Source: an uncultured Porphyromonadaceae bacterium (GTDB taxonomy: Bacteria; Bacteroidota; Bacteroidia; Bacteroidales; Muribaculaceae). From it: 35,824 nt of DNA. Positions 1-35,824 of the stretch are shown in pieces. A program made the translations under genes and the position numbers. Location of the stretch: contig CAMWQB010000015.1 in the NCBI GenBank assembly GCA_947176295.1, positions 1-35,824 of the forward strand, given 5' to 3'. Below the pieces are notes generated by a model, which saw nothing but the letters and a program-made list of their open reading frames with translations, ran no database searches and was not told the origin of the DNA. Each line of letters begins with the position of its first letter. Position 1 is the first letter of the stretch.

Positions 1-3000
1 GAGCTGCGGGGCTTATTGCAGGTTTGGCCGGAGCCGTGGGCGCCGGAGCGGGGGGAGCTGTAGCGGGGGTGGCCGGAGCGACAGGAGCATCTGCCGGAGC
101 TGCCTGAGGAGCCGCGGCTGCTGCGGGCTCGGGATCGTCTTCGGAGGCGCCCTCCGCGGATTCAGCGGCTTCTGTCGGGGCGACGGCCGAAGCCTCCTCT
201 GCCTTGATTTCAGCCTTTATCTCCTTGGTGGCCTTGTCGGCTTCCTCGAGCGTCTCGATGGCCTGAGGCTGCAGCAGGTCGGCCTGAGTGTCGATGTAAT
301 TCTGCTCCTGGAGATACTTGAAATATTCGTCGAAGGAGCTTCCGTTGTCGAGCAGGGTCTGGAAATTCGCCTCGCTGATGGCTATGGGGCGCACACCCGC
401 CGGCAGACGGAAGTCCGGAGCCGAAGCCATGACCCTGCGGTAGTGGTTCAGCTCGGCCATATTGTCGAAACCCTTGACGAGAATCATGCCGAGGCGCCCG
501 AAGTTCATCGGCTCAAGGTCGAAATCCTTTACCACGAAGGCCCGGAAATTATGGCGGGCAATCTCGTAGAGCAGCTCGTTGGAGGATACGTCGCCCGTGT
601 CGAAGGTGAATATCAGTAGCTGCCGCGTGTCGGGATTCAGGTCGAATTCCAGTGGCCCGGCATCGCCCGAGGCCATGATGGAGTCGTTGGTGAGGCGTGT
701 GTCCCACACCATCCCGCGCAGGTTGCCCGACGAGGGCGTCTGCAGCTGGCGTCCCTGAGCCATGCCCTTGAGCCATGCCGAGGCAATAGGGGTGATGTCC
801 GTGTCGGGATAGCGTTCGAGGAGCTCGCGCAGCTGGGCGTTGAATTTCTCCGGCTCGCGGTCCGTAACATAGGCAAGAGCGTTGAGAAACATGAATTTGG
901 GCACAATCTTGCTCATCGGATACGTGTCCATCATCTCATCATAGCCGCGGTGAACGCCCTCGTTGTCGTTGGCCAGATAAGCCTCGTAGGTCTTGTCGTA
1001 GAGCGCCTGCTGGCGGGCGTCCATCGTCTTGAGTTTCTCCAGATATTCTGGGTCGCGCATGGCCATTCCGTACTTCGAATCGGCGAAATCTTCGATTATC
1101 AGTTTCCGGTAAGCCTCGGCCTCCTGTGTCCGTCCCTGGCGCATAAACATCAGATACAGATTGTAGTACGTGTCAAGGCGATAGATGTTGTCCGGATAAT
1201 CCTTGAGCAGACGGTCGAATTCGTGCTGCGAGGCTCCGAAGTCCTCGAGCTTGTCCTTGAGAATCACGCCCATATTGTAGAGCCCTTCCTGAATCACCTC
1301 GTGTGCCGTCTGCTTCTCCTCGTCCTTGAAGGGAATCTGGGCCAGGTAGTATTCCGGATTGTGGGGGTCGGCCGCGCGAGCCAGCTCCTCGGGGCTCTGT
1401 TGAGCCTCTTCCGTCTCTTCCGCCGCGCTTTCCTCGCCCGCGCTTTCGCCCTGCTCGCCCTCGTCGGTGGGAGCGTCGAAGTCCTGGGTATTGAAGCTGG
1501 CCTTGTTGCGGCGGCGCCAGTTGTCTTCGAGTTTTCGCGAGCCCCAGCGTTTCTGGAACTCGGTCTTGCCCGCATTTTTCGTGGCCGTGTTGTAGAAATA
1601 CCACGAATTGTCGGAGTTGATCGTGAAGCTGTTCGTGTTGTCCTGAAGCTGGTTGCCGAACTGTTCGGAATTGGCCTCGTATTCCAGGCGCCGCGCCTCG
1701 TCGGCTTCTTCCTTCTCGCGCTTCACCAGGTCGGCTATCATCCCGTCGATTACCTTCAGCAGCTCATCCTCCGGCAGCGAGGCAAGGTGCAGGAGCGAAT
1801 CCTGCAGATTCACGTTCTGCGAGTACACGGCCAGTTCGTCCAGCACGTCGCTGCGGCGCTTCAGCGTGGCATAGTCCGGGAAGCTTTCGGGCAGCTGCGG
1901 CACGGCCTCCGAGTAGGAGGGCTGGGCCTTCTCGTAGTTGCCCTGCTCGAAATAGAGGCGCCCCAGCGTCAGCTGGTTCATGGCCTTGTCGATGCCGTTG
2001 CGCGTGCTTTTGCTGTTTGCCAGCTCATAGTTCTCGATTGCGTGGGCCGTGTCGCCGCGGCTCAGGTAGAGGTTGCCTATGGCATAGTAGATTTGGTCGA
2101 GGTAGTCCTTGTTGCGGTCGTAGCGCGTCATGCGGTTCAGCGCCGCCACTTCGTTCTCGATGTCCTTGCCTTCGAAGACTTCGCTCTGCTTGATACGGGC
2201 GTTGAACTTCGTGCGATATGAGGCCGAAGTGCTGCTCCCGGCCTTCTTGAAGGCTTCGTAGGCCTCGGCCTTATGGCCTTCGCGGGCAAGGGTTTGACCT
2301 AAGAGGAATGTGAGGCGCGTTTTTTGGGCGCCCTTCGATTTCGAGGCCGCTTCACGGAGATAGGGCAGCGCCTCGGCATATTGCTCCTTCCGCAGCAGAT
2401 AGTCGGCCATGGCCGTGTTGTAGAGCAGACGGAGATTGTTGTCGGTGAGCTCATCGGGCTTGATGCGGTTCAGAATCATTTCCGCCTCGAAAAGCCATCC
2501 CATCCCCAGGTAGCTCATGGCCTGCATGAGCTGTGCCTCCGTAACCGTAGCCGGAAGCCACCCGAAGTGGCGCGAGATGTAGAAAAAGGTCGAGGCCGCC
2601 CCGGCGAAGTCGCCGTTGTAGTACTGGCTCCGGCCCATCATCATCCATGCGTTGTGCAGGAAGGGGTTATACTCGTCGCGCTTCATCCACGCCTTGTAGG
2701 CCGGGTCCGAGGCCTTCCCCGACTTTTTCGCCGGCTTCTTCTTTATGCTCCGCAGCTGGATGGCTTTCTGCGCCTTTTCGATCGAGCGGTCGAAGTTGCC
2801 GCTCGGCTGGGGCGACGTAGGCTCGGCCTTGGCCTCGACCGGGTGGAGATATAGCTGGCGCGAATAGTCGTCCTCATACTTGTCTTCCATTTCGGCAAGC
2901 GTCTCCTTGAAGTGCTTGTCGCCGTTGTAGTAGATGTTGTAGCGGGTGATGAACGCCTGGTAGTTGCGCGTGGCGGCCGTGTTCTTGCGGGTGGAACAGC

Positions 3001-3115
3001 CCCCGATGGCCAGGCACACACACAGCAACGCGGCCGCCCGCAATGCCAATGCGGACAGCCCGCGCAGACGGGCCCGCTCTCGGCGCAGGCCCGGTATGTG
3101 CCCGGGTGTATTCAT
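1..3115 (-). CDS. porW: PorW/SprE-type TPR lipoprotein (C-terminus outside window)
   Basis: This is a large periplasmic TPR lipoprotein of the PorW/SprE family, which in gliding or protease-secreting Bacteroidetes is needed for type IX secretion. The start is the ATG at 3115-3113, and the frame stays open for 1038 codons to the window edge, so the stop is missing. The N-terminus has an arginine-rich n-region, a hydrophobic stretch and the lipobox IGGC followed by STRKNT. Family-typical segments follow: ITRYNIYYNGDKHFKE, NFDRSIEKAQKAIQLRSIKK and NPFLHNAWMMMGRSQYYNG. The middle consists of helical TPR-like repeats. The last ~60 visible residues are a low-complexity Glu/Ala/Pro tail. The gene lies 34 bp behind the HD phosphodiesterase and is probably co-transcribed with it. 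Homologues also occur in gut Bacteroidales that lack a full type IX system, so the family call is firm but secretion activity is inference. Confidence 0.8.
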   Translation of the reverse strand, partial: MNTPGHIPGLRRERARLRGLSALALRAAALLCVCLAIGGCSTRKNTAATRNYQAFITRYNIYYNGDKHFKETLAEMEDKYEDDYSRQLYLHPVEAKAEPTSPQPSGNFDRSIEKAQKAIQLRSIKKKPAKKSGKASDPAYKAWMKRDEYNPFLHNAWMMMGRSQYYNGDFAGAASTFFYISRHFGWLPATVTEAQLMQAMSYLGMGWLFEAEMILNRIKPDELTDNNLRLLYNTAMADYLLRKEQYAEALPYLREAASKSKGAQKTRLTFLLGQTLAREGHKAEAYEAFKKAGSSTSASYRTKFNARIKQSEVFEGKDIENEVAALNRMTRYDRNKDYLDQIYYAIGNLYLSRGDTAHAIENYELANSKSTRNGIDKAMNQLTLGRLYFEQGNYEKAQPSYSEAVPQLPESFPDYATLKRRSDVLDELAVYSQNVNLQDSLLHLASLPEDELLKVIDGMIADLVKREKEEADEARRLEYEANSEQFGNQLQDNTNSFTINSDNSWYFYNTATKNAGKTEFQKRWGSRKLEDNWRRRNKASFNTQDFDAPTDEGEQGESAGEESAAEETEEAQQSPEELARAADPHNPEYYLAQIPFKDEEKQTAHEVIQEGLYNMGVILKDKLEDFGASQHEFDRLLKDYPDNIYRLDTYYNLYLMFMRQGRTQEAEAYRKLIIEDFADSKYGMAMRDPEYLEKLKTMDARQQALYDKTYEAYLANDNEGVHRGYDEMMDTYPMSKIVPKFMFLNALAYVTDREPEKFNAQLRELLERYPDTDITPIASAWLKGMAQGRQLQTPSSGNLRGMVWDTRLTNDSIMASGDAGPLEFDLNPDTRQLLIFTFDTGDVSSNELLYEIARHNFRAFVVKDFDLEPMNFGRLGMILVKGFDNMAELNHYRRVMASAPDFRLPAGVRPIAISEANFQTLLDNGSSFDEYFKYLQEQNYIDTQADLLQPQAIETLEEADKATKEIKAEIKAEEASAVAPTEAAESAEGASEDDPEPAAAAAPQAAPADAPVAPATPATAPPAPAPTAPAKPAISPAA

Positions 3116-3149
3116 AGATTCCTTCTTTCTAAACGTGTACGGCGCGCTT

Positions 3150-5198
3150 TTATTGTGCCTTGGAGCCATCGGAGGCGGGGGTTCCCGCAGGCTTCGGAGC
3201 CCCGGGATAGGCCACGCGGGAGTGGTAGATGGTCATGAGCCGCTTCACAAACGCCTTCTTGATGATGTCGATGTCGCGGAAGGCTATGGGGCTCTGGTTG
3301 TGCAGCCCGTCGGCTATCTGCCCGTCGATTATCTTGTTCACCAGGGCCGAGATTGCTTCCGGAGAATGGTCGGAAAGCGAGCGCGAGGCAGCCTCGACGC
3401 TATCGGCCATCATCAGCAGCGAGGTCTCCACACTCCGGGGGTTGGGGCCCGGATAGGTGTAAGGCGCCGGGTCGACGCTGGTCCCTTCAGGTGCGGCCTT
3501 GCAGGCGTTGTAGTAGAAATATTTGGCCATGCCCGCGCCGTGGTGTTCGCGGATGAAGTCGCGTATCATCCCCGGAAGTCCTTCTTTTTCCGCAAGCTTC
3601 AAGCCGTCGGTTACGTGCTTCACGATTATCGAGGCCGAGCGCTCGGGAGGCAGCGCGTCGTGAGGGTTCACCCCGTGCTGGTTCTCGGTGAAGAACGCCG
3701 GATTCGAGAGCTTGCCTATGTCGTGGTAGAGCGCCCCGGCGCGGATAAGCTGCACGTTCGCGCCGATGCGCTGAGCCGCGTCAGATGCGAGGTTGCTCAC
3801 GGCTATCGAGTGCTGGAACGTGCCCGGGCATTCATCGCTAAGCTTCATCAGTAGCGGCGTATTGATGTCGGCAAGCTCCACGAGCGTTACGGTCGACACA
3901 AAGCCGAAGATTCGCTCGACGGCAAACATCAGGATGTAGCTCATAGACGTAAGCGCCGCATTTATAGCGAGAAACACTATCATCCTAATCGAGATGCCGT
4001 CCACCGCGCCGTTCATCAGTAGCTCCAGCGATACGTATGCCCCGATGTAAGCCACAACAACCGTGAGCGACGTCCGCAGGAGTTGGGCTCTGCGGCTCAG
4101 CTCCCTCAGGGAATAGACTGCCGCACCCGTGGCGCAGAACTGAAGGAAGATAAACTCGAGCGCAAAGGTCGTGATGCCCGCGCATATCATCGTGCACACA
4201 AAGGAAGTCATGATAGCCGAGCGCCCGTCGAAGAACACGAGCGTCATCAGAGGCACGATCATCAGTGGCGCAATGTAGATGCCTCCTTGCACAAAGCTGT
4301 TCAGCCCCGTGGCCAGCAGGAAGAAGAGCACCGGCAGGAGAAGCATGAAGATCATCGCCTGGCGGCTCTTGAAAATCTTCGGAACAAAGAAGTAGAAGTA
4401 GCTCAGGAGGCTCGCCAGCAGCAGCGACACATACAGAAACTGCCCTAAGAGCAGCAGCAGGTCGTTCGTCCCCGAGCTCGTGTTCCGTTCGGCGAGCATC
4501 GTCTCGTAGGTGCGCAGGTTGGTGAAGTCCTGCGGTGTTACGATAGCCCCCTTGTCGATTATCGACTGGCCCTGCAGAATCAGTCCACGGTCGGCCGTAA
4601 GCGTCAGATAGTCATATTCGTAGTGGCGCTTCGACTCCGTTTCGTTCAGAGTGAAGTTCGGTTCCAGAATCTCCGGCAGATTGATGCTCGAGAAGTAGTG
4701 GTGCAGCTCAGGGTCTTTCTTGAACTGGCTGTCGAGCGCGGTGTATATCTCGCGCGGCGAGAGAAACTGGCTCGTCGACATCTCGCTCAGGATGTTTTTT
4801 TCCAGGATGCGCACCTTCGGCAGCTTTCCCTCGGCAATCTGTTCGCGCGTCTCGCTGTCCACCACGCCCTCGGCATATAGGCGCCGCAGTGCTGCGCCCA
4901 CGCGCGAGGCATAGTTGTTGCCCGGCGAGGCCGGCAGGCTTCGCACAATCGAGTCGGTCTTCAGCTGATTCAGCTCGTAGATAGGCACGAAATGAGCGTC
5001 GAGAGTGTCGCGGGCTCGTTGCAGCGTCAGCGAATCGGGATGCACAGGGATATCGAACGGAGCGATAAGCTGGGCGTAATTCCACGGGCGCCCCTCCTCG
5101 TAGTTGTAGCGGCTTGTTTCGGGGTGGGGGTAGAACCACACGATGGCCACGGCCGCGATGGTCGCAATAATAATATTTGTAGTCAGAGATTTCTGCAT
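3150..5198 (-). CDS. 7TM-HD domain phosphodiesterase, PgpH-like
   Basis: This 682-residue membrane protein has the architecture of PgpH, the c-di-AMP phosphodiesterase. An N-terminal membrane anchor (about 7-23) is followed by an extracytoplasmic region (about 25-245), a cluster of hydrophobic helices (about 247-430) and a cytoplasmic HD domain. In the HD domain I see the first metal-ligand histidine in FQHSIAVSNLA (H463), the YHDIGK motif (H492, D493), PERSASIIVKHV and IREHHG. By family knowledge it would hydrolyse c-di-AMP to pApA, with the outer domain as a sensor. It is first in an operon with the PorW-like gene and has a well-formed promoter about 45 bp upstream. Next upstream, beyond an inserted repeat element, lies the ppGpp enzyme gene, so two nucleotide second-messenger genes are neighbours. 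The substrate is inferred from architecture alone. Confidence 0.85.
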   Translation of the reverse strand: MQKSLTTNIIIATIAAVAIVWFYPHPETSRYNYEEGRPWNYAQLIAPFDIPVHPDSLTLQRARDTLDAHFVPIYELNQLKTDSIVRSLPASPGNNYASRVGAALRRLYAEGVVDSETREQIAEGKLPKVRILEKNILSEMSTSQFLSPREIYTALDSQFKKDPELHHYFSSINLPEILEPNFTLNETESKRHYEYDYLTLTADRGLILQGQSIIDKGAIVTPQDFTNLRTYETMLAERNTSSGTNDLLLLLGQFLYVSLLLASLLSYFYFFVPKIFKSRQAMIFMLLLPVLFFLLATGLNSFVQGGIYIAPLMIVPLMTLVFFDGRSAIMTSFVCTMICAGITTFALEFIFLQFCATGAAVYSLRELSRRAQLLRTSLTVVVAYIGAYVSLELLMNGAVDGISIRMIVFLAINAALTSMSYILMFAVERIFGFVSTVTLVELADINTPLLMKLSDECPGTFQHSIAVSNLASDAAQRIGANVQLIRAGALYHDIGKLSNPAFFTENQHGVNPHDALPPERSASIIVKHVTDGLKLAEKEGLPGMIRDFIREHHGAGMAKYFYYNACKAAPEGTSVDPAPYTYPGPNPRSVETSLLMMADSVEAASRSLSDHSPEAISALVNKIIDGQIADGLHNQSPIAFRDIDIIKKAFVKRLMTIYHSRVAYPGAPKPAGTPASDGSKAQ

Positions 5199-5239
5199 GG
5201 GAAAAAGAGCTTTATCCGGCTTCTGGGAGAGCCGTTCCG

Positions 5240-5270
5240 CAAATTTAATCAGAAATCACCGAAGCACAAA
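5240..5270 (-). promoter_or_regulatory. Bacteroidetes promoter for the HD phosphodiesterase operon
   Basis: Read on the minus strand, TTTG (5270-5267) and TAAATTTG (5247-5240) are 19 nt apart. They fit the Bacteroides -33/-7 consensus TTTG-N19-TANNTTTG. The start codon is at 5198, giving a short leader. Confidence 0.65.
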
Positions 5271-5293
5271 ATAAACTACCAAAAAACAACTAA

Positions 5294-5326
5294 GACCCTG
5301 TTCCCCAATATTTGTTAAGGCAGGGG
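5294..5326 (+). repeat. Left terminal inverted repeat
   Basis: This is the 33-bp left end. It is preceded by TAA at 5291-5293 and its reverse complement is found without mismatch at 5614-5646. Confidence 0.8.
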
Positions 5327-5613
5327 CGGTCAAGCCTTATGCAGATGTGTTCGCGCAGTGAGGGAGCAATGCGGTTGCATCGAGACCGAAACAAGCGGAC
5401 GCAGATGCACACCGATTGGCCGAGGCGATGGTAACTTATGCCCCGGACGGCTGAGGATACTAATATTTGTGATGAATTGGAACAGGAGATGAATTACACA
5501 AAGCGCATTACCTTTCCATCGCACCTCTCCGGCGCTTTTTGCCTTGTTCTTCAGTCACGTAGCTACGGCTACGCTCCTTCATCACAAGATAAAAATCACT
5601 CAGAGATATGCGA

Positions 5614-5646
5614 CCCCTGCCTTAACAAATATTGGGGAACAGGGTC
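5614..5646 (-). repeat. Right terminal inverted repeat
   Basis: This is the 33-bp right end, a perfect reverse complement of 5294-5326, followed by TAA at 5647-5649. Its last base supplies the G of the TAG stop codon of the ppGpp synthetase/hydrolase. Confidence 0.8.
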
Positions 5647-7958
5647 TAATGGCTGATGCGGGCGGCGGCGTTGACGCCTTCGATTTCCCGGGCTTTCTCG
5701 CAGAGCGCCGAGATGACCGATGCATCGCTCACACGGACCCACAGGTCGCAGTGGAACACTTCCGCCGACGCCTCGATCTCGAGCTTGCGGATGTCGATTC
5801 CCAGATGCGTGGAAATGAGCGAGATCAGCTCTTGGAGGATGCCGTGGCGATCGATGCCCTCGATGCGGATGTGGGCCAGGAAGCGCTCGCTCACGCTCTC
5901 CCAGGTCGTGGCCACGATGCGCGAGCCGAAACCGGCCTTAAGCACTTGAGCCCGAGGGCAGTCCAGCGAGTGGATCTCCACCTCGCCCGAATCGTTGATG
6001 AAGCCCATCACGTCGTCGCCGGGCACCACGTTGCAGCAGTCCGACAGCTTGAAGTTGGCCCCCTCGGCCGTCATTCGCAGAGGGTAGATTTCCTTAGGAT
6101 TGATTTTCGGACGTTCGGCCGGGGCGGCTGAAGCCTGCCCTTCGTCGGAGGCCAGCGTGCCCGGCACCATCTTTTTGCCAATAGCCTTGATTTTGGAAAG
6201 GAAGCCCTTGCTTCCCTCTTTGCGTTTGCCCGCCTCGGCATCGGCTGCCGCCGCTTTCTTCAGTGGCCCGACGAGGAAATCGCCGAGGATGGCTTCGCGA
6301 GCCCCGAGCTGATAGCACAGTTCGTCGCGGTTGGGCACATGCAGCGTGCCCAAAAGCTTGGTTATTACTGCATTGTTGTCCGGAATCTCGTGGTCTATAA
6401 GCCAGTGTTCGAGGATTTCGCGGCCCTGGTCGACAAGCGGCTGGCGAACACGCCGCAAGGCTTGGCGCAGACGGGTACGAGCCTTGGCCGTTACGAGAAA
6501 TTCCTCCCACTCGGGCTGCGGAAGCTGGGTTTTGGAGGTGAGCACCTCGGCTTGATCGCCGGAGGCAAGCACGTGGTTGAGCGGCACGAGTTTATGGTTC
6601 ACCTTGCCCGCGATGGCATGGATGCCCAGGTCGGTGTGGAGGGCGAAGGCCAGGTCGAGCACCGTGGCGCCCGAAGGCAGGGTGAGGAGTTCGCCCGCAG
6701 GGGTGAATACCACTATCTCTGATGAGAATAGATTGAGTTTCAGTGTGTTTAGGAAGTCGATGGCGCCCGGCTCGGGATTATCGAGAATGTCCTTGATGGT
6801 CTTGAGCCATGCGTTCAGTTCGCTTTCCTCATCGCCCTCGCCTATTTTGTAGCGCCAGTGCGCGGCAAAGCCCTTTTCGGCTATCTCGTCCATGCGCCGC
6901 GAGCGGATCTGCACCTCCACCCAGTTGCCGTCCGGACCCATCACCGTGAGGTGGAGCGCCTGATAGCCGTTGGCCTTCGGCACGGCAATCCAGTCGCGCG
7001 TGCGGTCGGGGTGGAGCTTGTAGAGGTCGGTGATGGCGGAATAGATATTCCAGCAGATGGTCTTCTCCTTTGCCGGGTCGTCGCAGTCGAAGACTATGCG
7101 CATGGCATAGAGGTCGTACACCTCCTCGAAAGGCAGGTGCTTGTTCACCATCTTATTGTATATCGAATACACGCTCTTCAGCCGCGCCTTGGCCTCATAG
7201 CGGAGCCCCATCTCGTCGAGTTTTTCAAGTATAGGCGTGGCGAAATCGGTGTAGACGGCCGTGCGCCGGGCTTCGCTTTCGCGGATTTTCGATGCTATCT
7301 CCTCGTAGATTTCAGGGTGTTCGTGCTTGAAGCTGAGGTCTTCGAGCTCTGTCTTGATGGCGAAGAGCCCCAGGCGGTAGGCCAGCGGAGCGTAGATGTA
7401 GAGCGTCTCGCCGGCAATCTTGTAGCGCTTGTTCGGAGCCATGGAGCCGAGGGTGCGCATGTTGTGCAGGCGGTCAGCCATCTTGATGAGCACCACCCGG
7501 ATGTCTTCGCTCATCGTCAGCAGAAGCTTGCGGAAATTCTCGGCCTGCACCGAGGCCTTGTCGCCGAAGATGCCTCCCGAGATTTTCGTGAGCCCTTCCA
7601 CGAGCTGCGCTATTTTGGGCCCGAAGTGCTGCTCGATGTCCTCCGTCGTGTAGTCCGTGTCCTCCACCACATCGTGGAGCAGGGCCGCACAGATGCTCGT
7701 CGACCCCAGGCCTATTTCCTGCGAGGCTATCTTAGCCACGGCTATAGGATGCAGGATATAAGGCTCGCCCGAGCGGCGGCGCACACCTTTGTGCGCCTCT
7801 TTTGCAAAGCGATATGCACGCTCGATTATCTCCACCTTCTTGCGGTGGTTGCTCTTCAGATAGCCATCCAGGAGGTCCTGGAAGGCAGCCTCGATCATGC
7901 GGTCCTCCTCTTCGGGAGTCATCTTGGAAACGGGTGTGGGAGTTACGTCGGAAGCCAT
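5646..7958 (-). CDS. rsh: Bifunctional (p)ppGpp synthetase/hydrolase (RelA/SpoT family)
   Basis: This is a 770-residue Rel/Spo homologue that makes and breaks the stringent-response alarmone (p)ppGpp in the cytoplasm. An intact hydrolase HD domain is visible (LLHDVVEDT, H95-D96; IKMADRLHNMRTL near 159-170). The synthetase domain (about 255-370) contains YAMRIVFD, KANGYQALHLTV and AEKGFAAHWRYK. A TGS domain (about 415-475) follows, then a Lys/Ala-rich linker near 590-630 and a C-terminal ACT domain (about 690-768). Both catalytic halves look functional. The start ATG is at 7958-7956 with a good promoter upstream. The stop codon TAG straddles the insertion point of the repeat element: two bases come from the TAA duplication and one from the element. 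Confidence 0.93.
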   Translation of the reverse strand: MASDVTPTPVSKMTPEEEDRMIEAAFQDLLDGYLKSNHRKKVEIIERAYRFAKEAHKGVRRRSGEPYILHPIAVAKIASQEIGLGSTSICAALLHDVVEDTDYTTEDIEQHFGPKIAQLVEGLTKISGGIFGDKASVQAENFRKLLLTMSEDIRVVLIKMADRLHNMRTLGSMAPNKRYKIAGETLYIYAPLAYRLGLFAIKTELEDLSFKHEHPEIYEEIASKIRESEARRTAVYTDFATPILEKLDEMGLRYEAKARLKSVYSIYNKMVNKHLPFEEVYDLYAMRIVFDCDDPAKEKTICWNIYSAITDLYKLHPDRTRDWIAVPKANGYQALHLTVMGPDGNWVEVQIRSRRMDEIAEKGFAAHWRYKIGEGDEESELNAWLKTIKDILDNPEPGAIDFLNTLKLNLFSSEIVVFTPAGELLTLPSGATVLDLAFALHTDLGIHAIAGKVNHKLVPLNHVLASGDQAEVLTSKTQLPQPEWEEFLVTAKARTRLRQALRRVRQPLVDQGREILEHWLIDHEIPDNNAVITKLLGTLHVPNRDELCYQLGAREAILGDFLVGPLKKAAAADAEAGKRKEGSKGFLSKIKAIGKKMVPGTLASDEGQASAAPAERPKINPKEIYPLRMTAEGANFKLSDCCNVVPGDDVMGFINDSGEVEIHSLDCPRAQVLKAGFGSRIVATTWESVSERFLAHIRIEGIDRHGILQELISLISTHLGIDIRKLEIEASAEVFHCDLWVRVSDASVISALCEKAREIEGVNAAARISH

Positions 7959-7995
7959 GGCCTATAGGAAATAATGCTACTTATCCAATAAAGTG

Positions 7996-8027
7996 CAAAA
8001 ATATGAAAAATCTGTCGCGAAGCCAAA
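7996..8027 (-). promoter_or_regulatory. Promoter for the ppGpp synthetase/hydrolase
   Basis: On the minus strand, TTTG (8027-8024) and TATTTTTG (8003-7996) are separated by 20 nt, matching the Bacteroidetes -33/-7 pattern. The start codon is at 7958. Confidence 0.65.
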
Positions 8028-8036
8028 AAAAAAGAG

Positions 8037-8044
8037 TAATTTTG
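8037..8044 (+). promoter_or_regulatory. -7 box for the HAD phosphatase-ribF operon
   Basis: TAATTTTG fits TANNTTTG and lies 47 nt before the start at 8092. No clear -33 box is seen. It is divergent from the ppGpp gene promoter. The leader contains a GGCCC/GGGCC hairpin (8058-8074) of unknown significance. Confidence 0.5.
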
Positions 8045-8091
8045 TCCTCAATCACGGGGCCCACCCTGCGGGCCGGTATTTTATTCAGAAT

Positions 8092-8730
8092 ATGGCTATC
8101 CGTAATCTTCTTTTCGACCTTGGCGGTGTGGTTGTCGACATCCGCCGGCGCAATTGCGTCGAGGCCTTCGAGCGCCTCGGCCTCCCGGACGCCGACGCTC
8201 ACTTCGGCGAATATGCCCAGACCGGGATTTTCATGGCTCTCGAAGACGGCTCCGCCTCCGTCGATGAGTTCCATGCCGCTCTGCGGCAGGAGTTCCCCAA
8301 TCCCGAGGACATATCCGATGCACAAATCGACGATGCTTTCCAGAAATTTATCATAGGCATTCCCGAGGAGCGCCTCCGGGCTCTCGTGGAGCTGCGCAAG
8401 CGCTATCGCATCTACTTGCTCAGCAACACAAACCCCATAATGTGGGACGGCGTTCTCGCGCGCGAGTTCGACAAGCTGCCCCCGCGCCGCCGCGCCGACT
8501 ATTTCGATGGGATGGTTACGTCCTTCGAGGCCTGCGCAGCAAAGCCCGATGCCGCGATTTTCCGATATGCCGAACGGGAGCTCGGCATTCGTCCCGAGGA
8601 AACTCTCTTTTTCGACGACTCGCAGGCAAACGTCGACGCCGCCCGCGCTCTCGGCTTCCATGCCGAGCTCGTTCCGCCGGGAACGGAGTTCACCGACGTG
8701 CTCAAATCCTTCGAGGCAGCCCGGAAGTGA
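8092..8730 (+). CDS. HAD-family hydrolase (YihX-like phosphatase)
   Basis: This 212-residue cytoplasmic HAD-superfamily protein carries all four motifs: the nucleophile motif FDLGGVVVD (D9), LLSNTN, the lysine of AAKPDAAIF and the acidic LFFDDSQANV. The order and the DLGG variant resemble the YihX/HAD-IA group, which dephosphorylates small sugar phosphates such as glucose-1-phosphate. The actual substrate cannot be read from sequence. I chose the ATG at 8092 (MAIRNLLFDLGG) because the nucleophile motif sits nine residues in, as in the family. An earlier in-frame start near 7993 would begin upstream of the -7 box. The stop overlaps the ribF start by one base (TGATG), which suggests translational coupling. 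Confidence 0.85.
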   Translation: MAIRNLLFDLGGVVVDIRRRNCVEAFERLGLPDADAHFGEYAQTGIFMALEDGSASVDEFHAALRQEFPNPEDISDAQIDDAFQKFIIGIPEERLRALVELRKRYRIYLLSNTNPIMWDGVLAREFDKLPPRRRADYFDGMVTSFEACAAKPDAAIFRYAERELGIRPEETLFFDDSQANVDAARALGFHAELVPPGTEFTDVLKSFEAARK

Positions 8731-9638
8731 TGTCTGCTCTGAGCCCTTGCCAATCCGTGGTGGCTGCCGTCGGGATGTTCGACGGTGTCCACGCCGGCCA
8801 TTCCACTCTCATCCGGGCCCTCACCGATGCCGCCCGCGCCAGAGGAGCGCGCTCGATGGTGCTCACCTTCATGCGCCACCCCCTCGAGTTGCTGCGCCCT
8901 GCCGATGCTCCTCGGAGCCTCTGCTCGGCCGATGTGCGCCGCCGGCGCCTGCTCGAGCTTGGTGTCGACGACGTTGAATTTATCGACTTCACTCCGGAAT
9001 TCCGAGCCCTCACCGGGCGCGAATTCCTGCGGATGCTCAAGGAGAAGTATGGCGTCTCGGCCCTCGTCGTGGGCTTCAACAATCATTTCGGGTCCGATCG
9101 CCTCGACGCAATCTCGGCCCGAACCGTGGCCGCTGAGGAGAGTGTCGAGATTATTCCCGCTCCTGCCCTCGCCTTGCCCGAAAGCACCGACGTGAGCTCT
9201 TCCTGCATCCGTGCCGCCATTGCCGCAGGAGATGTGGAAAAGGCCGCGGCCCTTCTTGGGCGCCCTTACACGCTCGAAGGGCGCGTTGGCCATGGCGCCG
9301 CTCTTGGACGCGAAATAGGATTCCCTACAGCAAATCTGCGCCCCGACGATATTCGGGCTGCCATCCCCGCCGAGGGGGTATATGCCGTAGATGTCGAGAT
9401 TCCTCACCTCGGCCTCAGCCGCCGAGGCATCACAAACATCGGTCGCCGACCAAGCATCGACAGCGCCGACGGAAGCCTATCCCTCGAAACCCATATACTT
9501 GATTTTGATGCCGATATATATGGCCGCACGATACTCCTCCATTTTCTGAGCCGACTGCGCGACGAGCAAAAATTTCCCGATATGGAATCCCTTCGCTCCC
9601 AGCTCAGCGCCGACGCCCTCCGCGCACGCAGCCTGTGA
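8730..9638 (+). CDS. ribF: Bifunctional riboflavin kinase/FAD synthetase
   Basis: This 302-residue enzyme phosphorylates riboflavin to FMN and adenylylates FMN to FAD. The N-terminal nucleotidyltransferase half has GMFDGVHAGH (15-24) and SSSCIRAAI. The C-terminal riboflavin-kinase half contains GRVGHGAALGREIGFPTANL and the NIGRRPS segment, and ends with FPDMESLRSQLSAD. The length is normal for RibF. The start ATG at 8730 overlaps the stop of the HAD gene by one base, so the two form an operon. The stop is 4 bp from the convergent stop of the phosphopantetheinyl transferase. Confidence 0.93.
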   Translation: MSALSPCQSVVAAVGMFDGVHAGHSTLIRALTDAARARGARSMVLTFMRHPLELLRPADAPRSLCSADVRRRRLLELGVDDVEFIDFTPEFRALTGREFLRMLKEKYGVSALVVGFNNHFGSDRLDAISARTVAAEESVEIIPAPALALPESTDVSSSCIRAAIAAGDVEKAAALLGRPYTLEGRVGHGAALGREIGFPTANLRPDDIRAAIPAEGVYAVDVEIPHLGLSRRGITNIGRRPSIDSADGSLSLETHILDFDADIYGRTILLHFLSRLRDEQKFPDMESLRSQLSADALRARSL

Positions 9639-9642
9639 GGAC

Positions 9643-10191
9643 TCATTCGTCGGTCAGCAGGCAGAGATGTGCCGGCGGGGTGGGGAAGTCGATTTCTTTT
9701 ATTATCCGCGCGCGATGTCCCGTTACGGCCGGTGGAGCAATGCTCATATTGCCCCTGAAATCGCAGGCTGCAGGGCTCGGATGCAGCTTGTAGAGAGCCT
9801 CTTTTATAGTCCAGGCCCGCAATAAATCATCCAGTTGCGGACACTCTTCGAGCTCCTTGGCCGAAAGCACCCGCGGCGCCACACGGCGCAGCTGCTCGCG
9901 CGGTTCTTCAATATCTACTCCCATAGCCTTCGGCCCCAGAGCCACAGCAGCATAGTGGCTTGAGTGGCTGATGCTTATGTGTATCTCCGGACGTGTCGCC
10001 AGATATGGAGCGCCATCCTCGCGATGACTCACGCGCGCGTCCGCCTCTCCCAAGGCGTGGAGCAGAAGCGCCTCCACGGCCTGGCGCGAAGCCTGCTGTC
10101 GCGTGCCCGGGGCGAGATGCGTCGGAAGTGAGGCCACGAGCACTCGTGCGCCCTCCGGAAAATCAAGGTCAAGAAGCACTTCGGTACTCAT
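9643..10191 (-). CDS. 4'-phosphopantetheinyl transferase (Sfp type)
   Basis: This 182-residue enzyme of the Sfp/AcpT superfamily transfers phosphopantetheine from CoA to carrier proteins. The magnesium-binding motif GVDIEEPREQ (D93, E95) and the second motif WTIKEALYKL (W127, K130, E131, K135) are intact. Whether it serves only fatty-acid ACP or also a secondary pathway cannot be told. I chose the ATG at 10191 (MSTEVLLDLDF). It overlaps the gldD stop in an ATGA arrangement (10188-10191), and a longer in-frame version would overlap gldD by almost 200 bp. It is the last gene of gldE-gldD-PPTase, an order also found in other Bacteroidetes. Confidence 0.88.
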   Translation of the reverse strand: MSTEVLLDLDFPEGARVLVASLPTHLAPGTRQQASRQAVEALLLHALGEADARVSHREDGAPYLATRPEIHISISHSSHYAAVALGPKAMGVDIEEPREQLRRVAPRVLSAKELEECPQLDDLLRAWTIKEALYKLHPSPAACDFRGNMSIAPPAVTGHRARIIKEIDFPTPPAHLCLLTDE

Positions 10192-10763
10192 CGCAGGCTC
10201 AGCAGAAGTGTGCGGGCGTCGTCGCGCAGGAGCTCCAGCAAGGGGCGGATCGAATCCGCGTCTGTCCCCGGAGCTTTGAGCGCCACAGCCCCGCTCAGCA
10301 GCCGCCCGTCGGCATTTGAGGCAAGAATCTGCACGGGTGTCGTCAGTCCCGCGCGGTCGCTGAACACGAGTGTACACGCCCACGGGCCGCTGTGGAATTC
10401 TTCCGAGCGGGCAGGTGCGTCGCCCAGATTCAGGGCCATGCGCTGCCGTCGGTTCGCCACGGCTTCAGGAAGCGAGCCGGGGCAGGTGAGGCTCAGGTGG
10501 AAAGTAGCGCCCAGAGCGGCCGGATATTCTATATCGGCCCAGTCGGCCCGGAGGGAATCGTGGCGGAAGGTCGCCGCGCGATTTATGCGCATCTCCACCC
10601 CCCCGAGCTCGGCCGCGCGGCCGCAGGTGTCGGCCTCCACCCATAGGCGCGGATAAGCCCTGCGTCGAGGCACGGCCGTTGAATCATCGCCTCCCGAGCA
10701 GCCCGTCAGCACGGCCGGCCCCCAGGCGAGCACATACAGCGATAGACGCGACAGTCTGTTCAT
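10188..10763 (-). CDS. gldD: GldD-like gliding-motility lipoprotein
   Basis: This 191-residue lipoprotein has a signal peptide ending in the lipobox LTGC (C22). Its fold elements match GldD: PRRRAYPRLWVE after the lipid anchor, ADWADIEYPAALGATFHLSL in the middle, a glycine-rich SNADGRLLSGAVAL strand pair, and a C-terminal helix DSIRPLLELLRDDARTLLLSL. In Flavobacterium GldD is required for gliding and type IX secretion. In non-gliding Bacteroidales its role is unknown. Position supports the call: it starts 3 bp after the gldE stop and overlaps the PPTase start by 4 bp. Confidence 0.75.
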   Translation of the reverse strand: MNRLSRLSLYVLAWGPAVLTGCSGGDDSTAVPRRRAYPRLWVEADTCGRAAELGGVEMRINRAATFRHDSLRADWADIEYPAALGATFHLSLTCPGSLPEAVANRRQRMALNLGDAPARSEEFHSGPWACTLVFSDRAGLTTPVQILASNADGRLLSGAVALKAPGTDADSIRPLLELLRDDARTLLLSLR

Positions 10764-10766
10764 GAC

Positions 10767-12116
10767 TCAGGCCTCCTGGATGTCGGGCATCACCTTCACT
10801 CTCACCTCATTGATGCGGTGGTCCGTTACGTCAAGCACAAGGAAGCGGCAGCGCCCGTACACGAGCGGCTCCTTGTTGGCGGGGAAGTCGCCCTTTATTG
10901 CGAGGAGCATTCCCGCGAGAGTTTCGGCATCTTCCGTAACAGCTTCATATTCATCAGGGTTGAGGTCCGTAACGCGGAAGAAATCCGTCAGTAGCGTGCG
11001 CCCTTCGAACACGTATGTATCGTTCGGAAGCTTGCGGTAAGTCTGCTCCGGTTCGTCGTATTCATCGTCGATGTCGCCCACAATTTCCTCGAGCACATCC
11101 TCGAGCGTAACGATTCCCTGCGTCCCTCCGAACTCGTCCACGACGATAGCCATGTGGATTTTGAGCTTGCGGAAGTCTTCGAGCAGATCGTCGATCTGGC
11201 GGCTCTCCGGCACGAAGTATGGCTTGCGCAGGAGCGTGCGCCAGTCGAAGTCCTTGTCGGCAGGCTTGTCGACGTAGGGCAGCAGATCGCGCGCATAGAG
11301 CACGCCCACGATGTCGTCCTGATTGTTCTCATAGGCCGGCAGGCGCGAGAAGCCGCTCTCCACCACCGTCTTCATCACCTCGGCAAAATCGAGATGCACC
11401 TCCAGGCCCGTAATCGACGTGCGCGGCGTCATGATTTCAGCAGCCGTGGTGTCGCCGAAGCGCAGGATGCCTTCGAGCATTTCCTTGTCGTCCTCCGAGG
11501 CCCCCTGGGTTATCTCCAGGGCCTGCGAGAGTTCATCGGCAGTGATGTTCTGAGGCTTTTTCGTCACCACGCGGTTCACGATGCCCGTGGAGCTTACGAG
11601 CAGGCGCGAGAAGGGTGAAAAGAGCTTGAGGGCAAGCGAGATGCCGGGATTGGCAAACCGCGCCCACCTCAGGTGGTTGCTGTTGGAATAGAGTTTGGGC
11701 AAGATTTCGCCGAAGAGCAGTATCAAGAAGGTGAGAAGGACCGTCTGGAGCACGAAGCTCAGCACCTCGCTCATGCCCTCGAAGATGGGGCCAAGGGCGA
11801 AATTACACAGCACAACGATCGTTACGTTCACCAGATTGTTGGCAATGAGGATGGTGGCCAGCAGCTTCTGCGGATTTTTCAGGATTGCCTCTATGGATTC
11901 GGCCTGCGAAGGATCCTCATCCTCGAGTTCTTCAAGCTCCTGTGGCGTCAGGGAAAAATAGGCGATTTCGCTCCCGCTCACAAAGCCCGACAGAAGCAGA
12001 CACAATAGGGCCACGACAAGGGCCACGATTTGGCCGCCGCTGAATATTGCAGCGTCCGGCGAGATAATTGACAAAATGGCCGATATGGCCGGAAGGGGGT
12101 CGACGACGATATCCAA
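10767..12116 (-). CDS. gldE: GldE/CorC-type CBS-domain membrane protein
   Basis: This 449-residue inner-membrane protein has hydrophobic helices at about 28-47 and 86-190 (DUF21/CNNM type; LLSGFVSGSEIAYFSL). A CBS pair follows (about 210-335; MTPRTSITGL, VDEFGGTQGIVTLEDVLEEI), then a CorC/HlyC C-terminal domain (about 350-440). The family links to divalent-cation transport, and in Flavobacterium GldE works with GldD in gliding and secretion. The only usable start ahead of the first membrane helix appears to be TTG at 12116-12114, because an in-frame TGA lies eight codons upstream and no ATG precedes the first helix. It heads the gldE-gldD-PPTase operon, 120 bp downstream of the response regulator. 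Confidence 0.85.
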   Translation of the reverse strand: MDIVVDPLPAISAILSIISPDAAIFSGGQIVALVVALLCLLLSGFVSGSEIAYFSLTPQELEELEDEDPSQAESIEAILKNPQKLLATILIANNLVNVTIVVLCNFALGPIFEGMSEVLSFVLQTVLLTFLILLFGEILPKLYSNSNHLRWARFANPGISLALKLFSPFSRLLVSSTGIVNRVVTKKPQNITADELSQALEITQGASEDDKEMLEGILRFGDTTAAEIMTPRTSITGLEVHLDFAEVMKTVVESGFSRLPAYENNQDDIVGVLYARDLLPYVDKPADKDFDWRTLLRKPYFVPESRQIDDLLEDFRKLKIHMAIVVDEFGGTQGIVTLEDVLEEIVGDIDDEYDEPEQTYRKLPNDTYVFEGRTLLTDFFRVTDLNPDEYEAVTEDAETLAGMLLAIKGDFPANKEPLVYGRCRFLVLDVTDHRINEVRVKVMPDIQEA

Positions 12117-12236
12117 TGTCTTTGGTGGCGGAGCTCACGAAAGCTCGCAGCCGGGGGTGTAGTTGGTTGTTGAATAATAATCAATCAATATCTGCCCGGA
12201 AGATGTCGTGGCGGCGATATGGCTGCCGGTGCTCCT

Positions 12237-12941
12237 TCACTTGGTGGAGAGCATGTAGCCTATGCCCGTGCGGTTCACCAGGCTGGCTCCGGCATCGCCC
12301 ATCTTCTTGCGCAGACGGGATATGTTTGTGTCGACAATTCGGTCGTTGATACCCGCTTCGTTGTTCCACACGGCGCTGTGGATCTCCGCGCGCGACACGT
12401 AGGTGTTCACGTTACGGGCCAGCAGCTCAAGGATCTGGCTTTCCGTCTTCGACAGCCCCAGGGGCATCCCGTCCTTGGTGATAGTGTGGGTGCGGAGGTC
12501 GATGTTGAGGTCGCGCACGCTCACGGCGGTCCCCGGGGGGGTCGGGCCGGCCTTGAGAAGATGGTGATGGCGCCGCATATACGACTTCACCCGCGCAAGC
12601 AGCTCCCTCAGCGAGAAAGGCTTGGCTATGAAATCATCCGCCCCGGCGTCGAGAGCTTCGATCACAAGGCTCTGCGAGCCCGCTGCCGTGCAGAGAAAAA
12701 CGCCCACGCCCGACGTCTGAGGGTTGTCCTTGAGCTCCGCGATGAAGTCGATGCCCGAAAACGAGCGCTCCATCGAATCGATGATCACAAGATGGACATC
12801 AAGCGGATTGATTTCGCCCGCTTCCTCCGGCGTCGAATAAGTCTTCACGCCATAGCCCTCGCTGTCGAGATTGACGTCAAGAAGCTCACGGATGTTGGCA
12901 TCCGCGTCTATGACGAGAATATGTCCGGAAGAAGGAGACAT
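12237..12941 (-). CDS. OmpR/PhoB-family response regulator
   Basis: This 234-residue two-component regulator has an intact receiver domain (D12 and D14 acidic pocket, phospho-acceptor D55 in VIIDSMERS, T85, K107 in FIAKPFSL). A winged-helix DNA-binding domain (about 135-232) follows, with LSKTESQILELLARN, VSRAEIHSAVW and VDTNISRLRKKM. No histidine kinase gene lies beside it, so it is an orphan here. The nearest genes are a phosphate symporter upstream and gldE downstream. A PhoB-like phosphate role is possible from this context but not shown by the sequence. Confidence 0.88.
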   Translation of the reverse strand: MSPSSGHILVIDADANIRELLDVNLDSEGYGVKTYSTPEEAGEINPLDVHLVIIDSMERSFSGIDFIAELKDNPQTSGVGVFLCTAAGSQSLVIEALDAGADDFIAKPFSLRELLARVKSYMRRHHHLLKAGPTPPGTAVSVRDLNIDLRTHTITKDGMPLGLSKTESQILELLARNVNTYVSRAEIHSAVWNNEAGINDRIVDTNISRLRKKMGDAGASLVNRTGIGYMLSTK

Positions 12942-12976
12942 GGCGTTTTTTGGGTATAAGCAGGTTTTCTACCCTG

Positions 12977-12984
12977 CAAAGATA
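12977..12984 (-). promoter_or_regulatory. -7 box for the response regulator
   Basis: TATCTTTG on the minus strand (12984-12977) matches TANNTTTG, 36 bp before the start codon at 12941. No clear -33 box is seen. Confidence 0.5.
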
Positions 12985-13054
12985 CGCAAAATCCCGCGCA
13001 TGCGAGCCTTTGTTACCGAATTGTCTTAGAATTGTTGTCAAAATTTCATCCGTC

Positions 13055-13131
13055 GGTGCCCTCCGGCACCACGGGCCGGCCCTCTTGCACGCGCTCGTGC
13101 ACGGACCTGTTTGCTTCGCCGCTTACCGGCG
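13055..13131 (-). terminator. Cluster of hairpins downstream of the Na/phosphate symporter
   Basis: Three stem-loops and a palindrome follow the symporter stop. They are CGCCG/CGGCG (13117-13131), GCACG/CGTGC (13087-13100), the palindrome GGGCCGGCCC (13073-13082) and GGTGCC/GGCACC with a 4-nt loop (13055-13070). None has a strong T-tract directly after it, except a weak AAATTTT further on. They may end or stabilise the symporter mRNA. Confidence 0.4.
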
Positions 13132-13133
13132 CT

Positions 13134-14957
13134 TTACTTGTCCTGATGCTTCCGGAAGGCATCGCGCAGCGTGTCAACCACATTGATGATGTAGTCGCCT
13201 GTCTTTTCAAGGTCGCCCACGATGTCCATGTAGTAGATGCCCGCCTGATACTCGTAGTGGTGCTCGTTGATGTTTTCCACGTTGGCGCTCCTGAGTGTGT
13301 TGCGGAAGTTGTTGATTTCCCGCTCCTTGTTGTAGGAGCTTATGAGCTCGTGGCCCGTCAGGTGCTCCACGTTGTTCAGGTGCTCGATCATCAGGTTCAT
13401 GGCCTCCCGAACATACACGTAGAGTGCGTCGATGTTGCTGTATATCTCCTCGTTGAACTTCGCTCCGGCCTGAATCTTGCGGTTCAGGATCTTGCCGATG
13501 CCGAGACACGAATCCGCGATCGATTCGATTTCGCCCACGATGTTCAGCATAGCGGCGATACGCAGTTTGCCTTCGTTCGAGAGCCTGCCCTCGGCGCAGC
13601 GGTTCAGATAGTGCGCAATCTCGAGTTCCATCCGGTCGGAGATGTCTTCATATTTCTCCAGTCGCGAGTAGAGCTTGTTGTAGTCTTCGGAATTCTCCTT
13701 CGTGTGCACAAGGTCCTGTGCCATCGACAGCATGCGGCCCACGCGCTCGGCATACACAGCCATCTCCTTCTCTGCCTGTGCGATATTGAGTTCCGATGCG
13801 TTCAGGAGGCCGCCGGAGATAAATTTGAGCGTGAATTCCTCGTCGTCACCCTTCTTGGCCGGAACAAGCTTTTCGACGATTTTCACGTACAGTTTGGTGA
13901 GCCATATCATTATCATCACGTTCACGAGATTGAACGTGGTGTGGAACATCGATAGTCCGAAGCTCACGCTCATCTGCATCGCGCCTATCTGCGCCACCAC
14001 AGGGTGCGACGCCGGAAGCGAATTGTCGAAGAGATGGTTATACAGCTCAGGGTCCGTGTGTTCCAGGCCGTTCACGAAGGTATAGAGAGCCTCGGGATTT
14101 CCCTGCCCGATGGCCTCCGTCAGCCAGTCGTTGAACTCCGCGAACGGAACAAACACGCACAGACACCACACCGTCCCGAGAAGGTTGAAGAGCAGATGCC
14201 CCATTGCCGTGCGCTTCGCCGCCGTGTTGCCGCTCATCGACGCAAGGATGGGGGTGATGGTCGTGCCTATGTTCGATCCCAGCACAAGCGCGCACGCAAG
14301 GTCGAAGGTGATCCAGCCCTTCGTACACATGATAAGGGTTATAGCGAAGGTCGCCGCCGACGATTGGATCACCATCGTCAGCACCAGGCCAACCAGAGCG
14401 AACAGAAGAATCGAGCGTATTCCCATCGACGCATAGTTGCGCAGCGTCTCGAACATCTCCGGATTATTTTGCAGATCAGGCACGTAGGCGCTGATCATAT
14501 CCAGGCCCATGAAAAGGAAGCTGAAGCCTATAAGAAATTCGCCTATGCTCTTGAGCTTGCTCTTGTTCGTGAACAGGAACACCACGGCAAGGCCTATCAG
14601 CGGCAGGGTGAATAGCGAAATATTCACCTTGAAGCCGAATATCGCTATGATCCACGCCGTGAACGTCGTGCCCACGTTCGCGCCGAATATCACGGCCATC
14701 GACTGTCCCAGGGTCATAAGGCCTGCATTCACGAAGCTCACGACCATCACCGTCGAAGCCGACGAGCTCTGGATCAGCGCCGTTATGGCGCAGCCCGTGA
14801 GCAAGCCTGTAAAACGATTGCGTGTCATTGCCGAGAGAATATTGCGCAAGCGGTCGCCAGCAGCTTTCTGCAGGCCTTCGCTCATCACCTTCATGCCATA
14901 GAGAAAAAGGCCCACCGAGCCTAACAGGCATAAAAAGTCCAGTACCGAGTATTCCAT
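13134..14957 (-). CDS. Na+/phosphate symporter with PhoU-like tail (NptA family)
   Basis: This 607-residue membrane transporter has two Na/Pi-cotransporter repeats, each with the signature glutamine-serine motif (QSSSAST at 63-69 and QSSAATF at 198-204). GANVGTTFTAW and GSNIGTTITPIL are also seen. The last ~200 residues form a helical, charged cytoplasmic region of PhoU type. It imports inorganic phosphate with sodium. It is a single-gene unit with a promoter at 15000-15007. The response regulator lies just downstream on the same strand, but 192 bp and a hairpin cluster separate them. Confidence 0.9.
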   Translation of the reverse strand: MEYSVLDFLCLLGSVGLFLYGMKVMSEGLQKAAGDRLRNILSAMTRNRFTGLLTGCAITALIQSSSASTVMVVSFVNAGLMTLGQSMAVIFGANVGTTFTAWIIAIFGFKVNISLFTLPLIGLAVVFLFTNKSKLKSIGEFLIGFSFLFMGLDMISAYVPDLQNNPEMFETLRNYASMGIRSILLFALVGLVLTMVIQSSAATFAITLIMCTKGWITFDLACALVLGSNIGTTITPILASMSGNTAAKRTAMGHLLFNLLGTVWCLCVFVPFAEFNDWLTEAIGQGNPEALYTFVNGLEHTDPELYNHLFDNSLPASHPVVAQIGAMQMSVSFGLSMFHTTFNLVNVMIMIWLTKLYVKIVEKLVPAKKGDDEEFTLKFISGGLLNASELNIAQAEKEMAVYAERVGRMLSMAQDLVHTKENSEDYNKLYSRLEKYEDISDRMELEIAHYLNRCAEGRLSNEGKLRIAAMLNIVGEIESIADSCLGIGKILNRKIQAGAKFNEEIYSNIDALYVYVREAMNLMIEHLNNVEHLTGHELISSYNKEREINNFRNTLRSANVENINEHHYEYQAGIYYMDIVGDLEKTGDYIINVVDTLRDAFRKHQDK

Positions 14958-14999
14958 ATCGTCTTATGGGATGGATGTGTAGAGTGGGAAAATATGTCG

Positions 15000-15007
15000 C
15001 AAAGATA
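15000..15007 (-). promoter_or_regulatory. -7 box for the Na/phosphate symporter
   Basis: TATCTTTG on the minus strand (15007-15000) fits TANNTTTG, 43 bp before the start codon at 14957. Confidence 0.5.
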
Positions 15008-15059
15008 ATTTATTTCTGGATTCTACGCAAATAAAAAAAATCCGGCCCCGCTCCGTATC

Positions 15060-16700
15060 TCAGTTCAGTTCTGACGCCGCCTCCCGTAGCCGCTCGTCGT
15101 CGCTTTCCAGCATCCTTTGCCGCAGGCGTGTCCTCACGGTGTAGCACGTCTCCGGCCTGATGTCGAAGACTACACTCACCACCTTGGGCTGAAGCCCCGA
15201 AAGCGACAGCACGAGGATATGGAAATCCCGGGCTTTCAGGCGTGGGAGGCTCCTCCGTATGTGCGAGGCCAGCCCGTCGTGCACTATGTCGAACTCTTCC
15301 ACGAGGGCCTCCATTTTTTCGCGTCTGCCCAGTTCTTTCAGGGCCTCTTTTGCCATGGCAAGGATGTTTTCGCGCTCCCCCGCCGGCGTTCCCGCCGGGA
15401 GTTTGAGATAGCGCAGCGATAGCTCGTTGATTCTTCTGAATTGCTCGTGGAAGAGGCTGCGCATCTGAGAGTCCCTGGATTTCATAGCATCGCTCATCTC
15501 TGCAATCACCGCCATCTTCCTTTCTAAGAGCTTGCGGCGACGTCTCAGAGCGGCCCTGTACCACACCACCAGAGTCGAGAGAATGGCAGCCGCTATGATG
15601 CATCCCCATAAAAGCCGCTTCCGGTCGAGGAGGCTCCGGTCTGTAGCCTCGGCCTTTTGCTTGGCCCGGTAGTCGGCCAATAGGCGGCTCAGACGGTTGT
15701 TGAGATTCTCGATGCTCTCGTCGGCTACGATTCTGCGGTATTCCTCATAGTCGCGTAGAGCTCCGGCACTGTCGCCCGCCTCTTTTTTGTAGAGATATTG
15801 GGCGTAGCGGTATCGCATGTCGCCTTCTCCGCCATCAGCCAAATTCGCGCCCCATTCATCGAGAATTCGAAGCGCCTCCTCGAGCTTGCCCTCCATTATG
15901 GCCAGCCGGGCCTCAAAACTTGCCTCCGGTTCGAATTTTGCTGTTGTATATCGCATCGCCTCCCCGAAACTTTTCCGGGCTTCCGGAAGTTGCCCCATAT
16001 AGTATTCCGCGACCATCCTGTGATTATAGGCCACGCTCATCACTGCGCTGTCTTCAGGGGGTATCTGCGGAATTATGCTGTCGAGTATCCTTCGGGCACC
16101 CTCAAAATTGAATAGATTGATGTAGGCTGCGGCTTCTTCAATTTTGGCATATCGATAATTTGGTTCCAGACCGGCGGCTTTAAAAGCCTCTGTGGCCCGA
16201 AGTATGTGGTCCAGGGCCGACCTTCTGTTCCATCGACGAATATAGAAATCCGATATTGTCTCGTTCAGGCGTCCGATATATTCCGTTTCTCCTAACTTTG
16301 AGGCTATGTCCAGGCCCTCCAATGCCGGAATAAATCCGGCTTCAATATCGCCGGACAGGTCGCAAATCTCCGCAAATTGGAAATTGGCCCGCATAAGGCG
16401 CCTGAGGTCGCCCGTCCGCCGGAAGTAGTCGGCGCTTATGCGCAGCGAAGCCGTGTCCTGATTCGTTTCATACATTTTATAGGCTATCTCTGCCCTAAGC
16501 AATATTGCCAAGGCGCTGTCGGCCATTCCTGTTTCGCGCGAGGGCATATACGCGCGTAACATCTCATTTGCCGAATCGGGCCGGATTTTTATTGCGTTTT
16601 CAACTCCCAACAACGTGGCGTCATATCTTCTGGGTCCGCATGACAACAATGCGAAAACGAAACATGCAAAAAGCAAACAGCGGACGAGAAATGCTTTCAT
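15060..16700 (-). CDS. TPR-transmembrane-HTH regulator
   Basis: This 546-residue protein is of a Bacteroidales type that links a periplasmic TPR domain through one membrane helix to a DNA-binding tail. It has an N-terminal signal/lipobox-like segment (ALLSC, C21), helical TPR-like repeats (about 30-340), one membrane helix (about 362-383, followed by ALRRRRK), a coiled linker and a C-terminal helix-turn-helix (about 490-535; FHILVLSLSGLQPKVVSVVF, then VRTRLRQRM). I infer that it senses an envelope signal and regulates nearby transcription. It is transcribed divergently from the serpin/protease island, and the two share a 264-bp intergenic region, so that island is a plausible target. Its base composition is intermediate between the GC-rich flanks and the AT-rich island. 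Confidence 0.75.
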   Translation of the reverse strand: MKAFLVRCLLFACFVFALLSCGPRRYDATLLGVENAIKIRPDSANEMLRAYMPSRETGMADSALAILLRAEIAYKMYETNQDTASLRISADYFRRTGDLRRLMRANFQFAEICDLSGDIEAGFIPALEGLDIASKLGETEYIGRLNETISDFYIRRWNRRSALDHILRATEAFKAAGLEPNYRYAKIEEAAAYINLFNFEGARRILDSIIPQIPPEDSAVMSVAYNHRMVAEYYMGQLPEARKSFGEAMRYTTAKFEPEASFEARLAIMEGKLEEALRILDEWGANLADGGEGDMRYRYAQYLYKKEAGDSAGALRDYEEYRRIVADESIENLNNRLSRLLADYRAKQKAEATDRSLLDRKRLLWGCIIAAAILSTLVVWYRAALRRRRKLLERKMAVIAEMSDAMKSRDSQMRSLFHEQFRRINELSLRYLKLPAGTPAGERENILAMAKEALKELGRREKMEALVEEFDIVHDGLASHIRRSLPRLKARDFHILVLSLSGLQPKVVSVVFDIRPETCYTVRTRLRQRMLESDDERLREAASELN

Positions 16701-16741
16701 TTTGGAAATTTACGTTTTATAATTTACTGATATTACGCCTG

Positions 16742-16772
16742 CAAAAATACAAAAAAATGAATTTTTAACAAA
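16742..16772 (-). promoter_or_regulatory. Promoter for the TPR-HTH regulator
   Basis: On the minus strand, TTTG (16772-16769) and TATTTTTG (16749-16742) have a 19-nt spacer, an exact fit to the Bacteroidetes -33/-7 spacing. The start codon is at 16700. Confidence 0.65.
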
Positions 16773-16823
16773 AATCCGTCGTTTTCCACTCCAGTAGCAA
16801 TTTGCTCATTTTTAATCTCTTAC

Positions 16824-16841
16824 ACAAACTGTAAGGTTTGT
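16824..16841. promoter_or_regulatory. Inverted repeat in the divergent intergenic region
   Basis: ACAAAC and GTTTGT arms (16824-16829 and 16836-16841) flank a 6-nt spacer. The octamer TGTAAGGT at 16830-16837 recurs at 16882-16889. It lies between the promoters of the TPR regulator and the island, so it is a candidate regulator site. No experimental motif is known to me for this family. Confidence 0.3.
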
Positions 16842-16931
16842 TGTTTGTAACCGGCAGAAAATTAGAGACATGAATAAGTTTTGTAAGGTCTTTTTTTTAG
16901 CAAAAATCATGGAAATTCCAATTTTATCCCC

Positions 16932-16939
16932 TATCTTTG
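16932..16939 (+). promoter_or_regulatory. -7 box for the first island gene
   Basis: TATCTTTG fits TANNTTTG, 25 bp before the ATG at 16965. No matching -33 box is clear. Confidence 0.5.
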
Positions 16940-16964
16940 CCCCCATCACTAATACCCATATCAC

Positions 16965-17361
16965 ATGAAGACCAGAAATCATTATCTTCCTCGTTTTATT
17001 ATTTGCTTATCCGATTGCGACGTGGGGCACTGATCCCGGTAAACCAAAAGAGTTACCCGATGATCCGCCTATTGTGCTCACTCCCCCGACGCCTAAATCT
17101 CATACGGAGGATGGGAGTATTTATGAGGGCTCCGATATACTAGCTTTTATATCAGCTGAAAAGGAGAGGCTAACAATCGTTTTCCCTCAAGACGAAGGAT
17201 TGGTATGTGTGGAATTGTTGGATCTCAATGGTATGATAATATATAGTGGCATTCACCCCTCGTGCTCCCCTATCATAGTAGGCGTTTCGTCTTCATATTT
17301 TCCCATGGAAATTGTTGTAACCACACCAGATGGAACTCAATACTGTGGATGGGCTGAATAA
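16965..17361 (+). pseudogene. Small secreted protein with N-terminal frameshift (DUF3244-like)
   Basis: The ATG at 16965 opens a frame that stops after 22 codons. One base over, the frame from 16981 reads a clean signal-peptide core (IIFLVLLFAYPIATWG), then a Pro-rich stretch (PPIVLTPPTPKS) and a ~90-residue beta-rich domain ending CGWAE at 17361. Its segments LTIVFPQD, VELLDLNGMIIYSG and FPMEIVVTTPDGTQY are spaced as in the small secreted DUF3244-type or sorting-domain-like beta sandwiches of Bacteroidales. A one-base excess between 16965 and 16981 separates start from body, and the body frame has a TGA right at that point. It is therefore a frameshifted gene unless it uses a rare start codon or the base is a sequencing error. 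The family assignment is tentative. Confidence 0.5.
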
Positions 17362-17425
17362 TAATTCTCAAATTGTGGGCACTCATGCCTAACATATATA
17401 ATTATCTAAAACCCTTATTAATAAA

Positions 17426-17500
17426 ATGAAAAAGTTTTTACTGATTGCTGCAACCGCAGGTTCAACCCGGCTTCTCGTAACGACTACAGAAATAATGTAA
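17426..17500 (+). pseudogene. 24-codon signal-peptide remnant, possibly of a serpin
   Basis: The open frame begins MKKFLLIAATAG, a typical signal-peptide start, and ends 12 residues later. After the AG it reads STRLLVTTTEIM, which resembles GTRLAAVTTGGL in the 77-residue serpin fragment just downstream (shared TRL and VTT; DNA ACCCG.CT and GTAACGAC). It may be an older, more decayed copy of the same fused remnant. The match is short, so chance cannot be excluded. Confidence 0.35.
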
Positions 17501-17505
17501 AATGT

Positions 17506-17535
17506 TTTGTAGTAGCAAAAAATGATCTAACTTTG
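17506..17535 (+). promoter_or_regulatory. Promoter for the mini-serpin/protease/serpin operon
   Basis: TTTG (17506-17509) and TAACTTTG (17528-17535) lie 18 nt apart, close to the Bacteroidetes consensus. The first start codon follows at 17578. Confidence 0.6.
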
Positions 17536-17577
17536 AATTGATATATTTCCAGATTTAACCCTTAACACATAATTCGT

Positions 17578-17811
17578 ATGAAGAAATCAATATACCCGAT
17601 AGCGATAGCCGGATTGATGCTCTGCGGGGCTTGCTCGGAGGATAAGGGAACCCGACTGGCTGCAGTAACGACCGGAGGACTTGCCTCCGGAAATATTACA
17701 GATGTTGAACATGTGTCGATGACTGTTGACCGTCCGTTCTACTATCTGGTGCGCAACATGACTACAAATGCTGTGCTGCTGATAGGTCGAGTGTGCAATT
17801 TTCAAATTTAG
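17578..17811 (+). CDS. Lipoprotein mini-serpin: signal peptide joined to serpin loop and C-terminus
   Basis: This 77-residue frame has a lipoprotein signal peptide whose modified cysteine is probably C19 (LCGAC, followed by SEDK, an acidic surface-export-type signal). A remnant of a serpin hinge follows (EDKGTRLAAVTT, residues 21-32), then a short loop. The C-terminal part matches the PROSITE serpin signature exactly (MTVDRPFYYLV, 48-58) and ends LLIGRVCNFQI as serpins do. The ~300-residue serpin body is absent. A good promoter lies upstream and the next gene starts 40 bp downstream, so it may be expressed. It is either the product of a large internal deletion or a short loop peptide with a new role. 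It cannot inhibit proteases as a serpin does, since sheet A is missing. Confidence 0.7.
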   Translation: MKKSIYPIAIAGLMLCGACSEDKGTRLAAVTTGGLASGNITDVEHVSMTVDRPFYYLVRNMTTNAVLLIGRVCNFQI

Positions 17812-17851
17812 CAAACGACGTATAAAAACGTGTAAAAAAAACAATCACTGC

Positions 17852-18772
17852 ATGAGAAAGCTCAGACAACTCCTGATTGCAGTGGCTCTCATCTCCACTC
17901 TGGAGGGCTCTGCTCAAATGTTGCTCGATTATGCAACAGGTGCCACTACGGCATCCTCCGCACTCCCCATGCCCGTCCGGGACATCGAAAGCCTCCCGAA
18001 CGGCAACATTAGAGTTACCTACAATATATCCACAGCCTTTCTTTCACGAGCTCCTATGTCAAGAAACGTATACACGTGGGTTGTGGGTGGCTTCGGATTC
18101 TCCATGTCTGAAGGTAAAGAAGCTATTCCTTGTCGAATTGATTGCTTTTATGTTCCAGAGGGCAAAACGGTTAAGATTACTATCGACTCTTTAGAAACAA
18201 CAAGCTTTCAATACAGCATTATGTCTTCAAGTAAACCCGCAGAAGAAAATAGTAATGGCAACAATTCATTAAACGAATTAACTTCTCCTCAGATTTTAGA
18301 AACAAACGTATCAAATAGTAATTCCTTTTCATTTGATTATTGGGCCCGCCTCAAGAATATTCAAACCTACCGAGGCGTAAACTTTGCTAATGTAAAAGTA
18401 AAATCCATATTTCCATCGATTTCTATTAATGGAAGACCAAATATTGTCGCACTTAAAAAACTATCTTATCTTGTTGAATTTATAGAAGACGAAAACACAC
18501 AGTCTGCGAATAAGTCAAAAAAAGATAAGGATCTGAGACTAGCTGTAGACGATCGTATGATTCTGATGGGAATAGAGAAAGAACCTCTTAAAGACGGCCA
18601 GCTTGTAGGCGGTTCCGGTGGTGGTAACAGCAATTCTCCAGTATTCCCAATTGACTATTCTTTTGATTTAAGCAACCAAATCTATTCTGTTGACAAAACT
18701 TATGTAATTATCACTACCGATAATTTAAAGGCATCAGACAATATAGTTGATTCAAAACATTTTACAAAATAA
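17852..18772 (+). pseudogene. Truncated gingipain-like (peptidase C25) protein, catalytic domain missing
   Basis: The 306-residue frame starts with a signal peptide (LLIAVALISTLEGSAQ). It then reads like the pro-region of C25 cysteine proteases: VRDIESLPNGNIRVTYN, a beta-rich middle, and YRGVNFANVKV with a hydrophobic partner strand KLSYLVEF. It next enters the first strand of the catalytic domain (DKTYVIITTDNLKAS) and stops at HFTK, where family members continue with a WK-containing helix. The catalytic His and Cys are therefore absent. The stop is only 8 bp before the serpin start, as if a deletion had joined the two genes. It sits in the AT-rich island between two serpin-related genes. It could persist as a secreted pro-domain, which can inhibit the mature protease in this family. 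The C25 call rests on pattern, not alignment. Confidence 0.55.
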
Positions 18773-18780
18773 AATAGAAT

Positions 18781-20199
18781 ATGAGAAAGAAAATAATAAA
18801 CAGTCTGGAACGGCTCGCTTGTAGGATGTTTATTCTGCTTATAGCTGCGATGGGGTTTATTTCGTGCTCAGAAGAATCTCCGGCGTTGATTCCAGAACCT
18901 ACAGAAGAGGAGCCGATTGAAGAACCAAAGGAAGAACCTGGAACAAATGAAGAACCTACGCCCATAGGGAGAAGCCGCGATATCCTCCTTTCTGCGGAGC
19001 AGCAGAAACTCGTTGATGCGACAATCTCTACATGTTTTGAATTGTTCAGAATTCAGAACGAAATAGAGAAAAAGAAGCGTAATGGCGAGATTGAAGATGA
19101 GTTTGCAAAAGTTTTTTACGATACTTCAAATCCTGCAAATATCATCTCTTCACCTCTAGGGATGATGTGGTCTTTATCAATGTTAGCCAATGCTGCTGAT
19201 GGAAATTCTCGACAACAGATAATTGAAAGTATGAATTTTGATGGATATCCGATTGAAAAAATTAATTCATTTTTCAATTTTATTGGTACCCAACTCATGA
19301 CCCTCGATTCCTCATCTAAGCTTAACATCGCTAATTCCGTATGGCTTAGACATATGCTACGTCCTTACGTAAAGGAGAGCTTTCTCAACATTATGTCAGA
19401 TTCATTTAATGCCCCATATAAATATATAGAAAGTTTTTCACCAAATTACGATGGAGCTCTTATCAACGAATGGGCTGCTCGGGAATCGGATGGATTCATA
19501 AATCCCTTTGTCTATATTCCCGACGCAGAGAACAAGTTTTTATTGGCAAATCTTATATATTTTAATGCAGGTTGGACTTTACCTTTCGATGAAGAGAAAT
19601 CAGCGGAAGAAACTTTCTACAATGAAGATGGAACGACTTCAAAAGTGAAAATGATGTCTACCGATTACCGTCAGTTCAAGAAAGTCAGCGCCGACGAATA
19701 TGTGGCCTTAAGAATGCCATACGGCAATGAAGCTTTCGCGATGATAGTTGTATGGCCAAGGGAAGATATAGACAAAGCGCTTGCCGAAATTACGGATAAT
19801 CCAAGTAGAATCACCAATTTGGCTAAAGATATTATTGTAGTTGACGGACATATTTTACGCATTCCTAAGTTCGATTTTAAATTTACATCTGTCTTTAACC
19901 AAATAGTAAATGGTCTTGGAATTGAAGAAATTTTTGATGAAAGTATGGCGAATTTTGACGGCATGTTAGTTGACGATCCTAATGGATGGACAGAAGCTCA
20001 CGCCTCATACGCGATTCAAACGTGTCGTATCTCTATAGATGAAAAAAAGACGGAGGCAGGCGCGGGATCTTACATATTAGGCCACTCCGGTGAAAATCCC
20101 GACCCGCTCGTCATCACTCTCGATCGTCCCTTCCTCTTCTTTATTAGCGAACGAAGCACCGGTCTCCCGATATTCATGGGCCGAATCGCTCAGTTCTGA
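18781..20199 (+). CDS. Lipoprotein serpin
   Basis: This 472-residue serpin is probably anchored in the outer membrane. C29 in the lipobox FISC is followed by SEES, then by a Glu/Pro-rich spacer (about 31-63). The serpin core has NIISSPLGMMWSLSMLANAA, NIANSVWL, ANLIYFNAGWTLPF and the C-terminal signature ITLDRPFLFFI (about 445-455), ending MGRIAQF. The length is normal for a serpin plus spacer. The reactive-loop hinge reads EKKTEAGAGS, which keeps the P14 Thr and small P12-P8 residues but has Lys where inhibitory serpins have P15 Gly. Inhibition is therefore plausible but not certain. By family knowledge it would trap serine or cysteine proteases at the cell surface. It is the last gene of the mini-serpin/protease/serpin operon and is clearly AT-richer than the flanking genes. 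Confidence 0.88.
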   Translation: MRKKIINSLERLACRMFILLIAAMGFISCSEESPALIPEPTEEEPIEEPKEEPGTNEEPTPIGRSRDILLSAEQQKLVDATISTCFELFRIQNEIEKKKRNGEIEDEFAKVFYDTSNPANIISSPLGMMWSLSMLANAADGNSRQQIIESMNFDGYPIEKINSFFNFIGTQLMTLDSSSKLNIANSVWLRHMLRPYVKESFLNIMSDSFNAPYKYIESFSPNYDGALINEWAARESDGFINPFVYIPDAENKFLLANLIYFNAGWTLPFDEEKSAEETFYNEDGTTSKVKMMSTDYRQFKKVSADEYVALRMPYGNEAFAMIVVWPREDIDKALAEITDNPSRITNLAKDIIVVDGHILRIPKFDFKFTSVFNQIVNGLGIEEIFDESMANFDGMLVDDPNGWTEAHASYAIQTCRISIDEKKTEAGAGSYILGHSGENPDPLVITLDRPFLFFISERSTGLPIFMGRIAQF

Positions 20200-20294
20200 T
20201 GCAAAAACTTTAACACCTTCGCCGAAGGCACGCCCCGAGAAGGGGGGGGGATGCAATCTGTGATTTTGTGAGTATTTTTCACGGATATGAAGGG

Positions 20295-20319
20295 AGGCGA
20301 GCTCTTGATGGGCTCGCCT
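20295..20319 (+). terminator. Possible terminator after the serpin
   Basis: An 8-bp perfect stem, AGGCGAGC (20295-20302) with GCTCGCCT (20312-20319), is followed by TTCGTTT, a weak T-tract. It lies in the otherwise featureless 20200-20345 gap. A poly-G run (GGGGGGGG) is near 20242-20249. Confidence 0.45.
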
Positions 20320-20347
20320 TTCGTTTGCGATTTCCGGAGGAGGGTGG

Positions 20348-20378
20348 TTGTTTATTTGCAAAATGTTTGTTATATTTG
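20348..20378 (+). promoter_or_regulatory. Promoter for the XRE/S24 regulator
   Basis: TTG (20348-20350) and TATATTTG (20371-20378) are 20 nt apart, giving a good -7 box and a partial -33 box. The start codon is at 20409. Confidence 0.6.
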
Positions 20379-20382
20379 CAAA
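20355..20382. promoter_or_regulatory. Paired TTTGCAAA palindromes, candidate autoregulatory operator
   Basis: The self-complementary octamer TTTGCAAA occurs at 20355-20362 and 20375-20382, exactly 20 bp (about two helical turns) apart. The second copy overlaps the -7 box. This is a plausible operator for the XRE/S24 protein encoded 27 bp downstream. Confidence 0.45.
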
Positions 20383-20408
20383 AATTATTGATTTAATACT
20401 CTCCGATA

Positions 20409-21125
20409 ATGCAAGACATTCAAGGCGATATTGCCCTTCCCGACCCTCAGGCCGACATCATCGACCGCCTCCGATACCTTATCAGGCTCTCGCGGCGCAC
20501 TCAGCAGCAGTTCAGCGAAAAGGCTGGTGTGGATGCCACGGTTCTCTCAAAGATTCTTTCCGGCCGCCTCAAGCCTTCGGAATCGTTTGTCAACAAGCTC
20601 GTCGTAAATCTCGGTGTATCAAAGCTCTGGCTCACCGAAGGCCGCGATGTGCCCTATCCACGTCCCGAGCATGCAAAAGTGCTCAGCACTGCCTCCGAAA
20701 TCGCCGACCCGGAGGCCGGCATCGGAGCTCCCGTCTACGATATTGACGTTACAGCAGGATGCCGCGAGCTCAGCCGCATGTTCACGGAGGACCGAATCAT
20801 CGGGCGCCTCAAGCTCCCGTCTGTCGACCCCGAGTGGCCGGTCGTTACGGCTTCCGGCGACTCAATGCTCCCGCGGATCCACAATGGAGCATATCTCGCC
20901 ATAAGGCCCATACGCCTCACCTCTCCTATCGCCTGGGGTCAGATATATGTGGTGGTCCTCGACGACTACCGCATGGTGAAGTATCTCCGCAAACACCCCG
21001 GCCGCCCCGACCTCGTGGTGCTCCATAGCGCAAACCCCGAATACGACGACATCGAAATTCCCCGCTCCGACATCCGCGGGCTATATCTCGTGGAAGTGAT
21101 TCTGAACTATGAAATCATTGGCTGA
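20409..21125 (+). CDS. XRE-type HTH regulator with S24 (LexA-like) peptidase domain
   Basis: This 238-residue protein has an N-terminal helix-turn-helix (about 17-75; QQQFSEKAGVDATVLSKIL) and a C-terminal S24 domain. S24 features are the nucleophile serine in ASGDSMLPRI (S152), the general-base lysine in RMVKYLRKH (K191) and an Ala-Gly pair (116-117 in DVTAGCREL) where LexA/CI proteins cleave themselves. It could be a DNA-damage-responsive or phage-type repressor, but Bacteroidetes carry chromosomal relatives in housekeeping positions, and no phage genes are nearby. Its end overlaps rnhB by 17 bp, so the two are co-transcribed. Paired palindromes at its promoter suggest self-regulation. Confidence 0.82.
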   Translation: MQDIQGDIALPDPQADIIDRLRYLIRLSRRTQQQFSEKAGVDATVLSKILSGRLKPSESFVNKLVVNLGVSKLWLTEGRDVPYPRPEHAKVLSTASEIADPEAGIGAPVYDIDVTAGCRELSRMFTEDRIIGRLKLPSVDPEWPVVTASGDSMLPRIHNGAYLAIRPIRLTSPIAWGQIYVVVLDDYRMVKYLRKHPGRPDLVVLHSANPEYDDIEIPRSDIRGLYLVEVILNYEIIG

Positions 21126-21735
21126 ACCGCTGCCTCCATGCTTCATGGCCGGACGCCTTGAAGCCGGCACCGACGAAGCCGGGCGCGGATGCCTCGCCGG
21201 GCCCGTTTTCGCTGCCGCCGTAATCCTTCCCGACAACTTCTCCCACCCCTGGCTCAACGACTCCAAGCAGCTCACCGAAGCCCGCCGCATGGCCTTGAGA
21301 CCCCTGATAATGGAGAGCGCCGTGGCCTGGGCGGTCGCCTCGTGCTCGCCCGCCGAAATCGACAGCATGAACATCCTCAACGCTTCCATCGAGGCCATGC
21401 ACCGCGCCCTCTCGGCCCTCCACGTGGCCCCCGGAGCCGTAATCGTCGACGGCAACCGCTTCCGCCAGTGGGGCGCCGTCGAGTGCCGCACATTCGTCAA
21501 GGGCGACGGTCGCTTCGCCAACATCGCGGCCGCATCGGTCCTTGCAAAAACCGAGCGCGACATGTATATGGAGAGCCTTGCCCGCGAGTATCCACAATAT
21601 GGCTGGGAGATAAACAAAGGCTATCCCACAGCCGCCCACCGCGAGGCAATACGCCTCCACGGCCCCACGCCTCACCATCGCATGAGCTTCCGTCTCCTGC
21701 CTGAGCCGGGCCTCTTCGACGACTGCGGCTTATGA
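21109..21735 (+). CDS. rnhB: Ribonuclease HII
   Basis: This 208-residue RNase HII removes ribonucleotides and RNA primers from RNA-DNA hybrids. The acidic active site is visible: D22 and E23 in GTDEAGRGCLAGPV, D114 in VDGNRF and D151 in SVLAKTERD. NDSKQLTE and KGYPTAAHREAI are typical of the family. The start at 21109 overlaps the preceding gene by 17 bp. An internal ATG at 21148 (MAGRLEAGTDEAG) is an alternative that leaves only eight residues before the first catalytic Asp. The stop overlaps the convergent LD-carboxypeptidase gene by 6 bp. Confidence 0.93.
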   Translation: MKSLAEPLPPCFMAGRLEAGTDEAGRGCLAGPVFAAAVILPDNFSHPWLNDSKQLTEARRMALRPLIMESAVAWAVASCSPAEIDSMNILNASIEAMHRALSALHVAPGAVIVDGNRFRQWGAVECRTFVKGDGRFANIAAASVLAKTERDMYMESLAREYPQYGWEINKGYPTAAHREAIRLHGPTPHHRMSFRLLPEPGLFDDCGL

Positions 21736-22632
21736 CCGCCAGAAGATGATGCTGTCCGTGCCCTCGGGGTTCACCTTAAGCGTTACCTGGGCTCCCTCGA
21801 TTACAGGTATATTGTGGAACACATGGCCTATCGGTGCCCCGAAAGCCACGGGATAGGAGTAGGGCGCCACCATGTCGCGTATCATCGTCTCCATGTCGGC
21901 ATAGTTCTCGTTGGGCTTGTAGTCCGTGAACTGGCCCACGACAAGGCCGCGGATGTTCTTCAGCACCCCGCTAAGGCGGAGCTGATACATTATGCGCTCC
22001 ACCTTGTAGATTGGCTCCGCAATGTCTTCTATAAAGAGGATGCAATCGGGCCGCAGGAGGTCGTAAGGCGTGTTTATCAGTTCGGCCAGCACAGCCAGGT
22101 TGCCTCCGAGGAAAGTCCCTGTGGCAATTCCCGGACGGTCGTAGGGATGTGAAGGAAAGACGTAGGCCGGACGCTCCCCGCGGAGGATGCCGAAGAGCGA
22201 CGCATTGTCCTCGTTCTCAGCCCCCAGGCGGATATGCGAGGCCATCGAGCCGTGGATGCTCGCCACGCCCTTGTGGTTGAGCATAGCGTGCAGGGCCGAT
22301 ATGTCAGAATAGCCCACCACCCATTTCGGGTCCTCGCCCAGAGGGAGGCCTTCGAGACGATCCATAAGATGCACCACGCCATAGCCGCCGCGAGAGCACA
22401 CCACAGCGCGCACCTCCGGGTCCAGCAGCGCGTCGCGCAGGTCGTTGAAGCGCTCCTCGTCCGTGCCGCTGTACTGGCCGTTGTGGCCCAGCGTGTGAGG
22501 CATTATCTTCACCTCCCAGCCTTCGCGGCGAAGCACTTCGGCGGCCTCGTGAACATAGTCGGCGTTCACCGGCCCTGCCGGCGAACAGATAGCGATCAAG
22601 TCGCCTTTTTTGAGGGGTTGGGGAAATTTCAT
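21730..22632 (-). CDS. LD-carboxypeptidase (peptidase S66 family)
   Basis: This 300-residue serine peptidase of the LdcA/MccF family usually trims the terminal D-Ala from murein tetrapeptides during cell-wall recycling in the cytoplasm. The likely triad is S109 in VGYSDISAL, E202 in FIEDIAEPIYK and H270 in GHVFHNIPV. SPAGPV at the N-terminus and SRGGYG are family-typical. Immunity-type MccF proteins share the fold, but the isolated housekeeping context favours LdcA. It starts 2 bp after the TrmH-family gene stop on the same strand. Confidence 0.88.
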   Translation of the reverse strand: MKFPQPLKKGDLIAICSPAGPVNADYVHEAAEVLRREGWEVKIMPHTLGHNGQYSGTDEERFNDLRDALLDPEVRAVVCSRGGYGVVHLMDRLEGLPLGEDPKWVVGYSDISALHAMLNHKGVASIHGSMASHIRLGAENEDNASLFGILRGERPAYVFPSHPYDRPGIATGTFLGGNLAVLAELINTPYDLLRPDCILFIEDIAEPIYKVERIMYQLRLSGVLKNIRGLVVGQFTDYKPNENYADMETMIRDMVAPYSYPVAFGAPIGHVFHNIPVIEGAQVTLKVNPEGTDSIIFWRS

Positions 22633-22634
22633 GT

Positions 22635-23177
22635 TCAGTCCTTCGATGAGAGTTCAAGTCTTGTAAAAAAGTGCCATAGCGCCAGCGATGCGCTTATGGC
22701 CACGTTCAGGGAGTGTTTCGTGCCCCGTTGCGGGATTTCCAGACACACGTCGCAGGCCGCCACCGCATCCTCGGCGATGCCGTCCACCTCGTTGCCCACC
22801 ACAATGGCATAACGCCCGGTGGCGGAAGGCTCGTAGCTGTCGAGGCTCACGGAATTGTGCGTCAGTTCCAGGGCGCAGAGCGTATAGCCCTGCCCGCGGA
22901 GGAAGGCCAGAGCCTCGCACGTCGACTCGAAATAGCGCCACGCCACAGATTCCTCCGCCCCGAGCGCCGTCTTGTGGATTTCGGGCGACGGAGGTGGCGA
23001 CGAGATGCCGCAAAGGCAGATTTCCGACACCGCGAACGCATCCGACGTCCGGAACATCGACCCTATATTGTTGAGCGACCGCACATTGTCCAGCACAAGC
23101 ACCACGGGCATCTTCCGCGCCCGTCGGAAAGTCTCCACATCCGGCCGTCCCATCTCCCAAACACTTTTCTTTATCAT
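22635..23177 (-). CDS. TrmH-family (SPOUT) RNA methyltransferase
   Basis: This is a 180-residue SAM-dependent 2'-O-methyltransferase of the SpoU/TrmH group, acting on tRNA or rRNA. The three SPOUT motifs are present: DNVRSLNNIGSMFRTSDAF, VVGNEVDGI and IPQRGTKHSLNVAISASLAL. I chose the ATG at 23177 (MIKKSVWEMGRPDVETF) because this leader aligns with Bacteroides relatives. A longer frame from 23228 would run through the promoter region. It is the first gene of an operon with the LD-carboxypeptidase and is divergent from the flippase gene. The target nucleotide is unknown. Confidence 0.86.
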   Translation of the reverse strand: MIKKSVWEMGRPDVETFRRARKMPVVLVLDNVRSLNNIGSMFRTSDAFAVSEICLCGISSPPPSPEIHKTALGAEESVAWRYFESTCEALAFLRGQGYTLCALELTHNSVSLDSYEPSATGRYAIVVGNEVDGIAEDAVAACDVCLEIPQRGTKHSLNVAISASLALWHFFTRLELSSKD

Positions 23178-23182
23178 ACCCG

Positions 23183-23190
23183 CAAAAATA
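23183..23190 (-). promoter_or_regulatory. -7 box for the TrmH-LD-carboxypeptidase operon
   Basis: TATTTTTG on the minus strand (23190-23183) fits TANNTTTG but lies only 6 bp from the chosen ATG at 23177. It would give a nearly leaderless mRNA, or else initiation at the internal ATG at 23153. Confidence 0.4.
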
Positions 23191-23203
23191 CTAAAAAATT
23201 TCC

Positions 23204-23211
23204 TAACTTTG
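23204..23211 (+). promoter_or_regulatory. -7 box for the flippase-dehydrogenase operon
   Basis: TAACTTTG fits TANNTTTG, 25 bp before the ATG at 23237, and is divergent from the TrmH promoter. Confidence 0.5.
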
Positions 23212-23236
23212 TGCACACATATATTCATAATTCGCT

Positions 23237-24253
23237 ATGACACCACGCAAAGTTTGGCAGATTTTTCTCAAGTATATCATCCCGCTGATTATCAGCGTCG
23301 GCCTATGCTACCTTCTCTTCAAAGGCATAGACTTCAAGGAGATGCTTGCAATCGTGCGCGACAAGTGCGATTTCCGATGGATAGCCTTCGCTATGGTGGT
23401 GAGCATATTTTCGCACGTCTTCCGCGCCCTCCGCTGGGGCATACAGCTTCGCGCCCTCGGCATCCGCGCTCCGCTCTACGCCCTGGTCTACAGCATTTTC
23501 GGCACCTACGCCGTCAATCTCGTCTTCCCCCGTCTCGGCGAAGTCTGGCGCACCGGATACATAGCCCAGAGGCAGGACGCACCCTTCGCCACCGTATTCG
23601 GCTCCATGGTGGCCGACCGCCTGGCCGATACCATCACCGTCCTCCTTCTCGCCCTCATCACATTCGCACTCGCCTCCGGAGCCATCCTCGACTTCCTCCA
23701 CACCAACGGCGAAGCCTATGCCGCCATAGGCGCAATCCTCGCCTCCCCCTGGCTCTGGAGCGCCATTGCCGTGGGCGTCGCAGCCCTCTGGTGGTTTATG
23801 ACCCGCAAATGGACAGCCGGTCCCTTCTTCAAGCTTCAGAACGCCCTCCGCGAGCTCTGGGCCGGCTTCGCCGTCATAGTCCGCATGCCCGGGAAAGCCC
23901 AGTGGCTGCTCTGGACAGTTGCGCTCTGGGGCTGCTACTTCCTGCAGAACTACATCACCTTCTTCGCCTTCCCCTTCACGCGCGAAGTCCTCGCCGACCA
24001 CGGCATCCTCGCCGCGCTCGTTACCTTTGTCCTCTCGTCCATATCCATGGGCGTGCCCTCCAACGGAGGTATAGGCCCCTGGCAGTGGGCCGTTATATTC
24101 GCCCTCGGCATCTATGGCGTAGGCGCCACCGAGGCCGGAGCCTTCGCCAACCTCGTCCTCGGCTCCCAGACCCTCCTCCTCATAGCCCTCGGCATCTTCA
24201 CGTTCGCCGCGATTGCCCTCGACAAGAAAAAGAAAAATCCCAAGATACAATGA
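23237..24253 (+). CDS. Lysylphosphatidylglycerol synthetase-type integral membrane protein (UPF0104)
   Basis: This 338-residue polytopic membrane protein (about eight hydrophobic helices) is of the family related to the flippase half of MprF. Typical elements are FRALRWGIQL, YAVNLVFPRLGEVWR, SMVADRLADTITVLLL and the glycine-rich SISMGVPSNGGIGPWQWAV. It ends in a lysine-rich tail. In Bacteroidetes its lipid substrate is unknown, and there is no catalytic synthase domain. The stop overlaps the next gene start (ATGA, 24250-24253), so translation is probably coupled. Confidence 0.85.
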   Translation: MTPRKVWQIFLKYIIPLIISVGLCYLLFKGIDFKEMLAIVRDKCDFRWIAFAMVVSIFSHVFRALRWGIQLRALGIRAPLYALVYSIFGTYAVNLVFPRLGEVWRTGYIAQRQDAPFATVFGSMVADRLADTITVLLLALITFALASGAILDFLHTNGEAYAAIGAILASPWLWSAIAVGVAALWWFMTRKWTAGPFFKLQNALRELWAGFAVIVRMPGKAQWLLWTVALWGCYFLQNYITFFAFPFTREVLADHGILAALVTFVLSSISMGVPSNGGIGPWQWAVIFALGIYGVGATEAGAFANLVLGSQTLLLIALGIFTFAAIALDKKKKNPKIQ

Positions 24254-25461
24254 ATAAAGTCATCATCATCGGCTGTGGCGGTGTCGGCACCGTCGTGGCC
24301 CACAAGTGCGCCCAGCACCCCGAAGTATTCAACGAGATTGTCATCGCCGCTCGCACCCGCAGCAAGTGCGAAGCCGTCGCAAAGGCAATCGGCAAGCCCA
24401 ACGTCAGCGTCGACACCGTCGACGCTGATTCCGTCGAGCAGCTCGTCGAACTCTTCCGCCGCCACAATCCCGTCCTCGTCATCAACGTCGCCCTCCCCTA
24501 TCAGGACCTCACCATCATGGAAGCATGCCTGCAGTGCGGCGTAAACTACCTCGACACAGCCAACTACGAGCCCAAGGACGAAGCCCACTTCGAATACTCA
24601 TGGCAGTGGGCATTCCGCGAGCGCTTCGAGAAAGCAGGCCTCACGGCCATCCTCGGCTGCGGGTTCGACCCCGGGGTGAGCGGCGTCTTCACGGCATACG
24701 CCGCGAAGCACTACTTCTCCGCAATGGAATATCTCGACATCGTCGACTGCAACGCAGGAAACCACGGCAAGGCCTTCGCCACCAACTTCAACCCCGAAAT
24801 CAATATCCGCGAAATCACACAGAACGGCCGCTACTGGAAGGACGGCCAGTGGGTCGTTACAGGTCCCCTCGAAGTCCATCAGCCGCTCACATATCCCAAT
24901 ATCGGCGAGCGCGAGAGTTATCTCCTCTACCACGAAGAGCTCGAAAGCCTCGTCCTCAACTATCCCACAATCAAGCGCGCACGCTTCTGGATGACATTCG
25001 GACAGGAATACCTCACCCACCTGCGGGTAATTCAGAACATCGGAATGGCCCGCATCGACGAAGTCGACTATCAAGGCACAAAGATTGTTCCCCTCCAGTT
25101 CCTCAAGGCTGTCCTCCCCAACCCCCAGGACCTCGGCGCAAACTACCACGGCGAGACCTCCATCGGCTGCCGCATCTCCGGCAAGGACAAGGATGGCAAG
25201 CCCCTCACATACTACATCTATAACAACTGCTCCCACGAAGAAGCCTTCAAGGAAACAGGCATGCAGGCCGTGAGCTACACCACCGGCGTCCCCGCAATGG
25301 TAGGCGCAATGATGTTCCTCACCGGAAAATGGGACCTCAAGGGCGTGCGCAATGTCGAGGAATTCGACCCCGATCCCTTCCTCGAAGCTCTCGCCGCCAA
25401 CGGCCTCCCCTGGCATGAAATAATCAACGGCGACCTCGAAGTAGAACGCATCGACAACTAA
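24250..25461 (+). CDS. Carboxynorspermidine synthase-like saccharopine dehydrogenase family protein
   Basis: This 403-residue NAD(P)-dependent reductase has an N-terminal Rossmann motif (IIIGCGGVGTVVAHK, 4-18). Other features are VINVALPYQDLTIMEACL, the conserved NYLDTANYE, GCGFDPGVSGVF and a C-terminal dimer region with SYTTGVPAMVGAMM. These match carboxy(nor)spermidine dehydrogenase, which condenses an aspartate semialdehyde with a diamine to make carboxy(nor)spermidine, the alternative polyamine route of Bacteroidetes. The decarboxylase partner is not in the window. The start at 24250 is fixed by the ATGA overlap with the membrane protein and by the Rossmann motif position. An element end abuts the TAA stop, and a terminator follows. 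Confidence 0.87.
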   Translation: MNKVIIIGCGGVGTVVAHKCAQHPEVFNEIVIAARTRSKCEAVAKAIGKPNVSVDTVDADSVEQLVELFRRHNPVLVINVALPYQDLTIMEACLQCGVNYLDTANYEPKDEAHFEYSWQWAFRERFEKAGLTAILGCGFDPGVSGVFTAYAAKHYFSAMEYLDIVDCNAGNHGKAFATNFNPEINIREITQNGRYWKDGQWVVTGPLEVHQPLTYPNIGERESYLLYHEELESLVLNYPTIKRARFWMTFGQEYLTHLRVIQNIGMARIDEVDYQGTKIVPLQFLKAVLPNPQDLGANYHGETSIGCRISGKDKDGKPLTYYIYNNCSHEEAFKETGMQAVSYTTGVPAMVGAMMFLTGKWDLKGVRNVEEFDPDPFLEALAANGLPWHEIINGDLEVERIDN

Positions 25462-25489
25462 GCCCCCTGTCACCAATATTTATTAAGGC
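25459..25489 (+). repeat. Solo end of the TAA-targeting repeat family
   Basis: The dehydrogenase stop TAA (25459-25461) is followed after exactly 11 nt by CCAATATTTATTAAGGC. In the element at 5294 the same spacing from the flanking TAA leads to CCAATATTTGTTAAGGC (16 of 17 identical). The 11-nt spacer is partly conserved (G.CCC start). No inverted partner is seen nearby, so this would be a degraded or solo end. Confidence 0.5.
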
Positions 25490-25503
25490 CCGAGCATATC
25501 CAC

Positions 25504-25558
25504 ATCATAGCCGCAGGAAAAATTTCTATCCGAAAATTCCCGCGGCTATGATTTTTTT
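25504..25558 (+). terminator. Rho-independent terminator after the dehydrogenase
   Basis: An 11-bp stem, ATCATAGCCGC (25504-25514) with GCGGCTATGAT (25542-25552), is extended by partly pairing AT-rich arms and followed by seven Ts (25552-25558). Confidence 0.8.
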
Positions 25559-25560
25559 AG

Positions 25561-25568
25561 TATCTTTG
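25561..25568 (+). promoter_or_regulatory. -7 box for the nuclease operon
   Basis: TATCTTTG fits TANNTTTG directly after the terminator T-tract, 59 bp before the ATG at 25628. The -33 region would overlap the terminator stem. Confidence 0.55.
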
Positions 25569-25627
25569 CGACATCTAAACCTATACCATACATTTAAATC
25601 TTTTATCTCCTCCCAAGGATATATCCA

Positions 25628-26674
25628 ATGAAACGACTTCTTCTCGCTCTCGCCGCCGCCATCATCATGGCCGGAGGCATCAATGCCCAGAACACAGCGC
25701 GCCGCGCTCAGGTCGCCGGAATTGCCTTCTACAATTTCGAGAATCTCTTCGACACGATTCCCAACAACCCCGAAGGCCGCGACCAGGAGTTCACCCCCGG
25801 AGGATCCCGCCAGTGGAACGGCCGTAAATACCGCGAGAAAGTCCACAACCTTGCATACGCCATCTCCCATTTCACCACCAAGACCACGCCCTACGGCCCC
25901 GCAATTATAGGTGTGAGCGAAATCGAAAACCGCTCGGTCATGGAAGACGTCGCCGCTCAGCCCGAGCTCGCCGCCTGGAAGCTCGGAATCATCCACCACG
26001 ACTCCCCCGACGCCCGCGGCGTCGACGTCGGCCTCATGTACAACCCCCGCTACTTCCGTCCCGAAAACGTTACAAACCATCGCCTCACCGAAGTGCCCTT
26101 CCGCACCCGCGACCAGATGTGCGTCGTCGGCAGCCTCCTCGGCCAGCGAGTAGCCGTCATCGTCAACCACTGGCCCTCGCGCCTCGGTGGACAGGAAAAA
26201 TCGTCGCCCAATCGCGAAGCAGCCGCCCGCCTCTGCGTGGCAATCGCCGACTCCCTCTGGAAAGTCGACCCCGAAATCGGCGTGATCATCATGGGCGACC
26301 TCAACGACGACCCCATGGACAAGAGCTGCGCAAAAGTCCTCGGTGCTCGCAAAGACGCCAAAGGCGTAGCCCCCCACGGATTCTTCAATCCCTTCTGGAG
26401 CCTTCTCGAGCGCGGAATCGGCACCCTCGCTTATAAGAGCTCCTGGAATCTCTTCGACCAGATCATCATCTCCGGCAATCTCGCAAACCCCGCTTCCGAC
26501 AGCAGCTGGCGTTTCTTCGAAGCAAAGGTCTGGAACCTCGACTTCCTCAAGGACACCGAAGGCAACCGCGTAGGCTATCCCAAGCGAACATACGCCGCCG
26601 GCTCCTATCTCGGCGGATACTCCGACCACTTCCCCACCGAAATCCTCCTCCGTCGCACCATCGAAGCAAAGTAA
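25628..26674 (+). CDS. Secreted endonuclease/exonuclease/phosphatase family protein
   Basis: This 348-residue protein has an N-terminal signal peptide (LLLALAAAIIMAGGINAQ) and an EEP (DNase I-like) catalytic domain. The active-site motifs are all present: FYNFENLFDT, VSEIEN (metal-binding Glu), DARGVDVGLMY, VNHWPSR (His), MGDLNDDP and YSDHFPTEILL (Asp-His). By family knowledge it cleaves phosphodiester bonds, either nucleic acid or another phosphoester, outside the cytoplasm. It has its own promoter and probably shares an mRNA with the next gene, 39 bp on. It lies just upstream of a TonB receptor and OB-fold-type lipoproteins. The exact substrate is not readable. Confidence 0.88.
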   Translation: MKRLLLALAAAIIMAGGINAQNTARRAQVAGIAFYNFENLFDTIPNNPEGRDQEFTPGGSRQWNGRKYREKVHNLAYAISHFTTKTTPYGPAIIGVSEIENRSVMEDVAAQPELAAWKLGIIHHDSPDARGVDVGLMYNPRYFRPENVTNHRLTEVPFRTRDQMCVVGSLLGQRVAVIVNHWPSRLGGQEKSSPNREAAARLCVAIADSLWKVDPEIGVIIMGDLNDDPMDKSCAKVLGARKDAKGVAPHGFFNPFWSLLERGIGTLAYKSSWNLFDQIIISGNLANPASDSSWRFFEAKVWNLDFLKDTEGNRVGYPKRTYAAGSYLGGYSDHFPTEILLRRTIEAK

Positions 26675-26713
26675 GAAATACAATCAACCTTTAATAATCA
26701 ACATCACAAGCGT

Positions 26714-27871
26714 ATGAAAAAAGCTTTACTCTCAATGGCTGTAGCTTTCTGCACCGCAGCCGCTTTCGCAGCCCCCGTCACCCTCGACGTCAAGGACGCC
26801 ACCGACATCAAGGGCACCGACATCCCCGAAGTACCTGCCGGCACCGAAGGCTCCACAAACGGTGCTGCCCGCCACATCGAGCTCGAATCCTTCGTCATCG
26901 ACGGATACACCTTCACCGTTACTCAGCCCGAGGACGAAAAGGCCGCCAAGGCTTCGTATTACTATCCCATGAGCACCAACCCCAACGGCGCCGTTACCGT
27001 GCGCATGTACACCGGTTCCGCTCTCACAATCACCGCTCCCGCCGGCGTCAAGATGGCAAAGATCGAATTCTCCGGCTCCAACGGTAAGACCACCGCTTCC
27101 AGCTACACCTGCACCCCCGGTGAGCTCAGCGACCTCAAAGCTTCCGCTCAGACCTGGACGTACGCCGCCGGCACCGAAAGCGTTACCATCAACTACGGCG
27201 CACAGTTCCGCATCTCCAAGATGGTCGTTACCCCCGTTGGCGAAGGCGTTGAAGATCCCGAACCCGTAGAAAAGACCGCATTCGTCCTCGCCGACGAAAT
27301 CGCTGCCGGCGACGAAATCCTCTTCGTAGCAGGTGGTAAAGTCCTCGGAGGCCTCAACAACATCCTCGCCAAAGGCTACGGCTATCTCGAAGTTGTCGAC
27401 CTTCCCTCCGACGCTACCGACAACAAGTTCAGCATCGCCGATCCCCAGCCCCTCAAGGTTGCTGCTGCCGACGGTGGATACACCTTCGAGCTCTCCAACG
27501 GCAAGCTCCTCGGCGCCAAGTCCAACTATAACACCTTCGACACCACGGCCGATTCCGACGCCGCCCGCGTATGGACCGTTTCCTTCGAAGACGACGGCGC
27601 AGCCACAATCACCAACGTTGCTACCGGCAATGTCGTTTATCAGGATCCCAAATACGGCAGCTTCGGTGCATACAAGGCCGATTCCGTGAACGACACTCTC
27701 GTGAAGCCCTTCATCTACAAGAAGGACGCCTCCTCCGGCATTCAGGAAGTCGAAGTCGAGAACGCCCCCGTTGAATACTTCAACCTCCAGGGCATCCGTG
27801 TAGCAGAGCCCGCACGCGGCCTCTACATCATGCGCCAGGGCAACAAGGCCTCAAAGGTCTACATCCGCTAA
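26714..27871 (+). CDS. Secreted beta-rich protein with short C-terminal sorting-like tail
   Basis: This 385-residue secreted protein has the signal peptide MKKALLSMAVAFCTAAAFA. An N-terminal beta domain (about 55-180) has phrases such as TITAPAGVKMAKIEFSG and ISKMVVTPVGEG. A second domain (about 195-345) has alternating strands (FELSNGKLLGAKSNYN, VWTVSFEDDGAATITNVATG). A linker GIQEVEVENAP leads to the tail VEYFNLQGIRVAEPARGLYI ending KASKVYIR. This tail is frequent at the C-termini of Prevotella/Muribaculaceae secreted proteins and resembles the second half of type A type IX sorting domains. Function is unknown. It probably shares an operon with the nuclease and is closed by a terminator. 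Confidence 0.75.
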   Translation: MKKALLSMAVAFCTAAAFAAPVTLDVKDATDIKGTDIPEVPAGTEGSTNGAARHIELESFVIDGYTFTVTQPEDEKAAKASYYYPMSTNPNGAVTVRMYTGSALTITAPAGVKMAKIEFSGSNGKTTASSYTCTPGELSDLKASAQTWTYAAGTESVTINYGAQFRISKMVVTPVGEGVEDPEPVEKTAFVLADEIAAGDEILFVAGGKVLGGLNNILAKGYGYLEVVDLPSDATDNKFSIADPQPLKVAAADGGYTFELSNGKLLGAKSNYNTFDTTADSDAARVWTVSFEDDGAATITNVATGNVVYQDPKYGSFGAYKADSVNDTLVKPFIYKKDASSGIQEVEVENAPVEYFNLQGIRVAEPARGLYIMRQGNKASKVYIR

Positions 27872-27893
27872 GCCATTCCAATCCCTAATCCCC

Positions 27894-27929
27894 ATCCGCG
27901 ACCCGCATCCCCGGGCCGCGGATTTTTTT
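27894..27929 (+). terminator. Rho-independent terminator after the nuclease operon
   Basis: The stem ATCCGCG (27894-27900) with CGCGGAT (27917-27923) has an inner CCCG/CGGG pairing and is followed by seven Ts (27923-27929). Confidence 0.8.
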
Positions 27930-27987
27930 GCACCACGACGACAACATGTTTCTTAGCATATTTTAAACACATTTGGAGGATTTTTCG

Positions 27988-27995
27988 TAAATTTG
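27988..27995 (+). promoter_or_regulatory. -7 box for the TonB receptor operon
   Basis: TAAATTTG fits TANNTTTG, 84 bp before the ATG at 28080. The leader is relatively long and the -33 box is not clear. Confidence 0.45.
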
Positions 27996-28079
27996 GAAGC
28001 TGAATACTGCCCAAAATCCGCAGTCTCAGATAAACGTCTAAAAATCAAATCACTAAAACCATAACAACACATTTCCCCT

Positions 28080-30866
28080 ATGAAGCTAAAATTGTTCCTG
28101 CTGTTGCTGCTTGCGGCTGTGCTTCCGTCAGCGGCACAGAAAGCGGCGACTCAGACTATCGTCGGCGTCGTCGTGAACAGCAACACCGGTTCGCCCGTAG
28201 CCGGGGCCACTGTGCTCTTGCGCGATAAGGGTGTTTCCGCAACTACCAATTTCAACGGCGATTTCCGAATCACCGTCCCCGCAGGCGAAACCCCCGACTA
28301 TCTCGTTGTCTCAGGCGACGCTTACGACAGCTATGGCGTGTCCGTCGCCGGACATGCCAACATCAACCTCGGTGAAATCCGCCTCCTTCCCGTCGGCGAA
28401 GCTACCGAATTCTATGGCGACCAGGAAGACCTCATGTTCGACGAAGCCGTCGTCGACGACGAGGAAGGTGCTTCTCAGAGCATCGCGGCCCTCACTGGCT
28501 CCAACGACAACCTCTACTACTCCACCGCCTCCTACAACTTCAGCCCGATGTATTTCCGCTTCCGCGGATACGACTCCATGTATCAGAGCGTCTACATCAA
28601 CGGCATCCGCATGAACGACCTCATCCGCGGCCGCTTCAACTTCTCCACCCTCCTGGGCATGACCTCGCGAGCATTCCGCAACAAGACCACGAACGTCGGC
28701 ATCGAAGCCGCAAACTATGGCTTCGGCGACCTCGGCGGAGCCGTGAATTACAACACAACCACCGACCTCTATGCCCCCGGCTTCAACGGCTCCGTGGCCT
28801 TCACCAACTCCAACTACATGCTCCGCGCAATGGCCACATGGTCGTCCGGCCTCAACGACAAAGGCTGGGCCTACACCGTCAGCGCCATCGGACGCTACGC
28901 CAAGGAAGGCGTCCAGCCCGGCACCTTCTACAACAGCGGTGGCCTCTTCTTCAGCGGCGAAAAGAAAATCAACGACTTCCATACCCTCACGCTCACAGCC
29001 TTCGGAGGCCCCACACAGCGTGCAACCGGACGTGCAACATATCAGGAAGCATACGACCTCGCTGGCTCCAACCTCTATAACCCCGACTGGGGCTGGCAGG
29101 ACGGCAAGAAGCGCTCCGCTCGCATCACCGAGACCTTCGACCCCACCGTCATCCTGAACTGGATTTTCAAGAAGGACGCCACGACCCTCAACACGGCCGC
29201 TGCATTCCGAAGCGTGTACTACAACCGCACAGCCCTGCAGTATTATAAGGCCAACGACCCCAACCCAACATACTACCGCTACCTCCCCTCCTACTACTCC
29301 AATAAGAACAACGAAGACGACTTCGACTACGAGCAGTACGACTACTACACCTATCTCTGGAAGAACGACGAGAACTTCCGCCAAATCAAGTGGGACGAGC
29401 TCTATCAGGTAAATGCCCTCAACGATGTCCAGAACCTCACGCTTCCCGACGCCGAGAAGAAAGGCTCCTCCTACATCCTTGAGAACCGCATCAACAAGCA
29501 GATCAACGCCATGTTCAACACCTACGTGAACACGCGCCTCAACTCCTTCATGACCCTCCAGGCAGGCCTCAGCTTCAACTACACTCGCAGCTCCAACTAC
29601 AAGACCGTACGCGACCTCCTCGGCGGACAGTTCTGGCTCGACGTCGATCCCTTCAGCGACCGCGACATCACCCTCGCGCCCGACAATCTCCAGAACGACC
29701 TCGACAACCCCAACCGCCGCGTAGGCAAGGGCGAGAAGTTCGGATACGACTACGACATCAACGCCATCCAGGCCTCCGCTTGGGCACAGAACGTAATCAC
29801 CCTCCCCCACTGGGACATCAACTACGGGTTCAAGATCGAATACACCCAGTATCAGCGCGATGGACACATGCGCAATGGCCGTGCGCCCCACAATTCCCTT
29901 GGTAAGAGCGAAATGCTCCGCTTCGACACCGGCGCCCTCAAGCTCGGCGCAACATACAAGATCGACGGCCGAAACCAACTCGTTGCCCACGCCGAATATG
30001 GCACACGTGCCCCCCTCTTCGACAACGTCTTCATCGCGCCCCGTGTGAAAAATACCGTCGTTGCTAACGTCGAGCCCGAGCGCAACATCGCCGTCGACGC
30101 TTCATACGTCTGGAACTACCGCCGCTTCCGCGGAAGCATCACCGGCTTCTACACCGATATGGACAACGCTATCGAGCGCAACGGCTTCTACGACGAGCAG
30201 TATCAGACCTATGCCAACTACGTCCTTCAGGGCGTCCGCCGCGTCTACAAAGGCGTCGAGCTCGGAATGGCATATAAGATAACACCATCCCTCACGGCCA
30301 CTTTCGCCGGTAGCTTCGCTCGCTTCAACTACAAGAACAACCCCCAGGGCACACGCACATTTGAAAACGGCCTTTATCCCGACACAACCCAGACCGTATA
30401 CCTCAACAACTACTATCTGGGCTCCACTCCGCAAGTCAACACCAACCTCGGTTTCGACTACGCCGCTCCCAAGAACTGGTTCTTCAACATCAACGGAACT
30501 TTCCAGGCCGACTCCTACGTGAACCTCTCGCCCGCATACCACGAAGCCCTCGCAAACCTCTGGACGCAGTTCGGCGGCTCCGAGGCCGAGCTTCAGGCTA
30601 AGATCGACGAGCTCTCCGGCCAGGACAAGCTCAAGAACGCTTTCACGCTCAACCTCTCCATCGGCAAGGTAATATACATCAACCGCAAGGTGAGCATGAA
30701 CATCAACGTCAACGTCAACAATATCCTCAACAACCGCGACATCGTAACCTACGCTTACCAGCAGGGGCGCCTCGACACGAAGAACTACGACCGCGAGGCA
30801 TATCCCAACCGTCTGAGCTATGCTCAGGGCGTCCGCGTGTTCGCAAACGTTGGCATCCGCTTCTAA
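28080..30866 (+). CDS. TonB-dependent outer-membrane receptor with carboxypeptidase-like regulatory domain
   Basis: This 928-residue outer-membrane receptor has a signal peptide (about 1-20). A CarboxypepD_reg-like beta domain (about 25-105; VGVVVNSNTGSPVAGATVLL) is followed by a plug domain (about 125-230; FRFRGYDSMYQSVYINGIRM, FGDLGGAVNY) and a 22-strand-type barrel rich in Asn/Tyr, ending in aromatic VRVFANVGIRF. It would import a ligand using TonB energy. No SusD gene follows. Instead two DUF5689 lipoproteins come 33 bp and ~1.8 kb downstream, so they are its likely surface partners. The ligand is unknown. The upstream secreted phosphodiesterase suggests nucleic acid, nucleotides or phosphate. 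Confidence 0.88.
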   Translation: MKLKLFLLLLLAAVLPSAAQKAATQTIVGVVVNSNTGSPVAGATVLLRDKGVSATTNFNGDFRITVPAGETPDYLVVSGDAYDSYGVSVAGHANINLGEIRLLPVGEATEFYGDQEDLMFDEAVVDDEEGASQSIAALTGSNDNLYYSTASYNFSPMYFRFRGYDSMYQSVYINGIRMNDLIRGRFNFSTLLGMTSRAFRNKTTNVGIEAANYGFGDLGGAVNYNTTTDLYAPGFNGSVAFTNSNYMLRAMATWSSGLNDKGWAYTVSAIGRYAKEGVQPGTFYNSGGLFFSGEKKINDFHTLTLTAFGGPTQRATGRATYQEAYDLAGSNLYNPDWGWQDGKKRSARITETFDPTVILNWIFKKDATTLNTAAAFRSVYYNRTALQYYKANDPNPTYYRYLPSYYSNKNNEDDFDYEQYDYYTYLWKNDENFRQIKWDELYQVNALNDVQNLTLPDAEKKGSSYILENRINKQINAMFNTYVNTRLNSFMTLQAGLSFNYTRSSNYKTVRDLLGGQFWLDVDPFSDRDITLAPDNLQNDLDNPNRRVGKGEKFGYDYDINAIQASAWAQNVITLPHWDINYGFKIEYTQYQRDGHMRNGRAPHNSLGKSEMLRFDTGALKLGATYKIDGRNQLVAHAEYGTRAPLFDNVFIAPRVKNTVVANVEPERNIAVDASYVWNYRRFRGSITGFYTDMDNAIERNGFYDEQYQTYANYVLQGVRRVYKGVELGMAYKITPSLTATFAGSFARFNYKNNPQGTRTFENGLYPDTTQTVYLNNYYLGSTPQVNTNLGFDYAAPKNWFFNINGTFQADSYVNLSPAYHEALANLWTQFGGSEAELQAKIDELSGQDKLKNAFTLNLSIGKVIYINRKVSMNINVNVNNILNNRDIVTYAYQQGRLDTKNYDREAYPNRLSYAQGVRVFANVGIRF

Positions 30867-30899
30867 CATCACTTCCAATTCAACACCTCAATTCAGAAT

Positions 30900-32681
30900 A
30901 TGAAAAAATTCTCTTCATATATCCTCACGCTGGCCGCGGGTGCCGCAATGGTCATGGGAGCGGTCTCCTGCGACGACAACTTCACTCGCCCGCCCATGGT
31001 CGTGCCCACAACCGACCTTAAACCCAACGTGAGCATCCTCGATTTCAAGACTCGCTTCTGGCAGAACGACAAGAACTACGTGGCACATCCCGGAAACTTC
31101 AACGCCGAGACCGGCGAGCATATCGTAATCCGCGGGCGCGTCGTTTCCTCAAACGAGAGCGGAAACATCTACAACAACATCGTCATCCAGGACGAGACCG
31201 CCGCTATCACCATCGCCGTCCGCACCGGCGACATGACCACGACGCCCCTCTTCGGCCAGAACATCTGCGTCGACGTTACGGGCCTCGAGGTCGGCGGATA
31301 CAACGGCCTGATGCAGCTCGGCGCCGAAGGCACCTACAACGGCGCTCCCTCCATGACCTTCATGGAAGGCGCCGTCCTCGATGAGCACTATGGCCCCGAC
31401 GGCCTCCCCAGCGCCGCTGCCGTCGACACGGCCGTGGTTACAATCTCAGAGCTCCAGACCCTCAAAGGCTCCGCTGAAGGCCTCATCGCATGGCAGAGCC
31501 GCATCGTTCGCCTCGAAAACGTTGCCTTCGAAGACGCCGGCCAGCCCTACAACAACGGATCTTCCACCGTCAGCCGCTACGTCAAGGACGCTCAGGGCGG
31601 ACGCATGATTCTCCGTATTTCCAACTACGCCGACTTTGCCCGCGAGACCATCCCCGCAGGCGAAGGCTCCGTAACAGGTATCCTCAGCTACTACGGCTCC
31701 GACTGGCAGCTCCTTCCCATCGACTTCGAGAGCATGGCCGGATTCCAGCCCGCCGAGCCTTCCACCCCAGTCGAACCCGGCACCCCCGTCCAGCCCGGCA
31801 CTGGAAACGGCTCCGAGGCCTCGCCCTACAGCGTCGGCCAGATCATCGGCGGCGCAAGCGGCTCCGATGCCTGGGTCAAGGGCTACATCGTTGGCTTCGT
31901 TCCCGATAAAACTCTCGCCGAAGGCATCTTCGGAGCCTCCGGTGCTGTAGCCACAAACCTCCTAATCTCCGACACTCCCGATGCCACCAGCGTCGACGTC
32001 TGCATCCCCGTGCAGCTTCCCAGCGGCTCCGATGCCCGCTCAAAGCTCAACCTTCTCGACAATCCCGGCAATCTCGGCAAGCTCGTCGAGCTCAAGGGCT
32101 CCATCGAAAAATACTTCGGCGTAAACGCCCTCAAGTCCGTGTCTGCCTTCAAGCTTGAAGGCGGCGCCGACCCCGAGCCTCCCGTGCCCTCCGATCCCGT
32201 CGACGGCATAAACGAGAACTTCGACAGCTCCACCTCCATCCCCGCAGGTTGGACGCAGGTGCAGGTTGCCGGCAACAAGAGCTGGTACGTGCCCACATTC
32301 AACGGCAATAACTACGCCGCCATGACCGGCTACAAGGGCACAGCCCCCTTCGACCAGTGGCTCCTTACTCCCGCAATCGACATGAGCAAGCTCGCCGAAA
32401 AGAGCCTCTCCTTCGATACGGAAGTCAATGGCTACGGCTCCACAACCTCCGTTTTCGAGGTCTACGTCCTCGATTCCGCTAATCCCGAGACCGCCGCGCT
32501 CAAGACCAAGCTCTCTCCCGCCATCGCCAAGGCTCCCGCCTCCGGCTATTCCGATTGGGTGGCTTCCGGCGCACTCGACCTCAGCGCTTTCAGCGGCACG
32601 ATATATATCGCATTCCGCTACTCTGCAACCCAGGACGCTAACTATGCCACTTGGTGCGTCGACAACGTAATTGTAAAATAA
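30900..32681 (+). CDS. DUF5689/DUF6359/choice-of-anchor J surface lipoprotein
   Basis: This 593-residue lipoprotein has a lipobox ending at C24 (AVSCDDN), with acidic residues after Cys as in Bacteroidetes surface-export signals. A DUF5689 region (about 38-255) shows IVIRGRVVSSNESGNIYNNI, VIQDETAAITIAV and GGYNGLMQLG, an OB-fold-like pattern. A Pro/Thr linker (about 280-297) is followed by a DUF6359-like domain (about 300-420; AWVKGYIVGFVPDKT, LVELKGSIEKYFG) and a choice-of-anchor J beta sandwich (about 437-593; SIPAGWTQVQVAGNKSW, PFDQWLLTPAIDM). It is probably the extracellular ligand-binding partner of the TonB receptor. It starts 33 bp after the receptor and ends 25 bp before its paralogue. 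Confidence 0.82.
   Translation: MKKFSSYILTLAAGAAMVMGAVSCDDNFTRPPMVVPTTDLKPNVSILDFKTRFWQNDKNYVAHPGNFNAETGEHIVIRGRVVSSNESGNIYNNIVIQDETAAITIAVRTGDMTTTPLFGQNICVDVTGLEVGGYNGLMQLGAEGTYNGAPSMTFMEGAVLDEHYGPDGLPSAAAVDTAVVTISELQTLKGSAEGLIAWQSRIVRLENVAFEDAGQPYNNGSSTVSRYVKDAQGGRMILRISNYADFARETIPAGEGSVTGILSYYGSDWQLLPIDFESMAGFQPAEPSTPVEPGTPVQPGTGNGSEASPYSVGQIIGGASGSDAWVKGYIVGFVPDKTLAEGIFGASGAVATNLLISDTPDATSVDVCIPVQLPSGSDARSKLNLLDNPGNLGKLVELKGSIEKYFGVNALKSVSAFKLEGGADPEPPVPSDPVDGINENFDSSTSIPAGWTQVQVAGNKSWYVPTFNGNNYAAMTGYKGTAPFDQWLLTPAIDMSKLAEKSLSFDTEVNGYGSTTSVFEVYVLDSANPETAALKTKLSPAIAKAPASGYSDWVASGALDLSAFSGTIYIAFRYSATQDANYATWCVDNVIVK
32228..32341 (+). repeat. 114-bp identical tract, copy 1
   Basis: This stretch is identical, base for base, to 34425-34538. 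It lies in the anchor-J domain of the first DUF5689 lipoprotein (residues ~443-480), while the sequences on both sides diverge at many third codon positions. Confidence 0.85.
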
Positions 32682-32706
32682 GCCAAGCTTCTCTACCTTT
32701 TAAGAT

Positions 32707-35427
32707 ATGAAATCCATCAAGAAATATTTCCTCGGATTGTCGGCGCTTCTGGGTCTCGCAGGCCTCGCAAGCTCTTGCCAGGACGACTTCGACAATATCA
32801 AGGCCGAGGCTCCGGTCGCAACGCTCCAGGCCAACACCACCATCGCCGAGGTGAAGGCCCTGTATTGGGACGACGCCACAAACTACGCCACTAAGATTCC
32901 GGTGAAAGACGACGGCTCCCACGTCATCATCAAAGGTCGTGTCATCTCTTCCGACGAGGCTTCCAACGTATTCAAGAGCCTCGTTATCCAGGACGAGACC
33001 GCTGCTCTCGCTTTCTCCATCAACTCCTACAACCTCTACCTCAAGTATCGCCGAGGCCAGGAAATCGTTGTCGACCTCACCGACATGTATATCGGCAAGT
33101 ACAACGGCCTCCAGCAGATTGGCATGTCCGAATGGTATGCCCAGGGCAACGCCTACGAAGTTACATTCATGGCCCCCGAGACATTCACACGCCACGCCGA
33201 GCTCAACGGATGGCCCGAAATCGAGAAAATCGACACTCTCGTCGTTAACTCCTTCGCCGAGCTGTCCACCAATCCCGACGGCCTTCAGAAGATGCAGAGC
33301 CAGCTCGTACGCTTCAACAACGTTAGCTTCCAGAATGGTGGCAACGACACCTTCTCCACATACCACTCCAGCGGCGTGAATCAGGTTGTCGTCGACGCCC
33401 AAGGCGCAACAATGAACGTCCGTACCAGCGGCTATGCCAACTTCTGGAACAAGCGCCTCCCCACCGGCAGCGGCGACATCGTCGGCATCCTCAGCTACTA
33501 CGGCACATCCGGATGGCAGTTCATCCTCATCGACTACGAAGGATGCATGAACTTCGGAAATCCCACCCTCGCCGCCGGCACCGAAAGCAATCCTTACGAC
33601 ATCGCAAGCGTTATCGCAATCGAAGAAGCCGGCACCACAGCCTCCGGTTGGGTCAAGGGCTTCATTGCAGGCGCTGTTGCCCCCGACGTCGAGACCGTAA
33701 GCTCCGCTTCCGACATCGAATGGGGCGCTCCCACTGTCCTCGCAAACACCCTCGTGATTGCCCCCGACATGGACACCCGCGACATCTCCAAGTGTCTCGT
33801 CATGGCCCTCCCCGCCGAGAGCCCCCTCCGCGAAGCCGCTAACCTCCGCGACAATCCCGACGTCCTCGGCAAGGAAATCGCCGTCCGCGGCTCCTTCGGA
33901 AAGTATATGGGCACATTCGGCGTCCTCGACAACTCCGGCGCCGTCTCCGAGTTCAAGCTCGAAGGCTTCACCCCCGCCACCGGCAATGCAATTCCCGCCG
34001 GCGACGGCTCTCTCGAAAGCCCCTGGAATGCCACTCAGGTCCTCGGAGGCACTGCCACCGGCACCTCCACATGGGTCAAAGGCTATATCGTCGGCTATAT
34101 CCCCGACAAGACCCTCTCCGAAGCAATCTTCGATGCTCCCGCAACTGCGATGACCAACATCCTCGTAGCACTCAAGCCCGATGTTAAGGACTATTCCCAG
34201 TGCGTGCCCGTTCAGCTCCCCGTCGGCTCCGTGCGTTCCGAGCTCAACCTCCAGGATAACCCCGGGCTCCTCGGCAAGGCCGTGAGCCTCAAGGGCTCTG
34301 TCGAAAAGTATTTCGGCGTTATGGGCCTCAAGTCTGTCAGCGAATATGTCCTCGAAGGCGGCTCCCCCGTCGTGCCTCCCACCCCCGGCGAAGCACTCAC
34401 GAGCCTCAACGAAAACTTCGATGCCTCCACCTCCATCCCCGCAGGTTGGACGCAGGTGCAGGTTGCCGGCAACAAGAGCTGGTACGTGCCCACATTCAAC
34501 GGCAATAACTACGCCGCCATGACCGGCTACAAGGGCACCGCTCCCTTCGACCAGTGGCTCGTATCCCCCGGCGTAGACATGGCCAAGGTCGCCGACAAGA
34601 CCCTCACATTCGACACCCAGGTCAACGGCTACGGCTCCACCACCTCCGTCTTCGAAGTCTACGTCCTCAATTCCCCCGAAGCAGCCACAGCCACCAAGAC
34701 GAAGCTGTCCCCCTCCATCGCCAAGGCTCCCGCCTCAGGCTACTCCGACTGGGTGGCTTCCGGCGCACTCGACCTCAGCGCATACTCCGGCGTGATTTAT
34801 ATCGGTTTCCGCTACTACGCAACTGCCGACGCCAACTTCGCCACCTGGTGTGTCGACAACGTCAAGCTCAACGCAGGCAGCGAACCCGTTACGCCTCCCA
34901 CGCCTCCCACGCCCCCCGTCTCCGGTAGCGACAGCTCCGACTTCAACACCTTCAACGGAGGCACCCTGTCGTCCACCTACGGCTCCTTCACAAATTCCAC
35001 CGGTTGGAGCGTGGTGAACGCTCAGATTCTCGCCGGCAACACCGCCGGAGCCGAGGATTCGCGCACCAATTTCGCAATGTTCGGCGGCCCCGAAGTCTAC
35101 GCCGTCTGCCTCAACGGCCGCGATGGCAAGCAGGGCATCCTCACGTCCTCCGTCCTCGCCGGCGGTTGCAAGACCCTCACGTTCGACTTCGGACACCCCT
35201 ACGCCGACACGAACTACTCCCTTACCGTCAACATCAAGCAAGGCGACGTCGTAGCATTCACTCAGACCCTCGAAGGCACCAGCGCCAAGGGCGAAGTCCG
35301 GAAGGCCGAACTTGCTCCCGCCGTAAGCGGAGATTTCGTAATCGAGATTGTCAACAACGGGCCCTCCAAGAAAGCCGACGGCAACAAGGACCGAGTGGCC
35401 ATCTGGAATCTCACATGGACTAAATAA
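32707..35427 (+). CDS. DUF5689 lipoprotein with two DUF6359-like domains and extra C-terminal domain
   Basis: This 906-residue paralogue of the preceding gene has lipobox C24 (ASSCQDDF), whose QDD fits a surface-export signal. A DUF5689 domain (about 37-280; VIIKGRVISSDEASNVFKSL, VIQDETAALAFSI) is followed by two DUF6359-like repeats (about 293-422 and 438-554; WVKGFIAG and WVKGYIVGYIPDKT). Next come an anchor-J domain (about 570-725), a Pro-rich linker (TPPTPPTPPVSG) and a C-terminal jelly-roll-like domain (about 745-906; GGPEVYAVCLNGRDGKQG, ending VAIWNLTWTK). The extra domains make it a longer version of its neighbour, presumably reaching further from the membrane. It is last in the receptor operon and is followed by a strong hairpin. 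The binding partner is unknown. Confidence 0.82.
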   Translation: MKSIKKYFLGLSALLGLAGLASSCQDDFDNIKAEAPVATLQANTTIAEVKALYWDDATNYATKIPVKDDGSHVIIKGRVISSDEASNVFKSLVIQDETAALAFSINSYNLYLKYRRGQEIVVDLTDMYIGKYNGLQQIGMSEWYAQGNAYEVTFMAPETFTRHAELNGWPEIEKIDTLVVNSFAELSTNPDGLQKMQSQLVRFNNVSFQNGGNDTFSTYHSSGVNQVVVDAQGATMNVRTSGYANFWNKRLPTGSGDIVGILSYYGTSGWQFILIDYEGCMNFGNPTLAAGTESNPYDIASVIAIEEAGTTASGWVKGFIAGAVAPDVETVSSASDIEWGAPTVLANTLVIAPDMDTRDISKCLVMALPAESPLREAANLRDNPDVLGKEIAVRGSFGKYMGTFGVLDNSGAVSEFKLEGFTPATGNAIPAGDGSLESPWNATQVLGGTATGTSTWVKGYIVGYIPDKTLSEAIFDAPATAMTNILVALKPDVKDYSQCVPVQLPVGSVRSELNLQDNPGLLGKAVSLKGSVEKYFGVMGLKSVSEYVLEGGSPVVPPTPGEALTSLNENFDASTSIPAGWTQVQVAGNKSWYVPTFNGNNYAAMTGYKGTAPFDQWLVSPGVDMAKVADKTLTFDTQVNGYGSTTSVFEVYVLNSPEAATATKTKLSPSIAKAPASGYSDWVASGALDLSAYSGVIYIGFRYYATADANFATWCVDNVKLNAGSEPVTPPTPPTPPVSGSDSSDFNTFNGGTLSSTYGSFTNSTGWSVVNAQILAGNTAGAEDSRTNFAMFGGPEVYAVCLNGRDGKQGILTSSVLAGGCKTLTFDFGHPYADTNYSLTVNIKQGDVVAFTQTLEGTSAKGEVRKAELAPAVSGDFVIEIVNNGPSKKADGNKDRVAIWNLTWTK
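34425..34538 (+). repeat. 114-bp identical tract, copy 2
   Basis: This is identical to 32228-32341 and lies in the anchor-J domain of the second DUF5689 lipoprotein. It is in the same orientation, about 2.2 kb apart. Confidence 0.85.
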
Positions 35428-35453
35428 AATTCTTTTCGCATAAATTTCATCCC

Positions 35454-35489
35454 GCGGGGCGTGTCGCGTGAGCGACGCGCCCCGCATTT
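35454..35489 (+). terminator. Terminator hairpin after the receptor-lipoprotein operon
   Basis: A 14-bp GC-rich stem, GCGGGGCGTGTCGC (35454-35467) with GCGACGCGCCCCGC (35472-35485), has one G-T pair and a 4-nt loop, and is followed by ATTTTCT. Confidence 0.7.
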
Positions 35490-35509
35490 TCTCCCTTCTC
35501 CATATCCGC

Positions 35510-35824
35510 ATGTCCCGCCCCCGCATCATCACATCGCCCATCGTGCCCAAGCGATTTTGCATCAATCTCTTCGGCACCATATGGGTCCGTGACCCGTCGT
35601 GGATCGACGCACGCGTCATAAACCACGAGCGCATCCACACAGCCCAGCAGCGCGAACTCCTCTTCCTTCCCTTCTACATCCTCTACCTCCTCGAGTGGCT
35701 CATCCGCCTCCTGCAGTATCGCCGGTGGATGGAAGCCTACCTCAACATCTCCTTCGAGCGCGAAGCCTATACCCACGGCCCCGACCTAACATACCTCCCC
35801 GCCCGACGCCCCTACGCCTGGCTC
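35510..35824 (+). CDS. Small HExxH-motif protein (runs to window end)
   Basis: The ATG at 35510 opens a frame of 105 codons with no stop before the edge. It reads a basic N-terminus and then INLFGTIWV. The motif NHERIHTAQQREL contains HExxH, a hydrophobic LLFLPFYILYLLEWLIRLL segment follows, and then SFEREAYTHG. The HExxH motif plus a downstream ExxAY glutamate resembles a minimal membrane-associated zincin. Similar short proteins are widespread in Bacteroidetes without assigned function. Metal binding and protease activity are inference. Confidence 0.65.
   Translation, partial: MSRPRIITSPIVPKRFCINLFGTIWVRDPSWIDARVINHERIHTAQQRELLFLPFYILYLLEWLIRLLQYRRWMEAYLNISFEREAYTHGPDLTYLPARRPYAWL

Follow-up and report, generated by a model that had tools for sequence, protein, structure and literature searches.

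The closest described relatives of the protein considered here are the bacterial serpins (PF00079), among them miropin and the siropins, which share with it the hinge, the reactive loop, the DRPF signature and the C-terminal strands, but which also possess the core that it lacks. Another familiar class is that of internally deleted gene remnants, in which both ends of a gene are kept, the middle is lost and the neighbours are damaged. In inhibitory serpins the hinge from P17 to P9 reads ExGTEAAAA (PMC8233489). The genomic setting has a described counterpart in the C10 operons of Bacteroides, where C10 lipoprotein proteases are encoded beside small inhibitors (PMC3462683). The partners described there are staphostatin-like, whereas in the genus studied here C10 has a serpin and a DUF3244-like protein as neighbours, and at the locus reported below, unlike in the Bacteroides operons, the C10 gene is itself a remnant.

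This locus lies in the window, by which we mean the whole stretch of 35,824 nucleotides that was analysed, and it centres on a 77-residue frame, here called the mini-serpin, which runs from ATG to TAG with the frame, length and coordinates first described (Table 1). We consider it highly probable that the mini-serpin is the in-frame deletion remnant of an ordinary full-length secreted serpin gene, in a locus whose neighbouring genes are damaged as well.

Table 1. Features of the C10 protease/serpin locus in the window
Feature	Position	Strand	Basis or remarks
DUF3244-like small protein, start broken	17074..17361	+	phmmer to C2, G066 and C74 copies; three-frame translation
C10 (streptopain-type) protease remnant	17426..17541	+	leader joined out of frame to C-terminal codons
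Bacteroidetes-type promoter TTTG-N18-TAACTTTG	17506..17535	+	strict pattern match; overlaps last codons of C10 remnant
Mini-serpin ORF, 77 aa	17578..17811	+	leader with Cys19, followed by the hinge, reactive loop and C-terminus of a serpin
Segment between mini-serpin end and C74-like 3' flank	17800..20251	+	about 2.45 kb
306-aa ORF, C25 (gingipain-type) propeptide-like	17852..18772	+	between mini-serpin and full serpin
Full-length serpin, 472 aa, lipoprotein-like leader	18781..20199	+	Pfam Serpin 12-368 of 370, 222 bits
3' flank with inverted repeat (by eye)	20252..20317	+	63 of 66 bases identical to C74 serpin end and downstream

Residues 22-74 of the mini-serpin match positions 319-369 of the 370 in the Pfam Serpin profile (31.5 bits against a cut-off of 27, E 1.4e-07), so the serpin tail is no chance resemblance, and a sequence search of the PDB likewise returned serpins, at a best E of 0.0008. 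When aligned with 66 serpins of the genus that are full-length or nearly so, drawn by profile from 93 matches with short fragments and some full-length proteins left out, the frame consists of the leader and the hinge-to-end block only, which bears out its preliminary description as a secretion leader joined directly to a serpin loop and C-terminus. Profile positions 1-318, and with them the complete fold of sheet A and core helices, are absent; without sheet A the inhibitory mechanism cannot operate. The hinge, DKGTRLAAV, agrees with the inhibitory pattern at P16 (Lys), P15 (Gly), P14 (Thr) and P11 and P10 (both Ala) and deviates from it at P17, P13, P12 and P9, and does not conform to the inhibitory hinge as a whole. 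The nearest tails are those of the serpins on contig C74 of the same genome and on contig C11 of genome G066, another species, each 68% identical in amino acids and 76% in nucleotides from DRPF to the end. From hinge to DRPF the best amino-acid identities among the 66 serpins are 53% (C74), 47% (C42) and 43% (G066:C11), and the mini-serpin is thus no recent copy of any serpin seen in its own assembly.

Both extremities of the frame depart a little from what had been claimed for them. The leader and Cys19 of the proposed lipoprotein signal peptide are present, but the residues before the cysteine are L-C-G-A, with Cys at -3 in place of the Leu found in C74 (LGAC) and G066:C11 (LCSC). Cysteine at -3 falls outside the lipobox pattern. 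Lipidation of the mini-serpin is likely without being clear-cut, and the C74 serpin, too, begins with a lipoprotein-like leader. At the other extremity the serpin signature and tail are confirmed, but they do not extend over the final QI and the stop, for the homology with C74 ends at 17799, and the last codons belong to the segment on the 3' side of it.

The course of events that we propose begins with an ancestor that would have closed an operon of DUF3244-like, C10 protease and serpin genes. Roughly 356-361 codons, as measured on three relatives, would have been deleted and the serpin core with them, the frame being preserved by chance; what is found is a leader and the last 55 or so codons of a serpin, joined in frame. 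The adjacent C10 gene would have lost its interior in a like manner, but out of frame, the DUF3244-like frame would have lost its start, and a segment carrying a second serpin and what seems to be a truncated C25 gene would have come to sit at the 3' end of the mini-serpin. From the old serpin promoter, transcription would still run across the remnant into the downstream serpin, and the product would most likely be a short exported peptide without inhibitory function. Both ends of the gene are homologous to serpins, the middle is absent and other genes at the locus are damaged, as in internally deleted remnants generally; it differs from the usual examples in that its frame has happened to survive and its promoter is intact, a perfect match to the pattern. 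These two features, together with a tail that scores above what an old pseudogene would be expected to give, count against a remnant, and no undeleted copy of the mini-serpin gene was seen, so the junction is presumed and not proved. The tail reaches 66.1 bits, like the tails of whole serpins (25 of the 66 full serpins lie below it). On the same scale the tails of three broken or orphan serpins give 52.9, 59.8 and 70.2 bits and so span this value, which means that the tail score does not separate a remnant from a functional peptide. A few bases are shared near the presumed cut in the relatives, which is suggestive only.

The damage on the 5' side affects two genes. The DUF3244-like frame matches its copies in C2 (own genome), G066 and C74 with phmmer E-values of 6e-17, 5e-14 and 1e-12 in a search of these three targets only. 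It is open from just after about 16968 and contains no ATG, GTG or TTG before 17074, and the nearby ATG at 16966 sits in a different frame. Against Pfam DUF3244 itself the copies of the window, C2 (23.7 bits, cut-off 25) and C74 fall below the cut-off, and the G066 copy gives no match. The C10 remnant keeps a leader, which starts at 17426 (MKKFLLIAAT), and the last 20-25 or so codons, at about 17461-17538 (FNPASRNDYRNNVKCFVVAKNDLTLN), followed by a stop at 17539-17541. Its start is identical in 35 of 40 bases to the start of the small lipoprotein gene on C74. Its tail aligns precisely at the C-terminus of the L065 C10, L065 being the G066:C11 locus (9 of 18 identical, score 45, with 1 in 2000 shuffles as good), and weakly with the C-terminus of the C10 of L068 (p 0.10); in the other four of the six C10s tested there was no C-terminal alignment, the matches lying elsewhere or at chance level. 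The C10 identity of the tail is accordingly drawn mainly from one relative, L065, helped by an alignment with G066 that extends from the C10 end to the serpin start.

Intact versions of this layout are found in relatives. Contig C2 of the same genome carries in a row a DUF3244-like protein (127 aa), a C10 protease (424 aa) with a Spi-type propeptide (Inhibitor_I69) and a serpin (419 aa). On G066:C11 a small DUF3244-like relative (no Pfam match), two C10s, another ORF and a serpin are found, and the start of the mini-serpin aligns with the start of that serpin through the C10 end, the promoter, the 5' leader and the signal peptide. A C10 protease just upstream of a serpin is also present in L066, L067, L068 and L086.

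Shortened C10 genes occur elsewhere too. On C74 a 68-aa lipoprotein-like ORF (L014:1000-1206) lies upstream of the intact serpin and has the look of a C10 that lost its middle in frame and kept the leader, the propeptide start and ...YFTVSKK; Pfam detects neither a C10 nor a C10 propeptide there. Before whole serpins the C10 is partial in L086:1532-2308 and L074:392-1342, and in L081:2034-2345 (minus strand) it is reduced to a leader-like match.

The claim that the mini-serpin has its own consensus promoter is borne out by a credible match, which ends 42 nt before the ATG and fits the consensus of the Bacteroides primary sigma factor, TAnnTTTG at -7 with TTTG near -33 (PMC7366714). The strict pattern occurs five times in the window against 0.18 expected, each time 37-42 nt upstream of the ATG of an ORF, namely four ORFs of 546-770 aa and the mini-serpin. 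Among 67 serpin starts (66 full serpins and the mini-serpin), 12 have a strict match within 120 nt upstream. One of the 12 is the G066:C11 serpin, whose promoter stands 47 nt from the ATG and overlies the end of the C10 coding sequence, as it does in the window; the promoter of the mini-serpin is thus explained by descent.

The same promoter bears on a reading that adds to a remnant origin and does not compete with it, and that we hold possible, if somewhat doubtful: the frame may be kept as a leader ORF for the sake of its promoter and start, on which the 306-aa ORF and the full serpin would depend, the peptide itself being irrelevant. Selection may in that case maintain promoter and leader ahead of the full serpin. 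On the plus strand the match at 17506 is the only one, strict or loose, before 20348, the next ATG follows 40 nt after the stop of the mini-serpin, and a simple scan found no terminator-like site on that strand between 17811 and 18781. Another type of promoter could nonetheless serve the full serpin, and sigma-70-like matches do lie near 18747-18780, at chance rate. The operon proposed earlier keeps its full-length serpin downstream, but this is not the next gene, since the 306-aa ORF intervenes, and the co-transcription is something that we infer.

The preliminary description had named the absence of conserved homologues of this length as what would speak against a decoy. Absence is what was found. 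No second short in-frame serpin lipoprotein was present in 61 genomes; in 49 genomes of the genus, where 93 serpin matches to E 0.01 fall in 33 genomes, the only one was the window's own; and in 393 genomes of the order (76 matches to E 0.001, in 68 genomes) it was again alone, the other 75 lying in open frames of at least 226 aa. The three sets overlap, and each includes the genome of the window. A scan of genome contigs gave two distant relatives, at 38%, among the matches listed. A literature search limited to one collection found no published report of a protein like the mini-serpin.

Several candidates for a second mini-serpin were considered and set aside. G061:C52 is a frameshifted serpin, G006:C77 an orphan serpin tail behind another gene and without a leader, and G003:C106 a partial frame without a leader, while G066:C50, G001:C140 and G001:C20 run off contig edges. 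In G072:C76 (L048, reverse complement of about 1880-2207) a lipoprotein-like leader and a serpin tail are joined out of frame, the picture that such an accident leaves if the reading frame does not survive. None of 17 other frames below 200 aa in the 61-genome search is a short in-frame protein of leader plus tail: two are serpin tails without a leader (G058:C107 and again G006:C77), and the remaining 15 are not serpin-like, eight of them by a serpin-tail profile (nothing above -0.8 bits) and the rest by eye. A viral or plasmid origin was rejected: viral contigs gave 47 pattern stretches but no relative, plasmids gave no DNA match, and a search by protein gave only five distant serpin-like matches.

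The dN/dS comparison that had been suggested across homologues was made with a codon model instead of pairwise, because synonymous sites are near saturation. In a branch model of low power (five sequences, 55 codons, three tree shapes) omega was 0.42-0.44, about 0.43, on the mini-serpin branch against 0.12-0.13 elsewhere. The gain over a one-ratio model was 1.5-2.0 lnL units, and setting omega to 1 on that branch cost 0.6-0.8. Relaxed selection on the branch is suggested; neutrality is not rejected, and some constraint is also compatible with these values.

That the product is a functional surface peptide appears very improbable on this evidence. A lipid-anchored loop and C-terminus might bait proteases, or the hinge might insert into sheet A of the neighbouring serpin and thereby modulate it. 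The intact frame, the real-looking promoter and an orientation shared with the full serpin agree with such a role. Against it stand the lack of any homologue of this length in the genomes searched, a neutrality that was not rejected, the breakage of both genes upstream and the hinge itself, for TRLAAVTTGG is unlike the TEAGAGSYIL of the neighbouring serpin and the two proteins are 19% identical from hinge to DRPF. Very improbable, too, is the specific course in which an in-frame deletion created a serpin-loop lipoprotein, expressed from the old serpin promoter ahead of a full serpin, that baits proteases or inserts into a serpin sheet; we know of no self-made serpin-loop peptide of that kind in bacteria. 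The premise that free loop peptides interact with serpins is sound, as a study of an insect serpin achieved a block in vitro with hinge peptides 5-8 residues long, but longer peptides were less effective there (PMC7359039). If functional, the product would be the natural equivalent of the synthetic loop peptides with which serpins are blocked. Of the two options first offered, the precise in-frame deletion remnant is thus favoured by the damaged neighbours, the missing homologues and the unrejected neutrality, whereas a decoy, bait or modulator has in its favour the intact frame and the promoter, the latter explained by descent.

As a deletion remnant, the mini-serpin matters little by itself. 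It does illustrate that a tidy short frame, complete with promoter and familiar motif, can turn out to be the scar of a deletion, recognisable only from its neighbours. The locus also adds to the changeable C10 protease/serpin operons of the genus, several of which combine a whole serpin with a shortened or broken protease.

On the 3' side the homology to C74 is interrupted. It stops at L014:2562 (window 17799) and restarts at L014:2557 (window 20252), with a six-base overlap, TGCAAT, that stands on both sides of the segment (17794-17799 and 20252-20257); the segment thus sits where the end of the serpin gene would be. Long copies of the 3' flank in the same genome were found only in the window and on C74. 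The flank is 95% identical to C74 and the coding tail of the mini-serpin 80%, so the two sides may differ in age, and a later exchange with C74 is possible. Within the segment, residues 8-214 of the 306-aa ORF match the N-termini of L079 and L080 (G033 and G069), both Propeptide_C25 plus Peptidase_C25 by Pfam, with E-values near 1e-8 when only four selected proteins were compared. The search of the genus gave these two at 2e-6 and 5e-6 and a third match, with stops, at 3e-4. There was no significant match to the two C25 proteins of the same genome (L085), nor any Pfam, NCBIfam or PDB match of the ORF's own; NCBIfam returned nothing for four proteins of the window. As the ORF ends, in a comparison by eye, about 25 residues into the C25 catalytic domain, it is apparently a truncated C25 gene. 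The full serpin behind it has the hinge DEKKTEAGAG, in which P15 is Lys and both P11 and P9 are Gly, against Gly and Ala in the inhibitory hinge, and is perhaps no inhibitor of the standard kind.

The source is a 138-contig assembly of metagenome type, and a false join of two serpins or strains has to be weighed; we regard it as very unlikely. The one junction that can be measured shares six bases, which is too short for an assembler to join, and several separate junctions, in the C10, in the serpin and at the 3' segment, would all need to be wrong.

Barely credible, finally, is a silent cassette from which full serpins would acquire reactive loops and C-termini through recombination: 3' exchange does seem to happen in the genus, since four G018 serpins share their 3' ends, but their loops differ and only the ends are common, and we rejected a loop donor because the mini-serpin loop recurs in none of the 66 serpins, the C74 loop coming closest.

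The G018 serpins, on C1, C9 and C29 (two), in L114, L109 and L086, have in common the last 25 or so codons and, by eye, about 45 nt downstream; their C-terminal nucleotide identity is 0.87-0.96 against 0.44-0.48 in the cores, which looks like gene conversion of the 3' end. Weak-TPR proteins adjoin three C10/serpin loci, in the window (15060-16700, minus strand), at L082:21-1640 and at L077:913-2616; that of the window runs opposite to its C10/serpin locus and alone reaches the cut-off (25.4 against 25).
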